Below are positions 1 through 40,773 of a stretch of 40,773 nucleotides of DNA, piece after piece. The stretch comes from an uncultured Bacteroidota bacterium. Lineage in GTDB: Bacteria > Bacteroidota > Rhodothermia > Rhodothermales > UBA10348. The translations under genes were made by a program, and so were the position numbers. The notes below the pieces were generated by a model, which was not told where the DNA came from, ran no database searches, and saw only the letters and a list, made by a program, of their open reading frames with translations. Location: assembly GCA_937877085.1 (NCBI GenBank), contig CALEEY010000072.1, positions 1-40,773 of the forward strand. The letters are read 5' to 3'. Each line of letters starts with the position of its first letter. Positions within the stretch are counted from its first letter, which is position 1.

Positions 1-294
1 ACACACACAAGAGAAATAGAGATAGTTGTCGTCAAACGCCAATCTGAATTCGGTGTTTTGACTCGACGGGGCTCCGTAGGAAGGGTCGTATACGTGCCAA
101 GGAATGGGAGCAATTTCTAACCACGAAGCCTCGTTCACCTTACCATCTAGCGTTATTTCCCCATTCATTCGCTGAATGAGGACGGGGGTCTCGCTACGGT
201 ATTTGTGATCCGAAAAGGAAGCGTACTGGCCGAACGCGGGGGTGTAGCCCGCAATGAACATGGCGGCTAAAAGAACAGGGAGCGTCTTATTCAA
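1..294 (-). CDS. CBM9-like secreted protein, N-terminal fragment (cut by window edge)
   Basis: The frame is open from a TTG at 294 (an in-frame TGA lies about 20 bases upstream) to the window edge, giving 98 codons. It begins with a signal peptide ending AFGQ, so mature residue 1 is probably Gln. The next part, MNGEITLDGKVNEASW, then PSYGAPSSQNTEFRLAFDDNYLYFSC, has the pattern of the CBM9-like domain that opens many DUF5916-type outer-membrane or secreted Bacteroidetes proteins (DG-x(2)-E-x(2)-W, then T-x-F-x(4)-D-x(2)-LY). These domains bind carbohydrate; the rest of the protein lies outside the window, so its function cannot be fixed. An ATG 11 codons further in is an alternative start but would cut the signal peptide. 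Confidence 0.7.
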   Translation of the reverse strand, partial: MNKTLPVLLAAMFIAGYTPAFGQYASFSDHKYRSETPVLIQRMNGEITLDGKVNEASWLEIAPIPWHVYDPSYGAPSSQNTEFRLAFDDNYLYFSCVC

Positions 295-336
295 ATGAAG
301 GTTTTGGACAAATCAGAAAAATTCTGTGATAAAAAA

Positions 337-834
337 TTACGGCAGCGTGGCGATGCATTCAACCTCAAAAAGGGCTCCCAAGGCTAAGCCGTCGGCTCCA
401 AATGCGGATCGTGCCGGTTTAGAGCCCGGGAAGTACTGCACATAGACCGCATTGAAGTCGGCCCATTGGCTCATATCATCAATCATGACCAGGCATTTTA
501 CCACTCGGTCCATGGAGGAGCCGAATTTTTCGACGGTGTCTTTAACGTTGTTCATGACTTGATGGGCCTGAGCATCAAATCCACCCTCCGGAAACTCACG
601 AGTCCCCGGCATCACCCCAATTTGGCCTGATAAAAAGAGCAGATTACCCACCCGAACAGCCTGAGAAAACGGCGCGTCGGGCAAAGCACTCTCGCTGTTG
701 AGAAACTCAACTTCGGACGCCTGTTGCTTCTCGGATTTAACCGAGGTTTGGTCGCCGTCTGCTCCCGGTTGACAACCAGAAAAAATCAGAATAAGGGCGT
801 AGGCTAAAAGGGTTCGGGCCAAAAGGGTTCTCAT
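337..834 (-). CDS. RidA/YjgF-family lipoprotein
   Basis: The protein has 165 residues and belongs to the RidA (YjgF/YER057c/UK114) family. RidA enzymes hydrolyse reactive enamine/imine intermediates, usually in the cytosol. The first 21 residues form a lipoprotein signal peptide with lipobox IFSGC (Cys21), followed by a polar linker to about residue 50, so this copy should be membrane-anchored outside the cytoplasm. The RidA fold spans about 55-165. The substrate-binding arginine is present in KPARS (Arg142), and the acidic residue near the C-terminus lies in FEVEC. It follows the M20 amidohydrolase on the same strand with an 11-base gap, so the two are probably cotranscribed. That suggests a role in handling products of amino-acid or N-acyl-amino-acid breakdown in the periplasm (inference). 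Confidence 0.85.
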   Translation of the reverse strand: MRTLLARTLLAYALILIFSGCQPGADGDQTSVKSEKQQASEVEFLNSESALPDAPFSQAVRVGNLLFLSGQIGVMPGTREFPEGGFDAQAHQVMNNVKDTVEKFGSSMDRVVKCLVMIDDMSQWADFNAVYVQYFPGSKPARSAFGADGLALGALFEVECIATLP

Positions 835-845
835 GAGATTGCACG

Positions 846-2138
846 TTATTGAGTGGATGCTTGATTCATGTAATCAAGGGTCAGGTTCAACAGGGTTCGA
901 AGACCCAGTTTCATACCCGATTCGTCGATATAGAAGTCCGGCGTGTGGTGGGAGACTTTGACATCTTCCGGAACAGAGCGTGGTTTCCCGCCGACAAAGA
1001 GAAACAACCCTGGTACTTCATTGGCAAAAAACGAAAAGTCTTCGGCGCCTGTAATAGCGTCGATTAAAACGACGTTTTCTTTTCCTGCCGTGCGCTCTAG
1101 GGTGTCCAGCATTTGATCTGTCAACCCGGGGTCGTTATAGGTAACTGGATAGTGTGAACTGTAGGGGAGTTCGACGAGGGCCGTAGCACCGTTAGACTCC
1201 GCCGTGTTGGTAACAATGGTGCGAAAGCGCTGATGGAGTTGCTCTCTCATTTCGGGGTCGAAGGTGCGAATCGTCCCAATCATTTCGAGTTCTTCTGGGA
1301 TGATATTAGACCTGACACCGCCATGAATGGCGCCAACGGTAACGACAGCAGCGGCCTTGGTTAGCTCTAGGCTCCGACTCACAATGGTTTGAAGATTATT
1401 GACGATTTGTGCCGCCGTCACGATGGGGTCAACGCCCAACCACGGGGCCGATCCATGGGCTTGCTTGCCCTTTACCGTGATCCTGAAATCGTCTACGGCA
1501 GCCATCATGCCCTTGGGGCGGTATTCCAGTTTGCCCACGTAGGTCCCAGCCGCAATGTGGAGCCCGAAAATTACATCCACACCCTCCATGACGCCCTGTT
1601 GAACCATTAACTCAGCGCCGCCTTCTTCGCCTGGTGGAGGGCCTTCTTCTGCAGGTTGGAAAATAAATTTAACGGTACCGTGGAGTTGGTCTCGCATGCC
1701 AGCCAAAGCTTCGGCGGCGCCCATGAGCATGGCTACATGGGTGTCGTGCCCACAAGCATGCATAACAGGGACTTCTTCTCCGCGATACAGGCTGGTCACC
1801 TCCGATTTAAATGGCAGATCGACTCTTTCCTTAACCGGAAGCGCGTCCATATCGGCCCGAAGAGCCACAGTTGGCCCCGGGAATGCGCCTTTTAAAATCC
1901 CAATGACGCCGGTAAACGCAACCTCCGTGGTGACCTCAATTCCAAGGCTGCGCAAATGGTCGGCTACAATTCCAGCGGTTCTAAACTCTCGATTGGACAG
2001 TTCAGGATTTTCATGGAAATCGCGCCGCCACTCGATGACCTGGGGCTCGAGAGCGTCTGCAATTTGGTCGACAATATCCTGAGCCCTCAGAGGAGAAGCG
2101 AACAGGAAGAGGAAAAAGACTAGAAATGTTTTTCTCAT
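846..2138 (-). CDS. Secreted M20-family amidohydrolase (IAA-amino acid/hippurate hydrolase type)
   Basis: The 430-residue protein has a signal peptide cleaved at about LRA|Q20. M20D metallohydrolase motifs follow in order: RADMDALPV (94-102), the metal-binding HACGHD (Cys129, His131), QPAEEG with the catalytic and metal-binding Glu164/Glu165, GLHI (His194), and a late GAEDF plus HHTPDF segment that supplies the remaining metal-site His. The family removes acyl groups from N-acyl amino acids or small peptides using two divalent metals. Length is normal. The bacterial relatives are often cytosolic, whereas this one is exported. The RidA lipoprotein gene follows 11 bases downstream, and the cytochrome gene lies 71 bases upstream on the same strand. 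The exact substrate cannot be read from the sequence. Confidence 0.93.
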   Translation of the reverse strand: MRKTFLVFFLFLFASPLRAQDIVDQIADALEPQVIEWRRDFHENPELSNREFRTAGIVADHLRSLGIEVTTEVAFTGVIGILKGAFPGPTVALRADMDALPVKERVDLPFKSEVTSLYRGEEVPVMHACGHDTHVAMLMGAAEALAGMRDQLHGTVKFIFQPAEEGPPPGEEGGAELMVQQGVMEGVDVIFGLHIAAGTYVGKLEYRPKGMMAAVDDFRITVKGKQAHGSAPWLGVDPIVTAAQIVNNLQTIVSRSLELTKAAAVVTVGAIHGGVRSNIIPEELEMIGTIRTFDPEMREQLHQRFRTIVTNTAESNGATALVELPYSSHYPVTYNDPGLTDQMLDTLERTAGKENVVLIDAITGAEDFSFFANEVPGLFLFVGGKPRSVPEDVKVSHHTPDFYIDESGMKLGLRTLLNLTLDYMNQASTQ

Positions 2139-2209
2139 GGGCTTTGGGCAACTTTCTTTTCGGTGTGCCCAAAGAAACCGAGCGCAACGTTCGCAATCAA
2201 GGGGCTACT

Positions 2210-2962
2210 CTATTTAGCCTGTAGTTCCTTCAAGCGTTCCGCTGCAGGACTTCTAGGGTCTAGAGCGACCGCTTTTTCATAAGCCTCTATCGCTGCTGGG
2301 ACGTGGCCGAGGTTTTCATGCGCGCTGCCCATGCCAAACCAAATGGCTGCCGACTCCGGGAAACGCTCGATATTCATCGTATAAACGACGAGGGCGTCCT
2401 CATACTTGCCTTCTTCTGCCAGATTTTCGGCGACGGTGTTGGTCTCTCCCTCCCGAAAATCGTACGCTCCTATATCACTGGAGCTTTCTTTTAATTCATT
2501 GAATTTATCGACGGCACCCTGTCCGCCACTTTGGTGAGCCGCAAGAAGCATCTCCTGAGACAACAAACGAGGCTTTGCAGTGCCGCGGTGGCACGTTTTA
2601 CAGGTAACCACCACCGGTGGGTCGTCTCGGCCGGGGACGTTTGGAAGAAGTTCATTGTTAATGGTGGCCACCATCCGGAGCATGGCTCGCGCCTTGTCTT
2701 TATTTGGGTTGGCGTCGCTGGCAAAATCGTTACCTCTACCATCTTCCCGGCGAGCGTGGCAATGCGTGCATCGAACGTCTAAAGCAGCCGCGAATTGACG
2801 CATATCGGCCACCAAGGCCTCTCTGGTGGTGTCTTTTGGATAGACTTGCAGATTGGTAGGAGCGCCTTGGCCAAGGGCTTGATCCACAAGTAGGGCGGAA
2901 AAACTGCACGTGATGGCAAATGAAAGCAACATCAGCGCATTTGAAACAGTTCGAATTCGCAT
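2210..2962 (-). CDS. Dihaem c-type cytochrome with C-terminal TPRs
   Basis: The 250-residue exported protein has a signal peptide in the first ~32 residues (DQALGQG). Two covalent haem c motifs follow, CTHCH (65-69) and CKTCH (121-125). Each is preceded by a short helix containing Met, a candidate axial ligand. The segment NLQVYPKDTTREALVADMRQ before the first haem is typical of the photosynthetic-reaction-centre cytochrome c subunit family (CytoC_RC), which is widespread in non-phototrophs. From about 175 to 247 there are two TPR-like units (EDALVVYTMNIERFP, AAIEAYEKAVALDP). The haem part probably carries periplasmic electrons and the TPR part binds a partner. No phototrophy genes are nearby. 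It could be the first gene of a unit with the M20 hydrolase. Confidence 0.88.
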   Translation of the reverse strand: MRIRTVSNALMLLSFAITCSFSALLVDQALGQGAPTNLQVYPKDTTREALVADMRQFAAALDVRCTHCHARREDGRGNDFASDANPNKDKARAMLRMVATINNELLPNVPGRDDPPVVVTCKTCHRGTAKPRLLSQEMLLAAHQSGGQGAVDKFNELKESSSDIGAYDFREGETNTVAENLAEEGKYEDALVVYTMNIERFPESAAIWFGMGSAHENLGHVPAAIEAYEKAVALDPRSPAAERLKELQAK

Positions 2963-3076
2963 TACGATTTCCTCAGGACAATTGATTGGATGGAACAGGT
3001 TGCGCTGGGTTGCGCGGGGAGGCTGGGTTGGGCTAGGAAGTTGGTTTGCCCACCTTTCCAGGGTGTAAACAGACAG

Positions 3077-3400
3077 TTAGTCTGCTTTTGCTACTAGAAC
3101 GGCGGTGCCATAGGCCAACAGTTCGGCAGCGCCCGTCATGACTTGGCTGGTCATGAAACGAACATTAATTACGGCATCTGCACCCTGATTTTCGGCATCT
3201 GCCACCATCCGCTGCAACGCTGCGTTACGGGCTTCGGTCAGCATTTCAGTGTATTCTTTAATTTCACCGCCCACAATCATCCGCAGTCCCGCCACGATAT
3301 CTTTTCCAATATGTTTGGCCCTGATCGTATTCCCACGGGCGATGCCGAGGGCTTTGGTAACCTTATATCCAGGGATAAAATCGGTGTTTACAACAATCAT
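3077..3400 (-). CDS. YbjQ/UPF0145-family protein
   Basis: The 107-residue protein spans the full length of the YbjQ (DUF74, 'heavy-metal-binding domain') family, with the typical GADAVINVRF and GTAVLV strands near the end and the ALGIARGNTIRAKHIGKDI segment near the start. Members form ring-shaped oligomers in known structures; the biochemical role is unsettled. Its ATG overlaps the stop of the upstream AI-2E-family gene as ATGA (3397-3400), a sign of translational coupling. The link suggests a membrane-associated job, but that is inference. Confidence 0.9.
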   Translation of the reverse strand: MIVVNTDFIPGYKVTKALGIARGNTIRAKHIGKDIVAGLRMIVGGEIKEYTEMLTEARNAALQRMVADAENQGADAVINVRFMTSQVMTGAAELLAYGTAVLVAKAD

Positions 3401-4491
3401 GGTTTTGACGGTTTAGCGGGTATGGATTCAGGACGTTGACCCAGGCTATCAGCAAAAGCGTCTCCATACATATACCACACGGCTGTGAACAAAGACGCGA
3501 TAATAGGTCCTAAAACAAATCCAATGCCTCCAAAAAGAAAAATTCCACCCAATGTGCTGATCAAGACCATTAGATCGGACATTTTGGTATCGCGTCCCAC
3601 TAGCCATGGTCGCAACAAATTGTCGATCGTACCGACAACAAGAGCACACCATAGCGTGAAAAGAAGGGCGATCCAAAATGGCCCCTCGGCAAACAGAACA
3701 ATCGCTGCTGGAATCCAAACGAGGGCTGAACCAATGGCGGGAATGATGGACAAGACCATCATCACGGTCGTCCAAAACGCCCATCCAGGAATGCCTACAA
3801 CCCAAAAAGCTAATCCAGCCAAAGAACCTTGGATAATAGCGATGACCAAAGATCCCTTCAAAACCGCTTTGGCAACCGAAACTATTTTATCGGTCAACTC
3901 TTGCGCGGACTCGGGAGGAAGCGGGATGTAATAAAGGATCTTTTCCAAAATAATTTTTCCATCCCGGATGAAAAAGAACATGGCGTAGATCATGACAAAC
4001 AGTTGCAGCGTAACGGCGGCGGTTCCACGTGTAAATCCTATGACTCCATTGGCAAGAAATTGCCCAGTTGAGCGTGTAAGTTCACTCAATTTAGCGAGGA
4101 GATCGGCCTGTTCCGGTAGGAATTTTGCCAATACGGGATAGGTAGACATCAATTGGTTCCAACTGATAGCATCCACAATTTGCGATTCGATCCATGGCCT
4201 AGCCGACTGACTGACATCTATTGCCTGAGAAGCCACGAGGCCAAAAAAGCCAAAGACAGGGATGGCAATGATGAAAACGAATATCAGAAGGGTGAAAGTG
4301 GCCGTGTACCCGTGTTTCAAGTTGAGCTTTGAACAGAGGTAACGATGAATCGGCATGACCAAGGCACTGAAAATAGCTGCCAAAAAAAGCGTGATTAAAA
4401 AACCGCGCACCATCCACAAAAAGAGGATGGAAATAGAAATTACCAATCCGAATAAAAACCGACGCTGGAAGCGATCTAAATCTGTCAGCAT
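3397..4491 (-). CDS. AI-2E-family transporter (PF01594-type permease)
   Basis: The protein has 364 residues from the ATG at 4491; an in-frame GTG at 4527 would add 12 residues. There are about eight membrane segments, in the arrangement of the AI-2E/UPF0118 family: two N-terminal helices, a long soluble segment (about 70-150), then the conserved membrane block containing GIPGWAFWTTVMMVLSIIPAIGSALVWIPAAIVL and GTIDNLLRPWLVGRDTKMSDLMVLISTLGGIFLFGGIGFVLGP. Family members include exporters of small molecules and Na+/H+ antiporters, and the substrate cannot be deduced. It overlaps the YbjQ gene by four bases and is divergent from the DUF47-phosphate transporter pair across about 150 bases. Confidence 0.9.
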   Translation of the reverse strand: MLTDLDRFQRRFLFGLVISISILFLWMVRGFLITLFLAAIFSALVMPIHRYLCSKLNLKHGYTATFTLLIFVFIIAIPVFGFFGLVASQAIDVSQSARPWIESQIVDAISWNQLMSTYPVLAKFLPEQADLLAKLSELTRSTGQFLANGVIGFTRGTAAVTLQLFVMIYAMFFFIRDGKIILEKILYYIPLPPESAQELTDKIVSVAKAVLKGSLVIAIIQGSLAGLAFWVVGIPGWAFWTTVMMVLSIIPAIGSALVWIPAAIVLFAEGPFWIALLFTLWCALVVGTIDNLLRPWLVGRDTKMSDLMVLISTLGGIFLFGGIGFVLGPIIASLFTAVWYMYGDAFADSLGQRPESIPAKPSKP

Positions 4492-4640
4492 GTGAATAGA
4501 AAAGCGAATTGACCAAGTTGTTGACACCGTAAGAATATAGCGCCTTTCACATCATCATTGTCGGAATCTCCGCCTCCTATGGCTATTTTTGGACTAGATT
4601 TACTAACGAATTGATCGGAGATCTCCGACTGAGTAAAATC

Positions 4641-5324
4641 ATGCTAGGGACAAATCCTCTTGGCCGTCTTTTCGGCCCGAACCCATTTAGCCTTCTGAAA
4701 CAGCACATGCGCTTAGCGAAAGAATGTGCGGAGCGGCTACCCGAGCTCTTTGATGCCATTTTGAATGGTAAAAAGGACGAAATTGATCGGCTGAATCGGG
4801 AAATTGATCGGCTGGAAAACGAAGCTGATTTGATTCACAAGACGGTGAGACAGCACTTGCCACGGACGTTTATGCTTCCAGTCGATCGGCGAGATTTATT
4901 GGACTTGTTGGATATGCAGGATAAGATTGCGAATGTCACGCAAGACATTGCAGGATTGCTAGCCGAGCGGCAAATGGATATTCCGGCCGGAATTCAAGCT
5001 CCGTTGATGCCTTTTGTCAGAGAATGCGTTGAGGTGGTTCGCCTTTGCGCCACCATCATGGAAGAAATGGACGAACTGTTGGAAACCGGATTTTCAGGCC
5101 CGGAAGCGCGAAAAGTTAGTGAGATGATTGATCAACTCAACGATGCCGAACAGGAATCTGATAATACCGGAGCGGCAGTGTCGAGGGCGTTGTTTGCTCA
5201 CGAGGCAGAAATAAATCCCGTTTCTGTCATTTTTTGGTATCGACTATTGGAATGGATTGGGGATACTGCAGACTATGCAGAGGCGGTGGGGAATAGACTT
5301 CGACTTATGATTGCCGCCCGTTAA
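4641..5324 (+). CDS. DUF47 (PhoU-like) phosphate-transport accessory protein
   Basis: The chosen ATG at 4641 gives 227 residues and aligns with the usual family N-terminus (GRLFGPNPFSLLKQH). A TTG at 4611 would add ten residues. The protein is all-helical, with PhoU-like repeats such as DRLNREIDRLENEADLIHKTVRQHL and LLDLLDMQDKIANVTQDIA. DUF47 proteins (TIGR00153 type) are cytosolic partners encoded beside low-affinity PiT phosphate transporters, as here, where pitA-like starts 33 bases downstream. The role is probably to gate or regulate that transporter. This is a standard pairing and confidence is high. Confidence 0.92.
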   Translation: MLGTNPLGRLFGPNPFSLLKQHMRLAKECAERLPELFDAILNGKKDEIDRLNREIDRLENEADLIHKTVRQHLPRTFMLPVDRRDLLDLLDMQDKIANVTQDIAGLLAERQMDIPAGIQAPLMPFVRECVEVVRLCATIMEEMDELLETGFSGPEARKVSEMIDQLNDAEQESDNTGAAVSRALFAHEAEINPVSVIFWYRLLEWIGDTADYAEAVGNRLRLMIAAR

Positions 5325-5357
5325 TCTCAATTTTAAGAACTTCTTCGCAACGCACCC

Positions 5358-6623
5358 ATGGAAATTATTGCACAATATGGCCCCTGGTTTATAGGATTAG
5401 CGCTCGTTTTCGGATTGTTTATGACCTGGGGAGTTGGCGCTAACGATTTAGCCAACGCAATGGGCACTTCCGTTGGTGCTAAGGCCTTGACCGTGAAACA
5501 GGCCATAGTTATTGCTGCCGTTTTTGAATTCGCCGGGGCGGTGTTAGCGGGAGGCAGCGTTACGAGCACCGTGCGAAGCGGGATTATCAATCCTGCAGGA
5601 TTAGCTGAAAACCCCGAATTTTTGGTTTATGGAATGTTGGCCTCGCTGTTAGCTGCTGGTTTTTGGTTGATGATGGCTTCATATAAAGGTTGGCCAGTGT
5701 CTACAACCCACTCGATCGTAGGAGCACTCGTTGGCTTTGGCATGGTTGGAATTGGCTCTGAAAGCGTCAATTGGGGTCAAGTAGGCTCTATCGTAGCCAG
5801 TTGGGTTGTTTCGCCATTAATCGGGGGCATTTTGGCTTTTACGTTGATGCACTCCGTCCGGGCCTTGATTTTAAATCAGGAGGATCCTTTTCAAGCCGCA
5901 CGAAAATGGGGCCCCTATTACATCTTTTTTGTGGGATTTGTAATCTCCTTAGTTACCATTAAAAAGGGATTGACCCACCTAGATATTGAGATCAGCTCGA
6001 CAAACAGCTTTTTACTTTCAATTGGGCTGGGTATTCTGACGGCGTTGGCTGGTGGTATCCTTTTAAGGCGCGCCAAAAGGGATTTAGAGGCCGAAAAGGA
6101 TCAGCGATTTTCAAGTGTCGAAAAGGTTTTCGCCCCCATGATGATTTTTACGGCGTGCGCCATGGCATTTGCGCACGGATCGAATGACGTTGCCAATGGC
6201 ATTGGTCCCCTCGCAGCTGTCGTGAGCATTGTTGGGTCTGGCGGAGAGATTCTTCAAAAATCGGGGCTACCTCTCTGGGTTCTTTTGGTTGGAGGCGTCG
6301 GAATAGTCGCTGGGCTCGCAACCATGGGGTATCGGGTCATGAAAACCATCGGGACAAGAATAACCGAATTGACTCCAACCAGAGGGTTTTGCGCCGAATT
6401 AGCCGCTGCATCGACAGTGGTCTTGGCATCTGGCACAGGGCTACCAGTTTCCACGACTCACATTTTGGTAGGGGCCGTTATGGGAGTAGGTATGGCTCGT
6501 GGTATCGGGGCGTTGGATATGGGAATGATTCGGAAGATTGTAATGTCTTGGGTAATTACACTACCCATAGCTGGGGTCCTATCTGCCATTTTCTTTTTTG
6601 TACTTCGTTTCATTTTTGGGTAG
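5358..6623 (+). CDS. PiT-family inorganic phosphate transporter
   Basis: The 421-residue membrane protein has the duplicated PiT (PF01384) signature: GANDLANAMG (27-36) and GSNDVANGIG (274-283). Each half also carries a VSTTH-x-(I/L)-VGA motif (from about 114 and 364). A hydrophilic loop at about 238-258 separates the halves. Such proteins import phosphate, often as metal-phosphate, with H+ or Na+. The gene is cotranscribed with the DUF47 partner. The secreted GH18 gene begins 13 bases after its stop codon, so the three could form one transcript. Confidence 0.95.
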   Translation: MEIIAQYGPWFIGLALVFGLFMTWGVGANDLANAMGTSVGAKALTVKQAIVIAAVFEFAGAVLAGGSVTSTVRSGIINPAGLAENPEFLVYGMLASLLAAGFWLMMASYKGWPVSTTHSIVGALVGFGMVGIGSESVNWGQVGSIVASWVVSPLIGGILAFTLMHSVRALILNQEDPFQAARKWGPYYIFFVGFVISLVTIKKGLTHLDIEISSTNSFLLSIGLGILTALAGGILLRRAKRDLEAEKDQRFSSVEKVFAPMMIFTACAMAFAHGSNDVANGIGPLAAVVSIVGSGGEILQKSGLPLWVLLVGGVGIVAGLATMGYRVMKTIGTRITELTPTRGFCAELAAASTVVLASGTGLPVSTTHILVGAVMGVGMARGIGALDMGMIRKIVMSWVITLPIAGVLSAIFFFVLRFIFG

Positions 6624-6636
6624 CTCGGTTGACCAC

Positions 6637-7695
6637 ATGCGCTCTTTTCTCCGTTTTTTAAGTATTGCCTTCTTGATGAGTGTCCTGGTCCCGGCCAAGG
6701 TCATGGCTCAAGAAGTCATTGTCTATGGTGGCAGTGGAAGTGGCCGGGGTGCCGATGAGTTTTTAAAACACGCGTCGCAAATCGATGTGATCTCCCCTCA
6801 GGTGTACAAAGTGGACTCGTTGGGAGTGGCTTCGGGCGGGGTTCCAGAACGCCTGCTGCGCGAAGCTCGGGAATCGAATACGCACCTTATGCCGCTCATC
6901 ATGAATCCGGGGTTTGACCAGCATCACATTCATGGATTGTTGAACAATCCAGATGCCCGAAAGAAAACCATCGATTTCATGGTTAAGGAGGGCGTAGAGA
7001 ACGGTTTTTGGGGGTGGCAATTCGATTTCGAAAACGTTCATTCATCCGATAGGGACGCTTTCACGGTTTTCTTCCAAGAAGCAGCCCACGCGTTGCACGC
7101 GGCAGGTATGACGGCTTCTGTCGCCGTTGTTCCGACAAACGATGTAGCTGAAGAGAAAGGTTTTTCACGCTACATGCAGGACAATTGGCGGGGCAATTTC
7201 GATATGGTTGCATTGGCCGAGGCCGGTGATTTTATTTCTTTGATGACATACGCACAGCATGGGGGGCCAACGGCTCCCGGACCCATTGCTGGACTGCCAT
7301 GGATGAAGGAAATGTTGGAATATGCGCTTTCAATAGGGGTTCCGGTTGAAAAGATATCTTTGGGGCTCCCGTTTTACTCGGGCTATTGGTATCCGGACTA
7401 TTTTTCGAATGGCACCGCTCGGGTCCGAGGCAACGAAATTCAATTCTCGAAGGCCTCAGAATTGTTGGCCGCGAATAAAGTCGAACCGATTTGGCTAGCT
7501 GAGCAAGGCGTCTCCTATGGATTTTGGCAGCAATTCGGTGTTTTTCACTGGGTGTTTTTAGAAAACGCGCGGTCTATGCAGGCCAAACTAGACTTGTTTC
7601 ACCAGTATCCAGGCCTTCGAGGCGTTTCTATCTGGGTTCTTGGCGCTGAAGATCCTGTTGTTTGGGATGTGATGAAAAACAGTTTGGGTCAATAA
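6637..7695 (+). CDS. Secreted glycoside hydrolase family 18 protein
   Basis: From the ATG at 6637 the protein has 352 residues with a signal peptide ending KVMA|Q25. The catalytic strand is GWQFDFENVHSSDRDAF (Asp130, Glu132). This is the shortened D-x-E form of the GH18 motif seen in the spore-peptidoglycan hydrolase/YaaH-like branch (NIDFEN), rather than the DxxDxDxE of chitinases. Later GH18 hallmarks are ISLMTYAQHGG, VEKISLGLPFYSGYW and GVSIWVLGAEDP. No LysM or binding module is present. The likely substrate is a GlcNAc-containing glycan, either peptidoglycan or chitin oligomers. A TTG at 6598 inside the PiT gene is rejected as start because the signal peptide begins at 6637. Confidence 0.88.
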   Translation: MRSFLRFLSIAFLMSVLVPAKVMAQEVIVYGGSGSGRGADEFLKHASQIDVISPQVYKVDSLGVASGGVPERLLREARESNTHLMPLIMNPGFDQHHIHGLLNNPDARKKTIDFMVKEGVENGFWGWQFDFENVHSSDRDAFTVFFQEAAHALHAAGMTASVAVVPTNDVAEEKGFSRYMQDNWRGNFDMVALAEAGDFISLMTYAQHGGPTAPGPIAGLPWMKEMLEYALSIGVPVEKISLGLPFYSGYWYPDYFSNGTARVRGNEIQFSKASELLAANKVEPIWLAEQGVSYGFWQQFGVFHWVFLENARSMQAKLDLFHQYPGLRGVSIWVLGAEDPVVWDVMKNSLGQ

Positions 7696-7713
7696 GGAGG
7701 TCCCATTCGGCGG

Positions 7714-7738
7714 CGGGCTTTTCGCCCGTTCACTTTTT
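7714..7738 (+). terminator. Probable weak intrinsic terminator after the GH18 gene
   Basis: CGGGC at 7714-7718 and GCCCG at 7724-7728 can pair around a TTTTC loop, followed by TTCACTTTTT. The stem is only five pairs, so termination may be partial. It lies in the convergent gap between the GH18 gene and the YheT remnant. Confidence 0.4.
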
Positions 7739-7989
7739 CAGAGGGCTTGTAGAAACTGGATGATGCGCTCTTCAGACCAGTAAAGACCTCGCTTTTGAAA
7801 TCCGACATGTCCCCCAAAACGCGGCATTTCTAACGTTACGTTGGGGTTTGAACGTGCCTGTTCGACCGGATAACAACTTTTAGACAAAAACGGGTCGTCA
7901 ACGGCGTTGACCAGGAGTGTCGGAATACGTATGTCGGGAATAAATTGGTTGGAACTGCAGGATGCCCAATAATCTTCAGCGTCCTTAAA
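7738..7989 (-). pseudogene. YheT-like alpha/beta hydrolase, C-terminal remnant
   Basis: Reading on the minus strand from 7989 to the TGA at 7738 gives 83 residues: FKDAEDYWASCSS, then IPTLLVNAVDDPFL, then GGHVGFQKRG and a terminal helix. This is the C-terminal third of a YheT/UPF0017 hydrolase; it contains the acid (VDDPF) and the His (GGHVGF) of the triad. The nucleophile-elbow half, some 230-240 residues in intact relatives, is absent. Immediately upstream the DNA becomes an unrelated FecR-like gene in a different frame, so the fragment has no start of its own. A deletion joining two neighbouring genes is the simplest explanation. Confidence 0.8.
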
Positions 7990-8195
7990 CCCGTTCGAAT
8001 GCGATCCCCTTCAAAAAGAGGCGTTCCCCAATCTGCTTTGGCAAATGTTTGGGAGCCTTTTTTAGCGAGCGCGACTTCGCCCTTCATATCTGTGATGAGT
8101 GCGATCCGGTCGCTTTGAGCAAACACATCGCTAACGACCCAACCCAACAGAAGTAGGGTTGCGAAAAATACGTTGGTTAATCTATTGGCGAACAT
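7836..8195 (-). pseudogene. FecR-like exported protein, 5' part fused out of frame to the YheT remnant
   Basis: The ATG at 8195 opens a signal peptide (MFANRLTNVFFATLLLLG, ending VFA|Q) followed by IALITDMKGEVALAKKGSQ and WGTPLFEGDRIRTG. This is the start of a FecR-type domain, with its typical 'G-x-L-x-x-GDRIRTG' turn. Just after IRTG, at about 7987-7992, the reading frame enters the YheT remnant out of frame and continues as nonsense to a stop at 7836. The nominal product is 119 residues. Intact FecR-domain proteins have further beta strands that are missing here. Probably non-functional. Confidence 0.7.
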
Positions 8196-8291
8196 GAGGT
8201 AAATACTTGGGATAAGAATGACTTGAGATAACAGGGGATCTAGGTGTCTCAATTACAACGTGGGCCAAGGCAAGTTGGTAAAGGTTGCAGA

Positions 8292-8834
8292 CTATCCCTT
8301 TTGCAGCTCGGTCAAAGCTTCCAATACTTCAGCTGAATGAGGATCTGGCTTAACGCCTAAAAATACTTTCGCCACTTTTCCTTCGGGGTCGATTATAAAC
8401 GTGTTTCTGGCAGAAACAACAGCGCTGCCCGCGCCTCGAATGGAACCGTAAGAGGTAGATACCATGCCTCCTACATCAGCCAGCAACTTGAACTCAAGCC
8501 CTTCTTTGGCACAAAACTCAGCGTGGGACTCAGCACTATCTACACTTACGCCGAAAATAACGGCATTTTTCTCGTGGTAGAGTTCTTGGTCACGCTGGAA
8601 GTTATGGGCTTCAATCGTACAGCCAGACGTGAAGTCCTTCGGGTAGAAGTAAAGTACAATCCACTGTCCTTCGTAATCAGACAGTTTGACCTCGACTCCT
8701 TCGTTGGAGACCAACGAAAACTTCGGCGCTATAGCGCCCACCTTCGGCGGATCGTCGCCAGTATTTATGGTAAGGAACCCAAAAGAAACGAGGCCGAGAA
8801 CGGCAAGCACGGCGGCAATTTTTAGCATCTTCAT
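8292..8834 (-). CDS. Membrane-anchored BCP/PrxQ-type peroxiredoxin
   Basis: The ATG at 8834 gives 180 residues. Residues 4-23 are a hydrophobic segment with no clear cleavage site, suggesting an anchored thioredoxin-fold domain outside the cytoplasm. The AhpC/TSA core starts at KVGAIAPKFSL. The peroxidatic cysteine is Cys72 in FYPKDFTSGCTIEAHNF. Most BCP proteins have TPGCT and a second, resolving Cys five residues on (EAC). Here Ser replaces the Pro and His the resolving Cys, so this is probably a one-Cys enzyme or draws its reductant from a partner. It reduces hydrogen peroxide and organic hydroperoxides. The upstream in-frame ATG at 8885 would bury the anchor and is less likely. Confidence 0.88.
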   Translation of the reverse strand: MKMLKIAAVLAVLGLVSFGFLTINTGDDPPKVGAIAPKFSLVSNEGVEVKLSDYEGQWIVLYFYPKDFTSGCTIEAHNFQRDQELYHEKNAVIFGVSVDSAESHAEFCAKEGLEFKLLADVGGMVSTSYGSIRGAGSAVVSARNTFIIDPEGKVAKVFLGVKPDPHSAEVLEALTELQKG

Positions 8835-8997
8835 GACAATAATGAGATTGGATCGGGGGAGCGATGCATACCCATATTGAAGCATGTCGTTCCGCGTGAA
8901 AAGCCGGGCTAAGGGGGGCTAAAGGATGCTTTGTAGACCATGAACCCAAACCGCGTCCTCGCAGCTCAGGCTCCAATGACCACCTCAAACCCCGACT

Positions 8998-9021
8998 TCG
9001 TGGCTCAGACTCAGGCCACGA
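8998..9021. other. Small hairpin between peroxiredoxin and GIY-YIG genes
   Basis: TCGTGGC (8998-9004) and GCCACGA (9015-9021) are perfect complements around a ten-base loop. It lies just past the stop of the GIY-YIG gene (9027) and could end its transcript, but no T-run follows on the minus strand. Confidence 0.3.
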
Positions 9022-9026
9022 CCGTC

Positions 9027-9347
9027 CTAACCCTGCCAAACTCCATGCCCTTTCTGGCGCAGACGTTCAGCCAAATAGACTTCTAACTCTTCCGCATCTT
9101 TGCGCGATGGAATGGGGTTGTAAGCTTCAAATACGTCCGGTCGTAGACATAGCCCGTATTTTCGGGCATAATTGTTGGATTTATAACCTTTTTTGTGCTG
9201 ATCGAATCGCTCATCCGGCGTTCGATACGTGCTTCCGACGTAAAAACATGGTTTTAGCGGATTAAGACGCGGATTCGCTTCACGAAACCGTTTTAGGCCG
9301 CGCACCGGAGTGTCCAGTTCAATCACGTAAACAGAATAACGACGCAT
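9027..9347 (-). CDS. Small GIY-YIG nuclease-like protein
   Basis: The protein has 106 residues. The opening RYSVYVIEL and CFYVGSTYRTPDERFDQHKKGYKSNNYARKYGL match the GIY-YIG fold, with YVI and YVGST standing for the two named motifs. A conserved Arg (ERFDQH) and Glu (DAEELEVYLAERL) complete the usual active-site set. Single-domain GIY-YIG proteins of this size resemble the UPF0213/YhbQ class; the nucleic-acid target is unknown. It stands alone, is divergent from the patatin gene across 154 bases, and has no neighbouring intron, phage or restriction gene, so it is probably a housekeeping or repair factor rather than a homing enzyme. Confidence 0.75.
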   Translation of the reverse strand: MRRYSVYVIELDTPVRGLKRFREANPRLNPLKPCFYVGSTYRTPDERFDQHKKGYKSNNYARKYGLCLRPDVFEAYNPIPSRKDAEELEVYLAERLRQKGHGVWQG

Positions 9348-9501
9348 GGCCTAATCACCCGTTCTGAAAATCAGCGATACATTAAGGTCAAACTAAAAGT
9401 AGTCATTGGGCGGGGAATGATGAATAAGAAACGAAGCACTAACCCTTCGAAATTACGGACGTAGGAGCCGTTTTTGGTACTATGAGAATCAGTAACATTA
9501 C

Positions 9502-11937
9502 ATGTCTGTTTCGACACCAAAGATCTTTTTACAACCGGATTCAGTGCGGCTATTTATCGTCATATTTCTTTTTCTAGTGGTTGGCTGGACTTCCGCAGCC
9601 GCTCAGGAATCCGCAGCCGCCCAGGAATCGGCAGCTGCCCAGGAATCCGCAGCCGCTCAGGAATCCGCAGCTGCCCAGGATCGTGCTGCACCTCCCGCCA
9701 GGCGCCTCAAAATTGGCTTGGTTCTAAGTGGTGGATCCGCCAAAGGGATTGCCCATGTGGGCGTGCTGAAGGTCCTGGAAGAAGAAGGTATTCCGATTGA
9801 TATCCTTTCCGGCACGAGTATGGGCGCTGTGGCTGGGGGACTTTACTCCATTGGATTCAGCGCAAGTCAACTCGAGGACATTGTGTACGACCCAACCTGG
9901 CAAACGACTCTTGGGAACGCCTTTCGAGGCAGAGATCAAAACTTAATGAGTCGGGTGTCTGCCCAAGGAGTTTTGATTGCCCTTCCCACGGAGGGTACGG
10001 AGTTTAAAATTCCGAGTGGAGTTATATCCGGCCAGGAAATCATGACCCTGCTTTCAAGTTGGACATGGTCATTTCAGGATGAAGTCGATTTTTCGAAGCT
10101 GCCCATTCCTCTCGCTGTAGTCGCGACGGATTTGAAGTCCGGTTTGGCCGTGCCGCTTCAGGGCATGTCTCTGCCCACCGCGCTGCGGGCAAGTATGTCC
10201 ATTCCAACCCTTTTTGCTCCCGTGGATATTGGCGGGTCCAAATATATAGACGGCGCCCTCTCTAGAAATTTACCCGCCATCGATGCCATTAGGTTGGGGG
10301 CGGATGTTTTAATTGGCGTGGATGTAGGAGCTCAAGTTGAGGACCTAAATCTAGACGATCCAACGCTTGTGGATGTCTTAATGCACACGGCGTCGTATCA
10401 AGGGTACCAGGCAGATAAAGAGCAACGGGCGCTTTTGGACGTGTTGATTCGCCCCGATATATCGGGGCTGTCCGGTTCCGATTTTGAGGAAGCCGTTGAG
10501 TGGGTGGCGCGTGGCGAAGCGGCTGCCCGCGCAGCTATGCCCAGAATTCGGGAACTGCTCGACTCCCTTGGTATTCCCAGAACGTTTAGGCCTCAAAAAC
10601 TTCGGGTAAATGTACCGAAGTTGGTGGACCAATTGGTCATAACGGCAGGTGCCGATGACGTGTCGTCGCTTGTCGAAAAGAGACTGGGATTGTTTCTGCC
10701 GGCCATGCTTAGCCCCAATCAAGTCGCGGAGGCCATTTCAAATGTTTACTCTACCGGCTTGTTCGATCTGGTGACGTATCAAATGCAGGCGACTTCCGAC
10801 AGCACCCACACATTGACCGTTCTGGCGCAACCGCGCAGAACTCCAGACCGAGTGGGGCTTGGAGTTAGATACGATTCTGAAAATGCAGCCCAAATCTTGT
10901 TTTCCTTGGCGCTTCGAAATCGAGTTCATTTTGGATCGATTACGGAATTCAGGGTCAGCGTAGGTAAGCAAAAACAGCTACAAGCCATATACATGACCGC
11001 GAACACGGGGGACAAAAAGTTCAATTTGGGATTCGGTCTTGACTACTCGGAAGCTCCGATTCGATTTTTCCTGCCGGACCTGTATGCAAAATCCATTTCC
11101 ATCGATCCTGAAGTTCCGGTTCTTAGTATTGCTTTGAATGTTTTCAGCGCGAGTATTTTGGCTGGCTATACGCTCGCCCCCAAAACCAAATTAGGTCTTA
11201 AGGTCAAAGCAGATCGGGTAAGGGTTCAAAGGGAAATAGCCACGGTCTCGACGGCCCCAGGCGTTTTAGATCCTCTTCCGACTAAGAATAAAGACCACTC
11301 CGTGTTTACGACATCTTTTGCTGTTGATAGAGACACTTATGATGACCCATCATTCCCAACAAGCGGTATGCAAATGTCGCTAAGTGGAGGATTAGGCCTT
11401 TCTAGTTCTGAGCCGACCATCGCCACGACGGCCAAACACGGAGGTCGAGGTTTCAAGTTTTTCCGATTCGATTCGCAGGGATTTGTACCCGTTATACCCG
11501 CCATTTCGGTATTTGCGCGGGCCGCGTTGGGATATGGAACGGGGGAAGCCCTTCCGCTGAGTTATCACACGTTTATTGGTGGCACGAGGCCCTCGACGGT
11601 GTTTCCGGGAATATTTTTACCAGTCTACGGCCTCGATTCGCAGGCGCGATTTGGCCGGAAAGCGTATTTGGGAGCCATTGGCGTTCAATGGGAAATGAAA
11701 AAGGATGTATTTGGTCGTTTGCTCGTAAACGCGGGTGGAACGTTCGATATTCTAGTCGACAATGAGAAAACCCGGCTTCCAGCAGAGGTGAGCGATTTGC
11801 TAGCAGAGCCAGCATCGGTCGGCCTCGGTTTCGAGCTAGGCGTCCGGACTCCGCTTGGACCAGCCACATTCATTTTGAGCTCTCAGGAACTAATGAAGTG
11901 GCCTGAGTTGAGCATAAGTGTGGGGTATTCCTTTTAA
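9502..11937 (+). CDS. Patatin-like phospholipase with POTRA and outer-membrane beta-barrel (type Vd autotransporter)
   Basis: The 811-residue protein has four parts. (1) A signal peptide, followed directly by five SAAAQE-type repeats (residues 31-60). (2) A patatin lipase domain at about 67-355, with oxyanion loop GGSAKG (77-82), nucleophile Ser106 in GTSMG and catalytic Asp250 in DGA. (3) A POTRA-like segment at about 366-444 (LRVNVPKLVDQLVITAG ... VYSTGLFDLVTYQM). (4) A beta-barrel from about 450 to the end with alternating strands and terminal aromatic Phe, the BamA recognition sign. This order matches the PlpD/FplA class (type Vd), in which the lipase is displayed or released through its own barrel. 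The SulP gene follows after ten bases. The predicted activity is phospholipase A at the cell surface. Confidence 0.92.
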   Translation: MSVSTPKIFLQPDSVRLFIVIFLFLVVGWTSAAAQESAAAQESAAAQESAAAQESAAAQDRAAPPARRLKIGLVLSGGSAKGIAHVGVLKVLEEEGIPIDILSGTSMGAVAGGLYSIGFSASQLEDIVYDPTWQTTLGNAFRGRDQNLMSRVSAQGVLIALPTEGTEFKIPSGVISGQEIMTLLSSWTWSFQDEVDFSKLPIPLAVVATDLKSGLAVPLQGMSLPTALRASMSIPTLFAPVDIGGSKYIDGALSRNLPAIDAIRLGADVLIGVDVGAQVEDLNLDDPTLVDVLMHTASYQGYQADKEQRALLDVLIRPDISGLSGSDFEEAVEWVARGEAAARAAMPRIRELLDSLGIPRTFRPQKLRVNVPKLVDQLVITAGADDVSSLVEKRLGLFLPAMLSPNQVAEAISNVYSTGLFDLVTYQMQATSDSTHTLTVLAQPRRTPDRVGLGVRYDSENAAQILFSLALRNRVHFGSITEFRVSVGKQKQLQAIYMTANTGDKKFNLGFGLDYSEAPIRFFLPDLYAKSISIDPEVPVLSIALNVFSASILAGYTLAPKTKLGLKVKADRVRVQREIATVSTAPGVLDPLPTKNKDHSVFTTSFAVDRDTYDDPSFPTSGMQMSLSGGLGLSSSEPTIATTAKHGGRGFKFFRFDSQGFVPVIPAISVFARAALGYGTGEALPLSYHTFIGGTRPSTVFPGIFLPVYGLDSQARFGRKAYLGAIGVQWEMKKDVFGRLLVNAGGTFDILVDNEKTRLPAEVSDLLAEPASVGLGFELGVRTPLGPATFILSSQELMKWPELSISVGYSF
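9592..9681 (+). repeat. Five 18-bp tandem units encoding SAAAQE at the signal-peptide junction
   Basis: The units start at 9592, 9610, 9628, 9646 and 9664. Unit 1 is TCCGCAGCCGCTCAGGAA. The first four encode SAAAQE and the fifth SAAAQD. Differences among the first four are only at third codon positions (TCC/TCG, GCC/GCT, GCT/GCC), so the peptide is conserved while the DNA has drifted. Each unit contains an A-x-A|Q site. Confidence 0.95.
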
Positions 11938-11947
11938 ACTCGTCAAG

Positions 11948-13630
11948 ATGCTCGTATTCAGTCCGGAATTAACACCCAAGCTCATCACCGTCCTTCAAGA
12001 AGGATACAGTCGCCGCGATTTCGCCCGCGACGCCATGTCTGGAATCGTGGTGGGTATTGTCGCTCTCCCGCTGGCTATTGCCTTTGCTATTGCCTCAGGA
12101 GTTCGCCCGGAGCAGGGACTTTACACGGCGATCATTGCAGGATTCATTATATCCGTTTTTGGAGGTAGCCGCGTTCAAATTGGAGGCCCCACAGGTGCTT
12201 TTGTCGTCTTGATCGCCGGCATTGTGGCCGAATTCGGTTACCCAGGCCTGGCCATCGCCACCTTTATGGCCGGTTGTTTTTTGGTGATTTTAGGTATCGC
12301 GCGTTTGGGGGATGTGATTCGATTTATTCCCTATCCGGTTACCGTCGGGTTTACGTCAGGAATTGCGCTGATCATTGCATCAGGACAAATATCCGATGCT
12401 TTGGGCCTCGACTTGACCAGTGTCCCCGCTTCTTTCGCCGATAAAATGACGGTGTACAGTCAACACATCGCCACTTTTAGCTACGAATCGATCGCGATTT
12501 TTCTATTAACCGTGGTGGTCATTAAACTTTGGGCCAAAGTACCCGGCAAGATCCCGGGCATGCTGGTTGCCGTAATTATTACTACGGCCATTGTTCAGGG
12601 GTTCAATCTAGATATCGCGACCATTCAGAGCCGTTTTGGAGACGTACCACGTTCCCTTCCCAGCTTTCGCGGCTTCTCGGCGGATTGGAGCATGATACGG
12701 TCGTTGGTTTCGCCCGCGATTGCCATTGCTTTGCTCGGTGCCATTGAATCGCTTTTGAGTGCGGTCGTATCGGATGGACAGATTGGTGGCCGACATCGAT
12801 CTAACGCGGAACTGGTGGCGCAAGGATTGGCCAATATGGCCTCGCCATTGTTTGGTGGCATTCCGGCAACGGGCGCCATTGCCCGAACGGCAACCAACGT
12901 TCGCAATGGCGGGCGCAGTCCGATTGCTGGGATCGTTCATTCCATCACGTTATTGTTTATTTTGGTCATAGCGGGAGCGTGGGCTTCAATGATTCCGATG
13001 GCCACGCTAGCAGGTATTTTGATTGTAGTAGCCTACAATATGAGCGAATGGCACGCTTTCGTGGGACTCCTAAAAGGCCCCAAAAGCGACGTATTGGTCC
13101 TCGTGGCCACGTTTACGCTGACCGTTGCCATCGATTTGGTGGTCGCTATTCAGGTAGGAGTGGTACTTGCGGCGCTCTTGTTTATGCGCCGAATGGCAGA
13201 CGTGACTCAGATTAAACCTATTCACGATATCGTCCAATATGAATCTGAATTGGCGACGGATACCCTTCCAGAGTTCATTTCAGAAGGGGTTGAGATATTT
13301 GAAATCAACGGTTCATTCTGCTTTGGTGCTGCTCGGAAGTTTACCGAGACATTTTTGGCGTCAACCCGAACTGAAAGGGTGGTCATATTGCGCATGAGGC
13401 ATGTCTTGGCTATGGATGCAACGGGTTTGCATGCCTTAGAAGATGTGGTCGATCGATTCCAAAGAAGTGGGGAAGCCATCATAATTTCAGGTATACATGC
13501 ACAGCCTTTGGTGGCACTCGAGCGAAGCGGTTTACTGGCGAAAATTGGAGAAGAAAACGTTTTCGACACCTTTCCTGAGGCTGTAGAACGAGCTCATCAA
13601 CTGGTTTTGAAATTGAAGACTAAAAATTGA
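11948..13630 (+). CDS. SulP-family anion permease with STAS domain
   Basis: From the ATG at 11948 the protein has 560 residues; a GTG at 11918 inside the patatin gene is less likely. The transmembrane part has the SulP start (DAMSGIVVGIVALPLAIAFAIASGV) and GGPTGAFVVLIAGIV. Further conserved pieces are AIESLLSAVVSDGQIGGRHRSNAELVAQGLAN and GGIPATGAIARTATNVRNGGRSPIAGI. A cytosolic STAS domain occupies about 440-555, with the MDATGLHAL loop typical of anti-sigma-antagonist folds. SulP proteins carry sulfate, bicarbonate or dicarboxylates, and the substrate is not decidable here. The ten-base gap to the patatin gene suggests one transcript. Confidence 0.93.
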   Translation: MLVFSPELTPKLITVLQEGYSRRDFARDAMSGIVVGIVALPLAIAFAIASGVRPEQGLYTAIIAGFIISVFGGSRVQIGGPTGAFVVLIAGIVAEFGYPGLAIATFMAGCFLVILGIARLGDVIRFIPYPVTVGFTSGIALIIASGQISDALGLDLTSVPASFADKMTVYSQHIATFSYESIAIFLLTVVVIKLWAKVPGKIPGMLVAVIITTAIVQGFNLDIATIQSRFGDVPRSLPSFRGFSADWSMIRSLVSPAIAIALLGAIESLLSAVVSDGQIGGRHRSNAELVAQGLANMASPLFGGIPATGAIARTATNVRNGGRSPIAGIVHSITLLFILVIAGAWASMIPMATLAGILIVVAYNMSEWHAFVGLLKGPKSDVLVLVATFTLTVAIDLVVAIQVGVVLAALLFMRRMADVTQIKPIHDIVQYESELATDTLPEFISEGVEIFEINGSFCFGAARKFTETFLASTRTERVVILRMRHVLAMDATGLHALEDVVDRFQRSGEAIIISGIHAQPLVALERSGLLAKIGEENVFDTFPEAVERAHQLVLKLKTKN

Positions 13631-13736
13631 GTTGAGGACGTTGAGGCGGGAATCCCCTGCCGTATTTAATCAGGACCCGCAAACAATCCTGATGTTTTGT
13701 ATCTAAAATTAAAAGTAGGAGGCTCATCAACCGGCA

Positions 13737-15629
13737 ATGGCTAAGAACAGAAATGAGAAACTAATCGAAGTTCTGGGTCCAGTAGACAATCTGGAAAGTT
13801 ATGTTAAAGCCGACTGGTGGCGGCATCTGTTCAACGCCAACTATTTACGAACCGACGGCGATGTCGTAGAGGATCGAGACCTTACAGATAAGGAAGTAAC
13901 CATTTTCGAGGGTGCCCTTGGACTTCCAAAGGAAAGCGCCATTCTCGATCTGTGCTGTGGGCAAGGTCGCCATTCGTTAGAACTAGCAAAGCGCGGTTAT
14001 TCGAATGTTTTTGGTCTTGATCGTTCGCATTATTTGATCGCACGGGCTCGAAAAATCAGCAAAGCCACCGGATACAATGTGGCTTTTAAGGAAGGCGATG
14101 CCCGGAAACTACCCTATCACACCGACAAGTTCGATGCGGTCATGATCGCCGGGAATAGTTTTGGCTATTTCGATTCTGTAAAAGACGACCTGACCATTCT
14201 GCGGGACATTCTGCGGGTTCTCAAACCGGAAGGAAAACTGTTGATTGAAATCACCGATGGGGATTTCATGCGGCGCAATTTTCAGCCCAGAAGCTGGGAA
14301 TGGATCGATAAAAACTACTTTGTTTGTCGGGAACGATCCATTTCCGAAGATCAATCACGGCTGGTTTCTCGGGAAGTCATCACGCACATTACCAAAGGGG
14401 TAATTGCGGACCAATTTTATGCAGAGCGGCTCTATACCCACGATGACCTTCGCAAGCTGTTGGGCGAAGCGGGCTTTGTCGGGTACACCAATGTCTCCAA
14501 CGTAACCTCCGAGTCCAAACGCAATCAGGATTTGGGGATGATGGCCGAACGCGTCGTGGTAACGGCTTCGGCGAAAAAGGACTGGTCTTACGTCAAAAAA
14601 ACAGGTAGAACGACCCATGCGATTGCCGTGATTTTGGGAGATCCGCGCAAGTCCGATGTAATCAAGCCCAATTCAACTTTTGACGAGGACGATCTTTTTA
14701 CCATTAACTCACTCAAAAAGTCGCTGGCATCCCTTCCAAACTACAAGGTTACGTACTTAGACAACCACGATACCCTGATTCAGGACCTGACCAAACTGAA
14801 AGGAAAAATCAGCTTTGTGTTCAATTTATGTGATGAGGGATTCAATAATGAGGCGTCCAAGGAGCTCCACGTAACGGCGCTATTGGAAATGCTTGGTTTT
14901 GCCTATTCGGGTGGCACGCCGCAGTGTCTAGCCTATTGTTACGATAAATCCTTGGTAAGGGGCGTGGCCAAAGAAATGGATATTCCCGTTCCGGGCGCAT
15001 TTTTTATTGAGCCGAATGAAATCCAATTTGTGGGATTTCCGTTGTCGTTCCCTGTTATTGCGAAGCCCAATTCAGGTGATTCCAGCTTTGGGATTACCCA
15101 ACACAACGTGTGTTATGATTTACAGTCTCTCGAAAGTGCCATTGTCGGAATAAGAAGCAAATTTGGGTATAAAAATCCCATCCTCGTGGAAGAGTATTTG
15201 ACCGGAAAAGACATCAGCGTAGGCATCATTGGAAACCCCTCGCAAGCCTATACCATCCTTCCGATCATCGAGGAAGACTATTCCATGCTGCCGGAGGGGC
15301 TGCCTCACATTTGTGGATATGAAGCTAAGTGGGATCCAACCTCCCCCTATTGGAATATCAAGTCTATTCCAGCCAACTTACCCGAAGATGTTGAGCGGTT
15401 TTTAGGCGCTAAATGCTTAAATCTATTTGACCGACTCGGTTGCCGCGACTATGCTCGGTTCGATTGGCGCCTCGATGCCAATGGAACGCCAAGGTTGTTG
15501 GAAGTGAATCCGAATCCTGGCTGGTGTTGGGACGGACACTTGGCAAAAATGGCCAAATTGCAGGATATTTCGTACACCCAAATGTTGGAAGCCATTTTGG
15601 AAGCTTGCAGAATCCGCGTCGCCTACTGA
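13737..15629 (+). CDS. Fusion of SAM-dependent methyltransferase and ATP-grasp (D-Ala-D-Ala ligase-like) domain
   Basis: One continuous 630-residue frame. Residues 1-~277 form a class I methyltransferase: motif I ILDLCCGQGRHSLELA (69-84), motif II acidic end GLDRS, and DAVMIAGNSFGYF. Residues ~293-630 form an ATP-grasp ligase resembling D-alanine-D-alanine ligase: an N-terminal FVFNLCDEGFNN with GFAYSGGTPQCLAYCYDKSLVRGVAKE (387-413), nucleotide loop AKPNSGDSSFG (442-452), VEEYLTGKDISVG, and metal-binding LEVNPNPGW (588-596). ATP-grasp ligases join a carboxylate to an amine, so the protein may build and methylate a small peptide or amino-acid conjugate. An AGGAGG at 13717-13722 lies 14 bases before the ATG. 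The neighbours are ion transporters, which give no substrate clue. A housekeeping Ddl is unlikely because of the fusion. Confidence 0.88.
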   Translation: MAKNRNEKLIEVLGPVDNLESYVKADWWRHLFNANYLRTDGDVVEDRDLTDKEVTIFEGALGLPKESAILDLCCGQGRHSLELAKRGYSNVFGLDRSHYLIARARKISKATGYNVAFKEGDARKLPYHTDKFDAVMIAGNSFGYFDSVKDDLTILRDILRVLKPEGKLLIEITDGDFMRRNFQPRSWEWIDKNYFVCRERSISEDQSRLVSREVITHITKGVIADQFYAERLYTHDDLRKLLGEAGFVGYTNVSNVTSESKRNQDLGMMAERVVVTASAKKDWSYVKKTGRTTHAIAVILGDPRKSDVIKPNSTFDEDDLFTINSLKKSLASLPNYKVTYLDNHDTLIQDLTKLKGKISFVFNLCDEGFNNEASKELHVTALLEMLGFAYSGGTPQCLAYCYDKSLVRGVAKEMDIPVPGAFFIEPNEIQFVGFPLSFPVIAKPNSGDSSFGITQHNVCYDLQSLESAIVGIRSKFGYKNPILVEEYLTGKDISVGIIGNPSQAYTILPIIEEDYSMLPEGLPHICGYEAKWDPTSPYWNIKSIPANLPEDVERFLGAKCLNLFDRLGCRDYARFDWRLDANGTPRLLEVNPNPGWCWDGHLAKMAKLQDISYTQMLEAILEACRIRVAY

Positions 15630-15660
15630 ATTACCTACGTACCCTCTAAACCATTACTCC

Positions 15661-17724
15661 ATGATATTTGCCGCCACGATTCCTTTCCTTAATGAGTTGG
15701 TGGCCCTTTTTGTGGTGAGCGTCCTTATTGCCTACGCGTGTTTTCGGCTCAAATTGGTGCCCATTGCAGGTTATTTGATAGCGGGTGTCGTGATCGGGCC
15801 TAATGCACTTGGCCTTGTTAAAAACCAAGAACTGGTCGACATTCTAGCTGAAGTGGGGGTTGTTTTGCTCCTCTTTATGATTGGGATGGAGCTAGGGCTA
15901 AAAAAGATTCTACGTTCAGGTCGGGCCATTTTTCTGGTGGGTGGACTTCAGGTAGTTTCCAGCATTTTTGTCGTCACGGTCACGCTACTTGCCTTCGGGG
16001 TTAGCTGGAAAGTGGGCATTTACACTGGGTGTTTGGTCGCTTTGAGTTCGACGGCCATTGTGCTAGGCTTGCTTTCGGAACGAAAGGAAACGGATACTCC
16101 GACCGGACGGCTTTCGTTGGCCATCCTCATTTTCCAGGACTTGGCAATCGTTGGGATGGTTCTAGCTGTGCCTGTGCTAGGCTTGGACGGAGGGTCTTTC
16201 ACGGAGGTCCTATTAGTCTTTGGACAAGCCTTGGCGCTGATTGCCGTTGTGCTTTTTTTAGCCCGTAAAGTGGTCCCCAAGATTCTAGAAAGAGTCGCTT
16301 TTACCCGGCGTCCTGAGCTGTTTTTGCTGACAATCGTGGCCATCTGTTTTGGGACAGCGGCAGCATCCAGTTATGTTGGGATTAGTTTGGCATTGGGAGC
16401 CTTTTTGGGCGGATTAGTGGTTAGCGAAAGTCAGTATAGTACGCAGGCCATTAGTGAGATATTACCGCTAAAAACCATTTTCAACGCTGTTTTCTTCGTT
16501 TCGGTCGGCATGTTGTTGGATGTCCACTTCCTATCGCAGAACCTGCTCCTCGTTTTGGCGGCGGCCGGCATTGTATTGTTGATAAAAGCGTTCACCACCT
16601 TTGGCAGCGTACTGGTCCTTGGCTATCCATCGAGAATAGCCGCCACCGTCGGGTTAGGGTTAGCCCAAATTGGGGAGTTTTCCTTTGTCTTGGAACGTTC
16701 TGGAAGATTGGCAGGACTGACGCCTGCAGGCTTGGGCGAGGCGGGAGCTCAAACCTTTTTAGCGGCAACGGTTTTGTTGATGCTGCTCACGCCATTTCAG
16801 ATGCAAATGGGGACCTGGCTGGGCGCCCGACTGTCCCTCCTCCGATTAAGCCGCAGGAAGCGAACATCGTCCCAACCGGTTAGAGGAGTTCAACGCTCCG
16901 AGATCGAAACGGAAGCGCTAAAAAACCATTTAGAAGATCATGTTATCATCATTGGATACGGACCTTCAGGAAGGAGGCTTGTTCAGGTTTTACAAGATCG
17001 GGGCATCCCATTTGTGGTAGTCGAGATCGATCCGTTTAGAACGCGCGAAATGTTTGCAGCGGGTATTCCAGCCATCTACGGGGATGCTGCCCGTGCCCAC
17101 GTGCTAGAGACGGCGGAAATTGCCACCGCCAAACTCTGCGTAATCGTTATGAACGATCCGGGGGTAGTGCCCAGGCTACTTCACCAAGCGCGCCATCTCA
17201 ATCCAACGCTTCAAATAATTGTTCGAACCCGAAATATCGAGTCTATGGAAGCATTGCAAAAACTAGGGGCCGATATTGTTGTGCCAGAGGAGGTTGAAAC
17301 GAGCGTTCGAATCTTTTCACACGTCTTGGGAGCCTACATGATACCTCCTGAAGAGGTGGATCGGCAGATCCAAATTATCCGAGAGCAGGACTATGGGATT
17401 ATGCGTGGCAGTATCCAGGAGGCCCATTTAATGGTTTTGCAGGGTCTGGATGAGGACGGTATGCACACGCGGGTAGTTGCCGTTAGAGCGGCAGCCGACG
17501 CCGATGGAAAAACGCTGGAGCAATTGGCTTTACGTAAATCGTTCGGAATTACGGTTCTTGCGGTTCGGCGATCGGGCAAAACCATAGCAAGCCCCGCAGG
17601 AAATTTTGTTGTTCATGTCGGGGATCGACTCGTGCTGGTAGGTACAGCGGACCATTTTGCTGAAAGTGCTCATTTGTTTAGGCCCGTTGAACTAAGAGCA
17701 GACGAATGGCCCATACCGGAATAA
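15661..17724 (+). CDS. CPA2 monovalent cation:proton antiporter (KefB/KefC type) with RCK domains
   Basis: The 687-residue protein has about 12 membrane segments up to residue ~390 (motifs GYLIAGVVIGPNALGL, GVVLLLFMIGMELGL, SSTAIVLGLLSER, ILIFQDLAIVGM). An RCK/TrkA-N Rossmann domain starts at about 425 (HVIIIGYGPSGRRLVQVLQ, with acidic end VEID), and a TrkA-C domain covers about 590-675. This is the layout of KefB/KefC-type K+/H+ antiporters, which use nucleotide binding to gate efflux. It begins 31 bases after the methyltransferase/ATP-grasp gene. The glutathione-regulated subtype cannot be asserted. Confidence 0.93.
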   Translation: MIFAATIPFLNELVALFVVSVLIAYACFRLKLVPIAGYLIAGVVIGPNALGLVKNQELVDILAEVGVVLLLFMIGMELGLKKILRSGRAIFLVGGLQVVSSIFVVTVTLLAFGVSWKVGIYTGCLVALSSTAIVLGLLSERKETDTPTGRLSLAILIFQDLAIVGMVLAVPVLGLDGGSFTEVLLVFGQALALIAVVLFLARKVVPKILERVAFTRRPELFLLTIVAICFGTAAASSYVGISLALGAFLGGLVVSESQYSTQAISEILPLKTIFNAVFFVSVGMLLDVHFLSQNLLLVLAAAGIVLLIKAFTTFGSVLVLGYPSRIAATVGLGLAQIGEFSFVLERSGRLAGLTPAGLGEAGAQTFLAATVLLMLLTPFQMQMGTWLGARLSLLRLSRRKRTSSQPVRGVQRSEIETEALKNHLEDHVIIIGYGPSGRRLVQVLQDRGIPFVVVEIDPFRTREMFAAGIPAIYGDAARAHVLETAEIATAKLCVIVMNDPGVVPRLLHQARHLNPTLQIIVRTRNIESMEALQKLGADIVVPEEVETSVRIFSHVLGAYMIPPEEVDRQIQIIREQDYGIMRGSIQEAHLMVLQGLDEDGMHTRVVAVRAAADADGKTLEQLALRKSFGITVLAVRRSGKTIASPAGNFVVHVGDRLVLVGTADHFAESAHLFRPVELRADEWPIPE

Positions 17725-17854
17725 CGGTGGTCATTTAATGTTTTTATGGCCCCAAAACTGATTTGGATAGAGGACATCGACCCAGCCAATCCTTCTTTTT
17801 GCTATAATTTAGGTAGGTCTGCCTTAGATTACCGCGTCACACATCACAGGAACT

Positions 17855-20101
17855 ATGTCTACATCGAGCATTTCTGCCGCTTCGGATCGAGGGCACGGCT
17901 TTGGTACCTTACCCGTATTTCTGGCCGCTATAAGCACCATTTTGGGTGCTGTTATGTTTTTGCGGTTCGGGTACGCAGTGGGCCATGTAGGATGGCTCGG
18001 CGCCATTTTAATTATCCTGCTGGGCCACATGGTTACCATACCAACGGCTTTGGCCATTGCTGAAATTGCGACCAATCGAAAAGTAGAGGGCGGGGGTGAG
18101 TATTTCATCATTTCCCGGTCATTTGGGACATCCATAGGCAGCGTAATTGGGGTGTCGCTCTATCTCTCCCAGGCGGTTTCGGTAGCGTTTTACATGATTG
18201 CCTTTGCAGAAGCCTTTACGCCGCTCACACCATGGTTTGAAAAATCGTTCGGAATCGCCATGGATCCTCGATTTATTTCACTGCCTGGGACGGTTGCTCT
18301 CATCATCTTGATGTTAAAAAAAGGGGCTTCGATGGGCGTAAAGGTGCTGTATGTGATTGCGGCAACGCTCGGCATAACCCTTGTCTTGTTTTTTCTGGGC
18401 TCCCCAGTAGATGGTTTTGACCCCGCTTCCGCCAGTTTTTCCCGAACAGTACTCGATCCTGACTCCCTGGTCGTGGTGTTTGCCATTGTGTTTCCAGCAT
18501 TTACGGGGATGACGGCAGGCGTCGGCCTATCAGGAGATTTGGCCAATCCACGAAAGTCTATTCCGCAAGGAACGCTTATTGCCACGATTACCGGCGCTGT
18601 TATTTATGTCGCCATCGTTACCAAATTGGCCTTTTCAGCCAGCCCAGAAGATCTTGCCGGCGATCAGCTTATAATGAGTCGAATCGCATTATGGGGACCA
18701 ATCATCCCGATTGGCCTAGGCGCGGCAACCTTAAGTTCGGCCATCGGGTCCATACTGGTTGCGCCCCGCACGATGCAGGCGCTAGCCACCGATGCCTCGC
18801 TTCCAATAGGAAAGGCTAATTCATGGCTTTCTTTAGGAGTTGGTCCGGTAAATGAACCTCGAAACGCTACCATTCTGACGAGTGCCGTCGCCATCTTCAT
18901 CGTGATTCTGGGCGACGTCAATATTGTGGCCAAACTCATTTCCATGTTCTTTATGGTCACGTACGGTTCGCTTTGCGCCATCAGTTTTCTTGAGAGTTTT
19001 GCTGCACGCCCCAGTTACCGACCAAGTTTTCGGTCCCGTTGGTACATCTCTTTGTTTGGCGCCGTTGTCTGCGTGTTTATGATGTTTCAAATGGACCCCA
19101 TGTACGCGATTTTGTCGCTAATGGTAATGACCGCGCTCTACACGGTCGTGGTTCGCACGCGTGGCGAAGCGGGGCATGACCTGGCCGAAATGTTCGAGGG
19201 AGCCATGTCCCAGCTAACCCGCTATCTGCATCTCAAATTGCAGGTTCGCAGCCGGCACGAAAAAGAAAGGGAATGGAGGCCAAGCGTCATTATGGTAAGC
19301 TCTCGCACATTTGACAGGCGGGCGCCGCTCGAATTAATGCGCTGGATATGCCATCGTTATGGCTTTGGAACGTATCTACATTATGTGCCCGGTATGTTAA
19401 ATAAAACGACCCACCGAGAAAGCATAAAAGAACGAGACCGACTGTTGGAAATGGCTGAAAAACAGAATGGTTCTGTGTATATGGATACCATGGTCGCTCC
19501 ATCAATGCGTTCGGCGCTGGCTCAGAGCCTTCAATTGCCTGGCGTCTCGGGCATCCCGAACAACTCCATTCTGTTTGAGTTTTCAGAGCACGACGGCCCG
19601 GAAGTTGTTGAGGAAGTGGTCGAGAGCTCCCTGTTTTCAGTAGCCGCAGACATGTCGCTGTTTGTGCTACGTCATGGAGACAATCATTTTGGCGATAAAA
19701 AGTCTATCCATATTTGGCTAACCTGGAACGATAGGGCCAATGCCAACGTGATGATCTTGCTATCCTACATCATGTTAGGACACGAGGATTGGAATGGCGC
19801 AGAAATCACAGTTTTCGCGGCATTCCCCAAAGACCAGATCGATATTCAACGCGAGGTAATGGAAGGCTTAATATCCCAAGGGAGACTGCCCATATCCGAA
19901 AAGAACATCCAGTTTCTAGCAACAGACGACGAAGAAGCATTCCGGAAGTTGGTCATTAACAAATCTTCGGATGCCGACATGGCGGTTATTGGATTTGACC
20001 AATCGGGACTTAAGACTCGTAAAAAAGAGGTCTTCTTGAACCACTCGGAATTGGGCTGTGTGTTGTTTGTTTGCGCTAGCGAAGCCATCGATATCGAGTA
20101 A
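17855..20101 (+). CDS. SLC12-like cation-chloride cotransporter/APC permease
   Basis: The 748-residue protein starts with FGTLPVFLAAISTILGAVMFLRFGYAVGHVGWLGA, the first-helix signature of SLC12/Na-K-Cl cotransporter-type APC permeases, and EGGGEYFIISRSFG in helix 3. About 12 helices end near 435. The long cytosolic C-terminal half (about 440-748) is like the SLC12 tail (VIMVSSRTFDRRAPLELMRWICHRYGFGTYLHYVPG, then EISVFAAFP-like strands). Bacterial members are thought to move inorganic ions or amino acids; the substrate is not determined. It is the third large ion transporter in the run SulP-CPA2-SLC12, which suggests a salt or osmotic-adaptation block. Confidence 0.88.
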   Translation: MSTSSISAASDRGHGFGTLPVFLAAISTILGAVMFLRFGYAVGHVGWLGAILIILLGHMVTIPTALAIAEIATNRKVEGGGEYFIISRSFGTSIGSVIGVSLYLSQAVSVAFYMIAFAEAFTPLTPWFEKSFGIAMDPRFISLPGTVALIILMLKKGASMGVKVLYVIAATLGITLVLFFLGSPVDGFDPASASFSRTVLDPDSLVVVFAIVFPAFTGMTAGVGLSGDLANPRKSIPQGTLIATITGAVIYVAIVTKLAFSASPEDLAGDQLIMSRIALWGPIIPIGLGAATLSSAIGSILVAPRTMQALATDASLPIGKANSWLSLGVGPVNEPRNATILTSAVAIFIVILGDVNIVAKLISMFFMVTYGSLCAISFLESFAARPSYRPSFRSRWYISLFGAVVCVFMMFQMDPMYAILSLMVMTALYTVVVRTRGEAGHDLAEMFEGAMSQLTRYLHLKLQVRSRHEKEREWRPSVIMVSSRTFDRRAPLELMRWICHRYGFGTYLHYVPGMLNKTTHRESIKERDRLLEMAEKQNGSVYMDTMVAPSMRSALAQSLQLPGVSGIPNNSILFEFSEHDGPEVVEEVVESSLFSVAADMSLFVLRHGDNHFGDKKSIHIWLTWNDRANANVMILLSYIMLGHEDWNGAEITVFAAFPKDQIDIQREVMEGLISQGRLPISEKNIQFLATDDEEAFRKLVINKSSDADMAVIGFDQSGLKTRKKEVFLNHSELGCVLFVCASEAIDIE

Positions 20102-20179
20102 CAGTTGGCGCGTTGGCGGGCTGGTTTGCTGGTTCGCGTTCAACGGTGCTATGGCCTTACCAAATAAAAAGAGCTCAAC

Positions 20180-20761
20180 ATGAGTATTGAAAAAGCGTTA
20201 AGAAGTCGGGCAGGCTCAAAATGCGAACTGTGTGGTGGCGCCGAGAGGCTGTCGGTGTACGAAGTCCCTCCGGTAGAGATGGCAGGTGTGGATTCAAGCG
20301 TTCTGCTCTGCGAAATATGCCTATCACAAATAAACGATCCTGATTTAGTGGATGTGCACCACTGGCGTTGTTTAAACGATTCCATGTGGAGCGTGGTACC
20401 TGCGGTCCAAATCATGGCTTGGCGGATGTTAACACGTTTGTCTGGTGAAGGATGGCCACAGGGATTGTTGGAAATGATGTATCTGGACGAAGAAACGCTT
20501 GCTCTCGCGCGCGCAACGGGCGAGGGCAACAGCGAACTTCAGGCAGCCAAACACACGGACAGCAACGGCGTGGAGCTGTTAGATGGAGATACGGTCACCC
20601 TGATTAAGGACTTGAATGTGAAAGGCGGTGGTTTTACGGCCAAGCGGGGTACGGCTGTCCGTAATATTTCCTTAGTTCAAGGCAATTCCGATCACATTGA
20701 AGGGAAAGTGAGTGGGCAACAAATAGTCCTTTTGACTAAATACGTGAAGAAATCCAGCTAG
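20180..20761 (+). CDS. PhnA/YjdM-family zinc-ribbon protein
   Basis: The 193-residue protein has an N-terminal four-cysteine zinc ribbon (CELC, Cys15/Cys18; CEIC, Cys44/Cys47) and a middle helix rich in W (SMWSVVPAVQIMAWRML). A C-terminal PhnA/YjdM domain follows (DSNGVELLDGDTVTLIKDLNVKGGGFTAKRGTAVRNI ... HIEGKVSGQQIVLLTKYVKK). The name PhnA is historical; the E. coli homologue is not required for phosphonate use, and the function is poorly defined. It is located before the tandem array and the DEAD-box helicase, with no phosphonate genes nearby. Confidence 0.9.
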   Translation: MSIEKALRSRAGSKCELCGGAERLSVYEVPPVEMAGVDSSVLLCEICLSQINDPDLVDVHHWRCLNDSMWSVVPAVQIMAWRMLTRLSGEGWPQGLLEMMYLDEETLALARATGEGNSELQAAKHTDSNGVELLDGDTVTLIKDLNVKGGGFTAKRGTAVRNISLVQGNSDHIEGKVSGQQIVLLTKYVKKSS

Positions 20762-20809
20762 CCTTGGGAGGCCTGCCGATGAGGGATTTCAAGTGTGGAT
20801 CAGAGGATG

Positions 20810-21114
20810 TGGCGGGAACGGGGAGAGGTGGCGTGATTGAGGGGAGAGGTGGCGTGATTGAGGGGAGAGGTGGCGGGATCAGGGGGGAGGAAAGTTGTTA
20901 GAATGAAGACATGTTTTTTTAGAAGGAAACTGGCGTGATTAGGGGAAAACCGTTGTGATTGAGGCGGAAACAACCGTTTTTCGAAGAAAGATTGGCGCGA
21001 TTGAGCGATAGCTGTCGTGATTTAGGAAGAACTGGCGTGATCAGGGGGAAAATGGCGTGAGTAGCGAAAACCTGGCGCTGTTGGGAGGAAAAATATCGCT
21101 GAGAATGTGAAAAC
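20810..21114. repeat. Degenerate 20-21 bp tandem array, about 15 units, in the helicase leader
   Basis: Units begin at about 20810, 20829, 20850, 20871, 20892, 20912, 20931, 20951, 20972, 20993, 21013, 21033, 21053, 21073 and 21094. The consensus is close to TGGCGTGATTGAGGGGAAAA. Units 2 and 3 are identical; units 5, 6 and 9 are badly eroded. Spacing stays at 19-21 bp even where sequence has drifted. The period is not a multiple of three, so it is not coding. It fills most of the 437-base gap between phnA-like and the DEAD-box helicase gene. There are no spacers, so it is not a CRISPR array. Confidence 0.9.
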
Positions 21115-21198
21115 ATTGTTTTCTGCTCGAAATCTCCCTAACGTTTCTGCATATTCTTCTTGTCATGAATGGCAAGAAAACCCTTCTGTAGTGGTATT

Positions 21199-23133
21199 AT
21201 GAAGGTTATGACCAAAGAAAAAGCACCCCGCCCCGAAGGAAACGACGAAAACCACGAGTCGATTACTTCAGATATCGCGTTTCGCGACCTCAATTTAGCG
21301 CCAGCGTTATTGTCGGCCATTGAAGAGATTGGTTACGAATCGCCATCGCCCATTCAGGCTCAAGCCATCCCGCATTTATTAGCCGGTTTGGATTTACTTG
21401 GCCGCGCCCCGACCGGAACGGGCAAGACGGCAGCATTTGCGCTACCGCTGTTGTCTCGTCTGGATATGAAGAACAACAGTGTTCAAGTGATGGTGCTTGC
21501 GCCTACCCGCGAACTTGCTATTCAAGTTTCCGAGGCGTTTCAGCGTTATGCATCGCACATTAAAGGATTCCACGTTCTGCCGATTTATGGTGGTCAAGAC
21601 TATTCAGGCCAGCTGCGTCAGCTCAGAAGGGGCGTCCACGTGGTGGTTGGAACGCCTGGTCGAGTAATGGACCACATGCGGAAGGGGACGTTAAAGCTAG
21701 ACAATTTGCAAGCTTTGGTTCTTGACGAAGCCGACGAAATGCTTCGGATGGGATTTATCGATGATGTGGAGTGGATTCTAGAGCAGACGCCTGCACAGCG
21801 CCAAATGGCTCTCTTTTCGGCAACTATGCCGAAAGAAATTCAGCGAATCGCGGAGAAATATCTTCGGGATCCACAGCTGATTTCCATCAAAACCAAGACG
21901 GCCACCGCAGCGACCATTCGGCAGCGGTATTGGGGAGTCAGTGGTTTGCACAAGCTGGATGCTTTGACGCGGATCCTCGAGGTAGAGCCGTTCGATGCCA
22001 TGCTGATTTTTGTGCGCACGCGAGTTGCGACCGTTGAGTTGGCCGATCGTCTAGAAGCCCGTGGATATTCCTGCGCTGCTCTAAACGGCGATATGGCGCA
22101 GAACCAACGCGAGCAAATGATTGATCGTATCAAAAAAGGTTCGTTAGACATCTTGATTGCTACGGATGTGGCGGCTCGTGGACTGGATGTAGAACGCATT
22201 TCTCACGTGTTGAACTACGATATTCCAAACGGAGCAGAAGCCTATATCCACCGAATTGGCCGTACAGGCCGTGCCGGACGAGATGGCGATGCCATTTTAT
22301 TTGTGGCTCCTCGCGAGCGCAGAATGCTGGCGGTCATTGAAAAAACGACGCGTCAAAAAATCGAGCGTCTCGAGCTTCCGACGGTCGAAATGGTCAGTAA
22401 CAAACGTATTGCAGACTTTAAGCAAGCGATTAGTGACACTATAGCCAGAGGTGACCTCGAATTTATGCGTGGATTGCTGGAGCAGTACCAGCATGAGCAC
22501 AACATTCCGGCCATTGAAATAGCGGCTGCCCTTTCCAAAATGGCTATTGGGGATCGTGATCTCGTGATGGCAAAGGAAAAACGGCAGTCAGAACGAAGCG
22601 ATCGCAGGTCTCGTGACGATGAACGAGGCGGTGGAGACCGCTTTGGCGGCGCCCGCTCCGGCAGTGACAGAGGCGCCAGCGATCGTGGGGAAACCGGACG
22701 GGATCGTGGAAATGACGGTCCTCCTCGGGACCGAAGTGATCGAGGAGCCCGTGAGGAGCAAGGAGGCAAAAAATTCGGTGGTGAATCTGGTCCACGGCGC
22801 TCTGGGAATCTTCCAAGCCGGGGAATGGAGCGTTATAGAATTGAGGTAGGTTATCAGAATGATGTGAAACCGGGCAACATTGTCGGTGCTATCGCCAATG
22901 AAGCCGGCCTCGACTCCCAGTATATCGGTCACATCGATATTCAAGACGATCACACCTTTGTGGATCTTCCACGTGGCATGCCTTTTGAAGTGCTTCTTGA
23001 GCTGAAGAAAGCTTGGGTTTGCGGAAAGCAGTTAGATATTGCTCCCGTCGAGCAGCCTCGCCCTAAGAAGTTCAAGGAAGGTGGTACAGAGACGCCGAAA
23101 AAGCTGAAAAAGAAAAAGAAGAAAGACGACTAG
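21199..23133 (+). CDS. DEAD-box RNA helicase with DbpA-type RNA-binding domain (DeaD/CsdA-like)
   Basis: The protein has 644 residues from the ATG at 21199; the ATG at 21208 is an equally good start. The Q-motif (FRDLNLAPALLSAI ... SPIQAQAIP), [53 protein letters not shown] and HRIGRTGRAG are all present. A low-complexity tail rich in RDRGG-type residues runs from about 465 to 545. It is followed by a DbpA/CsdA RNA-recognition fold (YRIEVGYQNDVKPGNIVGAIANEAGL ... IDIQDDHTFVDLP) and a Lys-rich end. This is the plan of DeaD/CsdA helicases, which act in ribosome assembly, RNA decay and cold adaptation. The upstream array and long leader suggest post-transcriptional control (inference). Confidence 0.94.
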   Translation: MKVMTKEKAPRPEGNDENHESITSDIAFRDLNLAPALLSAIEEIGYESPSPIQAQAIPHLLAGLDLLGRAPTGTGKTAAFALPLLSRLDMKNNSVQVMVLAPTRELAIQVSEAFQRYASHIKGFHVLPIYGGQDYSGQLRQLRRGVHVVVGTPGRVMDHMRKGTLKLDNLQALVLDEADEMLRMGFIDDVEWILEQTPAQRQMALFSATMPKEIQRIAEKYLRDPQLISIKTKTATAATIRQRYWGVSGLHKLDALTRILEVEPFDAMLIFVRTRVATVELADRLEARGYSCAALNGDMAQNQREQMIDRIKKGSLDILIATDVAARGLDVERISHVLNYDIPNGAEAYIHRIGRTGRAGRDGDAILFVAPRERRMLAVIEKTTRQKIERLELPTVEMVSNKRIADFKQAISDTIARGDLEFMRGLLEQYQHEHNIPAIEIAAALSKMAIGDRDLVMAKEKRQSERSDRRSRDDERGGGDRFGGARSGSDRGASDRGETGRDRGNDGPPRDRSDRGAREEQGGKKFGGESGPRRSGNLPSRGMERYRIEVGYQNDVKPGNIVGAIANEAGLDSQYIGHIDIQDDHTFVDLPRGMPFEVLLELKKAWVCGKQLDIAPVEQPRPKKFKEGGTETPKKLKKKKKKDD

Positions 23134-23153
23134 TCGGGTAAACCCCAGCTACA

Positions 23154-23975
23154 ATGGATTGGAATGCACTTCTTGGGGGTTCGGGCGCGAAAAAGCCACC
23201 ACCGATGAGTCGGACAAAATCTACTGCCCCTTCGAAGACTCGAAGGGTCCAGATTCAAGTAGGCAGTGTGTCGGCTTTAGTGGTCTTTAAAAAGGTCAAA
23301 AACCTTCGGCTCACCATTCGTCCGCCCCAAGGCGATATTCATATCTCAGCTCCCATTCGAATGACACTAGCTCCCATACGAGCCTTTGTCGAGTACCGTA
23401 TGGATTGGATTGAGCAGCACCAAACGGAAATCCGCTCTCGGACGTATCCGCAGCCCATTCAATATGAATCCGGCGATTCCATCCTTGTGTGGGGACAATC
23501 TTACCAGCTCGTCGTGGTCGAAAAGCGCGGTAGAGCCTCCGTCTCATTGACTGATTCAGAGCTCATTTTGACCATTCGTTCCACGGCCACTTCGCTTCAT
23601 CGGGAAAAAGCGGTGCAAAAATGGCTGCGAGAGGTCTTAAGCGAGGCTATTGAATCCCTCCTTCAGGAATGGGAACCGGTCATGAAGGTGAAATCGCAGT
23701 CGTATTCTATTCGGCAAATGAAGACGCGGTGGGGTAGCTGTAACACACGCGCGCATACCATTCGCTTCAATACAGAGCTTGTAAAAAAGCCCATTGAATG
23801 CCTCGAATATGTGGTGGTACACGAGCTTGTGCATCTGCTTGAACGATCCCACAATGCCCGTTTCAAGGCATTTATGGATCAGTTTCTGCCTCAGTGGAGA
23901 CTGATTCAGAAGCGGCTTAACCAGCCATTGTCGGACGGAACGATGGGGCCGGAAAGCGGTGGGAGGGTGGACTAA
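23154..23975 (+). CDS. DUF45/YgjP-family zinc metallopeptidase
   Basis: The 273-residue protein has the DUF45 plan: an N-terminal beta-rich half (VQIQVGSVSALVVFKKVKNLRLTIRPP), then MKTRWGSCNTRAHTIRFNTELVKKP and the zinc site HELVH (223-227) with third ligand His233 in SHNARF. The family resembles SprT/WSS1-type minimal metalloproteases. Physiological substrates are unknown. It begins 20 bases after the DeaD-like gene, so it is likely cotranscribed. The first ~30 residues are an extra, Ser/Lys/Pro-rich leader without a signal peptide. Confidence 0.9.
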   Translation: MDWNALLGGSGAKKPPPMSRTKSTAPSKTRRVQIQVGSVSALVVFKKVKNLRLTIRPPQGDIHISAPIRMTLAPIRAFVEYRMDWIEQHQTEIRSRTYPQPIQYESGDSILVWGQSYQLVVVEKRGRASVSLTDSELILTIRSTATSLHREKAVQKWLREVLSEAIESLLQEWEPVMKVKSQSYSIRQMKTRWGSCNTRAHTIRFNTELVKKPIECLEYVVVHELVHLLERSHNARFKAFMDQFLPQWRLIQKRLNQPLSDGTMGPESGGRVD

Positions 23976-24329
23976 CGGACCCATGAAGGGGTTTTGGCCG
24001 GCGAAGAGCTCGAGGAACCAGCTAAGGGCAAGTGGCGCTACAGGGCGCTAGGAACTTTTCATCTACGCCGCCATTCTAACACTCTGGCCTAACAATCCAG
24101 CTGGTCTAAAAAAAGCCAGCTAGTCTGGTAATCCAGATGCTCCTCGGCGATTGCGCGTGGGCGTTTAAGCATTTCTTGGCATCCCAGCCACTTGTCCGAA
24201 ACGTCACTTCCCGAGCTTGCCTTTCTTTTTTCCCCGTAGGAGGCGCGCCCCCACGGATCCTTTGGCCCTCGTCCGGCACTGTTTACCTATTCCGGATTCA
24301 ACGAGCGCTACCCCTATTTCCCTTATTTT
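23976..24329. other. Non-coding leader between the DUF45 and RhlE-like genes
   Basis: There are 354 bases without a convincing gene. AGCTGG (24100-24105) and CCAGCT (24117-24122) can form a six-pair stem with an A-rich loop, a possible weak end for the upstream transcript. CCAG/CTGG words recur around 24085-24135. The part nearest the helicase is pyrimidine-rich (CTTTCTTTTTTCC, and CCCTTATTTTTT up to the TTG). A long 5' leader of the helicase is plausible; nothing else was recognised. Confidence 0.4.
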
Positions 24330-25664
24330 TTGAAACATTTTTCTGATCTAGGACTCATTGAGCCCTTGAATCGTGCCGTGCAAGCCGAAGGCTACACGAC
24401 ACCAACTCCTGTACAGGCTGCGGCCATTCCTCCTGCTCTTCGTGGTATTGACCTGTTGGGCGTTGCCCAAACAGGTACCGGCAAAACGGCTGCTTTTACG
24501 CTACCGATTTTGCAACGATTGGATGAAACCAATAGACGCCTAACTCCATTTGCCACCCGTGCCCTCATTTTGACGCCAACTAGAGAGTTGGCTATTCAAA
24601 TTGGCGATAGCATGGAGACCTACGGCAAATACCTCAATCAACGACACACGGTTGTTTTTGGAGGCGTTGGACAACAACCCCAAGTGTCCAAAATGCGTCG
24701 AGGTGTAGATACCCTTATTGCTACTCCTGGTCGTTTGCTCGATCTAATGAATCAAGGCTTTATCCGACTGGACCAAGTAGAAATATTTGTCCTCGATGAA
24801 GCAGACCGCATGCTCGACATGGGTTTTATTCGTGACGTTCGCAAAATCGTAGCTAAACTGCCCACAAGAAGGCAGACGCTCCTTTTCTCGGCTACCATGC
24901 CGGAGGCGATTGTCTCGTTTGCTGAGGATATTCTTTACCAATACGAACATATTGAGATCAAACCTGAATCCAAGACGGCAGACCGCGTGGGTCAACGGGT
25001 TATGTTTGTCGAAAAAGCCAACAAGCAGCGTTTGCTCAACGACTTGTTTGACGATCCAACCATGGACCGCGCTATTGTGTTTACCCGTACCAAGCACGGT
25101 GCCAACCGCGTAGCCAAATATCTTGGTCAACACGGTATCGAAGCAGACGCCATCCACGGCAATAAATCGCAGTCGGCGCGTCAGCGTGCCCTCGAAGGAT
25201 TCCGTGACGGAAACGTCCGTGTTTTAGTCGCTACAGACATCGCTTCCCGCGGAATTGATGTCGACGACGTGTCTCATGTCATTAACTTCGACCTTCCAAA
25301 CGAACCCGAAAGCTACGTACATCGCATCGGTAGAACGGCTCGCGCCGGCGCCGAAGGGATGGCCTATTCTTTCTGTGATGCGGATGAAATAGATTATTTG
25401 TTGGATATCGAAAAGATCATTCAGCAAAAAGTTGAAGTAGATCTGAACCACGATTTTCACGACGACCGCATAGCGCTTATGCATGCCACTCCAAGAAAGG
25501 GTGGGAAGTCTGGGCGTTCTTCAGCCGGACAAGGCCGTGGCGGCAACAGAAGCCGAAACAGTAATTCTGGTGGCGGTCGCTCTGGTGGAGGAAACTCAGG
25601 CGGCGGCAACTCAAGCGGTGGAAGCTCCAGTGGCTCCTCAAACGGGCGTCGTCGTAGGCGTTAA
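24330..25664 (+). CDS. DEAD-box RNA helicase, RhlE type
   Basis: The 444-residue protein starts at a TTG. No ATG is available, and [33 protein letters not shown] aligns with the usual RhlE N-terminus from its first residues. Helicase motifs: [85 protein letters not shown] and [10 protein letters not shown]. The last ~60 residues are Gly/Ser/Arg-rich ([13 protein letters not shown] ... RRRRR), typical of RhlE tails that bind RNA loosely. It is the second helicase within 3 kb; RhlE-like proteins act in ribosome maturation and RNA turnover. Confidence 0.93.
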
Positions 25665-25749
25665 GGAAAGCCTCGCAGGTCCTGAGTAGCTCCAGGCCAG
25701 TAAAGCGCCCCGCCATCGAGGCCGTTAAAACATACTTGCAGGAAAGGTT

Positions 25750-26007
25750 ATAAAGTTAAACAAAATTAGTTTTGTTCTTTTAGCCATTTGTCTGGGGATC
25801 GGGTGTTCAAGCCCGGCCCCAGATTACCTGTCCGAATCCCAAAGCGAGATCGATGCCCCAATGGAGTGGTGGCGCGATGCTCGCTTTGGCATGTTTATAT
25901 ATTGGGGTGTGCACGCCTATCCCGCTGGTAAATACCATACGGGCAGTCCGTTCCAAGCGTCGGCGAATGATCTGGAGTATACCATGCGTCCTAGCAAGTA
26001 CGCTTAA
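25750..26007 (+). pseudogene. GH29 alpha-L-fucosidase, truncated lipoprotein remnant with lost start codon
   Basis: Translating from 25750 gives a lipoprotein signal (KLNKISFVLLAICLGIGCSS), then APMEWWRDARFGMFIYWGVHAYPAGKYH and LEYTMRPSKYA, ending at TAA (26005). The W-W-R-x-A-R-F-G-M-F-I-x-W-G block is the signature opening of GH29 fucosidases, whose full length is about 450 residues or more. The codon where ATG is expected, after GGAAAGGTT, is ATA. Just beyond the stop, in another frame, VQDYAGSKFVVT (26010-26045) resembles the next conserved GH29 strand (DAGxKYxVxT) without the KHHDGF that should follow. Start loss, frameshift and truncation show a dead gene. Confidence 0.8.
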
Positions 26008-26087
26008 GTGTTCAAGATTACGCAGGATCCAAGTTTGTTGTGACGGACGTCGCCCGTGCACATACCCGTTTTCTAATAAAAGGGGTC

Positions 26088-27590
26088 CTACTTTGTGGAG
26101 CCGGCCATGCGCTTTACGATCCATTTGTTGATGCTCAAAAACAATCCAATCATCAGCGCCCACTGAACCAAAAGGGTCATAAGGCTTCCAGGATCGAAAG
26201 GATCAAACCACCGATCGGTTACGGACTGGGACAACCACCAAGCTAGAAGGGTTACGGCGGCCACAGGGATGAAGTATTTGACGATAATAACCCAGGCCTG
26301 ACCCACGCTCCAATCGCCGTCCTCACCTGAAAGACTCTCGGCACGCATCTTTTCAACGCCGTTCCGAATGACAATGAAGGCTACGAACGCTCCTGAAACC
26401 ATGAGCGCCACGCCCCAGACAAAATCCTGATTACTTAAGATATTCAGGTTTATGGCTGAGGGGATCCCAAGTAAATAGCTGAATCCAATGACCATCCCAA
26501 TGGCTTTCGGACGGGACAAACCAGCGTCAATAAACACCCGAGCGGGAAGTTCGAGCTGGGCGATAAGCGACGAAAACCCGGCAAACGTAAGACCAAGGAA
26601 AAACATTATAGCCAGAGGGCTGCCTAAAAACATGCGAGCGAACAATTGCGGCATCCATATAAAAGTTAGGCCGGTAGAAGCCGGGCCGCTGTTTCGCATG
26701 ATTTCCAAGACCTCCAAACGGCTCATTCCCATTTCAGTCTGCAACACGGCGAAAACCGTCGAAAAGACCATCATGGCAGCCATTAACGACACGAAGTTAT
26801 TACTAACAGCGGTGATCACGGCGCTCTTGACCACGTTGTGCTTTTGGCTCATATAAGCCGCATACGTCAGGAATAATCCCCATCCAGCTCCCGTATCCCA
26901 GGCATTTTGAGTCAGGGCTTCAATCCAAATCTTAGGACTTGCTAACTGAGCCCAATCGGGGGTAAAGAGGTAGACAAGGCCTTCCCAGGCTCCGGGCAGC
27001 ATTAGGGCTCTAACGGTTGCAATTAAAACGATAGCTAATAGCGTAGGGACGAGCACTTTGTTGACCTTTTCAATAGAAGTGACCCCTTTATAGATCGCCA
27101 AACCGCCAAGACCCATGGCTATGGCGTGAAATAGCAGTGGCCATCCGCCGCTTTGATAGTCGTTCCAAACGGCCATGGCTTGATCGGTGGACTGAGGTAG
27201 GGGCGAAATAACCATCTGAATCAGGTAATAAATGCACCAGCCCACTACTACGGAGTAAAAAAACGTGATCGCTGTCGCAACAAAGGCCACAAAAGCGCCC
27301 ATCCAAGCAAAACGATCCCCACCTTCCTTGATGAACGTACTAACTACGCCCACTCGGTTACGCCGTCCCCATACATATTCGATCATGATGAGGGGAATAC
27401 TCCATGCAAAAAGGAACACCAACCAAGCGATTAAAAATGCTCCCGCACCGTCATCCCCGCCATTTTGAGCGGCAATTCGGGGGAATCTCCAAATATTTCC
27501 AGTTCCAACGGCAATCCCGAGTACGCTCATAAAGAAGCCCCATCGGGAGGAAAAGCGGGCAGTTACGCTCGAGTCCATTGTGTTTGACAT
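26088..27590 (-). CDS. Sodium-dependent transporter (NSS/SNF family)
   Basis: From the ATG at 27590 the protein has 500 residues with about 12 membrane segments. The helix-1 motif SVLGIAVGTGNIWRFPRIAAQNGG matches the LeuT-type sodium- and substrate-binding segment. IPLIMIEYVWGRR (helix 2) and WDTGAGWGLFLTYAAYMSQKHNVVKSA (helix 6 to 7 region) also fit. The family couples Na+ to uptake of amino acids or related amines. The gene points towards the fucosidase remnant, ending about 80 bases from it. The substrate is unknown. In-frame codons upstream of 27590 are not supported by homology. Confidence 0.93.
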   Translation of the reverse strand: MSNTMDSSVTARFSSRWGFFMSVLGIAVGTGNIWRFPRIAAQNGGDDGAGAFLIAWLVFLFAWSIPLIMIEYVWGRRNRVGVVSTFIKEGGDRFAWMGAFVAFVATAITFFYSVVVGWCIYYLIQMVISPLPQSTDQAMAVWNDYQSGGWPLLFHAIAMGLGGLAIYKGVTSIEKVNKVLVPTLLAIVLIATVRALMLPGAWEGLVYLFTPDWAQLASPKIWIEALTQNAWDTGAGWGLFLTYAAYMSQKHNVVKSAVITAVSNNFVSLMAAMMVFSTVFAVLQTEMGMSRLEVLEIMRNSGPASTGLTFIWMPQLFARMFLGSPLAIMFFLGLTFAGFSSLIAQLELPARVFIDAGLSRPKAIGMVIGFSYLLGIPSAINLNILSNQDFVWGVALMVSGAFVAFIVIRNGVEKMRAESLSGEDGDWSVGQAWVIIVKYFIPVAAVTLLAWWLSQSVTDRWFDPFDPGSLMTLLVQWALMIGLFLSINKWIVKRMAGSTK

Positions 27591-27723
27591 GAATCGGTTT
27601 GGGAAAGTGGATAGCGACGGCAAAGAATTTCTGAATCCCGACAGAAATACGTTTTATTCACTAGAATACAAAGCGAAGGAAGCCACAAATGTGGACGGAT
27701 CAAAAAAAAAGTATCTTTTGGAA

Positions 27724-27737
27724 GCGAGTCGACTCGC
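27724..27737. repeat. 14-bp perfect palindrome GCGAGTCGACTCGC
   Basis: A self-complementary 14-mer sits eight bases from the strong hairpin and about 130 bases upstream of the NSS transporter start. It could be an operator or simply part of the secondary structure; no owner is known. Confidence 0.6.
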
Positions 27738-27744
27738 AATAAAC

Positions 27745-27791
27745 ATATAGCCCGCCGCCAGCACAGTATCTGTGCTGGCGGCGGGCTATAT
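27745..27791. terminator. Perfect 22-bp inverted repeat with TAT loop (very strong hairpin)
   Basis: The left arm 27745-27766 and right arm 27770-27791 are exact complements, with GCCCGCCGCCAGCACAG in the left arm and a three-base loop. It lies 85 bases past the stop of the DUF2231 gene (minus strand) and upstream of the NSS transporter (also minus), so it may end or insulate the DUF2231 transcript. There is no T-run, so a REP-like or mRNA-protecting role is equally possible. Confidence 0.75.
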
Positions 27792-27875
27792 CGCAAAGCG
27801 AAGGGGCGGGGTGGAACACGCGTAGGCTGCCTGTAACACGTCTCTTGCCCGAATCAATGCTGTTGGCGGACCGAG

Positions 27876-28418
27876 CTAATCGTTGTCGTCGTCGTCATCG
27901 TCATCGCTTGTAGCCGAGGTCGAAGTCGAGTCAGAAACAGTCGATTCAGCTCCGTTCCCTAAGCTAGGGGTCGCATATGCCGAACCAGCGCCATGTTCGT
28001 AGACCAATTCGCCACCTGATTTACCTGTTTGGTACGCAACAAATACGACGGCTAAGGAAGCCGCAACCGTCAGGTATCTGGCCATGTTGCCCCATTTGTT
28101 GGGAAGGAATCCACCCAATGAAATGGCCAAGGTAATTCCCGCGAGAATCGCGAAGAGTTCGGCATTTTCTTCATGGTCATGAATAGCATCTCGAGAGACA
28201 ACTTCTTCTACTTTGTCTTCCTCGGCTCCCCCGGTGTTTTTAGCGACGAGCGTTCCGGCGAACACCATCACTGCCAAAACGGCAATCGGAATCCAGGTGT
28301 TTATGGCGGATGAACCCCTTTTGATAAAGATCAGCGCAAGGACTGCCATGAGGGGAAAAATAATAGCTAGAGCCACTGGGAAATGGACAATGGCAGGATG
28401 TAGTGGATCAGGAAGCAT
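27876..28418 (-). CDS. DUF2231-family membrane protein
   Basis: The ATG at 28418 gives 180 residues; a TTG at 28430 is the alternative. The motif LPDPLHPAIVHFPVALAIIFPLMAVLALI is diagnostic for DUF2231, a four-helix integral membrane family with a conserved His pair (HP ... HF). Helices lie at about 11-32, 41-58, 86-104 and 113-130. The loop between helices 2 and 3 is rich in Glu, Asp and His (AIHDHEEN). The tail is Ser/Thr then poly-Asp (DDDDDDDND), an acidic end suited to binding metal or a basic partner. Function is not established for the family. It is divergent from the LuxR-type regulator gene. Confidence 0.88.
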   Translation of the reverse strand: MLPDPLHPAIVHFPVALAIIFPLMAVLALIFIKRGSSAINTWIPIAVLAVMVFAGTLVAKNTGGAEEDKVEEVVSRDAIHDHEENAELFAILAGITLAISLGGFLPNKWGNMARYLTVAASLAVVFVAYQTGKSGGELVYEHGAGSAYATPSLGNGAESTVSDSTSTSATSDDDDDDDND

Positions 28419-28565
28419 GTTTTTTACCAATTGTTAATCGAGGAGTCCTTATTGAATATGGTTCGTTAGAACTCGATTAAATGTACACCCTTGTCAATCG
28501 TTGGGTATCCGTCATATGACGGACAAAGCTTCCATATTCACGTTTATTGTCATAAAAAGACGATC

Positions 28566-29093
28566 ATGTTCAAGCGGACGAGCCTTCCTTCCACCAATTC
28601 TTTGTTGGCCATTTTCTTGTTACTGCTAAGCTGTGCATCCATTTTGGATTTGGCTTTAGAAGACCAAGAGGACCTAACCTTTGCTCACATGATGGTAGAA
28701 GGATCGATCTTTGGAATTAGCCTAACCGCATTTTTTCTTTTGAGTAACCGGATAAAAACTGTTCAATCAGAAGTCAACGTGGTGTCTCGCCAATTGAATG
28801 AAATAACCGAGCAAGCCGGGCTTTGGAAAAAGCGAGCCGGCGCATTTGTTGAAGGCTTGGGAAGAGAAATCGAGCTACAGTTTAGGGAATGGGGTCTAAC
28901 TCCGATGGAGCAAGAAGTCGCGCTTTTGCTGCTCAAAGGATTCAGCCTTCAAGAAATCGCCCAGATTTATGAGCGAAGTGAGCGCACCATCAGGCAACAT
29001 GCGGGAGTTGTCTATCAAAAATCAAATCTTAGTGGTCGGGCTGAACTATCGGCGTTTTTCTTGGAAGACCTCCTCGTTTCCGAAACGAAGTAG
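28566..29093 (+). CDS. Membrane-tethered LuxR/GerE-type regulator
   Basis: From the ATG at 28566 the protein has 175 residues. Two hydrophobic helices lie at about 14-28 and 46-62, separated by a short acidic loop (LEDQEDLTF). A coiled-coil-like linker follows at 65-100, and a LuxR/GerE helix-turn-helix at about 112-170 (GLTPMEQEVALLLLKGFSLQEIAQIYERSERTIRQHAGVVYQKSNLSGRAEL). A regulator held in the inner membrane could sense a membrane or periplasmic state directly. It is divergent from the DUF2231 gene with 147 bases between starts, so that gene is the first candidate target. A start at 28491 would place a polar leader before the membrane helix and is unlikely. Confidence 0.83.
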   Translation: MFKRTSLPSTNSLLAIFLLLLSCASILDLALEDQEDLTFAHMMVEGSIFGISLTAFFLLSNRIKTVQSEVNVVSRQLNEITEQAGLWKKRAGAFVEGLGREIELQFREWGLTPMEQEVALLLLKGFSLQEIAQIYERSERTIRQHAGVVYQKSNLSGRAELSAFFLEDLLVSETK

Positions 29094-29141
29094 TTCGCCA
29101 GGGTTGAGATAGTTGCAGAGGTCGCCATGGTCTATCCGACG

Positions 29142-29399
29142 CTACCCGCCAGCTTTTTTAACGGTGTGTCCCGCATCCGTCAATATTTTGACCAGCCGAT
29201 CCCGTTGATCGCCTTGGATTTCAACTATCCGCCCTTTGACCGTTCCGCCGACTCCACACTGCGCCTTTAATTGACTGGCAATCTTTTTTAGGGCATCCTC
29301 GCTTCCTGGGAGTCCTGAGATTACGGTAACGCCGCTACCTCTCCGGCCCTTGGTTTCGCGACCTACGCGAACCACTCCATCATTGGGATAAAAAGACAT
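29142..29399 (-). CDS. SUI1/eIF1-family protein (YciH type)
   Basis: The 85-residue protein is a bare SUI1 domain: GRRGSGVTVISGLPGSEDALKKIASQLKAQCGVGGTVKGRIVEIQGDQRDRLVKILTDAGHTVKKAGG. The TVISGL, LKxxCGxGGTVK and IQGDQRD elements match bacterial YciH. It lacks the ~20-residue N-terminal tail of the E. coli protein. YciH binds the small ribosomal subunit and influences start-codon choice or stress translation. It is convergent with the LuxR-type gene. Confidence 0.93.
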   Translation of the reverse strand: MSFYPNDGVVRVGRETKGRRGSGVTVISGLPGSEDALKKIASQLKAQCGVGGTVKGRIVEIQGDQRDRLVKILTDAGHTVKKAGG

Positions 29400-29477
29400 T
29401 AGTCGGGATAGATTTGTACGAAGAGGGATGAATGCTAGAAGGTACGTCTTCCTTCAAACCAACATCCATCGTACCAA

Positions 29478-29714
29478 CTACAAACGTTTCAGGTTCACAC
29501 TTATGATTGTCAACTTAATTTTCGATTCCAAATAGACTGGGAATCCGTCTTCGAGGGCAAAGCGTATCCTCACGGTTGCGTCATTTTCGATAATTTTAGC
29601 ATAATGGCGAAGGGTGGCGCAAACACTATGCATGGTAGCACCAGACACATGTTTTTCCCAGGCTAGTGCAAAAAACTCAGCCTGAAGAAGAGAGCAACCC
29701 TCATTTTCAACCAC
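29478..29714 (-). CDS. Hypothetical protein (78 aa), GTG start
   Basis: An open frame from GTG at 29714 to TAG at 29478. The product has mixed alpha/beta character (ENEGCSLLQAEFFALAWEKH ... HYAKIIENDATVRIRFALEDGFPVYLESKIKLTI) and no signal peptide. I recognise no family. It lies between the SUI1 gene and a decayed receiver-domain gene on the opposite strand, a region with other gene ruins, so it may be spurious or a fragment. Confidence 0.35.
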   Translation of the reverse strand: MVENEGCSLLQAEFFALAWEKHVSGATMHSVCATLRHYAKIIENDATVRIRFALEDGFPVYLESKIKLTIISVNLKRL

Positions 29715-29769
29715 GACGAGCGGAATTCATTCACGTGGCTTAGGTTGCTTAGGCACGCGCGCTTTGGCC

Positions 29770-29967
29770 GGTGAATCGATTCTTTTGGTGGAGGACGAAA
29801 TCGCCTTAGGGCAAATGCTTGGAGACCTTTTGAAACAGAAAGGATAGGCCGTTACAGTCATGAGATCTCCCTCGGCTGCATTGGCCCCAGAAAATCTTCA
29901 TTTTCTGGGGAAGCCCTTCACTGCACAAGAATTAGGCATTGCTGTCCGGAACTGCTTGGATAGCTGA
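29770..29967 (+). pseudogene. Response-regulator receiver domain, internally deleted and stop-interrupted
   Basis: A single frame reads GESILLVEDEIALGQMLGDLLKQKG, then an in-frame TAG, then AVTVMRSPSAALAPENLHFLGKPFTAQELGIAVRNCLDS and TGA at 29965. The first part is beta1 with the acidic pair (VEDE) and helix 1 of a receiver; the TAG sits where the usual Tyr follows Gly. The last part holds the conserved Lys-Pro-Phe of beta5 and helix 5. The phospho-Asp and switch Thr/Ser, about 50 residues between AALA and PENLHF, are gone without loss of frame. The upstream in-frame GLGCLGTRALA could be linker from a hybrid kinase. Confidence 0.75.
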
Positions 29968-30015
29968 TGCCTGTAAGTGGCTTTAATAGTTGCCTTCTCC
30001 GTTTTTTCGGTGCCC

Positions 30016-30627
30016 TTAATTGGCCACAGAAAAATTTATCGTTGCCACTTCGTTTTCCCACATCACCGCTAAAGTGCCGCCTTCTGGTGTCATATCAACA
30101 AACGAAATGGTGAGTTGGTCAACAGAAACTATGTTTTGTGAGCGCACCATAGGGGCCCGAAGCACATCCATTTCCATCTGGTACTCGTAGGCGCCCCAGA
30201 TGCCTTCTTCTGTCGAACTGCCGCTACTTTTGGCTTTATGATTGGACAAAATGAACGTCCAAGCGTCTTCTTTTAAATCGATAAAAAGAGAATATTCACC
30301 TGCTGCAACGCGGTGGCCTGCAATATTCAGGTCACGTTCCGTTGTGAACCGGGTGGATTTATTGGCTCCAACTCGCCAGACAGGAATGCCGCCCGACACC
30401 GCCACGCCATACGATTCACCAGCGCCAAATATTTGCTTTCTGCCACGTAGGATGGGGCGTCCATAATCAACAACTACCCAGCTTCCACCTGTATAATCAC
30501 CGTCTGTGAAGGTCCCTCCGATTTGAGTAGCGGCTTCACCCCTTGGGGAGGAAATACGGTCTTGTGCCGAAACGGCTTGGGGACATAACAAGAGACCTAG
30601 GAGTAAGAGAGAAAAGTAGATGCGCAT
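30016..30627 (-). CDS. Secreted DUF2911 protein
   Basis: From the ATG at 30627 the protein has 203 residues with a signal peptide ending AVSA|Q. DUF2911 landmarks are VVVDYGRPILRGRKQIFG, PVWRVGANKSTRFTTERDLNIAGHRVAAGEYSLFIDLKEDAWTFILS and a terminal beta-sheet (QLTISFVDMTPEGGTLAVMWENEVATINFSV). The family is common and abundant in Bacteroidota and Acidobacteriota; its role is unknown. The start at 30672 is rejected because it would put 15 polar residues before the signal peptide. It is divergent from the rhodanese gene. Confidence 0.9.
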   Translation of the reverse strand: MRIYFSLLLLGLLLCPQAVSAQDRISSPRGEAATQIGGTFTDGDYTGGSWVVVDYGRPILRGRKQIFGAGESYGVAVSGGIPVWRVGANKSTRFTTERDLNIAGHRVAAGEYSLFIDLKEDAWTFILSNHKAKSSGSSTEEGIWGAYEYQMEMDVLRAPMVRSQNIVSVDQLTISFVDMTPEGGTLAVMWENEVATINFSVAN

Positions 30628-30780
30628 AATTCCGATAATGTTGGTGAATTCCCCTTGACGCGTTGCTCGCATTTCGGTTCTCTTATGTTCGCGACGAATA
30701 AATGATTATATTCCATTTAGCTTGTAATGACGTGTAATAACAAGTTGTGGTTTTACTCACTTAACCCAAAAACTGAAGAC

Positions 30781-31746
30781 ATGCAGAACGCCCATTGGAA
30801 TAAAAAAATCGCAGTTATCTTCGTGTTTTCGTTGTTTTGGATTGGCAATGCCGGTGGCCAAAACAACGCTAGCGGCCAAAACAACGCTAGCGGCCAAAAC
30901 AACGCTAGCGGCCAAAACAGGGCCAGTGGCCAAAACAGCGAAAATAATCTGCACTTTCTGGTCCAAGCTGAAGATCTTGTCGGTCAAACGGAAAATAATC
31001 CTGTCGTTTTTCTTCACGTCTCGGCCGATGTCAACAATTACCTAGAGAATCACATCGAGGGCGCCCGCTTTTTGGACCTAAATCGAATCGCGTACAACGG
31101 AAAAGACGTTATGCGGGATTTGCCGATTGTCGACTCGCTGCTAGTCGCTTTTCACTCCGTGGGCATTAATGATGGGGACCGAGTCATCCTCTATGGCGAT
31201 TCCAATGGCATGTCTGCAACCCGGGCATTCTTTGCCCTAGACTATCTGGGATTTACTTCCATGGCGCTCCTAGATGGAGGGCTCGCGTCTTGGACTACTG
31301 CTGGTGGCGCCGTTGCGAAGGAGGCACCAACCGAGTACCCGAAGGGCTCCTTTCATGCCGCCTCGCAATCCGAAAAGTTTGTAACGGCCGAAGAGGTTTC
31401 CAGGCGACTATCTTCCAGTTTGCTCATTGATGCCCGATCCGAAGCCGAATTCACCGGGGAAACGCCAGGGAATACCATTTTGAGGGGGGGCCACATACCT
31501 GGAGCCCTATCCATCGACTCCGCTCGGAACCTTCAAGCCAATGGAAAGCTACTTCCAATAGATCAGCTCGAAGCGATGTATGCAGACGCTGCCGGAGAAC
31601 ACACCATTGTGTATTGCCGCACCGGAATGAAAGCCTCGAATTCTTATTTTGTTGCTAGATTGCTCGGGATTGATGTTTCGTTGTACGACGGTTCGTTTTT
31701 TGATTGGAGTAATCTGACTGAGTTTCCGGTACAGAAAGGGAAATAG
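30781..31746 (+). CDS. Secreted two-domain sulfurtransferase (rhodanese/3-mercaptopyruvate sulfurtransferase type)
   Basis: From the ATG at 30781 the protein has 321 residues. A signal peptide (KKIAVIFVFSLFWIGNAGGQ) leads directly into five SGQNNA-type repeats (residues 25-54). Two rhodanese folds follow, at about 60-190 (inactive half; HIEGARFLDLNRIAYN, DRVILYGDSNGMSATRAFFALDYLG) and 205-320 (active half; LLIDARSEAEFTGE, GHIPGALSIDS). The catalytic loop is CRTGMK with Cys279; the second-position Arg is the thiosulfate-type rather than the mercaptopyruvate-type pattern. Export is usual for detoxifying sulfurtransferases. It transfers sulfane sulfur from thiosulfate or a related donor. Confidence 0.9.
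   Translation: MQNAHWNKKIAVIFVFSLFWIGNAGGQNNASGQNNASGQNNASGQNRASGQNSENNLHFLVQAEDLVGQTENNPVVFLHVSADVNNYLENHIEGARFLDLNRIAYNGKDVMRDLPIVDSLLVAFHSVGINDGDRVILYGDSNGMSATRAFFALDYLGFTSMALLDGGLASWTTAGGAVAKEAPTEYPKGSFHAASQSEKFVTAEEVSRRLSSSLLIDARSEAEFTGETPGNTILRGGHIPGALSIDSARNLQANGKLLPIDQLEAMYADAAGEHTIVYCRTGMKASNSYFVARLLGIDVSLYDGSFFDWSNLTEFPVQKGK
30853..30942 (+). repeat. Five 18-bp tandem units encoding SGQNNA at the signal-peptide junction
   Basis: The units start at 30853, 30871, 30889, 30907 and 30925. Units 2 and 3 are identical (AGCGGCCAAAACAACGCT); unit 1 differs at its first codon (GGT), and units 4 and 5 diverge at the end (SGQNRA, SGQNSE). Each contains a small residue followed by Gln, the same pattern as the likely cleavage junction. 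Confidence 0.95.
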
Positions 31747-31947
31747 AGGCAGACGCTCGTAGGTTTCCTTCGGATTCAATAAGGCAAGAAGCCTTCTAAG
31801 CACTGATGCGAAGAGTTTCCAATTGCCCACATCCCATGACGCAAGAAAAGGACGGGCACTACTCACACCTATGGTATTCTGCCAAATTGAGGCTATTTTG
31901 TTCATATTGACGATTCACTTGATGCCCAACAGAGGCTCCTCCGATAT

Positions 31948-33087
31948 ATGTCCAAATTTGTAGCGTTAACCCTAGGTGCTCTCGCTCTCGCCGTTTTTAC
32001 CTTCGTGGGGAATCCGGCCTTTGCGCAAACCCGAACCTTTTCCGAGGCGCCACAAATTCTATTGGGTCTACGGACAGATCGGTCCGCTTCGCTCGCGTTT
32101 GCCGATATCGATAAAGATGGCGATCTGGATGTCTTGGTGGCTAATGGTAGGCACTGGCCGGCTCAAAATGAGGTGTTTATTAATAACGGCAAGGGCCGCT
32201 TTATGGAGAGTTATCCCTTCGCTTTGGAAAGCCGAACAACGTATACCGTGCCCATGGCAGATTTGGATGGCGATGGGGATTTAGATGCCATAGAAGCCAA
32301 TGATTTGACGCAAAACCGTGTTTATCTGAACGACGGAATGGGACGGTTTAACGAAATAGCACCGCTAGGACCTGAAGTGGAATCCACTCGAAGCGTGAGC
32401 ATTGCCGATCTAAATGGAGACGGCAAGCCAGACGCCCTCGTAACCAACCGAGGCATGGAAAACGGCATTTACCTCGGAAATGGGGACGGCACTTTCGGCG
32501 CCAAAATACCGTTTGGAACGAGCGATGATTCCACTATTTCGGTGGCGGTAGAGGATATCGACTTAGATGGCAAACCCGATCTTGTTTTGGCAAATCGCGA
32601 TGGTGGTGCCAATTTCATCTATTTAAATGACGAGAAACTCAGCTTTTCACGCTCCATTCCTTACGGTAGCGGAATGGACGAGACGCGCTCGACGGTCGTA
32701 GGGGACCTAAATGCCGATGGACATCTCGACCTCGTGACCGCGAATATTGGCGAGGCGAACGGTATCTATTTCGGCAACGGAAAAGGCGACTTCAGTCAAG
32801 GGATTACGTTTGGAGCGAAAGACGGCGAGAGTTACGACGCCCTGTTGGTCGATTTAGACAAAGACGGGGATCTTGACATTGTAATTGCCAATGTGGGCTC
32901 GCAAAATGCCGTTTATTTCAATGACGGAACCGGTCGCAATTTTGTAGAAGTACTATTCGGCGGTGCCCAAGATCAGACCTACGGCATAGCAGTTGGCGAT
33001 GTGAACGGAGATGGCTTTCCTGATATCGGCGTCGCGAATTCCGATGGCCTAAACGGGATTCACCTCAACCAAGCTGCGCGCCGTTAA
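31948..33087 (+). CDS. Secreted FG-GAP/VCBS seven-bladed beta-propeller protein
   Basis: The 379-residue protein has a signal peptide cleaved at PAFA|Q27. Seven repeats follow, each with a calcium-loop DxDxDGxxD variant: DIDKDGDLD, DLDGDGDLD, DLNGDGKPD, DIDLDGKPD, DLNADGHLD, DLDKDGDLD, DVNGDGFPD. Each is followed by a V-x-A-N-x-G strand and an 'N-x-(V/I)-Y-x-N-x-G' blade edge. Seven units close a complete propeller. There is no C-terminal sorting domain or anchor, so it may be released. The role is probably binding of polysaccharide or protein; no enzyme motif is seen. Confidence 0.9.
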   Translation: MSKFVALTLGALALAVFTFVGNPAFAQTRTFSEAPQILLGLRTDRSASLAFADIDKDGDLDVLVANGRHWPAQNEVFINNGKGRFMESYPFALESRTTYTVPMADLDGDGDLDAIEANDLTQNRVYLNDGMGRFNEIAPLGPEVESTRSVSIADLNGDGKPDALVTNRGMENGIYLGNGDGTFGAKIPFGTSDDSTISVAVEDIDLDGKPDLVLANRDGGANFIYLNDEKLSFSRSIPYGSGMDETRSTVVGDLNADGHLDLVTANIGEANGIYFGNGKGDFSQGITFGAKDGESYDALLVDLDKDGDLDIVIANVGSQNAVYFNDGTGRNFVEVLFGGAQDQTYGIAVGDVNGDGFPDIGVANSDGLNGIHLNQAARR

Positions 33088-33166
33088 CCGCTTGCGCCGT
33101 TAACTCCTTGCGCCGCTTCAGGTCACCGATTTTCCAACTCGTGCCCGTTTTAGATCGCCTGGCGGT

Positions 33167-34636
33167 CTATTTGACTATGATCGTTTCCAGGTGAACCGGC
33201 GTTATTACCTGGGTTTGTGGGGATATGGCGGCGGCGGCCTCGATAAAAGGCTTAATATTTCGATCGATTCCCGACTGTTGGGAATAGCCATAGGGCAGAC
33301 GGAAATTATCCCAATGGGATGGAATGACCACCGCTGGATACCCAGTAACCTTTAGCAGCCGCTCGTCATATTTGTACAGACCCAGTCTCGATCCGTTGAT
33401 TCCCGCTAGCAGCACATCTGGGTGAATTCCCTCTAGTTCACGCTCGACAAAGTTCATGGAGCCCATGGTCAAGACGTCGTGATTTTCGAACCTAGCTAAA
33501 AACATCAACGAGCCGCCCTCTATAAACTGGTTGATGAGCAGAGGTGCTTTTAGAGGAGTGTTTTCGTCAAATCGTCTGGTGTCGAAATAGTGCTTTTCCT
33601 CCAGAGCGGAATGAATGGACGGTACGACGCGCACGGAAAAGCCCTCAAACTGATAGTCCTCGCCGCCCCCAACAGCGTACAACTGCTCTTCGGGAATACC
33701 ATATGCGCGCAGAATGGACATGGTCGTCTCCGTCCCAATGACCTTGGCACCGGTTTTCCGGGCGATATAGGGCACGTCTCCAAGGTGGTCAAAGTGTCCG
33801 TGATGCACCAGGATGAAATCGGCCTTTTTGATTATGCTATCGATTAAAACGGTGTCAGAAACGGCCACTGCGTCGCGCGCATAGTCCGGACGATGGTCTT
33901 CGGGGTCGCCTCCTCCGCCATATTTTAGGCGAGAGATATACGGATCGATAAGGACGGTCACATTCCCATCGTTAATTTCCCAACCAGCCGTTCCGAGGTA
34001 CTTCATGAGGAGCGGTTGACGGGCTTCGCTGGAAACGGCCCGCGCGTCCGAATCGTCGGTGACCTCAACAATCATTTCTATTTCGATGGACTGTCCCCGG
34101 GGCAATGATGCCATGCCGACTGCGGAGCGTGCGTGGCGGCCCCGTTCTCCAAAGACCTCGACAATCAGATCTGAAAAACCATTGATAACGGCAGGTTGAT
34201 CGCCAAAACTGGGGTCTGAATTGACCATTCCTAGTACTTTCACCACCCGCACGACCCGGTTCAGATTGCCGAGCATGTTTTTGAGGACCGCGAGTTGATT
34301 GATGGCCGTTTGGCGCGCGCCTTTATACCCCTCTTCAATCGTGACATCGGCGCCCACTTTTCCATGCAATTCACTCCCATCGGCGAATTTGGCGCCTTTT
34401 CCGGCCGTAAAGATCAAATTACCCGTCCTTACCCCATTAACGTAGTTGGCTACAGGGCTTTGAGGATTTGGGAGCGTAATGCCCAGTTCGACCAGGCGAG
34501 CCTCCGGGTCAAAAATGGCTTCATTTTGGGCGGCTTCATGCTGGGCGGCACCATTTTGAGCAAAAACAGTACTTGGCGCGCCCAAAAGGAAAAGCCCGGT
34601 GGCGAATAGAAAAACGCTTTTTAACTGCCTGAACAT
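33167..34636 (-). CDS. Secreted fusion: RidA domain plus metallo-beta-lactamase-fold hydrolase
   Basis: From the ATG at 34636 (an upstream TTG at 34642 adds two residues) the protein has 489 residues. The signal peptide ends VFA|Q, followed by three AQNEA-type repeats (26-40). Residues ~45-192 are a RidA domain (VRTGNLIFTAGKGAKFADGSELHGKVGAD ... RHARSAVGMASLPRGQSIEIEMIVEV) with its Arg170 retained. Residues ~205-489 are a metallo-beta-lactamase fold of the UlaG-like branch, with the metal motif HHGHFDH (278-284) and later VVPSIHSA, TMGSMNF and VIPSHWDN, whose His residues can complete the site. The fusion suggests enamine/imine hydrolysis coupled to ring or ester hydrolysis outside the cytoplasm (inference). 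Confidence 0.88.
   Translation of the reverse strand: MFRQLKSVFLFATGLFLLGAPSTVFAQNGAAQHEAAQNEAIFDPEARLVELGITLPNPQSPVANYVNGVRTGNLIFTAGKGAKFADGSELHGKVGADVTIEEGYKGARQTAINQLAVLKNMLGNLNRVVRVVKVLGMVNSDPSFGDQPAVINGFSDLIVEVFGERGRHARSAVGMASLPRGQSIEIEMIVEVTDDSDARAVSSEARQPLLMKYLGTAGWEINDGNVTVLIDPYISRLKYGGGGDPEDHRPDYARDAVAVSDTVLIDSIIKKADFILVHHGHFDHLGDVPYIARKTGAKVIGTETTMSILRAYGIPEEQLYAVGGGEDYQFEGFSVRVVPSIHSALEEKHYFDTRRFDENTPLKAPLLINQFIEGGSLMFLARFENHDVLTMGSMNFVERELEGIHPDVLLAGINGSRLGLYKYDERLLKVTGYPAVVIPSHWDNFRLPYGYSQQSGIDRNIKPFIEAAAAISPQTQVITPVHLETIIVK
34517..34561 (-). repeat. Three 15-bp tandem units (AQNGA, AQHEA, AQNEA) at the signal-peptide junction
   Basis: On the minus strand the codons GCTCAAAATGGTGCC, GCCCAGCATGAAGCC and GCCCAAAATGAAGCC follow each other immediately after the hydrophobic core. 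The first contains the predicted A|Q cleavage junction and each later copy reproduces it. The nucleotide copies differ at several third positions. Confidence 0.85.
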
Positions 34637-34712
34637 GGTCAAATATCTTTTGGTTTACTCACGAGGGGCAGGAAGATATCCCGCATTCGAGGGAACGAGC
34701 CGGCGCTTTTAC

Positions 34713-36980
34713 CTAGCCTTTGGGCTCGGAAACTTTAAGCCGTCCGCCAGACTCCAGATGCTCATATAAAAAGGTCGTAAGGAGCTCTCTCAGGTGCCGA
34801 CTGGTGCCCGGCCCTTCATAAATACCGTGCGACCGATTCGGATACGACATCATTTGGAACGGAAGGTTGTTTTCAATCAGTTTGTTGATGAGCCTTTCGG
34901 TGCCTTGGTAATGCACATTGTCGTCCCCAGTGCCGTGAACAATCAAGAGATTGCCTTTCAAATGCTCGGCATAGTTGATGGGCGATCCTTGACGATACCC
35001 TTCCGCATTATCCTGAGGAAGTCCCATATACCGCTCTTGATAAATGGTGTCGTACAGCCGCTGATCCGGAACGGGCGCCACCGACATCCCTACGTGGTAG
35101 AGGTCCGGATACCTAAACATCATGTTCAGTGTCATGGAACCGCCACCGCTCCAGCCCCAAATGCCGATGCGACTGGAGTCAACGTAAGACCAGGTGCTGA
35201 TTTTCTTGAGCGCGGCAGCCTGGTCAATGGATGCTAGGGTGCCAATATTACCGTAAATACTCTTACGCCATGCGCGGCCGCGAGGAGCAGGTGTCCCACG
35301 GTTGTCGATACTGATAACCAGATATCCCTGTTCGGCAATCATGTGATGCCAGAGCATCTGATCGCCACCATATTGATCCATGACCGTCTGATTCCAGGGT
35401 TCACCATAGACAAAAAACAGCACCGGATATTTATTTTTTGGGTCAAAATGCGATGGTTTGATCATCCAGCCATCCAGCGTAACCCCTTCGCCCACATCGA
35501 GCTTAAAGAAGGATGATTCGCCCAAGGTCAAAGCATTGATAGTGGCCTTCAGTTCGGCATTGTCGACTAGGTTTTTGACGACCTTGTGATCGGGTAGGGA
35601 AACGAGATTGATCGTAGTGGGAGTTCGAAAACCGGAGTGGGAGTGAATAGCCCACTTGGCATCGGCCGAAACTTGATAAGCATTCCAACCCGACTGGGTT
35701 GCCGGCGTCAACCGTACCGGCGCTCCACCTTTAATGGGAACGCGGTACAGGTAGCGCTGACCTGCATCATCAAACGAACCCGTGAAGTAGAGCCAACCGC
35801 CCTCGATGTCGATCCGAACAATACTTACGATGTCATACTCTCCATCCGTAATCAACGTCATTTTGCCTGTGTGGCGATCGACCAGGTAGGCGTGCCTCCA
35901 GCCATCGCGTTCGCTAACCCACGTAAATTGTTGGCTATCGTCGGTCCAAATCAGGTCGTCTACGGTTTCGAGCCACGCATCGTCGTGGTCTGTCATGAGC
36001 GTACGGCTAGCCCCCGTCTTCGCATTCGCCATGCGAACTTCATTGGTGTTCTGTAGGCGGTTCATGTGCTGAATGATCAACTCTTCGGAGTTATCCGCCC
36101 AGTCCATTCGAGGTAAATAATGATTTCTGTGGTCGTCATTGTCCACCACCCAAGTTGTCTCACCGCCGTCGGCTGAAACCACACCAATTCGAATAGCCGA
36201 GTTGGTTGTACCCGCTTTCGGGTACTGGACAGGAATTACCTTGGAATAGATCGAGTCCGTGTTGTTGATCATCAAGAACTCTCCGATTCCCTCCGCATCG
36301 AGTTGCCAGTAAGCAATCTTTTTACTGTCAGGGCTCCATCTGAAGGCGTCGCGCAGGTAGAATTCCTCCTCGTTTACCCAATCCGTAGTACCGTTTATGG
36401 TGGTCCTTGAGCCGTCGTGCGTGAGTTGGGTGATGGCACCGCCAGCCAAAGCCTCTACATAAATGTTGTTTTCGGTGACGTAAGAGGCTTTTTCCCCGTC
36501 GGGGGATATTTTGGCAAACATGAGAGTCGACGGAGTGGCAAACGCCCCTATCTGCTGGAGATGACGGGTGCTTCTATCCAGAATCCAGTAGTCTCCGCGC
36601 GTATTATCACGCCAAACGCGCGCCGTATTGGTGAAAATAACGGCTTTGGTTCCATCTGGCGACCACGAATAGTTGTCAATGGACAACGGCTCGGTCGATC
36701 CAGCCGGAATGAGATCGGCGGCGGATACCATGACTTCTCGACTTCCAGTTGCTGGATTGTACCTAACAATATCTTGTCCGCTTGAGCGAGCACTTGAGGC
36801 TTCCACCGTAGTGTATCCCGATCCGTCCTCGAGCCAACGCGCCGGCCCGAACCCCTCGCTTGCAAAATCGGAAGAACTGAAAAGTCGTTCAAGCGTGAGC
36901 TTCGAAGCATCTGATTTTTGGGCCAGCGCATTTGAGGCAATCAGAAGAAAACACAGGCTGAGAAATAGGGCTCGTTTCAT
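34713..36980 (-). CDS. Dipeptidyl peptidase IV (S9B prolyl peptidase)
   Basis: From the ATG at 36980 the protein has 755 residues with a signal peptide ending ALA|Q. The N-terminal eight-bladed propeller domain runs to about 490 and contains the DPP-IV double-glutamate dipeptide anchor (TDWVNEEEFY). The catalytic alpha/beta-hydrolase domain follows, with Ser611 in GWSGGG, Asp686 in HGTGDD and His718 in RSHGI. The Ser-Asp and Asp-His spacings (75 and 32) are close to those of mammalian DPP-IV. It removes X-Pro or X-Ala dipeptides from peptide N-termini, probably in the periplasm, helping to use peptides as nutrient. An earlier ATG at 37040 would place 20 polar residues before the signal peptide. 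Confidence 0.95.
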   Translation of the reverse strand: MKRALFLSLCFLLIASNALAQKSDASKLTLERLFSSSDFASEGFGPARWLEDGSGYTTVEASSARSSGQDIVRYNPATGSREVMVSAADLIPAGSTEPLSIDNYSWSPDGTKAVIFTNTARVWRDNTRGDYWILDRSTRHLQQIGAFATPSTLMFAKISPDGEKASYVTENNIYVEALAGGAITQLTHDGSRTTINGTTDWVNEEEFYLRDAFRWSPDSKKIAYWQLDAEGIGEFLMINNTDSIYSKVIPVQYPKAGTTNSAIRIGVVSADGGETTWVVDNDDHRNHYLPRMDWADNSEELIIQHMNRLQNTNEVRMANAKTGASRTLMTDHDDAWLETVDDLIWTDDSQQFTWVSERDGWRHAYLVDRHTGKMTLITDGEYDIVSIVRIDIEGGWLYFTGSFDDAGQRYLYRVPIKGGAPVRLTPATQSGWNAYQVSADAKWAIHSHSGFRTPTTINLVSLPDHKVVKNLVDNAELKATINALTLGESSFFKLDVGEGVTLDGWMIKPSHFDPKNKYPVLFFVYGEPWNQTVMDQYGGDQMLWHHMIAEQGYLVISIDNRGTPAPRGRAWRKSIYGNIGTLASIDQAAALKKISTWSYVDSSRIGIWGWSGGGSMTLNMMFRYPDLYHVGMSVAPVPDQRLYDTIYQERYMGLPQDNAEGYRQGSPINYAEHLKGNLLIVHGTGDDNVHYQGTERLINKLIENNLPFQMMSYPNRSHGIYEGPGTSRHLRELLTTFLYEHLESGGRLKVSEPKG

Positions 36981-37133
36981 TTTGTTTTTGAAGGGATCAG
37001 GAGTGTTCGAGCAGAAAGATCTGTGAGAGTGTAAGTACAACTAGTCGGCGTCACATTTTAGTAAAAAACCATCAAAGATTTTGAGATTATTGTTATTTAA
37101 AGGAAGGGACATCCTCAAATTGGAAGCCGATAC

Positions 37134-37832
37134 CTACTCTTTTATCAGGTTGATCGATGCGTCTGCAAACCGTTGGCCCATAAGGAGATAGCCGTTTACG
37201 GACATGTGCAGATCGTTTTCAATTTCTAGTCCTTGCTGGTTCAGACCATCGTTCAGGTCGTCCGTGTCAATCCAAGCTCCTTTTGGATAGCTTTCAGCCG
37301 TTTGAACGAGGACGTCTCGAATCATAGTCCAGTGGGGATATTGATCATTGTCCATACCGAAATCGGATAGACGTCCAATCACCAAATGAATGTCGTCGCG
37401 GCCAAGGTCCTGTTTTAACTGATCCATAACTCCGAGTAGGCTCTCTGCGTATACCGCGCCGTTCGATTCGCGGGCGTCTCGTTCTCCTTGCATCCACACA
37501 AATGTGACAGTAGAAAAGGAACGACCTGCGACAACTGAATCTACCTTAGCCATCATGTGGTCGTAGAGATCTCCGATGGCAACAGGTTCACTACCTTCAG
37601 CCAATTTCCAGTTCTTGTACCACCGCCGGATGGGTTGTCCTCCCCACGCGTCCTTAACAACCACCACATTTTCTGCCCCAAATTCGGCCTGGACAGCCGG
37701 AATAAATGAATCTTCTGGATTCAATTGCTCCATGTTGGATTGGCCAGAAAGGATAAACAGATGGGTACTTGGGTCCTTCCCGCAGGCTAGTGCCAGAAAA
37801 GAGAGGATAAATAGATAGCTAATTGACTTCAT
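37134..37832 (-). CDS. SGNH/sialate-O-acetylesterase-like lipoprotein
   Basis: From the ATG at 37832 the protein has 232 residues with lipobox LALAC (Cys17). The nucleophile motif HLFILSGQSNM (Ser32) and the late DLHMSVNGY (Asp207, His209) form the SGNH triad of the SASA/GDSL carbohydrate esterases. The middle block FVWMQGERDA, with the W-x-QGE-x-D element, is the family's typical block III. Such enzymes remove acetyl groups from sugars such as sialic acid or xylan. The next genes (MFS transporter, sulfatase) suit a decorated-glycan role. Confidence 0.88.
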   Translation of the reverse strand: MKSISYLFILSFLALACGKDPSTHLFILSGQSNMEQLNPEDSFIPAVQAEFGAENVVVVKDAWGGQPIRRWYKNWKLAEGSEPVAIGDLYDHMMAKVDSVVAGRSFSTVTFVWMQGERDARESNGAVYAESLLGVMDQLKQDLGRDDIHLVIGRLSDFGMDNDQYPHWTMIRDVLVQTAESYPKGAWIDTDDLNDGLNQQGLEIENDLHMSVNGYLLMGQRFADASINLIKE

Positions 37833-38116
37833 CGTGTCTCGTCGAAAAAGGGTGGGGAATGCCTTTAATAAGGCATATCTCACCGAATATCAAAACATTC
37901 GGTCGGATAAATCTCGGCGTTTTGCACTTATCGCGGGTCAGGTCATAGTGTGCACTGCCATTTAATCTGAGACATTGGATGCTGAAAGTTTCAAAATAAT
38001 TTCTATGTTGCGCCAAAAGGTTGCGATCCAGACATTCGATAGTGTAGATTTTGTACGGATCTGACCTTCAATTGATGGTCCATTTTCACCCTCCTTCACC
38101 CATCCCGATAATCACG

Positions 38117-39322
38117 ATGAATACTGAGCGGCGACTTTTTTACGGCAGCTGTTTCGCACTAATCACCACTGCACTTTCGTTCAGTATCAGGGCAGGTATT
38201 CTCGGTCAACTCGGAGCGGAATTAAGTTTCAGCGCTGAACAGTTGGGCTGGATCAATTCGATGTGGTTTCTGGGATTCCCCATTTCCATGGTAATCGGTG
38301 GATTGGTCTACCACACGGTCGGCCCACGGAAGATTATGCAGTTCGCGTTTTTTGCGCACGCGGTTGGTATTGTTATGACCATCTATTCGGGCAGCTTCAT
38401 CGGCCTTTTGGTTTCGACCCTACTGATCGGCTTAGGCAACGGATGCACCGAGGCTGCCTGTAATCCGATGATCGCCGACACGTATGAAGGTGTGAGGATG
38501 AGCAAGATGTTGAATCGCTTCCATATGTGGTTTCCTGGTGGAATCGTGATTGGCAGTCTCATTTCCAAGTTTATGACAGACGCGAGCTTCAGTTGGGAGG
38601 CCCAGATTTGGGTTATCCTGATTCCAACGCTCATTTACGCCTGGCTTTTCTGGGGCCAGAAATTTCCTGAAGCGAAAGTGGAAGAAGCTACCCAGGTTTC
38701 CAAGAATTTCCAGGCCATGCTTTCTCCGATGTTTCTGTTCATCTTTGCCTGCATGGCGTTGACCGCTATTACTGAGTTTGGTCCGCAGCAGTGGGTTGGC
38801 CTCATTCTTTCAAGCAGCGGGGCACAGCCTATGCTCATTCTGGCACTCGTTACAGGACTTATGGCGGTCGCAAGGTATTTCGGCGGCGACGCCGTTGGCA
38901 AATTCAGTCTAACCGGCGTCCTTTTGGGTTCAGCTGTTTTGGCAACCATCGGGGTTTATCTGTTCAGTACCCAAACGGGCGCCATGGCTTACGTAGCTGC
39001 AATTGTCTACGCTCTCGGAATCGCGTACTTCTGGCCAAACATGATTGGATTTGTAGCAAACAAGATCCCCCAAAGTGGGGCTCTTGGCATGTCGATCGTC
39101 GGAGCGGTCGGTATGTTTTCCTCCTCCATATTCCAGCCTATTATCGGTGGCTGGATTGATGAAGACCGAGGTGCAGCAGCAGCTACGGGACTTACCGGGG
39201 ACGCGTTGGAACTCGTTGCAGGGCAAGCGACTTTGGGAACCATGGTCATCTTCCCGGCCATTCTAGTGGTCTTGTTTACGATTCTTCATTTCTGGGTCAG
39301 AAAGCAAGAGGCAACGGCCTGA
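38117..39322 (+). CDS. Major facilitator superfamily transporter
   Basis: From the ATG at 38117 (in the context CACGATG) the protein has 401 residues and 12 predicted helices. It opens with RRLFYGSCFALITTALSFSIRAGILGQLGAELSFSAEQLGWINSMW and has an MFS loop-2-like GGLVYHTVGPRKIM. GLGNGCTEAACNPMIADTY and a long central loop near 190-205 follow. The pattern resembles sugar or nucleoside-type MFS permeases, but the substrate cannot be fixed. A sulfatase gene follows 242 bases downstream on the same strand. It is divergent from the esterase across 284 bases. Confidence 0.85.
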   Translation: MNTERRLFYGSCFALITTALSFSIRAGILGQLGAELSFSAEQLGWINSMWFLGFPISMVIGGLVYHTVGPRKIMQFAFFAHAVGIVMTIYSGSFIGLLVSTLLIGLGNGCTEAACNPMIADTYEGVRMSKMLNRFHMWFPGGIVIGSLISKFMTDASFSWEAQIWVILIPTLIYAWLFWGQKFPEAKVEEATQVSKNFQAMLSPMFLFIFACMALTAITEFGPQQWVGLILSSSGAQPMLILALVTGLMAVARYFGGDAVGKFSLTGVLLGSAVLATIGVYLFSTQTGAMAYVAAIVYALGIAYFWPNMIGFVANKIPQSGALGMSIVGAVGMFSSSIFQPIIGGWIDEDRGAAAATGLTGDALELVAGQATLGTMVIFPAILVVLFTILHFWVRKQEATA

Positions 39323-39564
39323 TCTGGCAACAAGACGATCTGGTTCATGAAAAATCTTGAGGTCCGACTCATCGCCGATGAGTACGTGGAGTCCATCGCT
39401 GGATGGCGCCGAAGCTCTCATGATGATAAGTTTATGGCCTTAAGAAGGCTCTGTTGGGCCTTATTTCAACAACTGGCCACTTCCTAGGCAGTGTATCGTC
39501 GATTATGACTCTGGGTAAGAATAATTTACGACCGCACCTACGTTCTCACTGAACCACAACTATC

Positions 39565-40773
39565 ATGATACATCGCCGCACGTTTATTCAGCAGCTGGCC
39601 GCCGCAGGCGTTGCTGTCACCATTCCAGGAGTATGGGGCTGTGGGTCGGCGATGGGCGCGGGAAAACGACCCAATTTTGTGGTTTTTTTGGCGGACGATC
39701 TTGGCTATGGTGATTTGGCCTCATACGGCAATGAAATCATACAGACCCCACATATCGATCGTCTCGCGAATCAAGGGATGCGATTCACGGATTTTCACTC
39801 CGCTGGCACGGTTTGCTCTCCTTCGCGTGCTGGGTTGCTTACAGGTCGAAACCCGTATCGCTCCGGCTTTTACTACATCGCCGGAAGCGGCATGCATCTT
39901 AAGCGCGACGAGATTACTGTTGCTTCGCTTTTGGCGGCGAACGGATATGATACTTGTTTCGTTGGCAAATGGCACCTGAGTCGATTTGACCAGCAGTCCA
40001 GCACACTGCCTACCCCGGGCGACCACGGCTTTGATCACTGGTTCGCTACCGCAGTAAACGCCTTCGAAGGCCCTGAAAACCCTACAACGTTCTTCCGGAA
40101 CGGTGAGAGGGTGGGCGAAGTGGATGGTTGGTATTGCGATGTAATCGTCGAAGAAGCTCTCACTTGGCTGCGCAATCGTCCCGATCAAGACAAACCGTAC
40201 TTTTTATACCTGTGCAGCCACGAGCCGCACACACCGCTTGACCCTCCAGATTCGTACGCGGATGCCTACGATTCTGCCCGTGTGGACAGTCTTGAGCGAT
40301 TGGCGAAATACGGGGGAGTAGATCGCCCGGATTACGACATCAGACCGCTCAAGAAATATTACTACGGAACAGTGACCCAGCTCGACAACGCTTTTGGCAA
40401 CTTGATGACGGGCATCGATGCGCTGGGTGAGGAGGACAACACGCTCGTGATGTTCACGAGTGACAACGGGCCGGAATCTCCCGTAAATTTTGAAGAGTCC
40501 CGCGGCGAGTGGGATGACGTTTCTCGCGACCGCTCGTTTGGGACCCCAGGTCAATGGAGAGGAATGAAGCGTTTTCCCTACGAAGGGGGCCACCGCGTGC
40601 CGGGAATTGTCCGATGGGTCGGGAAGATTGAGTCGGGAACGGTGAACGAATCACTCATTAACGGAACTGATTTCCTTCCCACTATGCTGGAGCTTGCCGG
40701 CGTGGCATTGCCAACCGATCGCGCGCTGGATGGCGTGAGCTTGGACATCGCTGCAGGCGAAGTGCATGGAGTG
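39565..40773 (+). CDS. Tat-exported sulfatase (arylsulfatase family), cut by the window edge
   Basis: The ATG at 39565 opens a frame of 403 codons running off the window. The N-terminus HRRTFIQQLAAAGVAVTIPG is a twin-arginine signal. The sulfatase core begins RPNFVVFLADDLGYGD (metal Asp44/Asp45). The formylglycine site is CSPSR with Cys84 (Cys-type), followed by AGLLTGR, GYDTCFVGKWHLS and FTSDNGPE (metal Asp/Asn). PYFLYLCSHEPHTPL supplies further active-site His. The Cys must be converted to formylglycine by a maturase that is not in this window. The substrate, such as a sulfated algal glycan, is not decidable. At least part of the C-terminus is missing. Confidence 0.93.
   Translation, partial: MIHRRTFIQQLAAAGVAVTIPGVWGCGSAMGAGKRPNFVVFLADDLGYGDLASYGNEIIQTPHIDRLANQGMRFTDFHSAGTVCSPSRAGLLTGRNPYRSGFYYIAGSGMHLKRDEITVASLLAANGYDTCFVGKWHLSRFDQQSSTLPTPGDHGFDHWFATAVNAFEGPENPTTFFRNGERVGEVDGWYCDVIVEEALTWLRNRPDQDKPYFLYLCSHEPHTPLDPPDSYADAYDSARVDSLERLAKYGGVDRPDYDIRPLKKYYYGTVTQLDNAFGNLMTGIDALGEEDNTLVMFTSDNGPESPVNFEESRGEWDDVSRDRSFGTPGQWRGMKRFPYEGGHRVPGIVRWVGKIESGTVNESLINGTDFLPTMLELAGVALPTDRALDGVSLDIAAGEVHGV

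What the first reader, a model, noticed from the sequence alone, without database searches (positions are those of the whole stretch)
9592..9681. Tandem repeats multiply a signal-peptidase/Q-rule junction in the patatin autotransporter
Seen: five 18-bp units encode SAAAQE directly after the hydrophobic core of the signal peptide, and differences among the first four are synonymous. Known: Bacteroidetes signal peptidase I products often start with Gln ('Q-rule'), which can cyclise to pyroglutamate. Inference: each unit recreates an A-x-A|Q site, so the protein could be cut at any of several positions, or the spacer may tune export and length of the surface lipase tether. Two unrelated proteins in the same window show the same phenomenon, so it looks like a recurring process in this genome.
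Basis: partly seen in the sequence, partly recalled or inferred. Interest (0 to 1): 0.75.

Follow-up and report, generated by a model that had tools for sequence, protein, structure and literature searches.

The report
Tandem repeat at a signal-peptide junction
A short stretch of DNA covering the point where an exported lipase is trimmed has been copied five times in a row. It looks like an ordinary, recent copying slip that adds a harmless tail to the finished protein, not a device with several cutting points, although the same slip hit two neighbouring exported proteins.

Summary
Window 9592-9681 holds five 18-bp units, SAAAQE x4 plus SAAAQD, straight after the hydrophobic core of a patatin/Omp85 (PlpD-like) protein. 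Two unrelated exported proteins in the window have the same kind of array: a rhodanese at 30856-30937, and more weakly a RidA/lactamase at 34517-34558. A fourth case lies on another contig.

Congeneric orthologues of all three window genes have a single junction, so the extra copies are a recent gain in this lineage. The lineage follows the Bacteroidetes Q-rule: [AGS]Q peaks 6-7 residues after the hydrophobic core. In each array copy 1 sits at the usual (5-8 residue) distance, which is also the orthologue's. Later copies lie at 11-31 residues, where ordinary proteins show little or no excess. Cleavage at copy 1 is therefore the best prediction, and the rest become a 10-24 residue tail.

The genome carries many short tandem arrays, about six times denser between genes than in them, with coding periods mostly multiples of three. 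Outside this window, junction arrays are not significantly enriched. Best reading: slippage or recombination expansion tolerated at a flexible, in-frame site. Multi-site cutting is unsupported but untested; clustering of three arrays in one contig is unexplained.

The parts
9502..11937 (+). ORF, 811 aa: signal peptide, repeat array, patatin domain, Omp85-type C-terminal domain (PlpD-like, type Vd-like)
   Evidence: the ORF listing; Pfam Patatin aa 73-263 and Omp85 aa 483-791; phmmer to PlpD 5fqu E 1.4e-53
9502..9603 (+). Predicted signal peptide, cleavage predicted after the Ala at 9601-9603 (AAA|Q of copy 1)
   Evidence: hydrophobic core ends 7 residues before the first [AGS]Q; genome-wide peak at 6-7; inference, not measured
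9592..9681 (+). Tandem array, five 18-bp units, SAAAQE x4 + SAAAQD
9718..10290 (+). Patatin-like phospholipase domain (GTSMG and DGA motifs present)
   Evidence: Pfam PF01734; alignment to PlpD
10948..11874 (+). Omp85 superfamily barrel domain
   Evidence: Pfam PF01103
30781..31746 (+). Exported rhodanese-like protein (alternative upstream start at 30727)
30856..30937 (+). Second junction array, 18-bp unit GQNNAS, about 4.6 copies
   Evidence: TRF score 136
33167..34642 (-). Exported RidA (YjgF) + metallo-beta-lactamase-fold fusion protein (start at 34636 or 34642)
34517..34558 (-). Third junction array, 15-bp unit, about 2.8 copies (AQNGA-AQHEA-AQNEA); weak
   Evidence: TRF score 56; 3 of 5000 shuffles reach it; orthologues with one copy

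Best explanation
The array is a recent coding minisatellite. Slippage or unequal recombination duplicated the 18 bp that span the signal-peptide/mature junction of a patatin-Omp85 protein. The insertion was tolerated because it is a multiple of three, because copy 1 keeps the original distance to the hydrophobic core so that signal peptidase I still cuts there, and because the extra residues (24 aa here) only lengthen a flexible N-terminal tail in front of the first folded domain. The repeated A-x-A|Q motif is a by-product of where the duplication fell. Shown: the array, its absence in orthologues, the frame, the distances, the Q-rule peak and the genome-wide background of such arrays. Inferred: slippage as the mutational step, cleavage at copy 1, neutrality of the tail.
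For: Single-copy orthologues in the same genus for all three window genes: patatin G003 'DVVAQEVETHSANRPK' and G002 'EAHAREFLTQS'; rhodanese G001 'VATVQGQSSEKNLQFL', matching the last window copy 'GQNSENNLHFL'; RidA G001 'ALAQDEAAFDPEARL' and G003 'VLAQNEVVYDPEARL'. Core-to-first-Q distance is unchanged: patatin 7 (G003 7), rhodanese 5 (G001 5), RidA 8 (G001 8, G003 7). [AGS]Q peaks at distances 6-7 (26 and 24 of 189 proteins), falling to about 0-5 per position beyond 12. Short tandem arrays are general: own genome sample plus window 0.048/kb in coding and 0.284/kb in intergenic DNA (p 9e-10); coding periods are multiples of three in 27 of 33 against 8 of 25 intergenic (p 1.6e-4); G003 shows the same pattern. 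Coding satellites with periods in multiples of three are known from prokaryotes (PMC6749651).
Against: All four Q-type arrays found begin within about 3 residues of the cleavage point, and three lie in one 41-kb contig (chance about 3e-5 from the sampled rate, before allowing for this window having been chosen for them). Neutral slippage does not predict that clustering. All three differences within patatin units 1-4 are synonymous (p about 0.017 under neutrality; n = 3), a weak hint of constraint on the peptide. Mature N-termini are not measured.
Confidence: 0.68

Rival explanations
1. One reading: each copy is a usable A-x-A|Q site, so signal peptidase I cuts at several positions and always exposes Gln for cyclisation (redundant or heterogeneous N-termini).
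For: In 15 of 16 copies over four arrays the -3 and -1 residues are small or aliphatic and +1 is Gln (sequences). The Q-rule holds in this lineage. N-terminal pyroglutamate stabilises exported proteins in P. gingivalis (PMC10653852).
Against: Copies 2 onward lie 11-31 residues from the hydrophobic core, where ordinary proteins show little or no excess of [AGS]Q. RidA copy 3 has Glu at -3. Orthologues manage with one site. The plant-type glutaminyl cyclase family PF05096 is absent from the genus; the animal-type enzyme was not tested.
Confidence: 0.1
2. The tail is selected: it lengthens or stiffens the segment ahead of the patatin domain (or acts in export), and copy number tunes length.
For: Synonymous-only differences among patatin units 1-4. 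Similar multi-AQ junctions recur sporadically in other genomes, e.g. G030 AQPVAAQPVAAQ, G017 GQEASGQAASGQ, G002 AQSFVAQSAVAQSSEAQ. In two congeners, G070 and G039, the three AAQ motifs are kept while neighbouring residues differ.
Against: Absent in orthologues of the window genes. The three proteins are functionally unrelated, which argues against a shared tether function. No strain-level copy-number data.
Confidence: 0.15
3. The signal-peptide junction is a mutational hotspot in this genome: Ala/Gly-rich c-region codons seed short direct repeats that expand more often than other coding DNA. (Compatible with the best explanation as a statement about rate.)
For: Four Q-type arrays start at the junction. 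Pooling window and sample gives 0.24/kb at junctions against 0.042/kb in other coding DNA, p 0.003. The genome has the largest number of [AG]Q triples in its genus and among the largest excesses over the reversed-pattern control (97 against 40).
Against: The pooled test includes the window chosen for the feature. Without it p = 0.21-0.58, and G003 has 0 junction arrays. Intergenic DNA is denser still.
Confidence: 0.25
4. Assembly artefact in a metagenome-assembled genome.
For: The genome is a fragmented assembly of 332 contigs.
Against: The array is 90 bp, shorter than a typical short read; the units carry distinct synonymous differences; the frame stays open; similar arrays occur elsewhere in the same and other genomes.
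Confidence: 0.03

Closest known systems
Coding minisatellites / in-frame tandem repeats of prokaryotes (e.g. PMC6749651)
   Same: Short head-to-tail units, period a multiple of three inside genes, species-specific, also common between genes
   Different: Here the unit spans the signal peptidase I junction and so copies a processing motif; no description of that was found in the held library
Bacteroidetes Q-rule (PMC5837995, PMC10653852)
   Same: Gln at +1 after A-x-A/G; strong positional peak after the hydrophobic core in this lineage
   Different: Known cases have one junction; here additional motif copies lie downstream where cleavage is not expected
Type Vd autotransporter PlpD / FplA (PMC11116518, PMC5724010)
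   Same: Patatin domain with GxSxG and Asp motif plus Omp85-type barrel; PlpD is the best solved relative, E 1.4e-53
   Different: An 18-bp repeat array lies between signal peptide and patatin domain; the closest orthologues lack it

Membership tests
Coding minisatellite (in-frame tandem repeat) | Head-to-tail copies far above chance | tested here: met
   TRF score 143; 0 of 5000 codon shuffles
Coding minisatellite (in-frame tandem repeat) | Unit a multiple of 3, reading frame open | tested here: met
   18 bp; 811-aa ORF
Coding minisatellite (in-frame tandem repeat) | Lineage-specific gain relative to orthologues | tested here: met
   One junction in G002 and G003 for patatin; likewise for the other two genes
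Coding minisatellite (in-frame tandem repeat) | Copy number varies among strains | not testable with these tools
   No strain set of this species available
Q-rule signal peptidase I substrate | Small residues at -3 and -1, Gln at +1 at the usual distance from the core | tested here: met
   AAA|Q at distance 7; genome peak 6-7
Q-rule signal peptidase I substrate | Gln exposed and cyclised to pyroglutamate | not testable with these tools
   Needs N-terminomics; PF05096 cyclase absent in the genus, animal-type cyclase not tested
Type Vd autotransporter (PlpD-like) | Signal peptide, patatin domain with catalytic Ser/Asp motifs | tested here: met
   Pfam PF01734; GTSMG and DGA aligned with PlpD
Type Vd autotransporter (PlpD-like) | C-terminal Omp85-type barrel in the same chain | tested here: met
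   PF01103, aa 483-791; partial match to the BamA model
Type Vd autotransporter (PlpD-like) | POTRA domain between patatin and barrel | tested here: inconclusive
   No POTRA Pfam hit, but the BamA model match starts at aa 401, before the barrel
Multi-site signal peptidase substrate | Cleavage at more than one copy | not testable with these tools
   Positional evidence argues against it

The most novel reading that the evidence does not exclude
Signal-peptide junctions in this Bacteroidota lineage are preferred sites of minisatellite birth, and the resulting multi-AQ tails are kept because they provide spare A-x-A|Q sites or protected N-termini, making junction expansion a recurrent route to new N-terminal tails on exported proteins.
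Probability: 0.12. Interest if true: 0.6.

Novelty: new variant of a known kind. Interest (0 to 1): 0.3.

Why it matters
If the junction really were a hotspot, or the copies were used, it would show how exported proteins gain N-terminal tails, and would tie the Q-rule to repeat evolution. As it stands, it is a clear example of recent in-frame repeat growth at a processing site, with single-copy orthologues that make it testable by N-terminomics.

Tried and rejected
The loose [AG]Q triple pattern over 60 genomes was too noisy: every genome matched. Pattern searches with a hydrophobic run upstream were more specific but still mixed (of the distinct places re-read, 16 of 24 and 12 of 22 were in frame and open; several of those are not signal peptides). 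A named genome-contig scan returned only one relative, an uncultured Bacteroidetes MAG contig. Literature searches for repeats that copy a signal peptidase junction found nothing relevant in the held library. Structure prediction was not run: the Pfam and PDB hits already settle the domains, and a shallow alignment would say little about a short repeat tail. A Pfam scan of the C2 protein failed on a wrong coordinate for its companion and was not repeated.

Full report
Observation. The array is real: five 18-bp units at 9592-9681, SAAAQE x4 and SAAAQD, following the hydrophobic core of an 811-aa patatin/Omp85 protein. Units 1 and 4 are identical, and units 1-4 differ only synonymously. No codon shuffle of 5000 came near the observed self-match. 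The host protein is PlpD-like: PDB 5fqu, E 1.4e-53, with the GxSxG and Asp motifs aligned.

Recurrence in the window. A secreted rhodanese has GQNNAS x about 4.6 at 30856-30937. A RidA/lactamase fusion has AQNGA-AQHEA-AQNEA at 34517-34558, which is weak on its own (3 of 5000 shuffles) but is supported by its orthologues.

Orthologues. In the same genus the three genes have one junction each. Patatin: G003 DVVAQEVETHSANRPK, G002 EAHAREFLTQS. Rhodanese: G001 VATVQGQSSEKNLQFL, which matches the last window copy GQNSENNLHFL. RidA: G001 ALAQDEAAFDPEARL and G003 VLAQNEVVYDPEARL, against FAQNGAAQHEAAQNEAIFDPEARL. For patatin, G001 is cut by a contig end, so only G002 and G003 count. The extra copies are thus most simply gains in this lineage.

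Q-rule and where cutting should occur. Among 189 single-core proteins of the sampled genome plus window, [AGS]Q peaks at 6 and 7 residues after the core (26 and 24) and falls to about 0-5 per position beyond 12. G003 and G014 show the same peak; the profile was made without using Q or A-x-A to select proteins. In the arrays the Q distances are 7, 13, 19, 25, 31 (patatin); 5, 11, 17, 23, 29 (rhodanese); 8, 13, 18 (RidA); 7, 14, 21 (C2 protein). Orthologue distances to the first [AGS]Q are 7, 5, and 8/7. Copy 1 therefore stands where the ancestral site stood, and cleavage there is the best prediction. That is an inference from position, not a measurement.

Genome background. TRF on about 735 kb of the genome outside the window plus the window itself gives 0.048 arrays/kb in coding and 0.284/kb in intergenic DNA (p 9e-10). 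Coding periods are multiples of three in 27 of 33 against 8 of 25 intergenic (p 1.6e-4). G003 behaves alike. Gene calls and signal peptides come from simple rules of my own, so counts are approximate.

Is the junction special? Outside the window I found one clean Q-type junction array (contig C2, L035 9219-9276, VSG|QGVAVLG|QGVAVLG|QGVAINELMP) and one lipoprotein case (L127, CNPAVKPAVKPADN). Against other coding DNA this is not significant (p 0.58 with one, 0.21 with both). G003 has none. Adding the window gives p 0.003, but the window was picked for the feature. A whole-genome pattern listing shows few other candidates with three or more in-frame copies, e.g. C280 GQNASFGQSAPFGQ, whose context could not be read. 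Three of the four clear cases sit on this contig; that clustering is unexplained.

Other genomes. Pattern searches in 148 related genomes found scattered look-alikes: G030 AQPVAAQPVAAQ, G017 GQEASGQAASGQ, G002 AQSFVAQSAVAQSSEAQ, and G070/G039 FAAAQ(T/A)IAAQP(V/L)AAQ. These are short matches whose genes were not read, so signal-peptide context is likely but unproven.

Conclusion. The best-supported account is a recent coding minisatellite that fell on the junction and was tolerated as an N-terminal tail. Weak hints against pure neutrality (synonymous-only differences, clustering, motif retention in G070/G039) keep a functional or hotspot reading open.

Noticed in passing
window 20820-20890 and 20927-21077: Intergenic tandem arrays of period 21 (3.4 copies) and 20 (7.4 copies, diverged); the window has 7 arrays of score 50 or more, about 2.5 times the genome rate.
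   Followed up: partly
window 33078-33115: 16-bp tandem array of 2.4 copies between the FG-GAP and RidA genes, which converge.
   Followed up: no
window 33167-34642: RidA and metallo-beta-lactamase-fold parts are fused here and in G001, G002 and G003; in G004 and G017 the best hits to the two halves are separate frames or places, and in G009 and G005 a stop lies within or near the match.
   Followed up: partly
L074 15261-15346: A lipoprotein signal peptide whose hydrophobic region itself is a 36-bp tandem repeat (LGSIGLPGLMAL), at a contig end.
   Followed up: no
L035 9219-9276: Fourth Q-type junction array, 21-bp unit QGVAVLG x 2.8, in an exported protein of about 800 residues.
   Followed up: partly
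L127 8833-8871: 12-bp array PAVK just after a lipobox-like cysteine (CNPAVKPAVKPADN).
   Followed up: no
G070:C44:19286-19356 and G039:C39:9070-9140: Two congeneric species share a junction-like FAAAQ-IAAQP-AAQ segment; three residues between the AAQ motifs and core differ while the motifs are kept.
   Followed up: partly
genus g1: No plant-type glutaminyl cyclase (PF05096) in the window's genome or five congeners; one order-level relative (G031) has it.
   Followed up: partly
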